Assembly: GCA_025356475.1 (NCBI GenBank)
Contig: JANXSX010000092.1
Span: 1 to 47,093 of the forward strand
Origin: Isosphaeraceae bacterium
GTDB taxonomy: Bacteria; Planctomycetota; Planctomycetia; Isosphaerales; Isosphaeraceae
Length of the DNA stretch: 47,093 bases
Reading direction: 5' to 3'
In this document: positions 1-47,093 of the stretch, piece by piece
How positions within the stretch are numbered: the first letter of the stretch is position 1
Layout of the letters: every line of letters begins with the position of its first letter
Made by a program: the position numbers and the translations under genes
The notes under the pieces: model-generated
What the model saw: the letters and a program-made list of their open reading frames with translations, nothing else
Database searches by the model: none
Told to the model about the DNA's origin: nothing

Positions 1-429
1 TTTGAAACGTGTTCGGTGTAGCAGAAGGCATTGGAATAGCATCCGTGCTCTGCGAAGGAGAAATCTCATAGCACCAGTGAACCAGATTCGCGAAGTAAAC
101 GCGAAATCAGTTTCCCGTGTCAAGGTCAAGTTGGAATCAGCTTAGGGTTGCTGCCTTCAACTCTCGGGGCGACAGGACACCGTTAGAACTTTTCCTTGAG
201 GGCACGCGGTTGTTCAGGAATTCAAGGTTTGCTCAGACTATGTAGTTTGCGTTGAGAACCAATCCCCGTTGGCTCCGTCGCCGTTTGCAATCCGGTTCGT
301 AGTGGACATAAGGTCAAGACGGCGTATAATTAGCTCGAAGCGGTCAGTGCGATTTGTGGTGGCCCCAGCGAAGTTTAATTTATTCTTGAAGAATCGGCTC
401 CATGCTCCTAGTGAGAGCGAGGATAGGGA
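1..429. other. Left-edge region without a convincing gene
   Basis: One plus-strand frame is open from base 2 to a TAG at 146-148 and could be the last 48 codons of a gene entering from the left. It is basic (Arg/Lys-rich) but matches no family I recognise. From about 150 to 429 I see no gene. The stretch is AT-richer than most of the window, like the two genes that follow, and must hold the promoter of the gene at 430, but no clear -35/-10 pair stands out. Confidence 0.3.
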
Positions 430-945
430 ATGCCGTTCGACGCTCGTGCAATTGCGAATTATTTCCTTGATGCTGCTGAATCTGCGGGGGTCGCGATTAC
501 TCCCATGAAGATTCAAAAGCTGGTCTATTTTGCGCATGGCTGGCATCTTGCCGTCAGAAACGGCGAGCCGCTGATTAATGAGCAGGTGGAGGCGTGGATG
601 TACGGCCCTGTCATTCCTTCGCTCTATAGAGCGTTGAAAGGATATGGTGATCAGCCTATCTCAAGGCAAATCATGGGCCCCCGCCAGCACACTTCAACCC
701 TTTCTGACAATCCAGGCGAAGAGGCATTTGCCCGCTCATTACTCGCGCGTGTTTGGGACATCTATAGTCCCTTCACGGCGATCCAATTGTCAAACATGAC
801 GCACGAACCCGACACTCCCTGGTTTAAGGTCTTCAGCCAATATACCACTAACGGTGGGACTCTTCCCAAAGGAACGGATATCCCGCATAATTCCATCCAA
901 GAATACTTCCGAAGCCGTCTTCGTCCTGTGGCTGAGAAAGCATGA
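430..945 (+). CDS. Panacea-domain (DUF4065/SocA-like) antitoxin protein
   Basis: The 171-aa protein is a single Panacea domain, formerly DUF4065 and also seen in GepA/SocA proteins. Hallmarks are the N-terminal 'TPMKIQKLVYFAHGWHLA' (about residues 23-40) and 'VEAWMYGPVIPSLYRAL' (about 53-69). Panacea proteins are promiscuous antitoxins that neutralise very different toxins encoded next to them. The stop codon overlaps the start of the next gene (ATGA), so the two are translationally coupled in antitoxin-toxin order. Composition is AT-richer than the rest of the window, in keeping with transfer. The family call is firm. The antitoxin role is inferred from the family and the gene layout. Confidence 0.85.
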   Translation: MPFDARAIANYFLDAAESAGVAITPMKIQKLVYFAHGWHLAVRNGEPLINEQVEAWMYGPVIPSLYRALKGYGDQPISRQIMGPRQHTSTLSDNPGEEAFARSLLARVWDIYSPFTAIQLSNMTHEPDTPWFKVFSQYTTNGGTLPKGTDIPHNSIQEYFRSRLRPVAEKA

Positions 946-1493
946 ATACGGATGAGACGGACGCACTAAGCGGAATTACCGGGCCTGAAGTCGTCCCAGA
1001 GACCAATCCAGATCAACTCACAAAGCAGGAACTAAAAAAGGTCAAAGGGCGGTCTGACCGCCCTTCGCCTACAGATAGACTTGCCGCATCGGTCGAGTGG
1101 CACATCAATGATATTTGCAGGGATCGAGAACGACTTCTGATCTCAAACGAATCTCTTCGTAATGAACTTGATGATCTAAGACCGCGTTACGCGGCCCTCC
1201 AGGAATCGTTTCGAGCTTCTCTCGCCAGCAGTGTTTTTGCTACCGCTATGGTCGGGCTTGGAGGATCTTTGATAAGTGGCGCAGGATACGCGGGAGACGG
1301 GTGGAAAGTAGTCGTACTCTGTTTTGGGATCGCAACTTTTGTATGGGGATTTCTTTTGCAGATAGCGTCGACCTGGCTCTCAGTAGTTTTTCGTCCGTCG
1401 CCAACAAAACGAGTCGATCATCAACATCGACTTACAAGAAATCCAACCGAGGCGTCATCGCCGTCCATAGCAACGAACCGAACTGAGCCATAG
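942..1493 (+). CDS. Coiled-coil, two-TM membrane protein; candidate Panacea-linked toxin
   Basis: The 183-aa protein begins inside the stop codon of the Panacea gene, so it is almost certainly its operon partner. It has a polar N-terminus (1-50), a likely coiled coil (about 55-92, with 'RERLLISNESLRNELDDLR'), two hydrophobic segments (about 93-115 and 119-142) separated by a short Gly-rich turn, and a polar basic tail. I recognise no named family. Membrane-active toxins are known partners of Panacea antitoxins, so this is a reasonable toxin candidate. It could also be a small phage- or defence-associated membrane protein. Function is unproven. Confidence 0.7.
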   Translation: MNTDETDALSGITGPEVVPETNPDQLTKQELKKVKGRSDRPSPTDRLAASVEWHINDICRDRERLLISNESLRNELDDLRPRYAALQESFRASLASSVFATAMVGLGGSLISGAGYAGDGWKVVVLCFGIATFVWGFLLQIASTWLSVVFRPSPTKRVDHQHRLTRNPTEASSPSIATNRTEP

Positions 1494-1855
1494 TCGACCA
1501 GTGCAATCGTCTCCGATCTAAATCCTGTTCCACACGGGGAAAAATGTCGATTTGTGGCGTTTCGGTCTTGGCACGTACCACAGTTCCGCATTGCGCTCGC
1601 GTTGCAGTCGCATTGCATTCATGTTGCACTCGGGGCGAGAGGATTTGAACCGATCAGCTCGCGTCCTTTCCCGCCAATTCTCCACTCACTTTACTGGCAC
1701 TTTGCTCACTTCGGTCCGAGACACCGACGCGTTGTCGGGTGTTGCCTCTGGCCCTCTGGTGACCGCGTCGGCTTTATTGCGGCCCACGTTGTTCTCAGCC
1801 GAACAACTGGCACCCTCGGTGCTTGACCGCGTACGAGATTTGGCCGTTCACGAGG
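1494..1855. other. Intergenic region with tRNA T-arm-like scrap
   Basis: No gene is supported here. Overlapping short ORFs on both strands lack ribosome binding sites and family signatures. On the minus strand, about 1635-1656 reads like the T-loop, 3' T-stem and 3' acceptor strand of a tRNA (GGTTCAAATCC followed by TCTCGCCCCG). No matching 5' acceptor strand is found at the right distance, and two of the five T-stem pairs fail. It may be a tRNA 3'-end remnant such as an attachment-site scar beside the Panacea pair. Confidence 0.3.
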
Positions 1856-3355
1856 CTATCCCGCAAGGTCGAAATCAGGCCCCTTGGGCTTGGCTTCGAT
1901 AATGCCAAGCATCTCTTCACGTTTATGTTCAACCTTGCGCCGGGCGTTGCTCACTAGATTGTTAAAGACAAAGGCGAAGAGCATCGCGGGGAGAAGTGCA
2001 GCGGCCCGGCAAGACTCAAAAGAGTCGAGATCGTATCGATTGATGCCTGCCGCTAGGGAAAGTCCTGCCCATGGGCTGAGTGCTAGGGTCGGCAGCATGA
2101 TCGTCCGCTTCACATCGGCAGCAGCCATCATCGACCCTGCGACCACAGGTACGAACCAGACGATGGTGATGAACAAAGCAAACATCGTTCCACCACCCTT
2201 GGCCGAGGTGAGCAGAAACCACTGCAAGCCAAGCCCAAAGTAGGCGACGACGAAGACGCCAATCACGATGGTCAAGGAATAGGCTGAGGTCGCACTAGCC
2301 ACGTTTTGTGATCCAATCACGTTCCAGGCCGTCGTCGAGATCACCAGTACAATCATCCCAAAGAGGCCGACCGTCATCCGGTTCAGCCCGGAATCACTCC
2401 ACCACCGAGGGCGGCGCTTTCCGTGCCGCTGGGCGAATTCGAGCCCCTTTAAATAACCCGCCTGATCGGGCGTGATGGTGAGCAACAAGAGGAGTGCAAA
2501 AATGACCATGACATAAATCAGAACCAGAGCAAGATACTCTTGTCCGACCCAGGTCCAGCATCCCCCGAGCAGAAGGAAACCCAGCAGGCTGAGGTACCCG
2601 AGCGCTTGCGGCTTAGAATACGTGTGGGTCCGGTCCGAGGTGATCTTCCGGACCGCCCCGATCATGAAGAAGGAGAGGAGCACAAGCTCATGGCCGATGA
2701 GGACCAAAACGGCGGGGAAGGGAACCCCGAAGAATTTCAATTCCGGGAAATGACCACCGAACATACTGGAACCATAGCCGATGATTCCGCCAACACCTCC
2801 ACCCACGGCGTAAAACAGGAAGACAGCCACAATGATACTTCGAGCGCCACTGCCACCCGTCTTGCCGACCAATATGTTCAGCAAGGTCATCGCATGGGCG
2901 ACCCAGGCAGCGAGAATGAATGGTATTAGGATTAATAGATATCCACTTATTCCAACTGGTGAGCCATAGGCGCAGAAGATCGCGAACGGGAGGACGACGG
3001 CCGCCAGGAAGTATTCACGGATTGGGGCACCGAGTAAGAATCCCAACGCCACATTGAGGGGGGGCAGGGGGGCGATCCGGTGGAAGTCGAGCATCCCGGT
3101 GGTTCGGGCTTTGTTGGCTTGCTGACCGATCTGTGCCGAGCCGATAAAGAAGAGCAAAATCCCCTGCACACCCATCAAGAGATTGAGCGAGCGACCGTTG
3201 GCGATCCAGTTGAACTCGCGACCAGCCCAGGCTGCCGCCAAGCCAAGCATCGCGACCAGAAGAAGGCCCGAGATCAACTGCCGACGCCGGAGCCTCGACC
3301 GAAAGAATCGCCAGAGCATGGGGTTATCAGTGAATAACCAGCGCGGGTCGGTCAT
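1856..3355 (-). CDS. ABC-2-type transporter permease
   Basis: The product is a 499-aa integral membrane protein with about a dozen hydrophobic segments spread over its whole length. It is probably the permease half of an exporter or envelope-assembly ABC transporter. The ATG at 3355 overlaps the stop of the ATPase gene upstream (TGATG), showing coupling; a GTG one codon earlier is possible. The N-terminus is cytosolic and basic ('RFFRSRLRRRQL') before the first TM. No substrate can be inferred. The protein is longer than a simple ABC-2 permease, so it may be one of the larger bacteroidete/planctomycete exporter permeases. Confidence 0.75.
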   Translation of the reverse strand: MTDPRWLFTDNPMLWRFFRSRLRRRQLISGLLLVAMLGLAAAWAGREFNWIANGRSLNLLMGVQGILLFFIGSAQIGQQANKARTTGMLDFHRIAPLPPLNVALGFLLGAPIREYFLAAVVLPFAIFCAYGSPVGISGYLLILIPFILAAWVAHAMTLLNILVGKTGGSGARSIIVAVFLFYAVGGGVGGIIGYGSSMFGGHFPELKFFGVPFPAVLVLIGHELVLLSFFMIGAVRKITSDRTHTYSKPQALGYLSLLGFLLLGGCWTWVGQEYLALVLIYVMVIFALLLLLTITPDQAGYLKGLEFAQRHGKRRPRWWSDSGLNRMTVGLFGMIVLVISTTAWNVIGSQNVASATSAYSLTIVIGVFVVAYFGLGLQWFLLTSAKGGGTMFALFITIVWFVPVVAGSMMAAADVKRTIMLPTLALSPWAGLSLAAGINRYDLDSFESCRAAALLPAMLFAFVFNNLVSNARRKVEHKREEMLGIIEAKPKGPDFDLAG

Positions 3356-4284
3356 CACGAAAGCTCCTTGGCACCGACCTTGAGGAAGAGCTCTTCTAGC
3401 CCCTCCTTGCGACGCGAGAACGAGGCGATACGGACACCCGAAGTGATCAGTTGAGCCAGTAAATCACTGGCAACACGAGTATCACCCGCGTACCGAAATA
3501 AGAAAACACCATCAACACCGCGTTCAATAGGACCTGCCAACGGATCCTCAGCGAGCAGGTTCAGGAACCGTTCCTCGCCGTCGAGCACCTCGATCGCCAG
3601 GGAGTCGGCCCCCATGATCTGAGCTTTGACCTCGTCGATCCGGCCCGAGACCACCATCCGACCGCGTTCCATGATCGCGACAAAGGTGCAGAATTCCGAC
3701 ATCTCGGTCAAGATATGCGAGGAGACGAGAACGGTACGCCCCTCGGCAGCAAGGCCTCGAAGAATGTTCCGTAAGTCGATCCGACCCGTGGGGTCCATGC
3801 CGCTTGCAGGTTCGTCGAGCAGAATCACCTTGGGCTGGGGGATCAAGGTCTTGGCCAGCATTAATCGCTGACGCATCCCGCGCGAGAGTTCGGCCACCAT
3901 CGACTCACGCTTCTCGGTGAGTCCCACCAGTTCCAGGTAGCGACCGACCAGAGCAGGGCGCTCGGGACGAGGGATCATGTAGCTCCCTGCGAACAGGTCG
4001 AGAAACTCCCAACATTTCAGGTCGTCGTACATGGGTGGGAAGTCGGGCATGAAGCCAACGAGCCGGCTGGCACGTTCGGGATGCTCCCGGATGTCGACTC
4101 CCGCGATCTCAATTGTGCCCCGAGTCGGTTCGATCAGGCCGAGCATCGCCCGCATCGTGGTGGTTTTGCCCGCACCATTGGGTCCGATCAGGCCGCAGAC
4201 CTCGCCAGGCCCAATCTCCAACGAGAGATCATGTACGGCGGTGATATTGTCAAACTCGACCCGAAGGTCGTGCAGGCGGATCAT
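3355..4284 (-). CDS. ABC transporter ATP-binding protein
   Basis: The 309-aa ABC ATPase shows Walker A 'GPNGAGKTT' at residues 34-42, the signature 'LSRGMRQRL' near 137, Walker B 'VILLDEPASGMDP' near 155-168 and the H-loop 'SSHI' near 190. The C-terminal 80 residues form the extra domain seen in exporter-type (CcmA/NatA-like) ATPases. The ATG at 4284 is preferred over the GTG at 4290 because of GAGGG spacing. It forms a two-gene operon with the permease that overlaps its stop codon. It powers transport by that permease across the inner membrane. The substrate is unknown. Confidence 0.85.
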   Translation of the reverse strand: MIRLHDLRVEFDNITAVHDLSLEIGPGEVCGLIGPNGAGKTTTMRAMLGLIEPTRGTIEIAGVDIREHPERASRLVGFMPDFPPMYDDLKCWEFLDLFAGSYMIPRPERPALVGRYLELVGLTEKRESMVAELSRGMRQRLMLAKTLIPQPKVILLDEPASGMDPTGRIDLRNILRGLAAEGRTVLVSSHILTEMSEFCTFVAIMERGRMVVSGRIDEVKAQIMGADSLAIEVLDGEERFLNLLAEDPLAGPIERGVDGVFLFRYAGDTRVASDLLAQLITSGVRIASFSRRKEGLEELFLKVGAKELS

Positions 4285-4383
4285 GACCACGGACCCTCAC
4301 CAACCGATTCCCAATCCGAACGAATTCTGGCACGAGGGTACGACAAAGGTCAGATGAAGTCCATCCAGCGGTCATTTTTTTAG

Positions 4384-4430
4384 AAGTCGTATTATATTTA
4401 TGTGTATATATTACAGAGATACATGCAAGA
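4384..4430 (-). promoter_or_regulatory. Possible promoter of the ABC transporter operon
   Basis: This is a strikingly AT-rich stretch in a GC-rich context. On the minus strand it holds a perfect TATAAT at 4396-4391, about 110 bases upstream of the ATPase start. No good -35 box lies 16-18 bases upstream, so the call is tentative. Confidence 0.25.
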
Positions 4431-4545
4431 ATGTTGCCTACCAACTGGGAAGATAAGAAATTTGGGTGGTAAGTATAGCACAATATGAACCTTGATCAAC
4501 TAAGTACATGTTTCGACCTATCAGGTGAAGACGCTCGGGATGTGA

Positions 4546-4576
4546 AGTCGGGTGGGATTGTGGAACCCACCCGACT
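4546..4576 (-). terminator. Hairpin terminator after enolase
   Basis: A perfect 11-bp stem (4546-4556 with 4566-4576; AGTCGGGTGGG and its complement) with a 9-base loop lies 13 bases past the enolase stop codon. No T-tract follows on the minus strand, so it may be a weak intrinsic or Rho-assisted terminator, or a 3'-end stabiliser. Confidence 0.55.
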
Positions 4577-4588
4577 GGTGGGGTTGGC

Positions 4589-6218
<1,630 letters not shown>

Positions 6219-6881
6219 TCAGGTGCTGGCGTGAGCTTTCTTGCGGAGGCCGTAGCCAACCATGCCAACGATGCCTAGACCCATCAGGACGATACTACCC
6301 GGCTCAGGTACAAAGGCGAACGTGCCTGCGAGATACTTGTTTGGCGGGCCACTGTCAATGGCTGTCGGCAGTCCAACAATACCAGAGTTGTAACGGAGGC
6401 CCGTGGCAATGATCTGGGGTGCAATCGACGAAACGGCGGGATTGTAATTGCCGTTCTGGTCGGCGGGCGTAAAGCCATCCGCAACGATCGAATACGACTT
6501 GCCAACGGTCAAACCGAGCGAGGCAGCACCAATCAAGGTCGGAGCGAGGTAGCGGCTGGCACCTCCACCAATTAGGGTGTTCCCCTGGTTACTAGGACTA
6601 GGACCGAAGGCGGCCGTCATCAAGAGGATTGGGGTGTTGATGTTCGTGATGTCATAAAGGCGGACATTAAGGCGACCTACGAAACCATCTCCACCCGCGT
6701 CAAACAGGCCGAGTTGTGTGATGGTGATTGGGCTGGCGACCTGAAAGTCGAGGCCCAGCGTAAAACCGTCCTGATTGCCTGGCGTGCCGACCGGCACATT
6801 ATAGGCGATAAAATCAGCCTTAGCTGAGCTAGCGAAGCTGAGAAGTGTCAGTGCTAGGAAGAATCGGATTGATGACTTCAC
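6219..6881 (-). CDS. PEP-CTERM sorting domain protein
   Basis: The 220-aa exported protein has a signal peptide (residues 1-22, 'FFLALTLLSFASSAKA') and a C-terminal sorting tail: 'FVPEPGSIVLMG', a hydrophobic helix, then 'LRKK'. PEP-CTERM tails are processed by exosortase and place proteins at the cell surface. The middle is a beta-rich domain with 'ITQLGLFDAGGDGF', a pattern common in planctomycete PEP-CTERM proteins. The start is GTG at 6881, supported by AGGAG seven bases upstream. No exosortase gene is in the window. The substrate or binding role is unknown. Confidence 0.85.
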   Translation of the reverse strand: MKSSIRFFLALTLLSFASSAKADFIAYNVPVGTPGNQDGFTLGLDFQVASPITITQLGLFDAGGDGFVGRLNVRLYDITNINTPILLMTAAFGPSPSNQGNTLIGGGASRYLAPTLIGAASLGLTVGKSYSIVADGFTPADQNGNYNPAVSSIAPQIIATGLRYNSGIVGLPTAIDSGPPNKYLAGTFAFVPEPGSIVLMGLGIVGMVGYGLRKKAHAST

Positions 6882-7089
6882 AGTGGTCTCCTAATTTTAG
6901 AAGGTCGCTCGTCGATCCCTGAGGGGTCGGCACACGCGTCCCGTTCATTGCATCCAATGCCATACTCCATTTAGTATAAACCTTGTTCGATTCTGAGAGC
7001 AATGGGACACTTGTGATTTTTTCTGGTTTTTCCGATTCGACCGGTCAAAAGCTTAAGTCGTGTTGCTTTCTGACCACACTCAACACCGA

Positions 7090-7416
7090 TTACGCCCTTT
7101 TTTCGTTACGAATGACGGGTTTGGTCTCGGCGTCGTACCACTTCATGGCCCGAGAATGCCGCATCGGGGCGATCCGCAGGACGACCTCACCTTCTTGAAA
7201 GAGCCGAACAGTTCCGGTCGACTGGCTGACGACCATGGCCAGGGCACGGGTCACGTTGGTGATCGCGGCGGTCGCCCAATGTCGAGGGCTAGCCAGCACC
7301 ACGATCAGTCGAACATCGTGGGTTGAGGCACGGACCGCGTCCCAATCCATCGGCCCTTCAGGGAAGGACGACCACTCCTGCAGCCCCGAGCCGTCCTGCG
7401 GCCTGACCTGCCATGG
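7090..7416 (-). pseudogene. Fragment of a DisA_N/diadenylate cyclase-like gene
   Basis: The open frame runs from a stop at 7417-7419 to 7090, with the first ATG at 7350 (86 aa). The peptide resembles the C-terminal third of a DisA_N (DAC) domain: an RH motif in 'LASPRHWATAAITNVTRA', then 'VVSQSTGTVRLFQEGEVVLRI'. The family makes cyclic di-AMP. The N-terminal two thirds, including the catalytic DGA region, are missing and were not found upstream in other frames. This is best read as a decayed remnant. It could also be a small orphan protein, since the remaining frame is intact. Confidence 0.45.
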
Positions 7417-7613
7417 CTAGCAAGCTAAACGTGGTCGCTCGGGGAGAAGGAGAAGGGGTATGTGTGGTCACGTCGCAAGAGTCCCGAGGCGATAAAAAGG
7501 CGTTGCGACTTCGCACATCCACGGAGGGCAATCGTCCCGTAAATTAGCATTCCCGACCGGACATCGCCAAGGCGGCAGCTTGCCGAACACGCAAGAACGA
7601 TACGTTGAGGAAA

Positions 7614-7672
7614 CGAAAAAGCCCTCGTTCCTCGACCCTACCCTGGTAAGGGAGGGAGGGGAGCAAGGGCTC
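7614..7672 (-). terminator. Intrinsic terminator of the Lys/Glu-rich repeat gene
   Basis: On the minus strand an AGCCCTTGCTCC-type arm pairs with GGAACGAGGGCT, with an inner CCCTTACC/GGGTAGGG stem. It is followed directly by TTTTT. It sits 23-80 bases past the stop codon at 7695 and is the clearest Rho-independent terminator in the window. Confidence 0.8.
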
Positions 7673-7694
7673 GTATCTGATCAATACGGAAGCG

Positions 7695-8561
7695 TCACTT
7701 CGGCTCTTCGACCTTTGGCTTCTCTTCAGCCTTAGGAGCTTCGGCCTTGGGGGCTTCTTCGACCTTTGGCTTCTCTTCAGCCTTAGGGGCTTCGGCCTTC
7801 GGCTTGTCATCAGCCTTAGGAGCTTCGACCTTTGGCTTGTCTTCAGCCTTAGGAGCTTCGACCTTTGGCTTGTCTTCAGCCTTAGGAGCTTCGACCTTCG
7901 GCTTCTCTTCAGCCTTCGACTTCTCTTCGACCTTGGGCGGTTCAGGCTTCTTCTCTTCGACCTTGGGGGCGACGGTCGGTTCGGGGCCCTTGGCCTTGCG
8001 GACTTCGTCGATGTACTTGGTCAGCAGATTGGAGCGCTGATCGTAGTAATCCTTCAAACCTTTAGCGGGCTGAACGATCCGGACATCATTGATGGGGACG
8101 ATCCCATCCATCTTGCCATATCCGCTAAACCAGGCACCAAAGACCTCAGGGCTGACGCCTTTACGGGCCTTCAGGTCGCGGACATCGACAGCGCGTCCGG
8201 TCACGAGCAGGTCGAGAACGGGGGGAGGGTCGATCGAGGATTCGACGAGTTTCGCGTCCTGGGCAGCGACGATAAACTCGGCGATTGCCTTGAGCGCGGC
8301 TTCCCGCTTGTCCTGAACGTTCTGGGGGATCGGCAGCAGTGCGGCCTCGGTTGGGGCGGCAGGCTTGGTCTCGACGGGCGTGGCGGCAGCCTCGGCCTTC
8401 TTTTCCTCGGCCTTGGGGGCTTCAGCCTTCTTGTCTTCGGCCTTGGGGGCCTCGACCTTCTTTTCCTCGGCGGGCTTGGGGTCTTGGCCCATCAAGCGAC
8501 CGGCGGTTGAGAGGCCGATCAAAACCGACAGCGATAGAGCGATCGTCAGCAGGCGGCGCAC
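7695..8561 (-). CDS. Exported Lys/Glu/Pro-rich repeat protein
   Basis: The 288-aa protein has an N-terminal signal sequence ('LLTIALSLSVLIGLSTAG'). A first charged repeat block (about 28-60) comes next, then a folded central segment (about 70-190), then a long C-terminal tail of 11-residue repeats of the type KPKVEAPKAED. The GTG start at 8561 is chosen because AGGAG precedes it at good spacing and the signal peptide begins there. An ATG 74 codons upstream would bury the signal. The tail resembles periplasm-spanning or polymer-binding linkers. I recognise no family for the central part, so function is unknown. Confidence 0.75.
   Translation of the reverse strand: MRRLLTIALSLSVLIGLSTAGRLMGQDPKPAEEKKVEAPKAEDKKAEAPKAEEKKAEAAATPVETKPAAPTEAALLPIPQNVQDKREAALKAIAEFIVAAQDAKLVESSIDPPPVLDLLVTGRAVDVRDLKARKGVSPEVFGAWFSGYGKMDGIVPINDVRIVQPAKGLKDYYDQRSNLLTKYIDEVRKAKGPEPTVAPKVEEKKPEPPKVEEKSKAEEKPKVEAPKAEDKPKVEAPKAEDKPKVEAPKADDKPKAEAPKAEEKPKVEEAPKAEAPKAEEKPKVEEPK
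7703..7930 (-). repeat. 33-bp tandem repeats encoding KPKVEAPKAED units
   Basis: About six imperfect copies of a 33-base unit lie in frame within the 3' half of the repeat-protein gene. Adjacent copies are nearly identical at DNA level, so copy number may vary between strains by slippage or recombination. Confidence 0.8.
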
Positions 8562-8701
8562 CGTGGGATCTCCTCTCTTCTCTTCGTCGAATTCAGTCCA
8601 TGACAATTTCAGGCGGTGCGACCCATGGGCCTCGCGTTTTGCACACAAGGTCACACCGATTGAGCCGAGTGTAGCGGTCTTGCCGAAGGTCTGCCAGGCC
8701 A

Positions 8702-9100
8702 CTACGCCGATAGATCCGATTCGAGCGACTCTGGCTGGTAAAGGGCACCGACCGCCCCCGCTGGGTCCTCGATCACGGCGCACCGGGCATTACCCCCCAT
8801 GCTGCAAGGTTCGGCCACGATCTTTCCCCCTTGTAGGAGGCAGCTCGCAAGGCTCGCGTCAGGGTTTGGCACCGTGATGTAAATCAACCACTGTGGGGGC
8901 AAAGTCGCATTCATCTCCCGCGCGTGGCAGACATCTGCTATAGGGGTTGCCGCCCCCGAAGGATGGAGGCAAAAGTTGCTGTACCCACCCATCTCGACTT
9001 CAGTCGCAGTCCAACCGACCACGGCTTGATAGAACTCTCGTACACGCTCGGCATTAGGCACAGTCAAATCTACCTAGCCGATTTGACCGTGTCCTGCCAT
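8702..9100 (-). pseudogene. VOC (glyoxalase/bleomycin resistance) family gene with in-frame amber codon
   Basis: From ATG 9100, with GGTGGGG upstream, the frame reads MAGHGQIG-stop-VDLTVPNAERVREFY. The TAG at 9074-9076 stands where many members of this VOC family have Trp (G-W-x-DLTVxDA), a one-base TGG to TAG change. After it the domain is intact to 8702: 'QAVVGW', 'MGGYSNF', and the second-half 'VAEPCSMGGNARCAVIEDP'. A TTG restart at 9067 could still make a 121-aa protein lacking the first strand. VOC enzymes bind metal and act on small substrates; the substrate here is unknown. It is either a new pseudogene, a read-through case, or a restart. Confidence 0.65.
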
Positions 9101-9135
9101 CAGGTGCCCCACCGACCACATTGTGGATTTTGAAC

Positions 9136-9969
9136 TTACAGAGGGTCGAATCGCTTGATCAGAGTGACCTCGTTTCCAGCCAGATTGTATCTGTGCTCGT
9201 CGACGAGTCCCTTGGCGAGCATGATCCCGAAGCCCCCCTCACGGATACCTTGTTCGTTACGCACATCAAGGTGGCCGATTGGATCTTCTTCGCTGGCAGC
9301 GTGGGGGATATTCCTGGGGTTGAAGCCGGGTCCCTGGTCGCGAATGATCAAGGTGACCGAAGTCGGATCGATGCGATAGGTGATCCGTACGGGTTTTTCG
9401 GGATCCTTACGGTGCCCCCACTCGATTGCGTTGCCCCCCATTTCCAGAACCGCTTGCTTCAGATCTTTGACCTGGCGTTCCGTAAGTGGTGTGTGGGCAT
9501 AGAGATCGGCAAGAAGGTCATTCGTTTGCTGAAGGAATGCGACCTCACCGCGAATATCGAAGGTGATTTCGCCCTTTGTTCCCTTGTTGGAATGCTCATC
9601 GCGCCAGGCGATTGCTTGGTCGATCACGGTGAAAAGCTGGTCGAAAGTGAACGGCTTGGCGAGATATCCATTGGCACCGACGCGAACCCCATTGAGGCGA
9701 TGAGCCTGATCGTTCAGCGCTGTGACCATGATGACCGGAATGAGATTGGTTTCTCGGTCGCGTTTGAGTTGTTCGCAGACGGAAAAACCATCGATATCTG
9801 GGAGCATCAGGTCAAGGAGAACGACGTCCGGAGTCTGGGCGCGTACGGAAGCGGCGACCTCGGAGCCGGAAAAAAGTTGGACCGGCTCGAAACCGCGAGC
9901 CTGGACGAGGCTCGCCAGGATATCGTTACTGTCGCGCTCGTCGTCTACGATTAGCACGGTGCGCGGCAT
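9136..9969 (-). CDS. Response regulator fused to anti-sigma-type HATPase domain
   Basis: The 277-aa protein has two parts. Residues 1-120 are a receiver domain with acidic pair D9/D10, phospho-acceptor D53 ('VVLLDLMLPD') and Lys near 104 ('YLAKPF'). Residues 145-277 are a GHKL ATPase domain with N-box 'EMGGNAIEWG', G1 'DQGPGFNP' and G2 'GGFGIMLAKG', closest to RsbW/SpoIIAB-type HATPase_c_2. There is no DHp dimerisation domain, so it is not a normal histidine kinase. It probably senses phosphorylation and controls a partner-switching anti-sigma activity. The start at 9969 puts the receiver fold at residue 1; an ATG at 10038 is less likely. Confidence 0.85.
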   Translation of the reverse strand: MPRTVLIVDDERDSNDILASLVQARGFEPVQLFSGSEVAASVRAQTPDVVLLDLMLPDIDGFSVCEQLKRDRETNLIPVIMVTALNDQAHRLNGVRVGANGYLAKPFTFDQLFTVIDQAIAWRDEHSNKGTKGEITFDIRGEVAFLQQTNDLLADLYAHTPLTERQVKDLKQAVLEMGGNAIEWGHRKDPEKPVRITYRIDPTSVTLIIRDQGPGFNPRNIPHAASEEDPIGHLDVRNEQGIREGGFGIMLAKGLVDEHRYNLAGNEVTLIKRFDPL

Positions 9970-10229
9970 GGGCGAGGACCCTGGTAGAACGCGAATAGTC
10001 GTTGGCGGCATTGTCGCGCGCCGGAAGTCAACTGGCAAGACGCCCGATCACCGGCCAAGCCTCACGGGGAGTTGCATGCCCCCTTGCGAACGCAGTGGAG
10101 GCACCCCACAATAGGCTCTACGCTAGGCTTTGTTGGTTTGGGACGCACTCGACCCATTCCAGTTCCGGCCGGCTTCCACGTCGAGACACTACTAGTTATA
10201 TCACGCACGCCCGAGCGAGGTAGCCCACC

Positions 10230-10928
10230 ATGGACGTTACTCGGATCATCGACGCCTTTGGCTACGTGATCTACGCCGCTTTGGCTTTACTCGCGGTCTG
10301 GGGAGTCTACAACGCGATTCTCCTTTATCGGAGTCTCGCTAAGAAGAGTCTACCATCCGGCACGGAACAAGCGCTCATTCTGCAGGTCCGGGACCTCGGA
10401 AAGGCCGGGAAGTTTGATGCCGCGATTGCGGCCTGTGCCAATCCTCCTTACTGGCACGCGGCTCTCGCCCAGTTGATTGCCGTGGCGCTAAAGAATCGCG
10501 AGAAGGGGCTCGCTAAGGTCAAGGGACTCTTGGTGTTAGAGTTCCATACTGAGGTGATCGCAGGTATGGAAAACCGCCTGGCCTCGATTGCCACCATTGT
10601 CCGGATGGGCCCACTGCTTGGTCTGCTTGGTACGGTCGCCAGCATGATCGGTGCGTTCGGTCGAATCGGCGGATCTGATAAAGTCAACGCTCAGGCGCTC
10701 GCAACTGACATCAGCTTGGCGCTCTGGGCCACGGGGGGCGGTCTCCTGATCGCCACACCGATGATGCTTCTCGGCAACGACATTCATGCCAAGCTGAGGC
10801 GACTTCGCGACGTCACCGAGAAGCAACTTCAGGAATTCCTTGATGTTTTCGAGACACTTGAGACTCCCAGTAGCCGGGCGACGACGGGTCGATCTTCAGG
10901 CTCCGTGCGAGCCGTCTTGCCCCGCTAA
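10230..10928 (+). CDS. MotA/TolQ/ExbB proton channel family protein
   Basis: The 232-aa inner-membrane protein has the ExbB/TolQ layout. TM1 is at about 8-30; a cytoplasmic segment follows; TM2 ('MGPLLGLLGTVASMIGAF') is at about 127-147; TM3 ('ISLALWATGGGLLIATPMML') is at about 166-186. GAGG precedes the ATG by nine bases. ExbB pentamers and ExbD dimers use the proton gradient to drive envelope machines. The gene is followed at once by two ExbD-like genes on the same strand, so this is a motor operon. No TonB or TolA-like gene is nearby. Confidence 0.9.
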   Translation: MDVTRIIDAFGYVIYAALALLAVWGVYNAILLYRSLAKKSLPSGTEQALILQVRDLGKAGKFDAAIAACANPPYWHAALAQLIAVALKNREKGLAKVKGLLVLEFHTEVIAGMENRLASIATIVRMGPLLGLLGTVASMIGAFGRIGGSDKVNAQALATDISLALWATGGGLLIATPMMLLGNDIHAKLRRLRDVTEKQLQEFLDVFETLETPSSRATTGRSSGSVRAVLPR

Positions 10929-10997
10929 CTTGGAACCTGAATGTCGGGTGGGGATATCCCACCCTCCCTGCCAAACCGATCGATCGAGGCCAAAGCG

Positions 10998-11429
10998 ATG
11001 CTTCTCCGCCGCCAGGTCAGCGCTGAGCGTGACGAGCACATTGACATGACTCCGATGGTCGACGTCGTGTTTCAGCTCATGACATTCATGCTCTTCTCCG
11101 TCCAGATGAGCGGAGGCGAGAAGGTCGAAGTCCCGCACGCCCGTCACGGTGTTGGTGTCGAAGAGGATGGCGCGACGTTCTTGACCCTCCTCAAGGCGGA
11201 CGCTCCGGGTGCCGAGCCAAGACTCGTTTTGGGCAATGGCGGTGGGGCTCCCGTGGGACTCGACGAGGCCAAGAAGTCGGTGGCTGCGGGGGTCGCTGCG
11301 GGCAAGCGTAAGGTCGTTCTTCAGGCGGATGGGGCTGTCCCGCACGGCGAGGTCTTGAAATTGGCCGCCGCTGTCGCCGAGATCGAGGGGATCACGCTTC
11401 ACATCGGTGTTCAGGAACCTGAACGATAA
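10998..11429 (+). CDS. ExbD/TolR-type biopolymer transport protein
   Basis: The product is 143 aa from ATG 10998, which has GAGG at good spacing; an ATG at 10941 lacks a ribosome binding site. The N-terminal TM carries the conserved proton-path aspartate in 'MTPMVDVVFQLMTFMLF', followed by a periplasmic ExbD domain that ends at 'ITLHIGVQEPER'. It pairs with the ExbB protein encoded 69 bases upstream. It is a standard motor partner, in contrast to the unusual second ExbD downstream. Confidence 0.9.
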   Translation: MLLRRQVSAERDEHIDMTPMVDVVFQLMTFMLFSVQMSGGEKVEVPHARHGVGVEEDGATFLTLLKADAPGAEPRLVLGNGGGAPVGLDEAKKSVAAGVAAGKRKVVLQADGAVPHGEVLKLAAAVAEIEGITLHIGVQEPER

Positions 11430-11542
11430 CGACGATTCGGTTTTCTATTCTAGCCCTGTCACTCACGCCGGCGCTCAAAAACGCGTGAATTGGCCACGTC
11501 GAAGCTCAATGGACATTCAATCAGCAGGGTAATTTCGCAATT

Positions 11543-12592
11543 ATGAGCAATCTGTGGGATGTGTTTATCAGCGATCGACTGGAAGTCTCGCGTAGCCTGA
11601 CTCTGGCGGATGTCCGAAAGGGGATCGACCAGGGCGAGTTCCGCGATGATGACCTGATTCGACCTGCGGGAACCACGACCCCATGGATTCGGCTCAATGA
11701 GCTTGGCGAACTTGCCGACGTTCAGGTGCCGACGCCTCTCGTGGTCGCACCGCCAGAGATGCCCGTGATAGTCCTTCAGGACGATAACGCCGAACAAGAC
11801 AGTTTTGCTCTGACCAATGATGATGATGATGATGATGACGATGACGCGGACATCACTCACTTCGCCCCCGATGACGAGGAGGATGACGACGCCGACATCA
11901 CCGGCTTCGCTCTGGATAAGGAGGATGACGAGGAAGGGGAGGCGGACAGCGCAGAGGCTCTCGTCATTGATTCGTTGCCTGCGGTGCCGAGTTCTCAGGG
12001 GGCGGTTTCCGCGTTCGCAATCCCGACTGCTCCTTGGGGCGGCGAGGAGATGGACCTCGAAAATGAGGCTGACGACCTCGATTTCGATGAGGACGACGAG
12101 GAATTCGACGATGAGGACGAAGCCGTCGCCGCGTTCACTCTGAGTCGGAATGGTCCTGATCAAGTTGAAGAACTCGACCTAGCGGCGATGGTCGACGTCG
12201 CGTTCCAACTTGTTCTTTTCTTCCTTGTGACCGCCCAAACGATCATGTACAAGACCTTGGAAGTTCCCAAACCCAACCCCGAATCGCCTCCAGCCGCAGT
12301 GGCTCAAGGGCGGGGTCGCACCTTGGACGACCTCCAGCGCGACTTTATCGTGGTCGAGATCGATGCGTCTGGCGGTGTCATGATTGATCACGAACCAGCG
12401 ACTGCCGATCCCGCCGCCTTGGTCGAGCGCCTCCGTGCCGCCCGCCTTGCCACGGGTCGCAAGACGATGCTCCTCTCCGCCGATTTCTCGACGCCACATA
12501 AGAACGCCGTCATGGCCTATGATGCTGCCAATGAGGTGGGGCTGGGTATCGCGATTGCGAAGCCACCGGCACCTGGGGCCGGAAAGTCATAG
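11543..12592 (+). CDS. GYF-like domain / acidic linker / ExbD fusion protein
   Basis: The product is 349 aa. Residues 1-62 resemble a GYF_2-type domain ('LTLADVRKGIDQGEFRDDDLI', then 'TPWIRLNELGEL'). Residues about 88-200 are extremely Asp/Glu-rich, including a long run of Asp. Residues about 212-349 are an ExbD/TolR module with 'LDLAAMVDVAFQLVLFFLV' and a periplasmic domain ending in 'EVGLGIAIAKPP'. The N-terminal 210 residues would be cytoplasmic, where ordinary ExbD has only a short tail. They may bind a cytosolic partner or sense ions. It is co-directional with ExbB and ExbD. The GYF call is by pattern and less certain than the ExbD call. Confidence 0.8.
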   Translation: MSNLWDVFISDRLEVSRSLTLADVRKGIDQGEFRDDDLIRPAGTTTPWIRLNELGELADVQVPTPLVVAPPEMPVIVLQDDNAEQDSFALTNDDDDDDDDDADITHFAPDDEEDDDADITGFALDKEDDEEGEADSAEALVIDSLPAVPSSQGAVSAFAIPTAPWGGEEMDLENEADDLDFDEDDEEFDDEDEAVAAFTLSRNGPDQVEELDLAAMVDVAFQLVLFFLVTAQTIMYKTLEVPKPNPESPPAAVAQGRGRTLDDLQRDFIVVEIDASGGVMIDHEPATADPAALVERLRAARLATGRKTMLLSADFSTPHKNAVMAYDAANEVGLGIAIAKPPAPGAGKS

Positions 12593-12597
12593 ATTCA

Positions 12598-14064
12598 TCA
12601 TCGCGAAATCCGGAACCGATCGATCTCCTTGCCGGCTCCATTCACCTGCTTGATATCGAGAGCCTCAGGGGTCACGTCGAGGATCGTGAGCGAGTGCTCG
12701 CGTGAGATCATTTTCTGGGTGAACGGTTGCCAACTCTTAGGGCCGACTTCGGCGTCCTGGTTGGTGTCGTAGAGCCTTGCACCGCCGGCTCCTGTCACAA
12801 CATAAAGAGGGCCGTCGGGCTTGGTATGAATGATACCGTCGTATTGGTGATCGAAGACGAAAGAGCCTGGCACCTCGCCCGTGCCCGTCATTGGCCCGGT
12901 TTGGGTGAACTTCAGGGGATGCGAGCGTTGGTAGTTGTGGACATGTCCGGAGAGGACAAGTTGGACATTCCCCTCCTGGACGAGATCTGCGATCAAGCGA
13001 GCGCGTTGTTCCTCCGCATGAGCGTGTGACGAGCTGAAGGGAGGTTGGTGCGTCAAGACGATCCGCCAGGGCTTGGTTTGTGCGGCGGCAAAATCATCGG
13101 CGAGCCACTTGCGCCAGGTAGGGTTGGTCCAGTCGGTGTATGCGTTCATGTCGACAGCGGTGAAATGGACATCTCCGGAATCGAACGAGAAGTTCGCCAT
13201 ACGTGGATAGTTGAGTCCCGCAGGTTCGCGGAAGGCGCGACGATGCTCGGGAGAGCCGGTTGGCACTGGGATGCCGATCGCAACGATCGGACCGTTCAAA
13301 GGTTGATTCCAGATGTGGAAATAGGCCAGTGCATCAGGAATCTTATCGAGGTCCCGGGCCAACAGGTCGTGATTCCCCGGCACAGCGGCGAAAGGGATCG
13401 AACGGAGCAGGGGAGCTCCCTGATCGGTTGCCACGGTCTCGGCGTTATAGACCGGGAAGAAGGTGCGGCGATAATCGCGAATCGTGCCGGTCATATAAAC
13501 GAGGTCACCGGTCAGGACAACGAGGTCCGGGTTGGCTCGCGCGACTTGGAGCGCGACCTCAACCTGTTCCTGGGTGTCTGCCGCCGCGTCGCCAAACGCG
13601 ACGATCCGCTGTGGCTCGCCGGGCGACTTTCGCGGTCGCCCAGTCGCTTTGAACACGACTTTGTTCTGGTAAGAGACGCGATACTGGAAGAGTTTGCCCG
13701 GCCTCAGCCCTTCAAGCCGGGCGCGGTAAAGTTGATGAGGCGCGATCCCACGGACATCGACCGAGATCGGTTGCGAGCCGATCGATTCCGACCGAACCCA
13801 TTCGCGACCGGGCTCGGTTTGGACTTCAACCCACCAGTCGGAAGCGAGGCTTTTGTCTTCGGCCTGCCAGAGTAGGCTGAGCCGCTCAGGGTTGGCCAGT
13901 CCAGGCGCATCGCCAAGTTGGAGATAAGGAGCGACCACAAATGGGGCCAATGGGGGGGCCGGTGGCGCATTTCGTTGATGCCCGAGTCGCAGTCCAAGCC
14001 GAACGACGCCGAAGGACAGGACAAGGGTCGCACCCAGAATCAGCAGGGGTCGGAAACGCTTCAT
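12598..14064 (-). CDS. Purple acid phosphatase-like metallophosphoesterase
   Basis: The 488-aa protein has an N-terminal membrane anchor or signal ('LLILGATLVLSFGVV'). A fibronectin-like N-terminal domain follows ('PHQLYRARLEGLRPGKLFQYRV'), then a calcineurin-like phosphoesterase domain. Metal-binding motifs are visible in order: 'VAFGDAAADT', 'VVLTGDLVY', 'VPGNHD', 'VLTHQPPFS' and 'LSGHVHNYQRS'. It is probably periplasmic and hydrolyses phosphate esters. The ATG at 14064 with GAGAG upstream is preferred to one at 14085, which lies inside a dispersed repeat. It converges on the ExbD fusion gene with five bases between the stops. Confidence 0.88.
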   Translation of the reverse strand: MKRFRPLLILGATLVLSFGVVRLGLRLGHQRNAPPAPPLAPFVVAPYLQLGDAPGLANPERLSLLWQAEDKSLASDWWVEVQTEPGREWVRSESIGSQPISVDVRGIAPHQLYRARLEGLRPGKLFQYRVSYQNKVVFKATGRPRKSPGEPQRIVAFGDAAADTQEQVEVALQVARANPDLVVLTGDLVYMTGTIRDYRRTFFPVYNAETVATDQGAPLLRSIPFAAVPGNHDLLARDLDKIPDALAYFHIWNQPLNGPIVAIGIPVPTGSPEHRRAFREPAGLNYPRMANFSFDSGDVHFTAVDMNAYTDWTNPTWRKWLADDFAAAQTKPWRIVLTHQPPFSSSHAHAEEQRARLIADLVQEGNVQLVLSGHVHNYQRSHPLKFTQTGPMTGTGEVPGSFVFDHQYDGIIHTKPDGPLYVVTGAGGARLYDTNQDAEVGPKSWQPFTQKMISREHSLTILDVTPEALDIKQVNGAGKEIDRFRISR

Positions 14065-14080
14065 GCTCTCAATCGTCTGT

Positions 14081-14140
14081 GGCATTGATCCGTAACCTGG
14101 CTCTGAACACAGTCATCCTGAGTCAGGGTTTCGAAGAGTA
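14081..14140 (+). repeat. Dispersed 60-bp segment, copy 1 (ADP-ribosylglycohydrolase 3' end-like)
   Basis: The first 25 bases are identical but for none or one change to the inverted copy at 25830-25889, and the rest matches at roughly three bases in four. Read on the plus strand it gives ALIRNLAL..VIL..GF, the same peptide that ends the ADP-ribosylglycohydrolase at 25817. Several differences between the copies are third-position. It lies directly upstream of the phosphatase gene. Confidence 0.7.
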
Positions 14141-14233
14141 TTCCCGCTCTGAGATCGGATTCCGCGACGATTTTGATGGTAGCGAATCTACTCCTCATGG
14201 CCGCTTCCATCGCTCTGGCTGCGCGGCTAAGAA

Positions 14234-14683
14234 TCAACGGCCATTCGAACGGCAACAGAACTTGTATTTTTTGCCGCTATTGCAGGGACATTGTGCGTAA
14301 GGGGCGGTTACAAAGTAAGTTTCGGCGGGCTCCGCCGTTCTCGATCGCGCCGGCACCGGCACCGGCACCGGCACCGGCGGCGAGGTGACACTGCGTGAAG
14401 GGGCAGCGGAGCCCCGGCGGTGCATTAGCGGAAACAGTTGCTGGTGTCGCTCTATCATGGGGACGACAATGGTGCGCCGAAATTCGTCGAATTCTTTATC
14501 ATCCATATGGAGAGTCGGCTGCATTGCGTTGACTGCCGTGTCCCGCTTGTCATCCGCTAACAGCGAGAGATTAAAGCAAAGTTGGCTGATCATGAACGCC
14601 TTGTTCAACTGTTCGTAAGAACCATCGGTCTCATCGAGCAGCGGCTGCGCGTAGGCCACAAATCCATCTGCAATGGCACCCAT
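14234..14683 (-). CDS. SEC-C zinc-motif protein
   Basis: The 149-aa protein ends in a SEC-C motif, 'CPCNSGKKYKFCC' (about 131-143), a zinc-binding tail also found at the end of SecA and in many stand-alone proteins. The N-terminal 100 residues are helical and unfamiliar. A Pro-Val repeat ('PVPVPVPVP', about 106-114) links the two and is encoded by a six-base tandem repeat. ATG 14683 follows GGAGGGG at seven bases and is better than the TTG at 14689. The function is unknown; such proteins may dock to SecA, SecB or ribosomal partners. Confidence 0.75.
   Translation of the reverse strand: MGAIADGFVAYAQPLLDETDGSYEQLNKAFMISQLCFNLSLLADDKRDTAVNAMQPTLHMDDKEFDEFRRTIVVPMIERHQQLFPLMHRRGSAAPSRSVTSPPVPVPVPVPARSRTAEPAETYFVTAPYAQCPCNSGKKYKFCCRSNGR
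14351..14380. repeat. CACCGG-type hexanucleotide repeat
   Basis: About five copies of a six-base unit lie inside the SEC-C gene and encode the Pro-Val linker. Copy-number change would keep the frame. Confidence 0.8.
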
Positions 14684-15107
14684 GTCCAAGCCCCTCCGTT
14701 TGGTTGCACCGCACGATTGCCAAGCCCCAGCAAGCCGAAGGCTCGTCGCAGTGTGGCACGAATTCGCCGCCCCACGCCGACTCGTGCTAGTCTACCGAGA
14801 CGAAGAGGTAAAGTGAACCGATACCTCGAATGGCGAAAGACGGCGTGTCGCGTGGCCAAGACACAGACTCATTCTTACTGGGCGAAACTCCTAAGAACCG
14901 TACGCGTTCATACCCTGGAGGGTTGAAGCTCAGGAACGTTATGCTTTCAGCCATCCCGACCCGTGAACGCGTACTTCCCAAGAATAAGGGCGGCTGGGGA
15001 ACAGGAGGAGAATCCGCTCCCTTTGGCTGCCAGTGGCACTCAAAAATACCAATCCGTCGCCGATTTTCGACAAGGTGACAACCAGGAAGTGATCTCTGAC
15101 TTGTTCC
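14684..15107. other. Intergenic region with a long imperfect hairpin
   Basis: No gene is supported. The main content is a roughly 115-base inverted repeat (listed separately) between the NAD kinase stop codon and the SEC-C gene. Short open frames here are basic and without ribosome binding sites. Confidence 0.5.
14871..14985. repeat. Long imperfect inverted repeat downstream of NAD kinase
   Basis: A perfect 11-base core GTACGCGTTCA (14900-14910) pairs with TGAACGCGTAC (14964-14974). Outer arms ATTCTT (14871) and AAGAAT (14980) and partly matching inner arms extend it. It may act as a terminator or RNA-stability structure for the minus-strand operon ending at 15108, or be a non-autonomous repeat. 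Confidence 0.55.
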
Positions 15108-15992
15108 TTACGAGGACTTGCCCCGCTCCCCTGGCAGCGATGTCCCCCAGCCGAGTTTATCTCGGAGGGTCCGATAGAAACTATGCCCCGGTAGACGGAC
15201 CATTGGGAAGGAGGTCTGGCTTCGGCGGATACTGACCCGGTCGCCGGGGCTGAGTGGAACCTGGACCTGGCCGTCGATCACCAGGACGGTCGAGACCCCC
15301 TGTGCGAGCGGGACCATCTCGTAGACCTTGTCGGCACTATCGACCAAGGGGCGCTGGGTCAATGTATGCGGACATAAGGGAGTGACGACAAACATCTGAG
15401 ACTCAGGGGGAACGATGGGGCCGCCGGCCGAGAGGCTGTGGGCCGTTGAGCCGATCGGCGTGGCGATGATCAGACCATCGCCACGGTAGGTCATCACAGG
15501 TTCACCATCGATACATAGGCCAATTTCGAGCAGGTGAAAGATCGGCGCAGCCCTGAGCACGACATCGTTGAAGCCCCGGAAATGGCGGGCAGGACCGTGT
15601 TGAGGGGTCAGGGTGCAGACCACCGTCATGAGGTTGTGAACGGTGTAGCGACGCTCGGCGAGGTCGGGGAGTCGGTCGAGGAAGGCTTCCGGCGCCAGAT
15701 CCGCAAGGAAGCCGAGCCGACCGAGGTTCATGCCCAAGACCGGTGTGGGGTAGTCGCCCATTCGCCTGGCGGTATGCAAGACCGTGCCGTCGCCACCGAG
15801 AACCAAGGCCACATCGGCATCGAGACCCGATAAATCTGTCTCGGGGGCAAGGTCGACCCCCGTGAGCCGGATCTCGCTCCGTCCTGAGATCTGCGTGGCC
15901 AGCCGATCGGCCAGTGCGACAACCTCGGGTTTGGTGCCATTGCCAAGGATGGCCAGGGCGAGAGGAGGTAGCATCGGTTGAGGTTCCGTCAT
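15108..15992 (-). CDS. nadK: NAD kinase
   Basis: The 294-aa protein phosphorylates NAD to NADP with ATP. Diagnostic are 'LVLGGDGTVLHTARRM' (about 75-90) with the GGDGT motif, 'LGMNLGRLGFLAD', and the substrate-binding stretch 'TYRGDGLIIATPIGSTAHSLSAGG'-type region with its conserved Thr-Pro-x-Gly-Ser-Thr. The start at 15992 (MTEPQP) gives the normal family length; an ATG at 16130 would add 46 residues of low-quality sequence. It lies 179 bases downstream of dxs on the same strand, probably in the same transcript. Confidence 0.93.
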   Translation of the reverse strand: MTEPQPMLPPLALAILGNGTKPEVVALADRLATQISGRSEIRLTGVDLAPETDLSGLDADVALVLGGDGTVLHTARRMGDYPTPVLGMNLGRLGFLADLAPEAFLDRLPDLAERRYTVHNLMTVVCTLTPQHGPARHFRGFNDVVLRAAPIFHLLEIGLCIDGEPVMTYRGDGLIIATPIGSTAHSLSAGGPIVPPESQMFVVTPLCPHTLTQRPLVDSADKVYEMVPLAQGVSTVLVIDGQVQVPLSPGDRVSIRRSQTSFPMVRLPGHSFYRTLRDKLGWGTSLPGERGKSS

Positions 15993-16171
15993 CGATAGCG
16001 ATGGAATCGTAGACGAAGCGGCCCCTACCTTACCTCCCTCATCGACCCAGAGGGAACCACAATCTTGTGGGATCCTCGGTGCGGAACCGATAACGGGCAC
16101 CGGGCCGGCACGACCCAAGCCCATACCCAATTTCGCGGAGAGACAAGGACGAAACAGCCTTGCCCCTGCCG

Positions 16172-18097
16172 TTACGCCGAGTTGGCAACCTCTGCGGTTA
16201 GCGGAAGCCCCACAAATCTCGCCAGTTCCAAGGCGGAATTCGTCAAGCCATCGACGTCGAGGCCGACCTCCGCAAGCTGTTCGTCACGCTCGGCATGCAG
16301 TACGAATGCGTCGGGTAAGCCCAGGCGACGGACATGGCTGGTCGAGAGCCCCACATCGCTCGCAGCTTCAAGCACTGCCGAGCCAAATCCACCTGCCAAG
16401 CAGCCTTCTTCCACGGTCAGAACAAATCCGCACTCTTCGATGGCTTTGAGAACCGTCGGCTTGTCGAGCGGCTTGACGAACCGGGCATTCACGACACCAA
16501 CACGTAGGCCGTAATGTTCACGTAGGCGTTCCGCAGCGCGAAGACAAGTACCGACCAAAGTCCCGCACGCGATGAAGACGCCGTCGGTCTCCCACTCGAG
16601 GATCTCAGCCTGACCGAGTTCGATCGGCTGAACTTCGCGATCGATCGTTTCCAGGTTGGTCTTGGGGTAGCGGATCGAAGTGGGTGAGGTCTGCTCGAGT
16701 GCGAAGTCGAGCATGGGGGCGACATCTTTCTCGTCGCCAGGTGCCATCACAATCATGTTCGGGAAGATACGCATATAGGAGATATCATACGATCCATGAT
16801 GGGTCGGACCATCGGCTCCCACCAGCCCGCCACGGTCGAGTGTGAAGACCACGGGGAGGTTCTGGAGGGCGACCTCCTGGAAGATCTGGTCAAACGAGCG
16901 TTGGAGGAAGGTGCTGTAGATATCGACGATCGGCTTGGCACCCGCCTTGGCCATTCCGGCGGCGAATGCGACACCGTGGCTCTCGCAAATTCCGACATCG
17001 AAGAACTGATTAGGCATGGATGTACGGATCTTTTGAAGCTTGTTCCCTTCACACATCGCGGCGGTAAGGATCGCGACTCTCGGGTCGCGTTTGGCGGCGG
17101 CGAAGAGGGCGTCGCTCATCGCGTCGGTATACGCACGGTGGCTCGACGTCTTGAGCGGAATGATGCCGGCCTCGTCGTACTGGAACGGGCTGGGGGCGTG
17201 ATATTTGACGGGATCTTTCATCGCGGGGGCGAATCCGCGCCCTTTATCCGTGAGCACATGAAGGAGGACTGGCCCATCCATGGCCTTGACCTTTTCAATG
17301 TACTTTCGGAGCGTCTTGAGGTCGTGGCCGTCGATTGGACCGATGTAGGCGAAGCCCAGCGACTCGAAGAGCATACCGCCGGTATGCAGGCTGGCCTTGA
17401 GCGCATCTTTGAACTGTTGGAGCCAGGTCCGGGCCTGGTCGCCGACGAGCGGAATGCCCCCAAGGGCTTCCTTCACTCGCTTGTTCCAGTCGGAATACGA
17501 CGGGGCCATCCGCGCCTTGTCGAGGTAGTAACCCAGCCCACCAACTCGCGGGCATATCGACATTTTATTATCATTGAGAATGATCAGGAACTTTTTCCCG
17601 AGTTCGGTGGCATTGTTCATCGCCTCGAAGACGATGCCGGAGGGGAATGCGCCATCGCCGATGACGGCAACGCTATGTCGTTCGGGGTGTCCGGTCAGGT
17701 CGTCGCCCGCCTTGAGACCGAGCGCCGTACTTGGGGCGCAGCCTGCGTGGCCGGTCATGAACAGGTCGAATTCGCTCTCGGCGGGGTTGGGGTAGCCCAT
17801 CAGGCCCCCCTTGGTCCGGATTGTGTGCATTTCCGATGCGCGACCGGTGATCAGCTTATGGGGATAGATCTGATGGCCGGTATCCCAGATCAGCCGATCT
17901 TGGGTGAAGTCGAAGGCCTGATGCAGTGCCAGGCAGAGTTCGACGACGCCCAGATTGCTGGCGAAGTGCGCCGAGCGCTGACTGACGACACGGACGAGTT
18001 CCTCGCGCATTTCGGCGGCGAGTTGTTCGAGCTGCTCGTCGGTGAGCATCCTTAAATCGGCTGGTCGGGCCACCTTGGCCAACAACTCGCTGCTCAT
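16172..18097 (-). CDS. dxs: 1-deoxy-D-xylulose-5-phosphate synthase
   Basis: The 641-aa thiamine-diphosphate enzyme joins pyruvate and glyceraldehyde 3-phosphate in the first step of the MEP isoprenoid pathway. The N-terminal domain shows 'LIWDTGHQIYPHKLITGR', the ThDP/Mg motif starting 'GDGAFPSG' and ending 'NDNKMS', and 'GPIDGHDLKTL'. The transketolase-like middle domain has 'VGICESHGVAFAAGMA' and 'DRGGLVGADGPTHHG'. The C-terminal domain is complete. The length fits the family. Its ATG overlaps the stop of the prenyl synthase gene (TGATG), so the two are coupled in a common isoprenoid operon. Confidence 0.97.
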   Translation of the reverse strand: MSSELLAKVARPADLRMLTDEQLEQLAAEMREELVRVVSQRSAHFASNLGVVELCLALHQAFDFTQDRLIWDTGHQIYPHKLITGRASEMHTIRTKGGLMGYPNPAESEFDLFMTGHAGCAPSTALGLKAGDDLTGHPERHSVAVIGDGAFPSGIVFEAMNNATELGKKFLIILNDNKMSICPRVGGLGYYLDKARMAPSYSDWNKRVKEALGGIPLVGDQARTWLQQFKDALKASLHTGGMLFESLGFAYIGPIDGHDLKTLRKYIEKVKAMDGPVLLHVLTDKGRGFAPAMKDPVKYHAPSPFQYDEAGIIPLKTSSHRAYTDAMSDALFAAAKRDPRVAILTAAMCEGNKLQKIRTSMPNQFFDVGICESHGVAFAAGMAKAGAKPIVDIYSTFLQRSFDQIFQEVALQNLPVVFTLDRGGLVGADGPTHHGSYDISYMRIFPNMIVMAPGDEKDVAPMLDFALEQTSPTSIRYPKTNLETIDREVQPIELGQAEILEWETDGVFIACGTLVGTCLRAAERLREHYGLRVGVVNARFVKPLDKPTVLKAIEECGFVLTVEEGCLAGGFGSAVLEAASDVGLSTSHVRRLGLPDAFVLHAERDEQLAEVGLDVDGLTNSALELARFVGLPLTAEVANSA

Positions 18098-19041
18098 CAG
18101 CGGTCCCTTTCCAAAAGATCAACGGCCAGGGCCCGAAGTCGGGCTCCACGATCGCCCAGCGGCTCAAGCGCTGAGACGGCCTCGTCAGCGAGCTGCCGGG
18201 CTCGGGCCTTACTGCCCTCGATCCCCAGCAAACCCGGATACGTCCACTTCCCCAGGTCGGAATCTTTCCGAGCCCGTTTACCAAGCTTGGCCTCATCTCC
18301 CTCTACGTCGAGAAGATCATCGACGATCTGGAAGGCGAGTCCAACCGCATGTCCATAGGTATCAAGAGCTTGGAGAATATCGCCGGATGCGCCGGCCGTC
18401 AAACCCCCAACACGCAATGCGGCCCGGAGCAAGGCTCCGGTCTTGCGTCTGTGGATCGACTCAAGTGCTTCGACAGTCGCATCGGTCCGTCCCTCCGCCT
18501 GGAGGTCGGACATTTGCCCTCCCACCATTCCCGAAGGCCCAGCGGCTTCCGCCAATGCAACCACGCAGCGGGCGGCGACTTCGGGCCGGGTATGTTTGGC
18601 GACTATCTCGAACGCCAGCGTCAGCAAGCCGTCACCCGCGAGCACGGCGGTCGCCTCATCAAACGCCTTGTGACAGGTTGGCCGACCGCGGCGGAGATCG
18701 TCGTCGTCCATCGCCGGAAGGTCGTCGTGGACCAAAGAATAGGTGTGAATCATTTCGAGAGCGCAAGCCGCCGGAAGAGCATCTTCGAGGGAGCCACCGC
18801 ACGCTTCGGCAGCCATCAGGGCGAGGACAGGCCGAAGACGCTTGCCACCACTTAGTAAACTATAGCGCATTGCCTCGGAAAGCTGTGCGGGGAGATCAGC
18901 CGACGGATCGTCACTGGGCTCGGGCACGAAGCGCCCTAGCGCCAGTTCGACCCGGCGTCTTGCCCCCTGGACAAACTCGGCAAGCTCGGTCGATGTCAGA
19001 GATGGGTGTGGAGCGATGGGAGGCGTCGTCAAGGTGGTCAT
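18097..19041 (-). CDS. ispA: Polyprenyl (farnesyl/geranylgeranyl) diphosphate synthase
   Basis: The 314-aa trans-isoprenyl diphosphate synthase has the first Asp-rich motif in 'LVHDDLPAMDDDDLRRG', 'GKRLRPVL' upstream of it, and the second motif in 'FQIVDDLLDVEGD'. It builds C15 or C20 chains from IPP and DMAPP. Product length cannot be read safely from sequence alone, so the symbol is by genomic position. The start could be ATG 19041 or TTG 19047; neither has a strong ribosome binding site. It lies between xseB and dxs, an arrangement common in bacteria. Confidence 0.9.
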   Translation of the reverse strand: MTTLTTPPIAPHPSLTSTELAEFVQGARRRVELALGRFVPEPSDDPSADLPAQLSEAMRYSLLSGGKRLRPVLALMAAEACGGSLEDALPAACALEMIHTYSLVHDDLPAMDDDDLRRGRPTCHKAFDEATAVLAGDGLLTLAFEIVAKHTRPEVAARCVVALAEAAGPSGMVGGQMSDLQAEGRTDATVEALESIHRRKTGALLRAALRVGGLTAGASGDILQALDTYGHAVGLAFQIVDDLLDVEGDEAKLGKRARKDSDLGKWTYPGLLGIEGSKARARQLADEAVSALEPLGDRGARLRALAVDLLERDR

Positions 19042-19198
19042 TGGCAAAGACTTCGGGTCGGGAACACGCCAGATTCGGGCGCGTCATCCGTGCGCCCGTC
19101 GGAAGGCCATCCCGACGGCCTAGGGCTATTGTTGACACCAGCAGCCCAGATGTCCATCCGGGTGCGAAGAAAACCCACCCCGAAAAATCCACTTTGCA

Positions 19199-19513
19199 TC
19201 AGAAAGGAGGGTCGATCGAGGGGTCGACAACGGGCTTTCGGGAAGTGACGCGACTTGGGCGAGCCTTGACGTCACGCTCGACCGACGCCGTCGCGTCAAA
19301 CGAAGTCAAAATCGGGGCTCCATCTCCAGCGACACCGGCGATCAACGAGACCGATTTCTCAGCGCCATCGAGCAGACTCTGGCAGCGAGCCAGCAAGTGG
19401 ACCCCAGCCTCGTACTGAGAGAGAGCAGTCGCAAGGGTGCCGTCCCCCCGCTCGAGTGCCGAGACCAGCCCCTCAAGCTTAACGAGCGAGGCCTCAAAAT
19501 CGGGCTCATCCAT
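19199..19513 (-). CDS. xseB: Exodeoxyribonuclease VII small subunit
   Basis: The 104-aa protein begins with the XseB core: 'MDEPDFEASLVKLEGLVSALERGDGTLATALSQYE' is the helical-hairpin region, which I cite by its first part 'FEASLVKLEGLVSALERG'. It ends in a 35-residue polar tail longer than usual. XseB binds the large subunit XseA to form an exonuclease active on single-stranded DNA. The start at 19513 gives the family N-terminus; an ATG at 19648 adds 45 unrelated residues. A small ORF separates it from xseA. Confidence 0.88.
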   Translation of the reverse strand: MDEPDFEASLVKLEGLVSALERGDGTLATALSQYEAGVHLLARCQSLLDGAEKSVSLIAGVAGDGAPILTSFDATASVERDVKARPSRVTSRKPVVDPSIDPPF

Positions 19514-19593
19514 CGGCTGCAGTCTCCTAAGATTCGCAGGACGATCACCGCCGTCGAGGGCGGTGAACAACGCTTCACCTTCACCCGACGGGC

Positions 19594-19812
19594 TCAGCCA
19601 ACCCGAACGGGCCGAGCCGGCAGAGCTGCTGTCATATCGCCACGCCACTCAACCGAGTAATCATTCTCGGATGCGAACGTCTCGATCGCCGGCTTCGTCT
19701 GGGGGATTCCGATGCCGGTGACCTCGCGATAGAAGCCGCTCCCCGAGCGATGCCACTTCACCTCTTGGCCGAACCAATCGCTGCCTGCCTGATAAACGAT
19801 CAAGCACTTCAT
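19594..19812 (-). CDS. Small conserved-looking protein between xseA and xseB
   Basis: The product is 72 aa from ATG 19812 (MKCLIVYQAG), lying 27 bases after the xseA stop and 80 bases before xseB. It is rich in Trp, Tyr and Gly ('GSDWFGQEVKWHRSGSGFYREVTG') and ends 'PARPVRVG'. I recognise no family. Position within a tight operon and reading in phase with neighbouring genes favour a real gene. It may be a small regulator or accessory protein specific to this lineage. An ATG at 19827 would add five residues. Confidence 0.55.
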   Translation of the reverse strand: MKCLIVYQAGSDWFGQEVKWHRSGSGFYREVTGIGIPQTKPAIETFASENDYSVEWRGDMTAALPARPVRVG

Positions 19813-19839
19813 CCCAAAATTCTCCACGTTCTGTAGGGT

Positions 19840-21027
19840 TCAGGACCGAACGTCAACCACTTGGCTCACCAGCGATCCGCTCGCCAGCCGTGTCTGAATC
19901 ATATCACCAAGGCTCACTTCCGTTGAATCACGCAGGAGTACCGATTGGCCGTCGCGTGTCGTCACACTATACCCGCGTGAGAGGACTCCGAGCGGGCTCA
20001 ATGCCTCCAGCGAGGCAGCCGCGCGACCAAGCTTGACGCGCCGAGCATCGAGATCCCGACCAATCGAGCGATCGAGCCGGTCCTTGAGGCGATCGAGTTG
20101 ATGCCTCGCGTCTTCGATCCGACCGCGACCCGCCTGATGTAACCGCTGGCCCAGTCGTTCGATATGGCGACGGACCTCTTCCAAGTCCGGGACAGAACGC
20201 TCGGCTGCCTCGCTCGGTGTCAGGGCCCGGATATCGGCGACGAGATCGGCCACAGTCACATCGGTCTCATGGCCGATCGCCGAGACGACCGGTAGCCGCG
20301 ACCCGAAGATCGCCCGGGCGACAACCTCTTCATTGAAGGCCCAGAGGTCTTCAAGGCTACCGCCTCCTCGTGCGAGCACGACAAAGTCGACGCCCGAAAT
20401 CCGGTTGGCCATCGCGATTGCTTCGGCAACCTCGGCGGCCGCACCCAGCCCCTGAACCTTGGCGGGAGCGATCAAGACCTCGACCGATGGCCACCGTCGA
20501 TTGACGATCTGCAAGAAGTCGCGGATCGCCGCCCCAGTCGGGCTGGTGACAACCACAATGCGCTTGGGGAACCGAGGCAAAGGCCGCTTCCTTGCCGGCT
20601 CAAACAGCCCTTCGGCAGTCAGACGCTCAACCGTCTGGCGGAACGCAAGTTCAAGTGCTCCAATTCCTTCGGGCTCGAGCTTGCGGATCGAGAGTTGATA
20701 CTCACCACGAGGCGCATAGACTGCGATCTTGCCCCAGGCTTGCACGGCCTGACCATCTTCAAGGTCGAACCGAACCCGCTCGGCGTCGCTTTTCCAGAGA
20801 ACCGCCGAGATCTGGGCGGTATCGTCCTTGAGCTTGAGGTAGATGTGCCCCGACCTCGGTCGGGACAACCCTGAGATCTCGCCCCGCACCGCAACATCCG
20901 CATAACCCCGTTCCAGGGTCGCCTTGATGCGAGCGGTGAGTTCCCCGACCGAGCAAATCGGGGTGCTCGCCGAGGTATCTTCGTCCTCAGCGCGGTCAAA
21001 GTGGTCGAAAAGGCTCAGTCGCGTCAT
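19840..21027 (-). CDS. xseA: Exodeoxyribonuclease VII large subunit
   Basis: The 395-aa protein has an N-terminal OB-fold ('VRGEISGLSRPRSGHIYLKLKD'-type region, about 42-65). The nuclease core carries 'IVVVTSPTGAAIRDFLQIV', 'VDFVVLARGGGSLEDLW' and 'SAIGHETDVTVADLVAD'. A helical C-terminal region follows, ending 'LGVLSRGYSVTTRDG'. It forms ExoVII with XseB, degrading single-stranded DNA in mismatch and cross-link repair. It is the first gene of the xseA-xseB-ispA-dxs-nadK run. The hairpin just upstream probably separates it from the DUF418 gene. Confidence 0.95.
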   Translation of the reverse strand: MTRLSLFDHFDRAEDEDTSASTPICSVGELTARIKATLERGYADVAVRGEISGLSRPRSGHIYLKLKDDTAQISAVLWKSDAERVRFDLEDGQAVQAWGKIAVYAPRGEYQLSIRKLEPEGIGALELAFRQTVERLTAEGLFEPARKRPLPRFPKRIVVVTSPTGAAIRDFLQIVNRRWPSVEVLIAPAKVQGLGAAAEVAEAIAMANRISGVDFVVLARGGGSLEDLWAFNEEVVARAIFGSRLPVVSAIGHETDVTVADLVADIRALTPSEAAERSVPDLEEVRRHIERLGQRLHQAGRGRIEDARHQLDRLKDRLDRSIGRDLDARRVKLGRAAASLEALSPLGVLSRGYSVTTRDGQSVLLRDSTEVSLGDMIQTRLASGSLVSQVVDVRS

Positions 21028-21040
21028 GCCGAATAGTGTA

Positions 21041-21087
21041 CAGGCTCATGCCTGGAAGCGGAACCCCGGGCGGCGTTGGGGTTCCGG
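21041..21087 (-). terminator. Tandem hairpins between DUF418 gene and xseA
   Basis: A perfect 9-bp stem (CGGAACCCC at 21059-21067 with its complement at 21078-21086) is followed on the minus strand by a smaller hairpin (CAGGC/GCCTG, 21041-21054). There is no T-tract. It probably terminates or attenuates read-through from the gene ending at 21099. Confidence 0.45.
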
Positions 21088-21098
21088 TTACGGCATGA

Positions 21099-22469
21099 TC
21101 ACATCACCCGAAAGGGTTGCATCTTGCCGTACGTCAAGGATCGCCAGACCCACTCGACGGGGCCGAACTTGAAGTGACGCAGCCAGATCGGGCTCATCCA
21201 GAGTTGGAACACCCAAACGGCGAGCACCACACCCATGAGCCCGATACGGTCGAGCTTGTCGAAGAGCTGGAAGCCGTACCCGTAGAACAACGTTGCACAG
21301 ATGAGGGTATGGGTCAGGTAATTGGTCAGCGCCATCCGGCCAACTGAGGCAAGCCGCGCGGTTAGCCAGGTCAGGACCCCCGCCTGGTAAATCAGCAGGA
21401 CGGCCCCGACGTGCCCAAGGGCCACCAACAGGCTGCCGACCTCGTTATAAGCCATGTCGTTTAAGACATCCGTCGCGCCAAAGTTATGCTGAACGAGTTG
21501 CCAAGCTCCATAACCAGCGAGCGGAAGGCCAAACCCATAACCGCAGAGCATCAGAACCAGGTAGTCGTGACGCGAGCGTTGGGCGGTGAAGACGCCGAGC
21601 TTTAGTAAACTCATGCCGATCAGCATCCGCGCCAGGACCCCCCAGGCCATGAAAGCCGGGAAAATGACGAGTTCCATGAACAGTGTCGCACCGAATCGAT
21701 CTTTGAAAATATCGACGTATGAGCCTTCACGATAGAGAGTTGTTTCTCGGGCGATCTGTTCGGGGCTGGGCTCGAACTCTTCACGCATTCCTTTCCAAAC
21801 TTCGGCGAAGCCTGTATCTCGCTCGGAGACAGCCGTCTTGTTGATCCTTGCAGCTTCGACTCGTCCGACCGCCGCACGCGACTCGCCGACGTACCATGAG
21901 AAACCATTGGTGATCAGAATTCCGAACGAGAGTGAGATTACCCCGAGAATGATCAGGTTGCGGGGCCTCCAATTACGGAAGAGATACGCGATCATTCCAC
22001 AAATCGCGTAAGCGTAAAGGATGTCACCCATCCACAACAGGTATCCATGCATCATGCCAAAGATCAGGAGAATGCCGGTACGACGATAAAAGAAGGCGGC
22101 TGGTGACCCACCCCTGGCTTCGGTCCGATCGGTCATGATGACCAAACCCGCGCCAAAGAGCATCGAGAAGGTCGACATCATCTTGCCCTCAAAGAGCAAG
22201 AAGGCGACGACCCACTGAACGAAATTCAGGCCAGTGAACCCGCCCGCGACGGTCGGGTTCATATAAGCAGCACTTGGGAGCCCGAACGAGGTTATGTTCA
22301 TCGCCAAGATCCCGCAGAGCGCGAACCCACGAAGGACGTCGATCGACCCGAATCGCTCGGACGACGCGACGGGAGCAGGCTCCAATCGGGGGACGGGTTC
22401 CGGGGAGCCTTGGTCGAGAGGTTCCGGCGTTCCCTCGTCGATCTCGTTCGTCTCGGAATGATCGGACAT
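21099..22469 (-). CDS. DUF418 (YeiB-like) integral membrane protein
   Basis: The 456-aa protein shows the DUF418 family opening 'RFGSIDVLRGFALCGILAMN' (about 40-59), many TM segments ('LLIFGMMHGYLLWMGDILYAYAICG') and the C-terminal hallmark 'LASVGRMALTNYLTH', followed by 'LWMSPIWLRHFKFGPVEWVWRSLTYG'-type sequence ending in a short tail. The first 38 residues are polar and Pro/Glu-rich. The family sits in the inner membrane and is related to acyltransferase-3-type proteins. No substrate is known. It lies 46 bases past the lactonase gene and may be transcribed with it. Confidence 0.88.
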   Translation of the reverse strand: MSDHSETNEIDEGTPEPLDQGSPEPVPRLEPAPVASSERFGSIDVLRGFALCGILAMNITSFGLPSAAYMNPTVAGGFTGLNFVQWVVAFLLFEGKMMSTFSMLFGAGLVIMTDRTEARGGSPAAFFYRRTGILLIFGMMHGYLLWMGDILYAYAICGMIAYLFRNWRPRNLIILGVISLSFGILITNGFSWYVGESRAAVGRVEAARINKTAVSERDTGFAEVWKGMREEFEPSPEQIARETTLYREGSYVDIFKDRFGATLFMELVIFPAFMAWGVLARMLIGMSLLKLGVFTAQRSRHDYLVLMLCGYGFGLPLAGYGAWQLVQHNFGATDVLNDMAYNEVGSLLVALGHVGAVLLIYQAGVLTWLTARLASVGRMALTNYLTHTLICATLFYGYGFQLFDKLDRIGLMGVVLAVWVFQLWMSPIWLRHFKFGPVEWVWRSLTYGKMQPFRVM

Positions 22470-22515
22470 GAATGACCTTAAGGAGAGAGCTCAACGCAAG
22501 GGATCGGATCGACGA

Positions 22516-23454
22516 TTAATGAGCCTTCGGCGGCCAGACGTGGAACCCGGTCAGGGTCGTTTCAACCCGGTAGAGGCTGACCCCAGCCATGATATAGAGG
22601 GTCTTCCGCTCCGGGCCACCGAACTCCACATTTGCTGGGGTCTCGGGTACGCCGATGAAGCCAATCGAGGACCCATCAGGCTCATAGATGTAGATCCCCG
22701 CGAGCGGACCCGCACCGGCGGTGGCGACAATCTTGCCGTCGATCGTCACTGTCAAGCCATCGATCCCTCGGCCCTCGCCAAAACTCTTCAAGACTTTCGG
22801 CTTGGAGACATTGCCCGCTGCGTCCAGGTTCAGGGCGATCAAAGCGCGGCGCTTCGGCCCGTTGTCCGAGACGTAAAAGGTCTTCCCATCAGGGCTGATC
22901 GCCAACCCATTCGGCTTGGTGGCAGTGGTGTTCAGCTTGGTCACAGTTCCATCCGGGTCGATCCGGTAAACCGCCTCGTCATCGAGTTCGCGAGGCTCGT
23001 CACCGACGTAACGAGGGTCGGAGACATAGACACGTCCTTGAGCATCGACCGCTACATCGTTGGGGCTATTGAATCGCTTGCCTTCATAGCGATCGGCCAG
23101 GGTCCGGATTGTGCCGTCGAGTTCCGTGATACTGACACGCCGACCACCGCCGGTGTTGGCCCCTTCGGCGACAATCAACCGCCCCTTGGGGTCGAAGACG
23201 ACGCCGTTCGCTCTGGCACTGGGATCGCGGAAGATGTGGGTCTTGCCCTCTTTGGGGTCGAACCGCATGAGGCGATTGCCGATGTCGGAGAAGAGGATCG
23301 CGCCATCGCCGCTGAGGGCTCCCCCTTCGGTAAAGGTTCCCTCGCTCCAGAGTTTTTCGAGCTTCGCGCCTTGGGCGAGCATTGGGTTCTTACCAGTCTC
23401 GGGGTCAGCCCCGAGGAGAGAGACCCACACGAGAACGAAAGCGGCTGAGGACAT
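22516..23454 (-). CDS. Exported SMP-30/gluconolactonase/LRE-like protein
   Basis: The 312-aa protein has a signal peptide (first 15-18 residues, 'AAFVLVWVSLLGA'). It then has a six-bladed beta-propeller of the SMP-30 type: 'EGTFTEGGALSGDGAILFSD', 'NGVVFDPKGRLIVAEG', 'NSPNDVAVDAQGRVYVSDP' with the Asn-Asp metal ligands, and 'PNGLAISPDGKTFYVSD'. Members open sugar lactones or related esters in the periplasm. ATG 23454 follows GGAGAG. It may be co-transcribed with the DUF418 gene. The substrate is not predictable. Confidence 0.88.
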   Translation of the reverse strand: MSSAAFVLVWVSLLGADPETGKNPMLAQGAKLEKLWSEGTFTEGGALSGDGAILFSDIGNRLMRFDPKEGKTHIFRDPSARANGVVFDPKGRLIVAEGANTGGGRRVSITELDGTIRTLADRYEGKRFNSPNDVAVDAQGRVYVSDPRYVGDEPRELDDEAVYRIDPDGTVTKLNTTATKPNGLAISPDGKTFYVSDNGPKRRALIALNLDAAGNVSKPKVLKSFGEGRGIDGLTVTIDGKIVATAGAGPLAGIYIYEPDGSSIGFIGVPETPANVEFGGPERKTLYIMAGVSLYRVETTLTGFHVWPPKAH

Positions 23455-23551
23455 TGGGATTCTCTCCGGCGTTGAGCGTGTTCTTCGACTCGCGACGCTA
23501 AGCCCCTGAGCCCTTCAGGTCAACCCCCCGCATCCCAGGCGCAACGAAAGA

Positions 23552-23577
23552 GTGAGAGGCCGCAGTCGGCCCCTCAC
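23552..23577 (-). terminator. Hairpin terminator after the large surface protein gene
   Basis: An 11-bp stem with one mismatch (23552-23562 with 23567-23577) and a four-base loop is followed on the minus strand by a short T-rich stretch. It lies 45 bases past the stop at 23622. Confidence 0.5.
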
Positions 23578-23621
23578 CCTTGAGTATGAATCGATCGATC
23601 GGTCGGAGTCGATCAGATGTC

Positions 23622-25565
23622 TTACGTGGGGAGACTCAGAGGCCCGATTGGGCGGATATTCTTGTTGATCGTCACCCCGCCACGGACAAAGTTGGGCACG
23701 TTCGCCACTCCACCCTGGTAGATAAAGGTTCGGGCAGACGACGTGATCGTGACATTGTTGCGATGGGTGATATTTACATGTCCGATGGGTAGGCCGATAA
23801 TTGAGCTGTCGGTCGCATTGGTGATCTGGATCAGGTTGAAGTTGCCGTTGCCGTTCAGGGCCAGCCCGGTCACGTCTTGAGCGACGAACGACTGGGTGTT
23901 GCCTTCAATATCAACAAGTGCTGTATCAACCAATTCGGGGTGGAACGAACTGCTGATCGCGGTCAGCTTGTTGGCATCCTTGAGGGTGATCACCCCTTGA
24001 GTGGCAAGTCCTGTGGGAGAATAAAGGGTCACAATATTCACGCCGTTGGCAACGAGCCCTCCGAGGGCCAAAGAGGCATCAACACTCCCCAGCGGGATGT
24101 TCTTTGATCCTGGGTTCGTATTGGGGATGAACTGTCCCAGAGCCGTCACAGCAGTCCGGCTTACCTCGCGGAGACCGGTCGATGGCGAGTTCGAGAGTGC
24201 CAGAACACCGAGGAGATTCACCCCAGGCTGGAAGCCATCGAACTGGGCTCCACTGACCGAGTAGAGGGTGTTTGAGCCGGCTACTCCAGTCACTCCGCCC
24301 GAGAGCAGTAACTCACGATTGGGGATGAACGGATTGCCTGCTGCAACGGCCTGACCGCTCGCCAGACTCGCCGTGACATCGATTGGCTCGGCGGTGTTGA
24401 TGGATGAGTCGGTCAGGATGGTTGTGGCCTCGGAGGATCCGACGCCATTGATCTGATGGAACCCAGCCGGAAGGTTTGCGGCGGAAAACTGGCCAACACC
24501 CGCGCCTGAGATAGCATCGTAGGCAGTGACAGTCGTCCCTTGAGTCACCAATGCGACCAGTTTATTGCCGTTATGGGCCAAGCCGAGACCGGTACTGGCA
24601 TTGGCGGTTCCAGGGAGATTTACGACCAGCGTTTGAGCACCCGTCACTGTGTTGAAACGAATCAGTTTGTTGGCTGTCGCATCGTAGGCGAACACCTGGG
24701 AATCCCCCAAGGTGGGTCCGCTGCGTGGGGCACCATTGACATGATTGATCGTGACTTTCATACCCGCCGGAGCAGGGGTCGGACCCGCTGCGTTGGGGGC
24801 ACGAGTCCCCAATAGATTGGGGCCGGGTGTGAATGTGCCAGTCACGCTTACGAGCGATCGACCACCGTTGGTCTCATCGACATAATTGTAGGTCAGGCCG
24901 TTCAGGGTCACCGTGGTTGGCGCTGTCGTCGACGATGTGGTGGTCGAGTTCGTCGATGCGATCAATTGCACGCCCGAGGTTGTCGTGGTCACGATCGACC
25001 CGGATGACGTCGAGACGGTCGGTCGGGCGTTAAAGTTGGGAATCGACCGGAGGTTGATCTGAGAGTTGTTCGCGGCCGCATCCAGGTTGAAGATGCCGAC
25101 GCCCCCCATCAGATTGACCTTGCCCCCTTCGATCAGGTCGAACTTGGGAAGATTGACCGTTTTGACAATGTTGGCACCAACACCGGTGAGGTTGTTGATG
25201 TTGGTGACATTAGCATCGCGGATCGTGCCGAGCTTGGGGGCGGTCGAGCCTCCCTGAACAAACGAGGTGATCACCGAGTTGACGTTGGTGCCATTGTAGA
25301 CGAGATCGAGCGTGCCATCGGGTCGCACCGTCGTTCCTTGAAGACTGCCGGCTCCAAAGAGTTTGAGGGTGACGTTGGCTCCGTCGGGAGTGCTGTAATG
25401 CAGCAGTCGATCGGGCAACGGGACGCCGTTTTTGCGCTGGAGGATCAAGCGATTCAGGTCTTGGAGGTTGATCGGAGATCCATTGGGCAAGAAGTATTTT
25501 GCCAAGAGCTGGCGATCTTCCAAACCTTCAGCCTGGGGTTGCATACTTCGCTTCTGTCGCCGCAT
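23622..25565 (-). CDS. Large surface protein with planctomycete 'LEDRQLLA' export signature
   Basis: The product is 647 aa from ATG 25565, which follows TAGGAGG at eight bases; an ATG at 25631 is not needed. The N-terminus is basic, then 'GLEDRQLLA', the short motif found near the start of many large planctomycete extracellular proteins, replacing a classic signal peptide. The rest is Gly/Asn/Thr/Val-rich with beta-propeller-like repeats ('VFAYDATANKLIRFNTVTGAQT', 'NKLVALVTQGTTVTAYDAISG') and low-complexity Thr/Ser runs near 215-245. It ends in parallel-beta-like Asn/Ile-rich sequence. It is probably surface-bound or secreted. The function is unknown. Confidence 0.8.
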   Translation of the reverse strand: MRRQKRSMQPQAEGLEDRQLLAKYFLPNGSPINLQDLNRLILQRKNGVPLPDRLLHYSTPDGANVTLKLFGAGSLQGTTVRPDGTLDLVYNGTNVNSVITSFVQGGSTAPKLGTIRDANVTNINNLTGVGANIVKTVNLPKFDLIEGGKVNLMGGVGIFNLDAAANNSQINLRSIPNFNARPTVSTSSGSIVTTTTSGVQLIASTNSTTTSSTTAPTTVTLNGLTYNYVDETNGGRSLVSVTGTFTPGPNLLGTRAPNAAGPTPAPAGMKVTINHVNGAPRSGPTLGDSQVFAYDATANKLIRFNTVTGAQTLVVNLPGTANASTGLGLAHNGNKLVALVTQGTTVTAYDAISGAGVGQFSAANLPAGFHQINGVGSSEATTILTDSSINTAEPIDVTASLASGQAVAAGNPFIPNRELLLSGGVTGVAGSNTLYSVSGAQFDGFQPGVNLLGVLALSNSPSTGLREVSRTAVTALGQFIPNTNPGSKNIPLGSVDASLALGGLVANGVNIVTLYSPTGLATQGVITLKDANKLTAISSSFHPELVDTALVDIEGNTQSFVAQDVTGLALNGNGNFNLIQITNATDSSIIGLPIGHVNITHRNNVTITSSARTFIYQGGVANVPNFVRGGVTINKNIRPIGPLSLPT

Positions 25566-25816
25566 CGCCGTGCCTCCTACACTTGACGTACCCGCCACCT
25601 GCGCTTGGCCCACGTTCGGCGCGGGGGCCATATGGGCAAGTGCGGGTCAACACCTGTTAGTAGACTAGATCGGCAGTCGCGCGATTTCGCATGACCGATC
25701 CAGTTCGGATTCTGCGACTAACCGTGACGACCGTGCCCGAGCGCCGAGTTCCCGCCTCAGCTTTGGGAACGCCATTCTTGGCAGTTGCCTCGAAGGCAGG
25801 GACCCAGCCGACTCGA

Positions 25817-26857
25817 TTAGAACGGCAAGAGTCGTCGAAAGCCGTGTCCCAGAATGACTGGGTACAGAGCCAGGTTACGGATCAATGCCCCAGTTGGCGA
25901 GTACATGGGTAACTCCCTGGTGGGATCGGCAAGTCGATTGGCCAAGCCTCGGAGGTGGCTTGGACCGAACGGGCCGTCGTGAATCCGTTTGAGAAGCGAT
26001 CCAGGCAAGCCCGCCTCTCCGTGGTACGCCCCTAGCCAACCCCCCAAGATTGCCGCATTCGAGTCGGTATCGCCACCAACGCTGATGATCTCGGTGAGGG
26101 CCGGTAAGACAGTGTCGCCAGCGCGAAGGAAGAAGAAAGTGGCAAGCGAAGTGCTATGAAGAACATAGCCAGACGTGCCGATTGCTCGGGCTGCTTCGAT
26201 AGTTCCAACGTCTCCCCCAGCGAGTTCGACGGCGGTGCCGATCGCCCTGGCCAATCGATCGTCGGTCACAACCTGACTTGCCTGGGCTTGGATCGTGTCG
26301 CGAGCAGCGGTTGTGCCCGAGGCGGCAACACATCCGGCGGCCATCTCGGCGACGTACAAGGCTCCTTCGACGGCTCGGATGTCGCAATGTGTCACCTCGG
26401 CCAAGGCTCGACCGAAACGTAGACGCTCGCTGGGACGATCATGAAAGAATGCTCCGATGATGCCGGCACGCATCGCCGCCCCATTCCCCGCTGAGTTTAC
26501 CCCGCTTCGTTTGAAGCCGAGCGCAATTCGCCCGCAGGCAAGAATCGTCGCTCGACCTACTCCCCAAGGCAACCGAGCAAACCAGCCCAGGAGCGAGCGA
26601 CGGAAGGCATCGACACAGCGATCGACATCATTGGGATATCGTGCCAGACTCTGAGCGATCAGTGCGGATTGCTCGGTATCGTCCGAGACAAATCCAACGT
26701 GGCCAAGCAAGCGAAACCGTTCGATACGACCAAACCGTCGTGAGATCGCTCTTGAAGACATCCCCTCGGCCGGCAGGCCCAAGGCATCTCCCAGAGCAAT
26801 ACCCAGAAGGGTCCCCGTCAGGCCGTCCCGCTTGCTCACGGCGAATCCCCTTTTCAT
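25817..26857 (-). CDS. ADP-ribosylglycohydrolase family protein
   Basis: The 346-aa protein carries the ARH/DraG metal-site motifs: 'GIALGDALGLPAEGM' (about 19-33), 'VSDDTEQSALIAQSL' (about 57-71), and the C-terminal 'GGDTDSNAAILGGWLGA' (about 278-294) whose Asp residues bind the dinuclear Mg centre. The family removes ADP-ribose from proteins or small molecules. The last 25 residues ('LIRNLALYPVILGHGFRRL') are the segment shared with the dispersed copy at 14081. The gene follows the AsmA-like gene by 18 bases and is probably co-transcribed. Confidence 0.9.
   Translation of the reverse strand: MKRGFAVSKRDGLTGTLLGIALGDALGLPAEGMSSRAISRRFGRIERFRLLGHVGFVSDDTEQSALIAQSLARYPNDVDRCVDAFRRSLLGWFARLPWGVGRATILACGRIALGFKRSGVNSAGNGAAMRAGIIGAFFHDRPSERLRFGRALAEVTHCDIRAVEGALYVAEMAAGCVAASGTTAARDTIQAQASQVVTDDRLARAIGTAVELAGGDVGTIEAARAIGTSGYVLHSTSLATFFFLRAGDTVLPALTEIISVGGDTDSNAAILGGWLGAYHGEAGLPGSLLKRIHDGPFGPSHLRGLANRLADPTRELPMYSPTGALIRNLALYPVILGHGFRRLLPF
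25830..25889 (-). repeat. Dispersed 60-bp segment, copy 2
   Basis: This is the inverted partner of the segment at 14081-14140. It forms the 3' end of the ADP-ribosylglycohydrolase coding region, and the identical part GGCATTGATCCGTAACCTGG reads on the minus strand. A much weaker match (ATCCGTAACCTG) occurs at about 40817. Confidence 0.7.
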
Positions 26858-26875
26858 TCAAGTCGGTGTTGATCG

Positions 26876-29800
26876 TTATCGTCTTCGCTTCTGCCCCTTC
26901 GTTTCATCCTTGGCCTTGGTGATTGCCTTGAGGGTATCGCCAACCTGGGGCAGGGGCCGGAAGTCAAACTTGGGGAAGGCGGGGGACCCTGTGACCTGGA
27001 TCTCGTAGAGCTGCGCACCAAGCTCACGAACGGCGTCGGACAGAAACGGCAGATGAAACCGATCTCGACCATAGAGAAGGTCGAATCGCAAGTTGAGATC
27101 GCCTTGCACGCCCATCGTTCCCTTACCGAGCAAGCTGAACGGGTCGCCTTTGAGACTGATGGGGTCGAAGGTCGACACTCCATTTTGAACCTTAAGGCTA
27201 ACATATCCACCATCAAACGCAGTTCGATCCGAAGACTTCAAGACTTTGATCGACTTGAGAAGTTGGAGCACAAAATTCAATTCACCCAGATTCGCATTCG
27301 TCACGCGAGCCTCTCCCTCCCCTTGCAAGGTATGGAGATCCGAGCCGAGCCCCTGGAACTCGACCATCCCGGAGACTTTGCCGCGATAGGTCTGTTTGCC
27401 AGGCAGGGTGCGAGCATAGCTCTCCAGATCGATCCCTCGGGCGGAGAGCTTCGCCGCGTACCGGGGGGTCGCATCGAGTGCGATTCCAACGGACCCGAGC
27501 AGCTCGCCGTCCAAGAACGTGCCACGCAAGTTTGTGAGACGAGCCACTCCATCTTTGACTTCAAGTGGTGATTCCAAGCTGGTGACTTGTTGGCCGTCTG
27601 CGCTCAGGCTATTGAGGTTGAGAAGACCGTTGACCGTCAAGTTCTCGCCGTCGAATTGACCGCGAAGTCCCTGGAGTTCGCCTTGGAGGGTGATCGGCAT
27701 TGAGCCTGCTTGGATCGTGTTGCCGTCGAGCACTACCAGGGCTTTGTCCCATGTGCAGCGGACCGGGGCACCAGGTCCAGGCCATGCCAATGTGAGATCG
27801 GTATAAAATGTGAAGGGGCGACCGTCGTCAAGCCGGCGGGCGAACTGGGCTGTGACCGGCGGCATCATCTCGCGGAGCTTGGCGTCGAGCCGAAAGTCCT
27901 TGACGAAGAGACTCTCGACGGCGAGATCGAATTGGCCATTGTTCTCGACGACGACCCGACCCCGGTCGAAGCGAACGGGGGCACCACGGTAGTCGAACTT
28001 GACGTCGCGCATCGTGACTGTGCCGTCATTGTAGACGAAGTAGCCACTGGCTTCTTCCATCCGCATATCAATAATACCACCCGGATCAATTCCCGGCTTG
28101 GCGGGTCGAGCCAGGATCAAGCGAATGCCGGTCTCCGCCTTGGGCTGAATCTCCAAATGATAGTGGTCGGGCTTGCCGGGCTCGACACGGATCTCGGCAT
28201 CCATCGAACAGGAACCGGTGGGGTTCAAGGTCGCCCAGACTTTCTGCCACTCTGGGGGAAGCGAGGTCCGAAGCTGTTCATCGAATGGAAGGTTCTTGGC
28301 GGTGAGATCCAGCTTGACCTTCAACGAATCATGCCCTTGGGCGTCCCGACCGATGTTCTCAACCTGGCCGCTTCCTGTCAGTAAAGCCGTGCTGTTATGT
28401 CCAGAAATCTTGGAGAACTTCCAGAGGTCGGGGTGAATCTCTAGCTGGCCAATCATGTTATCGATCGGATAGGGAAGTTTCGCCCACTTCATCCGGCACC
28501 CCTCGTTGAGGTCGAGCCAGGCATCGAAGGTGATCTTCCCTTCTTTGGGCTCATCGGGCCGTGTCGGCGGGTCGCGGTGGAACGTGGCGTGACCACGCAC
28601 GGAACCGCTCGGCTGAAACTCATTGACGACCTGAAGGACCTCCGGGGGAAGGGCAGACAGAAGCTTCGCGTTGACTGGAAGCGACTCCCCCGCGAACTCC
28701 AGATTCACAATCGCGAGGTCACCAGGATTATCGATCGTACCATCCAATTTCAAATACTTCCCATCGACAAGCGTTTTCATCCCAACCAACGTAATTCGAT
28801 TATTCTCGTAGAGAAGCTTGCCGAAAACATGTTCGAGCGAATATTTGAAGAGATGAAACTCCATAGCCGCGTCAAGGCAATCGATCTCTGCGGAGACTTC
28901 AACCGCTGCGCCAAGGACATTCCGGCTTGCCCTTCCGTTCAGATTCAAGCGACCGGCGGGCTTGAATTCGTCCCAGAGCTGCTTCTCTGCCTGGGGAGTC
29001 CACGCTTTCAGCCGCTCGTCGAGTTCCAGCTCTTTGACGACCAGCTTGAGATCAAATGGCGTATCTGCCGGGTCACCCGTAGAAAACATGCCTGAGACCC
29101 ACAAGTGAGTAGGCCCATTGTCAGCCTCGGTTTCCTCGATCGTGACCAGATCATCTTTCAGCCTCAGCGTTCCTCGCAAGTTGTTCAGTGGGAACGGCAT
29201 TTTGGGGCAGTTAACGACCCCTGATTGAACTCGGGCACTAGCGCTCTTGCGGTGGATGATCTGGGTATCCGAGTTGAACGCCAGGTCATGCAGGGTCAAG
29301 TCGATGATCCCCCCCGTCAAGCCAATCGGGTCAACGACTTTCTTGAATTCGGCAGGCAGCCGGTCGCGCAAGGTCTGCGAGACGACAAGCCGGGCGAGAT
29401 CACCCCCCAACGTCACTTCACCTGTTTGTCGATCGATCGTTCCCTTGAGACTGATCCGGTCGAACAGATCACCCATCGCCGTGCCATTGAACGCGATCGC
29501 TTCGGTCTTCGCCTTACTCGGCGCGATTCGGATACTCACTTCTCGCAACAGGGTCGTCTTGATCGGTTGCTCGCCCCCCCCTTGGATCATTTCGAGCTTC
29601 CCATTCTCGATCGTGATCGACGGTGTTGAGATCAGGCCGTGGTCGGGAAACGGGTCGGCGACGAAGCCTTGGATGTTCCATGTACCATTCTCACGCTGGC
29701 GAAGCCGCAGGATCGGGTGGGTCACTGCGATGGCCAGGGGAACCACCCGCCCCTCAGCGCTGGCACGTGCATCATAATCGATATGGAGCCAGGGCAAGTA

Positions 29801-30070
29801 CAAGGTCTGGAACGTCGAACCATCCATAGGTTGGCGCACACTGACGTGGTTGAGGGTGATCCCTCCGGTCAGGAGCTTGAGTTGCGACTTACCGACTTCG
29901 ACCATGCACCCTGGTAGATACTCTGGCGCATGCTCGCGAACGATCTGAGCGATCGTGGCGCTATCCGTCGCGTAGGAGTAGGCGTACCAGAGCCCACCGA
30001 TGACGCTTGTGGTCAAGAGGAGGAAGCTCCATGCCAAGAGCTTCCAGAAGCGACGTTTCTTTGCAGGCAT
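26876..30070 (-). CDS. AsmA-like (AsmA/TamB superfamily) envelope protein
   Basis: The 1064-aa protein has a single N-terminal TM anchor ('FWKLLAWSFLLLTTSVIGGLWY', about 8-29). It is followed by about 1000 residues of repeating beta-strand sequence typical of AsmA-family repeat-beta-groove proteins ('GSGQVENIGRDAQG', 'LRGTFLDGELLGSVGIALD', 'GEGEARVTNANLGELNFVLQLL'). The C-terminal part contains the AsmA_2-like stretch near residues 920-1010. Such proteins bridge inner and outer membranes and are thought to guide lipid traffic. ATG 30070 follows AGGAGG. It lies between a glycosyltransferase-39-like gene and the ADP-ribosylglycohydrolase gene. A lipid-transport role is inferred from the family. 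Confidence 0.8.
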   Translation of the reverse strand: MPAKKRRFWKLLAWSFLLLTTSVIGGLWYAYSYATDSATIAQIVREHAPEYLPGCMVEVGKSQLKLLTGGITLNHVSVRQPMDGSTFQTLYLPWLHIDYDARASAEGRVVPLAIAVTHPILRLRQRENGTWNIQGFVADPFPDHGLISTPSITIENGKLEMIQGGGEQPIKTTLLREVSIRIAPSKAKTEAIAFNGTAMGDLFDRISLKGTIDRQTGEVTLGGDLARLVVSQTLRDRLPAEFKKVVDPIGLTGGIIDLTLHDLAFNSDTQIIHRKSASARVQSGVVNCPKMPFPLNNLRGTLRLKDDLVTIEETEADNGPTHLWVSGMFSTGDPADTPFDLKLVVKELELDERLKAWTPQAEKQLWDEFKPAGRLNLNGRASRNVLGAAVEVSAEIDCLDAAMEFHLFKYSLEHVFGKLLYENNRITLVGMKTLVDGKYLKLDGTIDNPGDLAIVNLEFAGESLPVNAKLLSALPPEVLQVVNEFQPSGSVRGHATFHRDPPTRPDEPKEGKITFDAWLDLNEGCRMKWAKLPYPIDNMIGQLEIHPDLWKFSKISGHNSTALLTGSGQVENIGRDAQGHDSLKVKLDLTAKNLPFDEQLRTSLPPEWQKVWATLNPTGSCSMDAEIRVEPGKPDHYHLEIQPKAETGIRLILARPAKPGIDPGGIIDMRMEEASGYFVYNDGTVTMRDVKFDYRGAPVRFDRGRVVVENNGQFDLAVESLFVKDFRLDAKLREMMPPVTAQFARRLDDGRPFTFYTDLTLAWPGPGAPVRCTWDKALVVLDGNTIQAGSMPITLQGELQGLRGQFDGENLTVNGLLNLNSLSADGQQVTSLESPLEVKDGVARLTNLRGTFLDGELLGSVGIALDATPRYAAKLSARGIDLESYARTLPGKQTYRGKVSGMVEFQGLGSDLHTLQGEGEARVTNANLGELNFVLQLLKSIKVLKSSDRTAFDGGYVSLKVQNGVSTFDPISLKGDPFSLLGKGTMGVQGDLNLRFDLLYGRDRFHLPFLSDAVRELGAQLYEIQVTGSPAFPKFDFRPLPQVGDTLKAITKAKDETKGQKRRR

Positions 30071-30088
30071 CGGGGACCTCCTGTCCGA

Positions 30089-31342
30089 TTACGTGAGCTT
30101 CTTCGTCCACATCCAGACCGAGTGCGCACCGATGGCCGCTAGCCCCATCGCCGGCAGAAGACCAGGCACACGATAGCGGACAGAGCTAACAAAAATCATA
30201 TGCAGACAACAGAAATAAACGATAGGTCCACCGAACAGCGTCAGAGCACGAAGGTCGCCTCGCAAGCTCCACGCGCCTAATCCCATACAGGCAAACACCG
30301 GTAGGGTGATCACAGCGCTGACTGTGGAGACGAAGGGCGATGTGAATGCGCTGGCGTTCGGCCAGGGGCTCCAATAACGGGCGAACTTCACCACGGCGAG
30401 CCACGCCACCCGTTGAGGGTTCGCCCAGATGAAGTCGATCGATCGGCGACGAAGCTCGGTATCTTGGTCGATCTCGTCGAGGCGGGCAATCTGAGGTTCG
30501 TTGAGGAACTCCATTGCGCTCGAACCATCGGCGGTCGGGCTCAATCCGTCGTAGAGGCTGGCCCCGACCCAGAGCGCCGTTGGCACAAACTTGCCGAGGA
30601 TTTTGGCGTTCCTGACCCACCAAGGGCAAAGGACGATGACGACACCGAGAAGGATCAGGAATGAGTAGCGAGCCGCGATCGCGCACTGGCGACTGGTCAA
30701 GATCCAGACGGTCAGGGGCACCGGCATGAAGAGCAACCACGAAGGACGCGACAGAATGGCAAGCCCGCCCACAACCCCCACCAATCCCGCGAGCCAACCG
30801 CGTGGGCGACGACTCGGTTCCGCACCCCAGAGCGTTGCCAGTCCGCAGAGCATGATCATCATTAAAGGGATGAAGGTCCCTTCAGAGAGTAGTAATGCCG
30901 ATGCCGTGATGACGTAGGGATCAACGGCAACCATCGCTGCCGCGACCAGTCCGACGGACTTTGGCGCATCAGGTCGCACTTGACGCACGAGTCGATAGAC
31001 CAAGCCGACCGCGACCGTCTGCAAGAGCGCCTGGACGATCCGGATCGCCAGTGGATTTTCACCAAAGATTACCTGGCAGCCGGCCAAGAAGGCGGGGTAG
31101 CCTGGCGTTCGCAAGGCGTAGTGGGGGATGTCGAACTGTTGCTCCACGACAAACGTCTGGCCGAGCCGAATCGTACGGGCGAGTAGCCAGTAGATCGGCG
31201 TGTCTCCAAAGACACAGAGGAGGCCCTTGCCCGCAACGTAACTCTGGACCACGTAACCCGCCAAGACGCGCACGATCAAGGCCACTACCAAAACGCTGGT
31301 AAGGTTGATCCGACGGCGTAGTGCGAGCAAAATCGGGGCCAT
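30089..31342 (-). CDS. GT39/ArnT-like membrane glycosyltransferase
   Basis: The 417-aa multi-TM protein has the polyprenyl-phosphate sugar transferase layout. TM1 ('LTSVLVVALIVRVLAGYVV') is followed by a periplasmic loop with an acidic residue ('VFGDTPIYWLLARTIRLG') and 'ALRTPGYPAFLAG'. About eight more TM helices follow, with a soluble segment near 265-310. These enzymes transfer sugars from lipid-linked donors to proteins, lipids or polymers at the outer face of the inner membrane. The start lacks a strong ribosome binding site. It is probably in one transcript with the AsmA-like gene 18 bases downstream. Confidence 0.78.
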   Translation of the reverse strand: MAPILLALRRRINLTSVLVVALIVRVLAGYVVQSYVAGKGLLCVFGDTPIYWLLARTIRLGQTFVVEQQFDIPHYALRTPGYPAFLAGCQVIFGENPLAIRIVQALLQTVAVGLVYRLVRQVRPDAPKSVGLVAAAMVAVDPYVITASALLLSEGTFIPLMMIMLCGLATLWGAEPSRRPRGWLAGLVGVVGGLAILSRPSWLLFMPVPLTVWILTSRQCAIAARYSFLILLGVVIVLCPWWVRNAKILGKFVPTALWVGASLYDGLSPTADGSSAMEFLNEPQIARLDEIDQDTELRRRSIDFIWANPQRVAWLAVVKFARYWSPWPNASAFTSPFVSTVSAVITLPVFACMGLGAWSLRGDLRALTLFGGPIVYFCCLHMIFVSSVRYRVPGLLPAMGLAAIGAHSVWMWTKKLT

Positions 31343-31433
31343 ATCGTGCTGCCAGTGGTGGGGAAGGTCGAAGGCGCACTGGTGCCTGGGCGAGGTGTAG
31401 CTAGCGGCATGGTACGCCCGGTATCCCAGAGGG

Positions 31434-32822
31434 TCAATCGCAACTCGGCTGCCAGCTCAGCCCGAGCCGCTCGGTGGTGGAATCGGTCAGGCGCACACGC
31501 TCAGCGATCCGGTGGCGAACAACCCAGACAATCCCGACCTGGTCGCGTACAACGGGCACGCTCCGACGCGCGGTCAGGCCGAGCCCGCGACCTCTCAAGA
31601 AGTCGGCCAGCGGTGTCGTTTGCCCCTTCAACCCCAGCGGGTCAAACCGGTCACCATCCCTTGGCGAGGTGATTTGGAGTGGGGGCACGACCCGGGCAAG
31701 GTCAATCATCTCGTCATGTGTGATTCCATCATGATCATGATCGCAGTGCGTGGCGATGACCCGACCTCCTTGCCACTCGCCCACGCCCGGAATCGGCAGC
31801 TCGATCGATTCGAGTGGGACCGCTGGGATCACCTCCGCTCGGTTCAGTCGCAAAAGATTGGCGACGATCGAGGCGTCTACCCCCATCCCGACCGAGATCC
31901 TTCCTCGTTCACGACCTGCCAGGCTGGCGATCCGTTGCCATCGGCGGGCGTCCATGTCTCGTTCAGGCCAACCAGCGTGTCGCCAGGCCCTGCGCACCAC
32001 TTCCAGGACGAAGGCGTGAGGAATCTCTCGGAGTGTGCTTAAGTCAAGATCAATCACTAATGCACTTGACTCAACGGTGGCTTGGTGTTCGAAATCGGCG
32101 GCCAACGTCTCAAATCCTCGCCGCTGGTCGTCCATGAGTTTGCCGAGCCGGACCAGGGCCTGAGCCACGTTCGGGTTGTACTCGGCAGCGAGTTTGGGCA
32201 AGAGGTCGTGACGCAACCGAGCCCGCGTGTGGACCTGATTGAGGTTCGTGGCGTCCTCCCGCCAAGATTGGTTCAACGAAGCTAAATACGTACAAAGTTT
32301 ATTGTGTGAATAGGAAAGCAGTGGGCGGATCAGGGAGATCTCTGCGGTCAGAGGTCGCCGCCACGCCATGCCGGTCAGCCCGGAAGGACCGGTCCCTCGA
32401 ACAATCCGATGGAGGATTGTCTCAGCCTGATCGTCGCGCGTATGCCCAACGACCACGGCACAGGCCCCTCGGGTTCGGGCGATCTCGACGAGCCAGGCAT
32501 AGCGGGCAGCGCGGGCATCGGCCTCGAAGTGACCTGAGCGGGTCGGTTTCCAGTGCCCAAGGTCGAAGGGCAACTCCAGCGAATCGGCCAGGTCCGCGAC
32601 GAACTGGCCATCCAGGGCAGATTCCGCGCGGACTCCATGGTCGAGATGTGCAACCGTGAGGTCTAAACCGAGCCGGGGGGTCAGCTCGTGCAAGACGCGA
32701 AGCAGCCCCACGCTATCACTGCCGCCCGATACGCCAACCACCCAAGGTCCGGCAAGCCGACCGTTCTGTCGCCAGCGGGTCAGTCGGCGAGCGAGTCGTT
32801 CAACCCAGGGGAGGGGAGGCAT
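31434..32822 (-). CDS. tilS: tRNA(Ile)-lysidine synthetase
   Basis: The 462-aa protein shows the PP-loop ATPase motif 'GVSGGSDSVGLL' (about 32-43), 'VAHLDHGVRAES', 'VVGHTRDDQAETILHRIVRG' and the C-terminal domain with 'DGDRFDPLGLKG'. TilS converts the C34 of the AUA-reading tRNA-Ile to lysidine, an essential decoding step. ATG 32822 (MPPLPWVERLARRL) gives the family N-terminus; frames open further up to 33023 add unrelated sequence that overlaps the divergent methyltransferase. It is divergent from the methyltransferase gene, with 163 bases between. Confidence 0.93.
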   Translation of the reverse strand: MPPLPWVERLARRLTRWRQNGRLAGPWVVGVSGGSDSVGLLRVLHELTPRLGLDLTVAHLDHGVRAESALDGQFVADLADSLELPFDLGHWKPTRSGHFEADARAARYAWLVEIARTRGACAVVVGHTRDDQAETILHRIVRGTGPSGLTGMAWRRPLTAEISLIRPLLSYSHNKLCTYLASLNQSWREDATNLNQVHTRARLRHDLLPKLAAEYNPNVAQALVRLGKLMDDQRRGFETLAADFEHQATVESSALVIDLDLSTLREIPHAFVLEVVRRAWRHAGWPERDMDARRWQRIASLAGRERGRISVGMGVDASIVANLLRLNRAEVIPAVPLESIELPIPGVGEWQGGRVIATHCDHDHDGITHDEMIDLARVVPPLQITSPRDGDRFDPLGLKGQTTPLADFLRGRGLGLTARRSVPVVRDQVGIVWVVRHRIAERVRLTDSTTERLGLSWQPSCD

Positions 32823-32985
32823 CAGGTCACCCGGGCTAGAGGTCTCGTAACAATCGCAGACGGAGAGGTCGCGTCTCATGATTGTGGCTCGAACCCTCGG
32901 GGTAGGCAACACCTGGACCTTCAAGCCTATTTGGTTCCGACACCTTCTGTTGGCCTCTCGCCATTCTGCCGGGTAAACTACCCGC

Positions 32986-33924
32986 ATGAACGATGCATGG
33001 CTCTCGACCTTCCGGTGTCCCAAGTCGCACCTTCCCCTGGTTCGCGAGGGCGATCTCCTGACGTGCCCGCACGCGGGGACGTCTTATCCCATTGTGAACG
33101 GCATCCCACGCCTCGCGGGGGAGACATATGTCGCCAGCTTTGGTCGCCAGTGGAACCGCTACGATGTGGCGCGTGATGAGGAAGATGAGTCGGTTTTTCA
33201 GGTCAAGACCGGCCTTGCTGCGGAGTCGCTCCGAGGCCTGAAGGTGCTTGATGCCGGCTGTGGCGGCGGTCGATATAGCCTGCTCGCTGCCAAGCATGGC
33301 GCGCATGTATTGGGTGTCGATCTAAGCGATGCCGTCGAGAAGGCGGCCGCGATCTGTGCCCCATATCCGGAAGCCACGATCGTTCAGGCAGACCTGCTTA
33401 ACTTGCCACTGGAGGACGATGCGTTTGACGTCGCGTTCTCGATCGGGGTGATGCACCATAGTCCTGACCCTCGGCGAGCCTTCGCCGAAGTCGCGCGCCG
33501 GGTCAAACCAGGAGGGCACCTTGCGGTCTGGCTCTATCGCAAGAATACCGCCCCCCAAGAGTGGCTCAATAGTGCCTTGCGAGCCCTCACGACGCGGCTT
33601 CCCGCTCGGGTTCTGGAACCACTCTGCGTAGCGATGGGGGGCGTGGGGAGTCTGCCCGGTCTGAATCGAACGCTCAACAAGGTCGCGAACTTCTCGAACC
33701 ATCCCGACTGGACGTTGCGGGTTTGCGACAACTTTGACTGGTATGCTCCCAAATATCAATCACATCATACGATTGATGAGTTGAAATCTTGGTTTGTTGA
33801 AGAAGGCTATATCGATTTGGTCGCGTTGCCGCCGATGCGGACAGGGCGCGTCTATGACTGGGCCTATGATCACAATCTGGTGATTGGCAGTGGTGTCAAT
33901 GTGGCGGGGACGAGACGGCGTTGA
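32986..33924 (+). CDS. SAM-dependent methyltransferase with Trm112-like N-terminus
   Basis: The 312-aa protein has two parts. Residues 1-45 resemble a Trm112p-like zinc segment ('FRCPKSHLPL', then 'LLTCP' and 'YPIVNGIPRL'). Residues 80-200 are a class I methyltransferase domain with motif I 'VLDAGCGGGRYSLLAA', acidic 'GVDLS', and 'FSIGVMHHSPDPRRAFAEV'. It most resembles small-molecule or lipid/quinone-type methyltransferases (Methyltransf_11). The 3' end overlaps the convergent acyltransferase gene by 29 bases. The substrate is unknown. Confidence 0.85.
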   Translation: MNDAWLSTFRCPKSHLPLVREGDLLTCPHAGTSYPIVNGIPRLAGETYVASFGRQWNRYDVARDEEDESVFQVKTGLAAESLRGLKVLDAGCGGGRYSLLAAKHGAHVLGVDLSDAVEKAAAICAPYPEATIVQADLLNLPLEDDAFDVAFSIGVMHHSPDPRRAFAEVARRVKPGGHLAVWLYRKNTAPQEWLNSALRALTTRLPARVLEPLCVAMGGVGSLPGLNRTLNKVANFSNHPDWTLRVCDNFDWYAPKYQSHHTIDELKSWFVEEGYIDLVALPPMRTGRVYDWAYDHNLVIGSGVNVAGTRRR

Positions 33925-34924
33925 CCTCGACTTCGTGTGACTTCGTCTCGATGTGATGATCCACGATCATTGGCGCTGGCCTTGGCTTGGGCTTGCGAGA
34001 AGGCTTGGCGGCGATCTCGGACGGGTTGTAGTGGTGCCAGAGCAGGTGAGCAACGGCTTCCGAGGGGTTGGACACGATCTCGGCGTCGAGTCTAGCGAGG
34101 AACTGAGCGACGGCCAGGCCTTCCTCGCCAGGACGTAAGACCCCCAACGGCTCCAGACTCAAGCGATAGCGACCGCCAGGTAGGTGCTTGTTCAGCAAGA
34201 GGAAGACAGGAGCCTTTGTCAGTGCGGCGAGGTCGGCCCAGACCGAGAGAAACTCGGTCTCGCGACCAAGCAATCGACCCGGTCGGGTGTTAGGACCTTC
34301 CCAGGGGATATCCCCGGTGAAGTAAATCGCCAGGCCATCGCGGAGAGCCGCATGAGCACGAAGCATACGATCGACCGCCTGGCAGGGAGGTAAACCACGC
34401 TTCAGAAACATATGCCGCTGCGGGTGTGCGTTAGGCTCATCGAACTTCGACTGAAGATAGCTCGAAACGTGGTTGGGACGCTGGACCAGAACCCGGAGCG
34501 GAACCCCGCGTCGATAGAGCCAGTGAAGCCCAGCCACATGCCCGCCCAGGTGGCTTCCCACGATGATCGCCCCTCGGCCAAGCTTCAGAGCGGCCTGGAG
34601 CGTTTCCTCGCCCTCAACATCGAAACGTCCGAGGGCCGTCGCTTCGTCCAGGCCGTCCAGGAGATAGTCGCGAGCGGCGAATTGAGGCAGAGAACTCGCC
34701 AGGTCACGCCTTACCGCTTCGCGATCCCAGCCTGCGTCTAAAGCTCGATCAGCTCGATCGATCGCCTGAGTAAGTTCCATCCCACGCGAGGGCCAGAGTG
34801 TGATGATCACCCGCCCGAGGATCGAGAGTATCGCATCGCATCGCCTGGGGCCAAGTTGCCGAAAGACCGGCAAAAAGACCTGGTAAAACAGCGGTTTCCA
34901 GCTCAAGAAGTGGCGTGGCGACAC
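33896..34924 (-). CDS. LpxL/HtrB-like lysophospholipid acyltransferase
   Basis: The product is about 342 aa. The core resembles lipid A lauroyl/myristoyl acyltransferases: 'GRGAIIVGSHLGGHVAGLHWLY' carries the first catalytic His, and 'AIYFTGDIPWEGPNTRPGRLLG', 'PVFLLLNKHLPGGRYRLSLEPL' follow. The GTG start at 34924 is placed by AGGAGG nine bases upstream; a GTG at 34945 overlaps that site. It is the last gene of the four-gene minus-strand acylation cluster, 60 bases after the adenylating enzyme. It probably adds acyl chains to a membrane lipid or to the product of that cluster. Confidence 0.82.
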   Translation of the reverse strand: MSPRHFLSWKPLFYQVFLPVFRQLGPRRCDAILSILGRVIITLWPSRGMELTQAIDRADRALDAGWDREAVRRDLASSLPQFAARDYLLDGLDEATALGRFDVEGEETLQAALKLGRGAIIVGSHLGGHVAGLHWLYRRGVPLRVLVQRPNHVSSYLQSKFDEPNAHPQRHMFLKRGLPPCQAVDRMLRAHAALRDGLAIYFTGDIPWEGPNTRPGRLLGRETEFLSVWADLAALTKAPVFLLLNKHLPGGRYRLSLEPLGVLRPGEEGLAVAQFLARLDAEIVSNPSEAVAHLLWHHYNPSEIAAKPSRKPKPRPAPMIVDHHIETKSHEVEVNAVSSPPH

Positions 34925-34984
34925 GACTCTCGACCTCCTTGCCACCGAAAATTGTCGAAGAAAATAGAATCAAGACGCGATGCG

Positions 34985-36568
34985 TCAGACACCGGTCGTG
35001 ACCAACATTCGCTTGAGGCCCTGGTAGTCGACCTTGTCGGTCGATGTAGTGGGTAGGTCGGATAAGAACGTGATCGCATCAGGCACCATGTACCCTGGCA
35101 AGAGTCCCGCACAGTGGCGTTTCATGGCGATGATCGACCCCTTATGACCCGTCTTCATGGCCACAAAGGCGGCGATCGTCACGCCCGTGTCGCCTGGTTT
35201 CGCGACGACAGCCGCCCGGTCGACGCCCGGGTTTTGATAGATTGCAGCCTCAATCTCACCGAGTTCAATCCGGTAGCCCCGCTTCTTAACCATGCGGTCA
35301 CGGCGGCCATGGAAGTGATACGAGCCCGTGACATCATCGACCGCTAGATCTCCGGTCCGATACCAAGAGATACCGGCATCATCAACAATAAACGCCTTAG
35401 CTGTCAGGTCGGCTTGACCAAAGTAACCTCGCATCACACCTGGGCCGGAAATGACCAATTCGCCGATGATTCCGACTGGGATCTCTTGACCCGACTCATC
35501 GACCACTTTCGCGAGTAGTGGGGGGCAGACCTTACCGATCGAGAACGGGGTCGAACGATCCTCGGCGACGTTCATCGGGATTTGCAGAGCTGTGCAGACG
35601 TTGGTTTCGGTCGGGCCGTAGAGATTCCAGAGGATGGCGTTGGGCCAGGCGGATCGGAGCCGCTTCAGAGGGGTGATCGGGAACACTTCGCCCGCGAACA
35701 GGACGAGTTTGGGGGCGGGGAACTCGGGCTGATCGATCCCGCCGTATTCCGTCAAAAGGGCCAAGATCGACGGTGCGGAATACCAGACCGTGAGTCGCCG
35801 ATCGGCAAGGAATGGGCCCAGTCGGGCTGGGTCTTTGCCGAGCGTTTCGCCGATCAAGACAAGTGTCGCCCCGACCCGGCATGAGCTATAGAGGTCAAAC
35901 ACCGAAAGATCAAAATGAAAGGGCGCGTGTGAACTAAATCGGTCTTCGGGGGACAGGTCAAAACTTGATGCACACCAATCAAGAAATGTGAACGCATTCC
36001 GATGAGAGAGCATCACACCTTTGGGCGTACCTGTTGAGCCCGAAGTGTAGAGGATATACGCCAGGTCATTGGGGTGAACGGTCGGTAGGAGCAACGAAGG
36101 AGTGGTGTCGGCTTGGACTTCACACCAGGACGTATCGCTCGAACCCGTGATTGGCGAGCCGGGCTCAACAAGAATCAATCGTGGAATTGGGCCGCTGTCC
36201 GACCAGCACGCTTGAAATTCGGCAGCAAGTGATCCATCGATGATCACAACCTTGATCCCAGCATCAACCAGGATGCCCGTCCCGCGCGCGACGGGGGCTG
36301 CCGGGTCGATCGGTACGTAGGCCGCACCCGCACGGAGGATTCCGTGGATCGACGCGACCGACTCGAACGTCTTAGGCAGGAATACACCGACGCGATCACC
36401 ACGCCCCACGCCCCAGCCTGCCAGCCGGGTCGCAATGCGCTCTGCAGCGTGATCAAGGGTCCGATAGGTCCAGGTTTCCCCACGCTCGTTTTCAATCGCA
36501 ATCTGGTCAGGGCCAAACCGCGCAGCATCAATCAGTAAGTTGCTCAAATGTTCGCAAAGAGAACTCAT
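34985..36568 (-). CDS. Stand-alone amino acid adenylating enzyme (DltA/NRPS A-domain-like)
   Basis: The 527-aa AMP-forming ligase has the NRPS core motifs in order: A3 'YILYTSGSTGTPKGVMLSH', A4 'FHFDLSVFDLY' with the Asp that binds an alpha-amino group, A5 'NLYGPTETN', A7 'WYRTGDLA', A8 'GRRDRMVKKRGYRIELGEIE' and A10 'TSTDKVDY'. It activates an amino acid as aminoacyl-AMP. No carrier domain follows, so a separate carrier or other acceptor is needed, as for DltA/DltC. ATG 36568 follows GAGGAG. It overlaps or abuts the SGNH gene and sits between it and an LpxL-like gene. Confidence 0.88.
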   Translation of the reverse strand: MSSLCEHLSNLLIDAARFGPDQIAIENERGETWTYRTLDHAAERIATRLAGWGVGRGDRVGVFLPKTFESVASIHGILRAGAAYVPIDPAAPVARGTGILVDAGIKVVIIDGSLAAEFQACWSDSGPIPRLILVEPGSPITGSSDTSWCEVQADTTPSLLLPTVHPNDLAYILYTSGSTGTPKGVMLSHRNAFTFLDWCASSFDLSPEDRFSSHAPFHFDLSVFDLYSSCRVGATLVLIGETLGKDPARLGPFLADRRLTVWYSAPSILALLTEYGGIDQPEFPAPKLVLFAGEVFPITPLKRLRSAWPNAILWNLYGPTETNVCTALQIPMNVAEDRSTPFSIGKVCPPLLAKVVDESGQEIPVGIIGELVISGPGVMRGYFGQADLTAKAFIVDDAGISWYRTGDLAVDDVTGSYHFHGRRDRMVKKRGYRIELGEIEAAIYQNPGVDRAAVVAKPGDTGVTIAAFVAMKTGHKGSIIAMKRHCAGLLPGYMVPDAITFLSDLPTTSTDKVDYQGLKRMLVTTGV

Positions 36569-36606
36569 ACGCGGATCTCCTCGATCTTCGAGGCTTGGTC
36601 GTGTCT

Positions 36607-37827
36607 TCAAGGTGGGCTCGAGATCGATGTCGGTTCGGGATCGATACCGAAGAGTATTCGATATGTCGATTGGTCGCGAGCCAGGGTCCGTGCCAAGGCC
36701 AAGAACAGCCTCCGGTGTCCCAGAGCATTAGGGTGGTCGTCCCAGGCTGCAATTTCGAGCCGGGCCGGATCGAGCTTATCGAATGTTGAGGAAAGGTCAT
36801 AAAAGGGCATCGCATGTCGTGATGCGATGCCTGTGTGCCGGGCCACGGTCATTGCCCGTGCATCGGGGCTATCGGCCTTGCCAACCCGGGGGATGATCAG
36901 GCCGAGAATCGGCACGTTCGCCGAGTGGCAGGCTGCGACCAGCTCCCCCACGGCCCCATCGATCAAATCCCACTGGTAATCCTTGAGCTTTGCCTTCAGA
37001 GCGGCCTTAGCGATGAACTCATCCAGATCATTGGTGATGATGTCGCTCTTCGTCACCCCTGCCTCGGCGAGCACCCTCAACAGAAAAGGTTCCTCGATGT
37101 TCACTCCATAGCGCAAGAGATCCAGAATATGAATCTCAGCCAGCCGGGTGTCGAGCATCGTCGAGGAATAGAGGACCAGATCGGGCTCATAGGCGAGCGC
37201 TTTGACCCTGAAGGACTCAAGCCGCTGGGCGGGCGAATACGCCGCCACGGCGAAGTTCAGGACCTCGAACTGACGATCGAGCCCCTTTCTGGCCGCGTGT
37301 GCATTGAGCCAGTCTTCAAACAAGCTTTCATACGTCTCGTCCGTACCAACCCCCCAGCCCATATCCATTGATGAGCCGAGAAGCGCGATCCGGACAACGC
37401 CGGGCGGCTTCGCTACAGGGTAGTCCTTGTCGCGCATCCCGACGGGATTGGTTGTGAATCGTCGCCCGAACACAAGTTGATCGAGGTTCCGCTTGAGTTC
37501 GAACTGGAGAAACGTGTCGTGGAGTTCGTGCGAGACCTTGGCGTCATGGAACCTCGTCCAGTCGGCGGGCTTGCCGAGCAACCGTAAGGTCAGCTCGCTC
37601 CGAGCCCCTTCTCGACCTTCACCGCCACCGATCAGGCCCTCGTAATAGCCTCCCGCCTCGGCTTGACGATCGGCACGATTGAGCTCGTTCGATCGGGTCG
37701 AATCGAGCGCAGCCCGCACGTTGGTCCAGGTCATTGGCAGGGGGACGAGCCCCGCGACCAGCAGGGTCGAGAGCGCGGCGATGCGTGACCAGGGGCTATT
37801 CGGTGGAGTGGGGGTCGGGGTCACCAT
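36607..37827 (-). CDS. SGNH/GDSL-like hydrolase or acyltransferase, membrane-anchored
   Basis: The 406-aa protein has an N-terminal anchor ('AALSTLLVAGLVPLPMTW', about 17-34) and an SGNH fold. The nucleophile-containing block is 'RIALLGSSMDMGWGVGTDETY', a GDSx variant reading GSSMDMG. The C-terminal catalytic block is 'DDHPNALGH' with the Asp and His. It is predicted on the outer face of the inner membrane. In Dlt, Alg and Pat systems, such SGNH proteins work with an MBOAT partner to move acyl groups to polymers. It lies 43 bases after the MBOAT gene, consistent with that pairing. Confidence 0.8.
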   Translation of the reverse strand: MVTPTPTPPNSPWSRIAALSTLLVAGLVPLPMTWTNVRAALDSTRSNELNRADRQAEAGGYYEGLIGGGEGREGARSELTLRLLGKPADWTRFHDAKVSHELHDTFLQFELKRNLDQLVFGRRFTTNPVGMRDKDYPVAKPPGVVRIALLGSSMDMGWGVGTDETYESLFEDWLNAHAARKGLDRQFEVLNFAVAAYSPAQRLESFRVKALAYEPDLVLYSSTMLDTRLAEIHILDLLRYGVNIEEPFLLRVLAEAGVTKSDIITNDLDEFIAKAALKAKLKDYQWDLIDGAVGELVAACHSANVPILGLIIPRVGKADSPDARAMTVARHTGIASRHAMPFYDLSSTFDKLDPARLEIAAWDDHPNALGHRRLFLALARTLARDQSTYRILFGIDPEPTSISSPP

Positions 37828-37870
37828 CGGGGATCTGCCTCACGCCGGGTCGTGTCTGCATGCGGAAGGG

Positions 37871-39319
37871 TCAAGACTGCGGGGCTGGCATCCCCGCAAC
37901 CCAAGGGATGCCGACCTGTTCGATAACGAATGCTTTCGACATCAAGTTCGTCCAAGCTCCGACACTGGGGCTCGACCAGAGCGACCAGAGCAAGACGATG
38001 GTGATAAAGGTCCCAGCCGTCTTGAGCGAACGCAACCCAATGTTCGCCACGGTCCATTTTGTCGTGCGTGTACTCGCCTTACGCCTGGCGTCGATCTGAA
38101 CATTGACCATCACCAGGACGCCCAAGATGCCCCAGAACAGAACGTCGGGAAGGGTGATTCCCCAACTGCCACGCAGCCAGAAGGACTGGTAAGCGTGCAA
38201 GGCCCAGGTCGCCACGAACACGGCGAACGTCGCAGCGCCAAGAGCCTGCCAGGTCGGCCTCCGCTTCAGCCGGAACGCGACGGGATTGAAGATCAACCGG
38301 ACCATGAAGTCCTTCCAGTAGATGTTAATCCGTCGCCAATAATCGGTGAAACTCGTGGCTAGCAGATAGTTGTGATGGGTCTCGGGAAGGGCAAAGCCGA
38401 ACAGGTGAAGCATCCCGCAGGCCATGTGGAACTGACCCGACACGCGCAAATACAGCAAATAATTGCAAATAAGATAACCGGCCAGGCCGACAGCCCCTTG
38501 AACCTCGTCCGGAGTGACAAGGAGTTCGTGGTAGATCAGCCGGTACATGAGCAAGTGGGTCGTCCCCTTGAACATCATCCCTAGGCCGATATCCATAATC
38601 GTGTGAATATCTCGGCTGAAGTACCCGCGTTGCATGGTCCGGTAGTCGACCACCGGGAAGTGCAGAAAACAGTAGTTGGGCAGCAAGAAGAAATAGCTCA
38701 ACGTGTCGGTAAGCGTCTCGCGACGCTGAGCATATTTGATTTCATAGAGATAAATCAAAATACGGAACATGAACATGGTCCCAACCATGGTCCAGGTCCC
38801 GTCTGGGAGGACGCCTGATGTCGAACTGGCCCGGACCGTAGCGAAGGCCAGGCCCAAGAGACCAATCAGGCTCGCACGAAGCCCCCAGGCAACGGGCATG
38901 ACACAGATCCCGATCAGGATCGACGAGATCGCAAGCACGGCGGACGAGAGCTCAACACCGAGAACTCCGATGAGCCCTCCCAGCGAGATCGCTACGAATG
39001 CGGGCTTCTTCCATCGGAAGGGGAGCAGATAATGGACCGGGAGCGCGACGAGTGACAGTGTCACCAGCAGCCGAAAGGCAGGTCCTTCGACTCGAAATCG
39101 GTAGAATAACGCCAGTAACAGACCAAGTTGGATCAGCGCAGGGATGAACAGTTTCCAATCCCGCCGGCAGACCTCGGGCTCGTCGGCATAGAGTCCGGGC
39201 CGACCGTGGTCGGGCCGAACTAGCTCAACAAACCTACGATGGGGCGCGAGCCGAGGTCGAGCGGTGACCGGCTTCTGGGTCGCCTCCGAGTTGGCTGGCG
39301 TCCGCTGGTCTGGCCGCAT
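37871..39319 (-). CDS. MBOAT-family membrane O-acyltransferase (DltB/AlgI-like)
   Basis: The 482-aa protein has about 10-12 TM segments. It has the MBOAT-like stretch 'SFTDYWRRINIYWKDFMVRL' (matching the FxxFWRRWHxSL block of DltB/AlgI) and a candidate catalytic His in 'ATWALHAYQSFWLRG', the counterpart of GLWHG. MBOAT proteins move acyl or aminoacyl groups across the membrane onto a polymer or protein. The ATG at 39319 has a GGAAGGGG upstream. It is the first gene of the four-gene cluster. The substrate is unknown; the match is to the superfamily rather than to a named subfamily. Confidence 0.8.
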   Translation of the reverse strand: MRPDQRTPANSEATQKPVTARPRLAPHRRFVELVRPDHGRPGLYADEPEVCRRDWKLFIPALIQLGLLLALFYRFRVEGPAFRLLVTLSLVALPVHYLLPFRWKKPAFVAISLGGLIGVLGVELSSAVLAISSILIGICVMPVAWGLRASLIGLLGLAFATVRASSTSGVLPDGTWTMVGTMFMFRILIYLYEIKYAQRRETLTDTLSYFFLLPNYCFLHFPVVDYRTMQRGYFSRDIHTIMDIGLGMMFKGTTHLLMYRLIYHELLVTPDEVQGAVGLAGYLICNYLLYLRVSGQFHMACGMLHLFGFALPETHHNYLLATSFTDYWRRINIYWKDFMVRLIFNPVAFRLKRRPTWQALGAATFAVFVATWALHAYQSFWLRGSWGITLPDVLFWGILGVLVMVNVQIDARRKASTRTTKWTVANIGLRSLKTAGTFITIVLLWSLWSSPSVGAWTNLMSKAFVIEQVGIPWVAGMPAPQS

Positions 39320-39592
39320 GGCCGATCCCCTTCCTGGGTCATTCGTTCGGTGAGCTTCGAGGCGAGATCAGACACGGAAGTCTCTCACCAAAGGCCACGA
39401 CGAATCCATCCGCCGAACCTACCTCGTTTTCTAACCGATCTCTTCCAAGGCGTCAATCCGACTGGACTCGATGAACAGGGGGGTCTGGGTGTCAGTTTGG
39501 GCAGGTAACGGGGACTAGCTCCAGGGCTTAGCCACAGCATAGTGATCCCGAATTCTACCTGTTTAGGCAGAACTTCCGAACCGCTCGAACAC
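39320..39592. other. Intergenic region upstream of the acylation cluster
   Basis: No gene is seen. The region must hold the promoter of the MBOAT-led operon and the 3' end signals of the gene ending at 39625, but I find no strong hairpin or promoter. The open frame on the minus strand is a composition artefact. Confidence 0.4.
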
Positions 39593-39624
39593 TCAACCGA
39601 ATTGGCTTCGTTCCGGCACAAGAC

Positions 39625-40593
39625 TCAGGCAGAAGTCCGGCTCAGGTACTCCTGATGTCGCATGGCTTTTTGCTGTTTGCGCCGGTAAAGCCGATTGCCC
39701 GACTGCGTCGGCTCGACGTTACTGACCGCAACCACCGGGACCGCGACAACCGGAATTGGCTTCGTTTCGGTAACGGCGGGAGCCGGAATCGTGACCGGCT
39801 TGGGCTTGGACTTCTCCAACGCCTTGAGGGCACGCTCGAACGAGCGGATCGACTCGCGTTCGTAACGTCTAATCAGCTTGAGACTTGCGTCTTCAAGATG
39901 GATCGAACCTTGGATATGCATCTTGCGGAGCTTGGCATTCTGCGCTTCGGATTTCAACTGCTCAACTTCAAGCTTGGCGATCTCGTCCAGGATCAACGCC
40001 ATCGAAGACGCCTTCTCGTAGAACGTGTTTTGGAGGTCGGTCCGCGCATCCCGCAAGGTCTTCGGCACCCCCAGCAGGTCGAGGGCCACGTGGTACTCGG
40101 TATCCGTCCACTTGGGGACGCCGTCACCTACGAAAGCGACCAATAACTGTTTCCACTGCAAGATCAACCAGTCCCGACCTGCGGGAGTCACTCGGAGCTT
40201 GAGCAGCACGAGTGCGGGATTGCGTTTGAGGGAGTCGCCCAACTTGTAGGCTTCGATCAACCGATGCGTATCCCAATCGGCGCTCATGGCCAGTTCGGCA
40301 ATCTCGGCTCTTCGTTCCGACTCACTCGTGTGGCAAAGTTCGATCCGTAGCGATGCGGCGACCGCGAGATTCACCTGGAAGACTTCCACGCAAGACTCAG
40401 GCTTGAGAGCCTCGCTCCAGGTCTGAAATCGCGCCTTTTGTGCACTTTCCTGCGTCGGGGGCGCTACAATCGTTGCGGTCATACCATGCTGAAGTGAGTT
40501 CTGGCGAGACGCCGCCTTGCCCTCTTCGGTCCGAGGACCGGTGCTGAGTGCAGAGTTGCGCCGATTGGCATCAATTTGCTTCTGTGACGACAT
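39625..40593 (-). CDS. Conserved 'STGPRTEEGKA' family protein
   Basis: The 322-aa protein opens with 'SSQKQIDANRRNSALSTGP', continuing RTEEGKAASRQNSLQHG. This N-terminus is shared by a large uncharacterised family abundant in planctomycetes and acidobacteria. The middle is helical, and a long coiled-coil-like region (about 190-250, with 'EIAKLEVEQLKSEAQNAKLRKM') precedes a Pro/Val-rich tail ending in basic residues. ATG 40593 follows GGAAGGA. The start motif looks like a nucleic-acid or recombination-linked basic segment, but no function is established. It has multiple paralogues in typical relatives. Confidence 0.8.
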   Translation of the reverse strand: MSSQKQIDANRRNSALSTGPRTEEGKAASRQNSLQHGMTATIVAPPTQESAQKARFQTWSEALKPESCVEVFQVNLAVAASLRIELCHTSESERRAEIAELAMSADWDTHRLIEAYKLGDSLKRNPALVLLKLRVTPAGRDWLILQWKQLLVAFVGDGVPKWTDTEYHVALDLLGVPKTLRDARTDLQNTFYEKASSMALILDEIAKLEVEQLKSEAQNAKLRKMHIQGSIHLEDASLKLIRRYERESIRSFERALKALEKSKPKPVTIPAPAVTETKPIPVVAVPVVAVSNVEPTQSGNRLYRRKQQKAMRHQEYLSRTSA

Positions 40594-40635
40594 GGGACGT
40601 TCCTTCCGTAGGGGTTGTGTCAATAAATCCAGCAA

Positions 40636-41130
40636 CCCTGCCAGACCGTATACGCAACATCTACACGGAAGATACCATATTCTTGATGAAAAGGATTCCG
40701 TAATCAGAATATTCTACGAAGGTCGCCCAGATCGCCTCACGAACTTTAACAATGCGTTGAGTGGTGGTGATTCCTGGATGGGGGCGGAAGGCGATGTTTG
40801 GATGCCACCGAATCATCCGTAACCTGTATTGGGTACATGACGAACGAACGGGCAAGTAGGAATAAGTCTATGCCAACGTTGAAAACCTCCCGTTCATTAC
40901 TCACTCGTGATGGCGTCTCGATGAGGAGACGCATTCCGAGCTGTGTAGCCAACTGCGCCTTGTTCAGACAATGGGGCAAGCCCGGTGCTTGCTTCTCGCG
41001 AATCGAAATCTCGAATAATTGAGGCAGAGGGTGCGTCTCACATTGGTAGAGACTGTTCAACCTCGTTTTTCCCCCTGAGTGGACCTTGTCGCGAACACTC
41101 TCAGGTGTCCGATAGGATGGAGCCATTCCG
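40636..41130. other. Intergenic region, AT-richer, no gene found
   Basis: About 500 bases with open frames on both strands that show no family signature or ribosome binding site. It contains a 12-base match (ATCCGTAACCTG, about 40817) to the dispersed 60-bp segment. The last 100 bases are the 5' region of the DUF1223 gene. Confidence 0.4.
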
Positions 41131-41961
41131 ATGCGCCCATATGCAAAACTCGCGTGGTTCTTAACTTGTGTTCTTGTATCTTCGATTCCGGGCGCGTTCG
41201 CAGCCGATCGTGACGAGAAGCGTATGGTGCTCGTTGAGCTATACACATCTCAGGGATGCGACATGTGTCCAACAGCCGAGAAAGTGCTGGGCTCACTTGC
41301 AGAACGCGAGCGGCGGATCGTGCCGATCGCATTTCATGTGGATTATTTCAATACGCCTTGGAAGGATGTCTTTTCTGATCCGCTCTTCAGCCAGCGACAA
41401 GCGACCTACAACCAGCTCTATACCAAGCCGAAACCCGCGGAATATGGCCTCTATTACACACCGATGTTGATGATTGACGGCCAACAATCGGTGAACGGTC
41501 GTGACCCCGCTTCGGCGGAGATGGCCGTAAAGCAGGCCCTCGCGATCAAGCCGGCAGTTGGCCTCGACGTTCGACTTGAGATGAAGCCCGACCGACTCTC
41601 CGCGACGGCCAATATCACTGTGACCAGTCGCTCGTCGAAGGCGGAAAAGGCACCTTTGCTGGTTTGTGCTGTCCTTCGGGAGGATGGCGTCGTGACCGAT
41701 ATCCCATCGGGCGAGAATGCCGGCAAGTCGCTCACCGCTCGATTCCCAGCGCGGCAGATCAAATACGAATTCCTCGATCTCGACGGTAAATCGCCCTCAA
41801 CCGTCCGGCTTCCGCTCTCGATCGAGCCAGGTTGGAACCAAAAGGCGCTCCGGCTCGCCGTCTTTGTCCAGGACAAGAAGACGGGTGCGGTCCATCAGGC
41901 CACGGACCTCCCGTGGCTGGCTGACACGACCACCAAAACGACCTCTCCCGGAACGCGCTGA
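41131..41961 (+). CDS. DUF1223 secreted thioredoxin-like protein
   Basis: The 276-aa protein has a signal peptide ('LAWFLTCVLVSSIPGAFA', about 7-24). The DUF1223 core follows, with 'VLVELYTSQGCDMCPTAEKVLG' including a CxxC pair, 'IAFHVDYFNTPWKDVFSDPLF' and 'YYTPMLMIDGQQSVNG'. DUF1223 proteins have a thioredoxin-like fold and act outside the cytoplasm; redox activity is likely from the CxxC but not proven. ATG 41131 follows GGAG. It is alone on the plus strand and is followed 38 bases later by a palindromic repeat that may end transcription. Confidence 0.88.
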   Translation: MRPYAKLAWFLTCVLVSSIPGAFAADRDEKRMVLVELYTSQGCDMCPTAEKVLGSLAERERRIVPIAFHVDYFNTPWKDVFSDPLFSQRQATYNQLYTKPKPAEYGLYYTPMLMIDGQQSVNGRDPASAEMAVKQALAIKPAVGLDVRLEMKPDRLSATANITVTSRSSKAEKAPLLVCAVLREDGVVTDIPSGENAGKSLTARFPARQIKYEFLDLDGKSPSTVRLPLSIEPGWNQKALRLAVFVQDKKTGAVHQATDLPWLADTTTKTTSPGTR

Positions 41962-41999
41962 CGTCCAGGCACCTTTTAACTTCCACATAAAGGCGTCAC

Positions 42000-42072
42000 A
42001 AAGGGGACGGAGGGAATATACAGGCTTAATATAGCCTGTCTATTCCCTCCATCCCCTATTTCTCTTTTTCTC
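42000..42072. repeat. Palindromic repeat, copy A
   Basis: A long near-perfect hairpin: AAAGGGGACGGAGGGAATA at the left pairs with TATTCCCTCC.TCCCCT at the right around an AGGCTTAATATAGCCT centre. The T-rich CTCTTTTTCTCG follows. It lies 38 bases past the DUF1223 stop codon. See copies at 43531, 45015, 46074 and 46650. Confidence 0.85.
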
Positions 42073-42322
42073 GCCGCCCAAACGAAACTGAAGCGATTGT
42101 ACCCGACGATTTAGTATTGATGCGGCACGAGTCTGACACTTGTAAAAGAAATGCCATTGAGGTCTTTTCCCGAGCGTCGATGGGCACAAATGTCAAATCT
42201 TCGGACGCCTTGCTCATAGGTTTCAAACGGCGGAAGTTAGTAGGGACGCCGTTGAATATTGTGGGGGAGTAGGATCTCCACCGACGGATAGTAGCGCTAT
42301 CCAGTAATACACACAACAAGAC

Positions 42323-42514
42323 TTACCTACGTCTCGCGTGGGCGGTCGCTTTAGCCATACTTCGATCGACGATCATCAAATCGAGTTCGACCCGTTTGGT
42401 CTCGAAGTCTGCCTTTTGTGTGGCTGTTAAACTTGTGCTGTTAAGCTTGTATTGCCAAGAGCCTATTCGATCGCCAGACGTGCCGCAATGAATTCCTTCT
42501 CGGCATCCCGATTC
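42323..42514 (-). pseudogene. Decayed gene fragment downstream of the two-gene membrane operon
   Basis: One minus-strand frame reads a plausible C-terminus, 'GSWQYKLNSTSLTATQKADF' followed by ETKRVELDLMIVDRS and a basic tail to a TAA at 42323. A second frame reads 'ENRDAEKEFIAARLAIE' just upstream and stops at a TAG, as if a frameshift near 42465 split one gene. No start codon or ribosome binding site is present. I do not recognise the family. Confidence 0.4.
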
Positions 42515-42519
42515 TCATA

Positions 42520-42822
42520 TTAGAGAATGACCTTCCTCCGTCCCCAAATCCATACGGCTGTGAATGTGACCGTCGCCGCAGGAGCGAGCCAGATAAGAAC
42601 GGTTTTTGTCAGTCCGTCCGAAAGACTACTGGCGAGCACGGCGATGAGCGTCCCGCCGCCCACCCCAGCGGCTCCCGCACCCCGTGTTGTCTCTGCATCA
42701 ACAGTCCCACGCGAAGATGATGGCGCAGCCGACTGCCGTCTTCGCGACTGCTTTGCAGGTATCAATGCCCGTTCAGCGGCCTCCGCTCCGTTCTCTTCTA
42801 GGGTTTCCAAATCCTCAGACAA
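42520..42822 (-). CDS. Small two-TM membrane protein (operon partner)
   Basis: The product is 100 aa from TTG 42822, chosen because GGAGGAG lies eight bases upstream and the codon overlaps the end of the previous gene. An ATG at 42858 would overlap that gene by 44 bases. The N-terminal 45 residues are polar, then Gly/Ala-rich 'GAGAAGVGGGTLIAVLASSL' and a second hydrophobic helix 'TVLIWLAPAATVTFTAVWIW' end in a basic tail. It is translationally coupled to the 149-aa membrane protein upstream. No family is recognised. Confidence 0.6.
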   Translation of the reverse strand: MSEDLETLEENGAEAAERALIPAKQSRRRQSAAPSSSRGTVDAETTRGAGAAGVGGGTLIAVLASSLSDGLTKTVLIWLAPAATVTFTAVWIWGRRKVIL

Positions 42823-43264
42823 GGTGAGTCTCCTCCAAGGTGTTCGGCTCGACTTCATGCACGTCGTCGAGCTGAATTTGGAGGATCGCTTCGAAGAGCG
42901 GTCGAACAGGAGATTCCCTCGACAATTGAATTGTTACTTCTCTCGAACAACCATTCGACTTCGCAATCACCATTCCTCTGGGAGGTCGCTCACGCGCCTG
43001 GTCGCTCATAACGGCAATGATAATTTCGTCGGGAGGAGGATCTAGCAACTTCTTGACCTCCTTGTCATACGTCGCAATGAGACTGAGAAGGAAATCGTCC
43101 TTCTTGACATATCTCGAGGCAATCGCATTTGTTTTGTAAGTTTTATTTCCCCGCCGTTGCGATAAGCGTGAGAAGATAATTGAGGAATAGACGGTTATCA
43201 TACCGGCAATTACGGAAATGAAGAATGCGATCAGTGACTGGGTCTTAGGATCAAGAAAATTCAT
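42815..43264 (-). CDS. Single-TM membrane protein with cytoplasmic domain
   Basis: The product is 149 aa from ATG 43264; a TTG at 43300 would add 12 residues. One strong TM ('LIAFFISVIAGMITVYSSII', about 12-31) is followed by a basic stretch 'RLSQRRGNKTYKTN' and a soluble domain of about 100 residues with 'DKEVKKLLDPPPDEIIIAVM' and a C-terminal acidic tail. It overlaps the start of the next gene. The pair is AT-richer than the window and isolated among repeats and fossils, which suggests an accessory, possibly defence-type, origin. No family is recognised. Confidence 0.6.
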   Translation of the reverse strand: MNFLDPKTQSLIAFFISVIAGMITVYSSIIFSRLSQRRGNKTYKTNAIASRYVKKDDFLLSLIATYDKEVKKLLDPPPDEIIIAVMSDQARERPPRGMVIAKSNGCSREVTIQLSRESPVRPLFEAILQIQLDDVHEVEPNTLEETHLV

Positions 43265-43621
43265 ATAAAATGCCCAATCCAAAAGGGCGGACTTGCCCAA
43301 TATGTTATCAAACCACAGCTCGCTTGAAGAGGAAAGATACTGGCTTAATGTTCAGGCCTTCAGGATGCGGACGGTGATCTCGTGTAAAGCTTCGCTTAAC
43401 CCGTTCTGAACATCCAGACGACCATCAATTCCTCGCGACGGAATGAATTCTCTTCACAACGCGTGGATACTGACTCTCTGGAACTTCTCAATAACCTCGG
43501 GTTTTCTTTGGATGGCGCGCAAGACCAAACAAAGGGGACGGATAATCGAAACCCGAGATACAGGGAATTATCTCCGGCAAACGGCTGCTAGTTCTGGACT
43601 GGTCAGGTTGGTGCTTGACTA
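43265..43621. other. Intergenic region with palindromic repeat copy E
   Basis: No gene is seen. The left end holds the upstream region of the minus-strand membrane operon. At 43531 the sequence AAAGGGGACGG begins a diverged copy of the palindromic repeat family. Confidence 0.4.
43531..43575. repeat. Palindromic repeat, copy E (diverged)
   Basis: The first 11 bases, AAAGGGGACGG, are identical to copies A and B. The remainder shows only a short inverted GATAAT/ATTATC pairing and the right arm is degenerate. Confidence 0.5.
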
Positions 43622-43789
43622 GGCGAATCACGAATCACGTCCCGAGGGTGGCTCGCCCTGGTCGGCTTGGCCCTCCTCGCCGTCGCCCTCGCTTGGGCTT
43701 ACCCCTGCGGCTGAGTCGGGGTGGAAGCCTCCCGCCTCGCCTCAGCCATCAATCGCCAGTCCGACGACCTTTTCCGGGTCACTCCTTGA
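43622..43789 (+). pseudogene. Fossil of a TM-anchored planctomycete protein
   Basis: One frame reads 'RGWLALVGLALLAVALAWAY' then PCG, a TGA at 43712-43714, and continues 'VGVEASRLASAINRQSDDLF' to a TGA at 43787. The TM followed by a Val-Glu-Ala helix is the usual start of many planctomycete secreted proteins. CGA at the first stop would restore a continuous frame. No ribosome binding site or start is evident. Composition is very GC-rich, like the DUF1559 gene after it. Confidence 0.45.
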
Positions 43790-43921
43790 CGTGCAAGCTC
43801 CGGCCTCTCCATACTAATTCGTCATGGTGTTGACATTGAGTCTCAATCCCAACTGGAATCTCGGTCGAGCCGGTGTTGGTCCCGCCGGCTCGACGCAAGC
43901 TCCTACGAAAGGCAAGCATCC

Positions 43922-44944
43922 ATGCGAACCCGTTCCGAGACTCGCGGCTTCACGCTCATTGAGTTGCTGGTCGTCATCGCCATCATCGGCGTCCTTATCG
44001 CCCTCCTGCTACCGGCCGTCCAGGCCGCTAGGGAGGCCGCCCGACGGGCCCAGTGCATCAACAACCTCAAACAAATCGGCCTGGCCCTCCACAACTACGA
44101 GACCTCGGTCGGGGCCCTGCCGCCGTCGCTCTGCATGCGGGGCGTCGGCAATACCGTCCTCTGGAACGGCGGATGGAGCGTCCACAGCCGCATCCTGTCC
44201 TTCATGGAGCAGGGTAACAGCTACAACGCCATCAACTATAACCTTGAGTACGAGGTGCCCCAGAACACGACTGTGCTGTCGCTGAGCATCTCCTCCTACA
44301 TCTGCCCGAGCGAGGTCAAGGCGATGCCGCGGGTCGAGGACGGCATCCCCTTGGGCGTGACGAATTACGGCTTCTGCATGGGCGACTGGTTCGTGTGGGC
44401 CCGGTTCGGCGGCCCGGAGAACCGCTCGGCCTTCGGCCCCAACCGGAGCCGGCGGCTGGCGGAGTTCGCCGACGGCCTGAGCCAGACGGTCCTCGCCGCA
44501 GAGGTGAAGACCTACCGACCGCTGCGGATGGACTGCGGCGGCCTGGCCAACATCAACAACCCCAACACCCTGCCCGCCCCGAACGCCGACCCCCTGGCTG
44601 TGGCCCCCGAGTACGCCGGCGGCTCCTGCGACTACGTGCTGGAAGGACACACCGAGTGGTTCGACGGCGGCGTGTATCAGTCGGGGTTCACCACCGCCTG
44701 GCCGCCCAACAAGAAGGTCCTCGACCCGGCCAGCGGCGAGGGCCTTGACCTCATCGGCCAACGCGAGAAGAAGGGTGGCCCGACCTTCGCCGCCATCAAC
44801 TCCGGGAGCTACCACCCCGGCGGGGTCAACTGCTTAATGGGCGACGGGTCGGTCCGCTTCGTCAAGGACACGATCAACGGCACGACCTGGCGGGCCTTGG
44901 GCTCCGTCGGCGGCGGCGAGGTCATCGGCGGTGACGCCTTCTGA
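43922..44944 (+). CDS. DUF1559 prepilin-like protein
   Basis: The 340-aa protein opens with a type IV pilin/pseudopilin signal: '[20 protein letters not shown]' (about 8-27) with the conserved Glu, then '[20 protein letters not shown]' and '[12 protein letters not shown]'. The DUF1559 body ends in the usual '[16 protein letters not shown]'. These proteins are among the largest families in planctomycetes and are probably assembled at the envelope by type II/IV secretion-like machinery. The gene is clearly more GC-rich, with GC-ending codons, than its neighbours. It is followed 70 bases later by palindromic repeat copy B. Confidence 0.93.
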
Positions 44945-45014
44945 GCCCGGCGTCCGGTCGGCGTGGGGACCAAGCCTCGGCGGGCGTGTGCTCGCGTGCC
45001 ACGCCAATGCGAAG

Positions 45015-45079
45015 AAAGGGGACGGAGGGAATAGATAGGCTATATTAAGCCTGTTTATCCCCCCGTTCTCTTTTTCTCG
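45015..45079. repeat. Palindromic repeat, copy B
   Basis: The left arm AAAGGGGACGGAGGGAATA is identical to copy A for 19 bases. The centre AGGCTATATTAAGCCT is nearly the inverse of A's, and the shared tail TTCTCTTTTTCTCGG follows. It lies 70 bases past the DUF1559 stop codon, as copy A lies past its upstream gene. Confidence 0.85.
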
Positions 45080-45172
45080 GCTTTAGGTTTCAGTTTGGAT
45101 TAGCCGACGAAAAGTGTAGCCAATCATATCATGCGTATTTATTTCATCGTGGTGTGCCTACTCAATCTTATT

Positions 45173-45364
45173 TTATTTCTTGTGTTTCTCGTCGTCTTTG
45201 CGTGTAAGTTCGTCCCCGACATTATCAACAAACAAGCTAGCACCCGCTGCCGCGAGCGTGAGCGCTGCAACCGTTGGAACGCCAATCGGCGCAATCACAG
45301 CAACCGCACATACAGCTGCACCCGCCGCTACAGCCTTAACGACCCCGCCAACAGTAATTGCCAT
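45173..45364 (-). CDS. Small hydrophobic membrane protein
   Basis: The product is 63 aa from ATG 45364, which follows GGAG at nine bases; an in-frame start at 45445 would add 27 residues. It is Ala/Gly/Val-rich: 'GGVVKAVAAGAAVCAVAVIA', a short break 'PIGVPTV', then 'AALTLAAAGASLFV', ending 'TRKDDEKHKK'. Two membrane helices with a charged tail resemble small membrane peptides, holin-like or bacteriocin-like, but no family is recognised. The open frame on the opposite strand (45131-45565) is a Cys/Arg/Ser-rich artefact. Confidence 0.5.
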   Translation of the reverse strand: MAITVGGVVKAVAAGAAVCAVAVIAPIGVPTVAALTLAAAGASLFVDNVGDELTRKDDEKHKK

Positions 45365-45601
45365 TCGGTTCTCTCCATGTGCCCAGGTTGTGAGAGACAC
45401 TTCATGATCGGGCAGATCACGGGCGTCAAAAAATACTCTAATCAAAGTTGCGCCAAATATCTATCATCTATGAGAATCGACTGGCGAACAGCCTATCGGA
45501 TTCGTAGCGTCCTAAACGGGTCAGTGGTGCCGGTCCTGCCTGATGGACGCACCCGGACGTATTGAGTCAGGTTAACCACCATTCGACGAGTGAATCGCCT
45601 G

Positions 45602-45862
45602 CTACTGCTGCTCGAGGGATCTGCGCGCCTTTGACTACATCAGTTCGATCAAGAAGCTGATCCGGCGGTCATTCTCGAGCTCAGATTGTTCACAGGGAGT
45701 CAGCAGATCGTCCTGATTTTTGGTGACCAGTTCCTGCATGCGGTCCAACTCTAGGTTATCAAATCATATCTCATGAAGAGCCCGTGCAGCCTCAACCGTG
45801 AGGTTAGTACGGAAAAATCGTCAAAGGATTGCGGTGTCGCTGGTCGTCGAAATATTTGTTCT
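45602..45862 (-). pseudogene. Fossil of a small planctomycete 'LTPEEQ' helical protein
   Basis: Read through three stops, the minus-strand frame gives STTSDTAIL-stop-RFFRTNLTVEAARALHEI-stop-'FDNLELDRMQELVTKNQDDL', then LTPCEQSELENDRRISFLIELM-stop-SKARRSLEQQ and a final stop. This matches the layout of a small family common in planctomycetes (LTPEAAR..LL, then ELxxKNQEGTLTPEEQAELE, then LLxLLQSKARRSL). The in-frame stops are TGA at 45821-45823 and 45764-45766 and TAG at 45635-45637. The last two become Arg and Gln codons by a single T to C change. Confidence 0.6.
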
Positions 45863-46073
45863 TGTAGGCAGAAATTAGGCTCGGGGTTCATGTAATGTCA
45901 TGAATCAACCGACTCTGCCCCAAATCACAAGGTGACTAGACCTACGCTGTAAATATCGCTCTTGTCTTAATGTGACGAGTGCAACCGAAAACACAGTCTT
46001 TGCGGTGATTTGACATCTCTCTCCTTGGCTCTTTCGGTATCGGCTCCTTTTGCAACAATATCGAGGTCCAAAC

Positions 46074-46127
46074 AAACGGGGCTGAGTGAAGAAATAAGCT
46101 TAATCTGGCGTATTCACTCCTTTTGTG
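46074..46127. repeat. Palindromic repeat, copy D (diverged)
   Basis: CAAACGGGGCTGAGTGAA pairs with TTCACTCCTTTTG around an ATAAGCTTAATCTGGCGTA centre, which corresponds to the AGGCTTAATATAGCC centre of copy A. A TTTTTTCTCG tail follows. Confidence 0.6.
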
Positions 46128-46257
46128 TTCTTATCAGTTTTTTCTCGAAAATTTGACCTTTTGAGGCCCATCGACTCGAATGCATTCTGCCCATAAAATC
46201 GTGTTAGAGAAGCAGTGACGTGGAGAAGTAGAGATGGGGACAAAACACAAGTAGCCA

Positions 46258-46510
46258 GAGCCTGGTCTCTTCCAATGGAATACGACCGGCTGGTTCGTCC
46301 ACCAATTTTGTCTTACGGACGGAATGCTCGTCGGGGTGGTCGACCTTGCCGAGCGTGCCCCTGAAGTGGCGGGTACATGGCTCGTTTGTTTCGCCATTGC
46401 CCTTACCCAAATCTGCGAGTTGTACCGCTGATCGTTTTGGTCATCGGCATGCAGGCGTTTACCGCCCTTGACACTTTACGCCCCGGGCTTGACTTTAGCT
46501 TCAGTCGCCC
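46258..46510 (+). pseudogene. Fossil of a small membrane protein
   Basis: The frame gives 'PGLFQWNTTGWFVHQFCL', TDGMLVGVVDLAERAPEVAG and 'TWLVCFAIALTQICELYR' before a TGA at about 46431. Shifting frame continues 'IVLVIGMQAFTALDTLRPG' up to a TAG near 46521. The parts together look like a four-helix membrane protein in which a frameshift and an upstream TAG (about 46253) have destroyed the gene. The family is not named with confidence. Confidence 0.4.
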
Positions 46511-46649
46511 TACGGGCATCTAGCTATGGGACCAACACTGGATTAGGTTGTTAGTTCGAATCATAACGATGAATATATCATCTTATTTCACGGAGCGGAG
46601 TGAGAGGAAGGCAAAGATGCGGCAGGCGACCCTTGTCTTCGCTAACGAC

Positions 46650-46715
46650 GAGAAAAAGAGGCGGGAGCAATCATTAGGCTAGAGTAAGCCTGTTAATTTC
46701 CTGCGACCCCTTTGT
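46650..46715. repeat. Palindromic repeat, copy C (inverted)
   Basis: Read on the minus strand this matches copy A: AAAGGGG.CG..GG.AA, ACAGGCTTA, TAGCCT and the CCTCTTTTTCTCG tail. So the family occurs in both orientations. It sits 100 bases upstream of the TIGR03067 gene. Confidence 0.75.
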
Positions 46716-46816
46716 GCCTTCTCAGAGGTTAGGAACGATCGTTGAAGTTTCCTGTCAATTGATTACTATTCGATCTTGACTCTGTTGAACTTCGAGTGAC
46801 TTCAAGGAAACGAACC

Positions 46817-47093
46817 ATGACCCGTTTATTGAGCATTATCCTGTTCCTGGCCGTCTTCGGCTCAAGCTTTTTCCTGAGCTCCGACGCGACGGAGGACGGG
46901 AAGTCGATCGACGGGACATGGCTCGCTGCGGAAGCTGAACTCGGGGGCGAGAAGTTCCCTGACGAAATTCGCAAAGTTATGAAATTGGTGATTGGTGACG
47001 GCAAGTACACCGTTACGGTCGGTGGGCAACCCGACCGGGGTACCGTGAAGATTGACCCGTTGAAGAAACCCAAGACGATGGACATTACAGGCA
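46817..47093 (+). CDS. TIGR03067 domain protein, cut by window end
   Basis: The frame is open from ATG 46817 (AAGGA nine bases upstream) to the last base, giving at least 92 residues. A signal peptide ('LLSIILFLAVFGSSFFLSS', about 4-22) precedes 'IDGTWLAAEAELGGEKFPD' and 'KLVIGDGKYTVTVGGQPDRG', then 'TVKIDPLKKPKTMDITG'. This is the start of the TIGR03067 domain, a lipocalin-like beta fold very common in planctomycetes. The remaining roughly 40-60 residues lie beyond the window. The function is unknown; it is probably periplasmic or surface-exposed. Confidence 0.85.
   Translation, partial: MTRLLSIILFLAVFGSSFFLSSDATEDGKSIDGTWLAAEAELGGEKFPDEIRKVMKLVIGDGKYTVTVGGQPDRGTVKIDPLKKPKTMDITG

Follow-up and report, generated by a model that had tools for sequence, protein, structure and literature searches.

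An ExbB ring subunit and two ExbD proteins are encoded side by side in a 47,093-nucleotide stretch of DNA from an Isosphaeraceae bacterium (assembly GCA_025356475.1, contig JANXSX010000092.1; hereafter the window), and the second ExbD protein, ExbD2, carries a predicted GYF-fold domain on a long acidic tether at its cytoplasmic end. In other families the same three genes lie in one operon with a conserved set of partner genes, and the cytosolic domain of ExbD2 is exchanged for other domains. We consider it fairly probable that the trio and its envelope partners constitute a proton-driven trans-envelope machine of this planctomycete class (Planctomycetia), with cytosolic input domains that can be swapped on ExbD2. 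The trio occupies three intact open reading frames, which are given here with their parts and their divergent neighbour.

9136..10038, minus strand: response regulator receiver and HATPase_c_2 protein, divergent neighbour and possible regulator (Pfam, 4e-25 and 1.8e-24)
10230..10928, plus strand: ExbB/TolQ-like ring subunit, 232 aa (Pfam MotA_ExbB, 2.6e-18)
10941..11429, plus strand: ExbD1, 162 aa, with a short cytoplasmic tail and transmembrane Asp41 (Pfam ExbD, 4.2e-12)
11543..12592, plus strand: ExbD2, 349 aa, with the GYF domain and acidic linker (Pfam ExbD, 1.7e-16)
11543..11728, plus strand: residues 1-62 of ExbD2, predicted GYF-fold domain, on the cytoplasmic side according to topology (AlphaFold, Foldseek, VIA)
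11729..12166, plus strand: residues 63-208 or so of ExbD2, acidic linker with low conservation (composition, identity to relatives)
12179..12235, plus strand: transmembrane helix of ExbD2 (hydrophobicity maximum at residue 213)
12194-12196, plus strand: codon of Asp218 in the ExbD2 transmembrane helix, expected to bind protons (invariant Asp)

The MotA_ExbB match of ExbB scored 66.4 bits (Pfam cut-off 22.9), and the ExbD matches of the two ExbD proteins scored 46.7 and 60.9 bits (cut-off 25.4), which bears out the earlier note's description of the locus as ExbB with two ExbD proteins. ExbD1 and ExbD2 are separated by 113 bp, and the Pfam ExbD domain of ExbD2 spans residues 207-335. Because the transmembrane helix begins at about residue 213, ordinary ExbD topology would place about 209 residues of ExbD2 in the cytoplasm, in agreement with the 210 or so estimated earlier. 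Scans for promoters and terminators around the locus were uninformative: both promoter-like sites were on the minus strand, and terminator predictions were at chance level.

The transmembrane Asp of ExbD2 (Asp218, or D217 in A3 numbering) is invariant in 37 of 37 aligned ExbD2 sequences, as is that of ExbD1 in 40 of 40 aligned sequences (sampled from 97). The same holds for two Thr residues of ExbB, one in the GTV motif and one in the last transmembrane helix (40/40 aligned, sampled from 104). The invariance of these Asp and Thr motor residues makes proton-driven motion likely. The gene order ExbB-ExbD1-ExbD2 was kept in all 37 loci, and this constant pairing of two different ExbD genes suggests an ExbD1-ExbD2 heterodimer, in which each motor would have a single cytosolic domain. 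Of 27 Isosphaeraceae loci, 22 have the receiver/HATPase gene in divergent orientation beside the motor, with 52-77% identity, and its product may act as a regulator of the Isosphaeraceae motor.

The N-terminus of the window's own ExbD2 did not match Pfam GYF_2 at E<=1, and we therefore used relatives, a profile and structure to examine it. GYF_2 was matched at this threshold by 24 of 31 aligned ExbD2 N-termini, with a best value of 9.6e-5. An AlphaFold model of the 62-residue domain, built from 17 aligned sequences, showed a beta-beta-alpha-beta arrangement (pLDDT 89.6, pTM 0.74). When this model was compared with the PDB using Foldseek, Smy2 ranked first (E 5.3e-3) and the GYF domain of Myxococcus GltJ (PDB 7z3c) ranked second (E 0.01), with no match below E 0.001. 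Ranks 1-16 consisted of GYF domains, TIC subunits and a U5 spliceosomal complex, and 7z3c had the highest identity among them (31%). Rows 1-11 of the VIA output were structures also found by Foldseek, with Z of 5.2-7.1. In a phmmer search of the PDB, 7z3c was the sole match at E<=1 (E 0.17), and a profile of the 31 N-termini (A1) searched against PDB sequences returned weak unrelated matches (best E 0.031), with neither a GYF entry nor 7z3c among them. Because the AlphaFold model matches GYF structures in both Foldseek and VIA, the modelled fold of the ExbD2 N-terminal domain is that of a GYF domain. The GYF similarity claimed in the earlier note thus did not vanish in profile searches with relatives and holds at the level of the fold, but the window sequence alone falls below GYF_2.

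Seven residues (W5, D6, D37, L38, R40, P41 and W48) are invariant in the 17 domain sequences. We placed the canonical positions (the GPF...GYF signature and the aromatic peptide pocket) on the alignment by eye. At the position we take to be the Phe of the GPF motif, all 17 sequences have R or K, and at that of the Tyr of the GYF motif they have E, S, A, D, K or R. ExbD2 would accordingly share the fold of the GYF domains of Smy2, GIGYF and CD2BP2, but not their signature. Because the aligned pocket residues are not conserved, ordinary binding of proline-rich peptides is doubtful, and the type of ligand cannot be transferred from known GYF domains. GYF_2 is matched at just one further locus of the genome, so the domain does not appear to be a common decoration in this genome, although diverged copies like that of ExbD2 would escape such a count.

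The linker that follows (146 residues by the cut used) consists of 36% Asp and Glu and has a net charge of -51, as the earlier note had indicated in calling it dominated by these residues. It contains a repeat with a 45-bp period at 11843-11931. Across 17 sequences the linker is 129-254 residues long and its Asp and Glu content ranges from 19 to 36%. Median identity to the window is 30% for the linker, 50% for the GYF domain and 64% for the transmembrane and periplasmic part, making the linker the least conserved part of ExbD2. Given this variable acidity and low conservation, ion sensing by the linker, which had been offered as one possible role, is unsupported and we dropped it. The motif [VILF][ATS][LFI]P[VTIAL] occurs in 14 of 32 linkers, above shuffles; it was spotted post hoc in related sequences, and four of the 32 linkers come from genomes counted twice.

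Matches to ExbD2, at least over its ExbD part, were found in 47 of 59 relatives. Within the family, six of 36 relatives had no match, all six being 74-85% complete, and 27 of the 30 matched loci were fetched at length (all except G005, G021 and G030). The GYF domain, recognized by motif, is kept in 27/27 of these loci, with L064 aberrant, and the GYF-acidic-ExbD architecture is thus present in relatives. The Isosphaeraceae relatives include Singulisphaera, Paludisphaera, Aquisphaera and Tautonia. Named records were the best 80 of 249 relatives; their loci overlap those of the other genome set (same contigs), so that counts are not additive, and some ORF starts in the locus tables lie too far upstream (L048, L050, L064 and others).

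Outside Isosphaeraceae, ExbD2 most often begins with a zinc ribbon, counted in 56 of 90 tree rows, and seven of the 90 have a short tail, indicating that ExbD2 does not strictly depend on a cytosolic domain. Four of the 90 rows are cut by contig ends, and the tail classes were assigned by regular expression, which counted the GYF-like tails of L094, L067, L069 and L076 as "other" and left out L140, where a zinc ribbon is visible. A Ser/Thr kinase is fused to ExbD2 once, at locus L123 of a MAG (Pkinase, 3e-46). GYF-like ExbD2 domains also occur outside Isosphaeraceae, in two genomes of family f4 and one of family f6 (GYF_2 E 0.004-0.03). A quick ExbD2 tree with few columns gathers the Isosphaeraceae rows into a single supported group (SH-aLRT 99) that excludes the f4 pair. 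The second PDB match of a zinc-ribbon profile was 7zok (AgmX/GltJ; E 1.8e-4), a match of limited specificity, as zinc ribbons match one another easily. Because the type of domain changes while its place on ExbD2 stays the same, we take the tail to be most plausibly an exchangeable module for docking or input. Of the two roles predicted in the earlier note, a cytosolic partner therefore has more behind it: the GYF fold, its retention in all 27 loci and the zinc-ribbon and kinase swaps favor a docking module.

The genome, which is 99.98% complete, gave no match at E<=0.1 to TonB_C (PF03544) or to the TonB-receptor Plug domain (PF07715), and this disfavors a Ton role. The observation that no TonB lies near the motor thus holds at the locus and, for TonB_C, across the genome. 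The best NCBIfam matches were tolQ for ExbB (53.2 bits; equivalog cut-off 221) and tolR for the two ExbD proteins (19.8 and 28.8 bits; cut-off 127.3). Three other loci of the genome carry both ExbB and ExbD. Contig C187 encodes ExbB-ExbD-ExbD with a vWA protein (VWA_3, 4.2e-7), and further ExbB/ExbD pairs are on C189 and C23; because the ExbD ORFs of all three are 141-169 aa, these motors lack the long tail. The genome gave three matches to the Arf family, which by eye read as IF-2-like, as Obg-like and, for a large membrane protein, as Era-like; none of these three looked like MglA.

A likely load of the motor, which the earlier note left open, becomes nameable because other families keep the motor and its partners in one operon. 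Neighbor clustering showed that this operon has eight genes, trio included, in the order squalene-cyclase-like/HEAT protein, TA303, ExbB, ExbD1, ExbD2, TM-TPR-PQQ-propeller protein, SBP_bac_5 protein (SBP) and C532. In BLAST searches with seed sequences, the propeller protein was found in 65 of 72 non-Isosphaeraceae loci, TA303 in 52, SBP in 50, C532 in 45 and the cyclase-like gene in 29, all counts being limited by contig ends. By the same searches, TA303, propeller, SBP and C532 are next to the motor in none of 46 Isosphaeraceae loci, and the cyclase-like gene gave one weak match (L046) among the 46. Both the 46 and the 72 are loci, not species.

Each of 19 genomes searched in full, including 13 Isosphaeraceae, contained TA303, SBP and C532. 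In the window's own genome the five partner genes are contiguous on contig C163 (about 257.8-267.9 kb), without the motor and in the order cyclase-TA303-propeller-SBP-C532, as in the operon seen in other families with the trio taken out. This order recurs in all seven Isosphaeraceae partner loci that were fetched, of 13 found; among the remaining six, five keep the TA303-SBP spacing, and in G007 the two genes are about 24 kb apart. One f4 genome (G044) is split otherwise, with TA303 beside the trio and propeller-SBP-C532 on another contig. For Isosphaeraceae, we infer the link between motor and partners from linkage in other families and from co-occurrence. Four candidates for the load thus emerge from the operons of other families: TA303, the TPR-propeller protein, SBP and C532.

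The propeller protein of this genome has a TM-TPR-propeller layout with a propeller of PQQ_2 type and a cytosolic FHA domain. Pfam finds the N-terminal FHA domain in this copy and in that of L065 but not in that of L132. FHA domains read phosphothreonine. The domain, which many of the propeller proteins carry at their tip, would fit a signaling role, but it is not universal. A link between the FHA domain and the kinase fusion was considered and dropped, the propeller protein of L123 having no FHA-like start in its first 190 residues.

TA303 is our candidate for the protein that transmits force. Its structure model consists of one transmembrane helix, a linker modelled with low confidence, a further helix and a C-terminal domain modelled with confidence, a topology like that of TonB/TolA. 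The copies from L065, L132 and this genome matched no Pfam family (E<=0.1, and E<=0.01 for our own copy), and TA303 accordingly has no recognizable vWA domain; the other partner proteins also gave no vWA match in Pfam. The SHLS motif was found in 0 of 20 TA303 sequences, and fold searches were unconvincing (best Foldseek E 0.12, best VIA Z 3.4), so that we claim no fold. Of 12 further genomes of the class, 11 contained TA303, which in six of them (f3) matched over the C-terminal half only, and five of these six gave no match to ExbD2 at 1e-5. Among 148 sampled genomes of the phylum, an unspecified number of which belong to the class, TA303 turned up in the genome of the window, in a further 15 from the class and, marginally, in one from outside it (E 1.5e-4). 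We propose by position and topology that TA303 is a force transducer. PMC12204202 describes vWA force transducers of the PVC group whose genes neighbor a tolQ gene and a pair of tolR genes, and the C187 motor with its vWA protein is of that kind. TA303 shares with them, as described there, a single transmembrane helix, a disordered linker, a non-TonB periplasmic domain and the one tolQ/two tolR setting, but it differs in having no vWA domain, no SHLS motif and propeller, SBP and C532 partners.

In the model we favor, ExbB, ExbD1 and ExbD2 would form a proton motor of the TolQ/TolR type (5:2), the axle of which is probably an ExbD1-ExbD2 heterodimer. TA303, the TM-TPR-propeller protein, an SBP_bac_5-type secreted protein, secreted C532 and a cyclase-like secreted protein would form a complex with it as the load. 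Force would be transmitted by TA303 through its one transmembrane helix and flexible linker to a periplasmic domain without known relative. In the cytosol, the GYF domain on its long acidic tether may serve as an input module by docking a partner for placing, switching or anchoring the motor; the zinc ribbon would do this job in other families, and the FHA domain of the propeller protein may also contribute to control. Several observations count against the model. The motor and partner genes of Isosphaeraceae are unlinked, and three other ExbB/ExbD loci exist in the genome. We found no phenotype, FHA is not universal, and TA303 lacks SHLS and was negative in fold searches. In addition, some tails are short (7/90), the GYF signature is missing, and the f3 matches to TA303 are partial. 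That this is a separate kind of machine, nearly universal in the class, in which an ExbD2 rotor with interchangeable input domains gates or places the motor and TA303 serves as a non-TonB transducer, is a possibility that we advance tentatively.

Among known systems, the GltJ protein of the Myxococcus Agl-Glt machine recruits an MglA-type GTPase. The motor described here could similarly be a gliding or adhesion machine homologous to Agl-Glt, with the GYF domain recruiting such a GTPase. According to PMC3169522, Agl-Glt has one TolQ and two TolR proteins (AglR/AglQ/AglS), as the motor does here, and its GltG carries TonB_C and also, like our membrane-bound propeller partner, an FHA domain. GltJ/AgmX has both a zinc ribbon (7zok) and a GYF domain (7z3c), each of which surfaced in our PDB searches. 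Here, however, the two are alternatives and are fused to ExbD itself, and the FHA protein carries a TPR-propeller. The A1 profile missed 7z3c, zinc ribbons are too common to be specific, the genome lacks TonB_C, and none of the Arf-family matches is MglA-like by eye, all of which leaves this homology quite improbable. Still less likely is an ordinary TonB/Tol energizer with an incidental long tail. The subunit families of TolQR/ExbBD 5:2 motors (PF01618, PF02472), their proton-binding Asp and channel Thr, and tolQ and tolR as best NCBIfam matches all fit it, but there are two ExbD genes here with a GYF domain or zinc ribbon on one of them. The scores are far under the equivalog cut-offs, neither TonB_C nor Plug is found, and, the propeller excepted, Pfam assigns the partners to neither a TonB nor a Tol-Pal family.

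The tail could instead be a spacer, a folding plug or an auto-inhibitory segment without a partner, capped by an inert GYF domain or zinc ribbon. Such a role would accommodate the variable length and sequence of the linker and the apparent tolerance of zinc ribbon, GYF, kinase and short tail alike. The GYF domain itself, however, is better conserved than the linker at median identity and retains its seven invariant residues in 17 sequences, and we judge the spacer reading unlikely. A mostly shallow search of the open-access literature returned no link of ExbD to a GYF domain or zinc ribbon and no such operon. In Rhodopirellula baltica, exbB RB12053 and exbD RB12055 are reported to be induced at high salinity (PMC2754498).

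The envelopes of planctomycetes are unusual, and these bacteria take up large molecules. In a genome with no TonB_C or Plug match, the conserved and mostly single-copy partners of the proposed trans-envelope machine offer a genetic handle on how the envelope is powered. An ExbD2 protein with a family-specific cytosolic domain would moreover lend itself to testing how the cytosol switches or places 5:2 motors.

The acidic linker of ExbD2, the second ExbD protein of the motor, contains a two-copy repeat with a 45-bp period (window 11843-11931). The motif [VILF][ATS][LFI]P[VTIAL] was found in 14 of 32 Isosphaeraceae ExbD2 linkers (window 11729-12142 and relatives), a sample in which four linkers represent genomes counted twice; this frequency exceeds that in shuffled sequences, with the motif having been defined post hoc.

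At locus L123 (4048-5643), which comes from a single MAG, ExbD2 carries a Ser/Thr kinase domain (Pkinase, E = 3e-46; kinase start uncertain) where other ExbD2 proteins have a zinc ribbon or the GYF-fold domain. The names of two MAG records do not fit their positions in the ExbD2 tree: a contig recorded as 'Candidatus Nealsonbacteria' (L149) was placed among planctomycete sequences, and one recorded as 'Candidatus Kuenenia' (L092) falls within the Isosphaeraceae group.

A second ExbB-ExbD-ExbD cluster, together with a transducer-like vWA protein, is encoded on another contig of the window's own genome (C187, locus L073, 9477-12921). Features of note on the reverse strand of the window include:

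6219-6881, minus strand, PEP-CTERM motif protein
7695-8783, minus strand, ORF rich in Lys, Glu, Ala and Pro with a tandem repeat of 33-bp period
9136-10038, minus strand, response regulator fused to a HATPase_c_2 domain, divergent to the motor

The divergent arrangement of the response regulator/HATPase_c_2 gene beside the motor is kept in 22 of 27 Isosphaeraceae loci.
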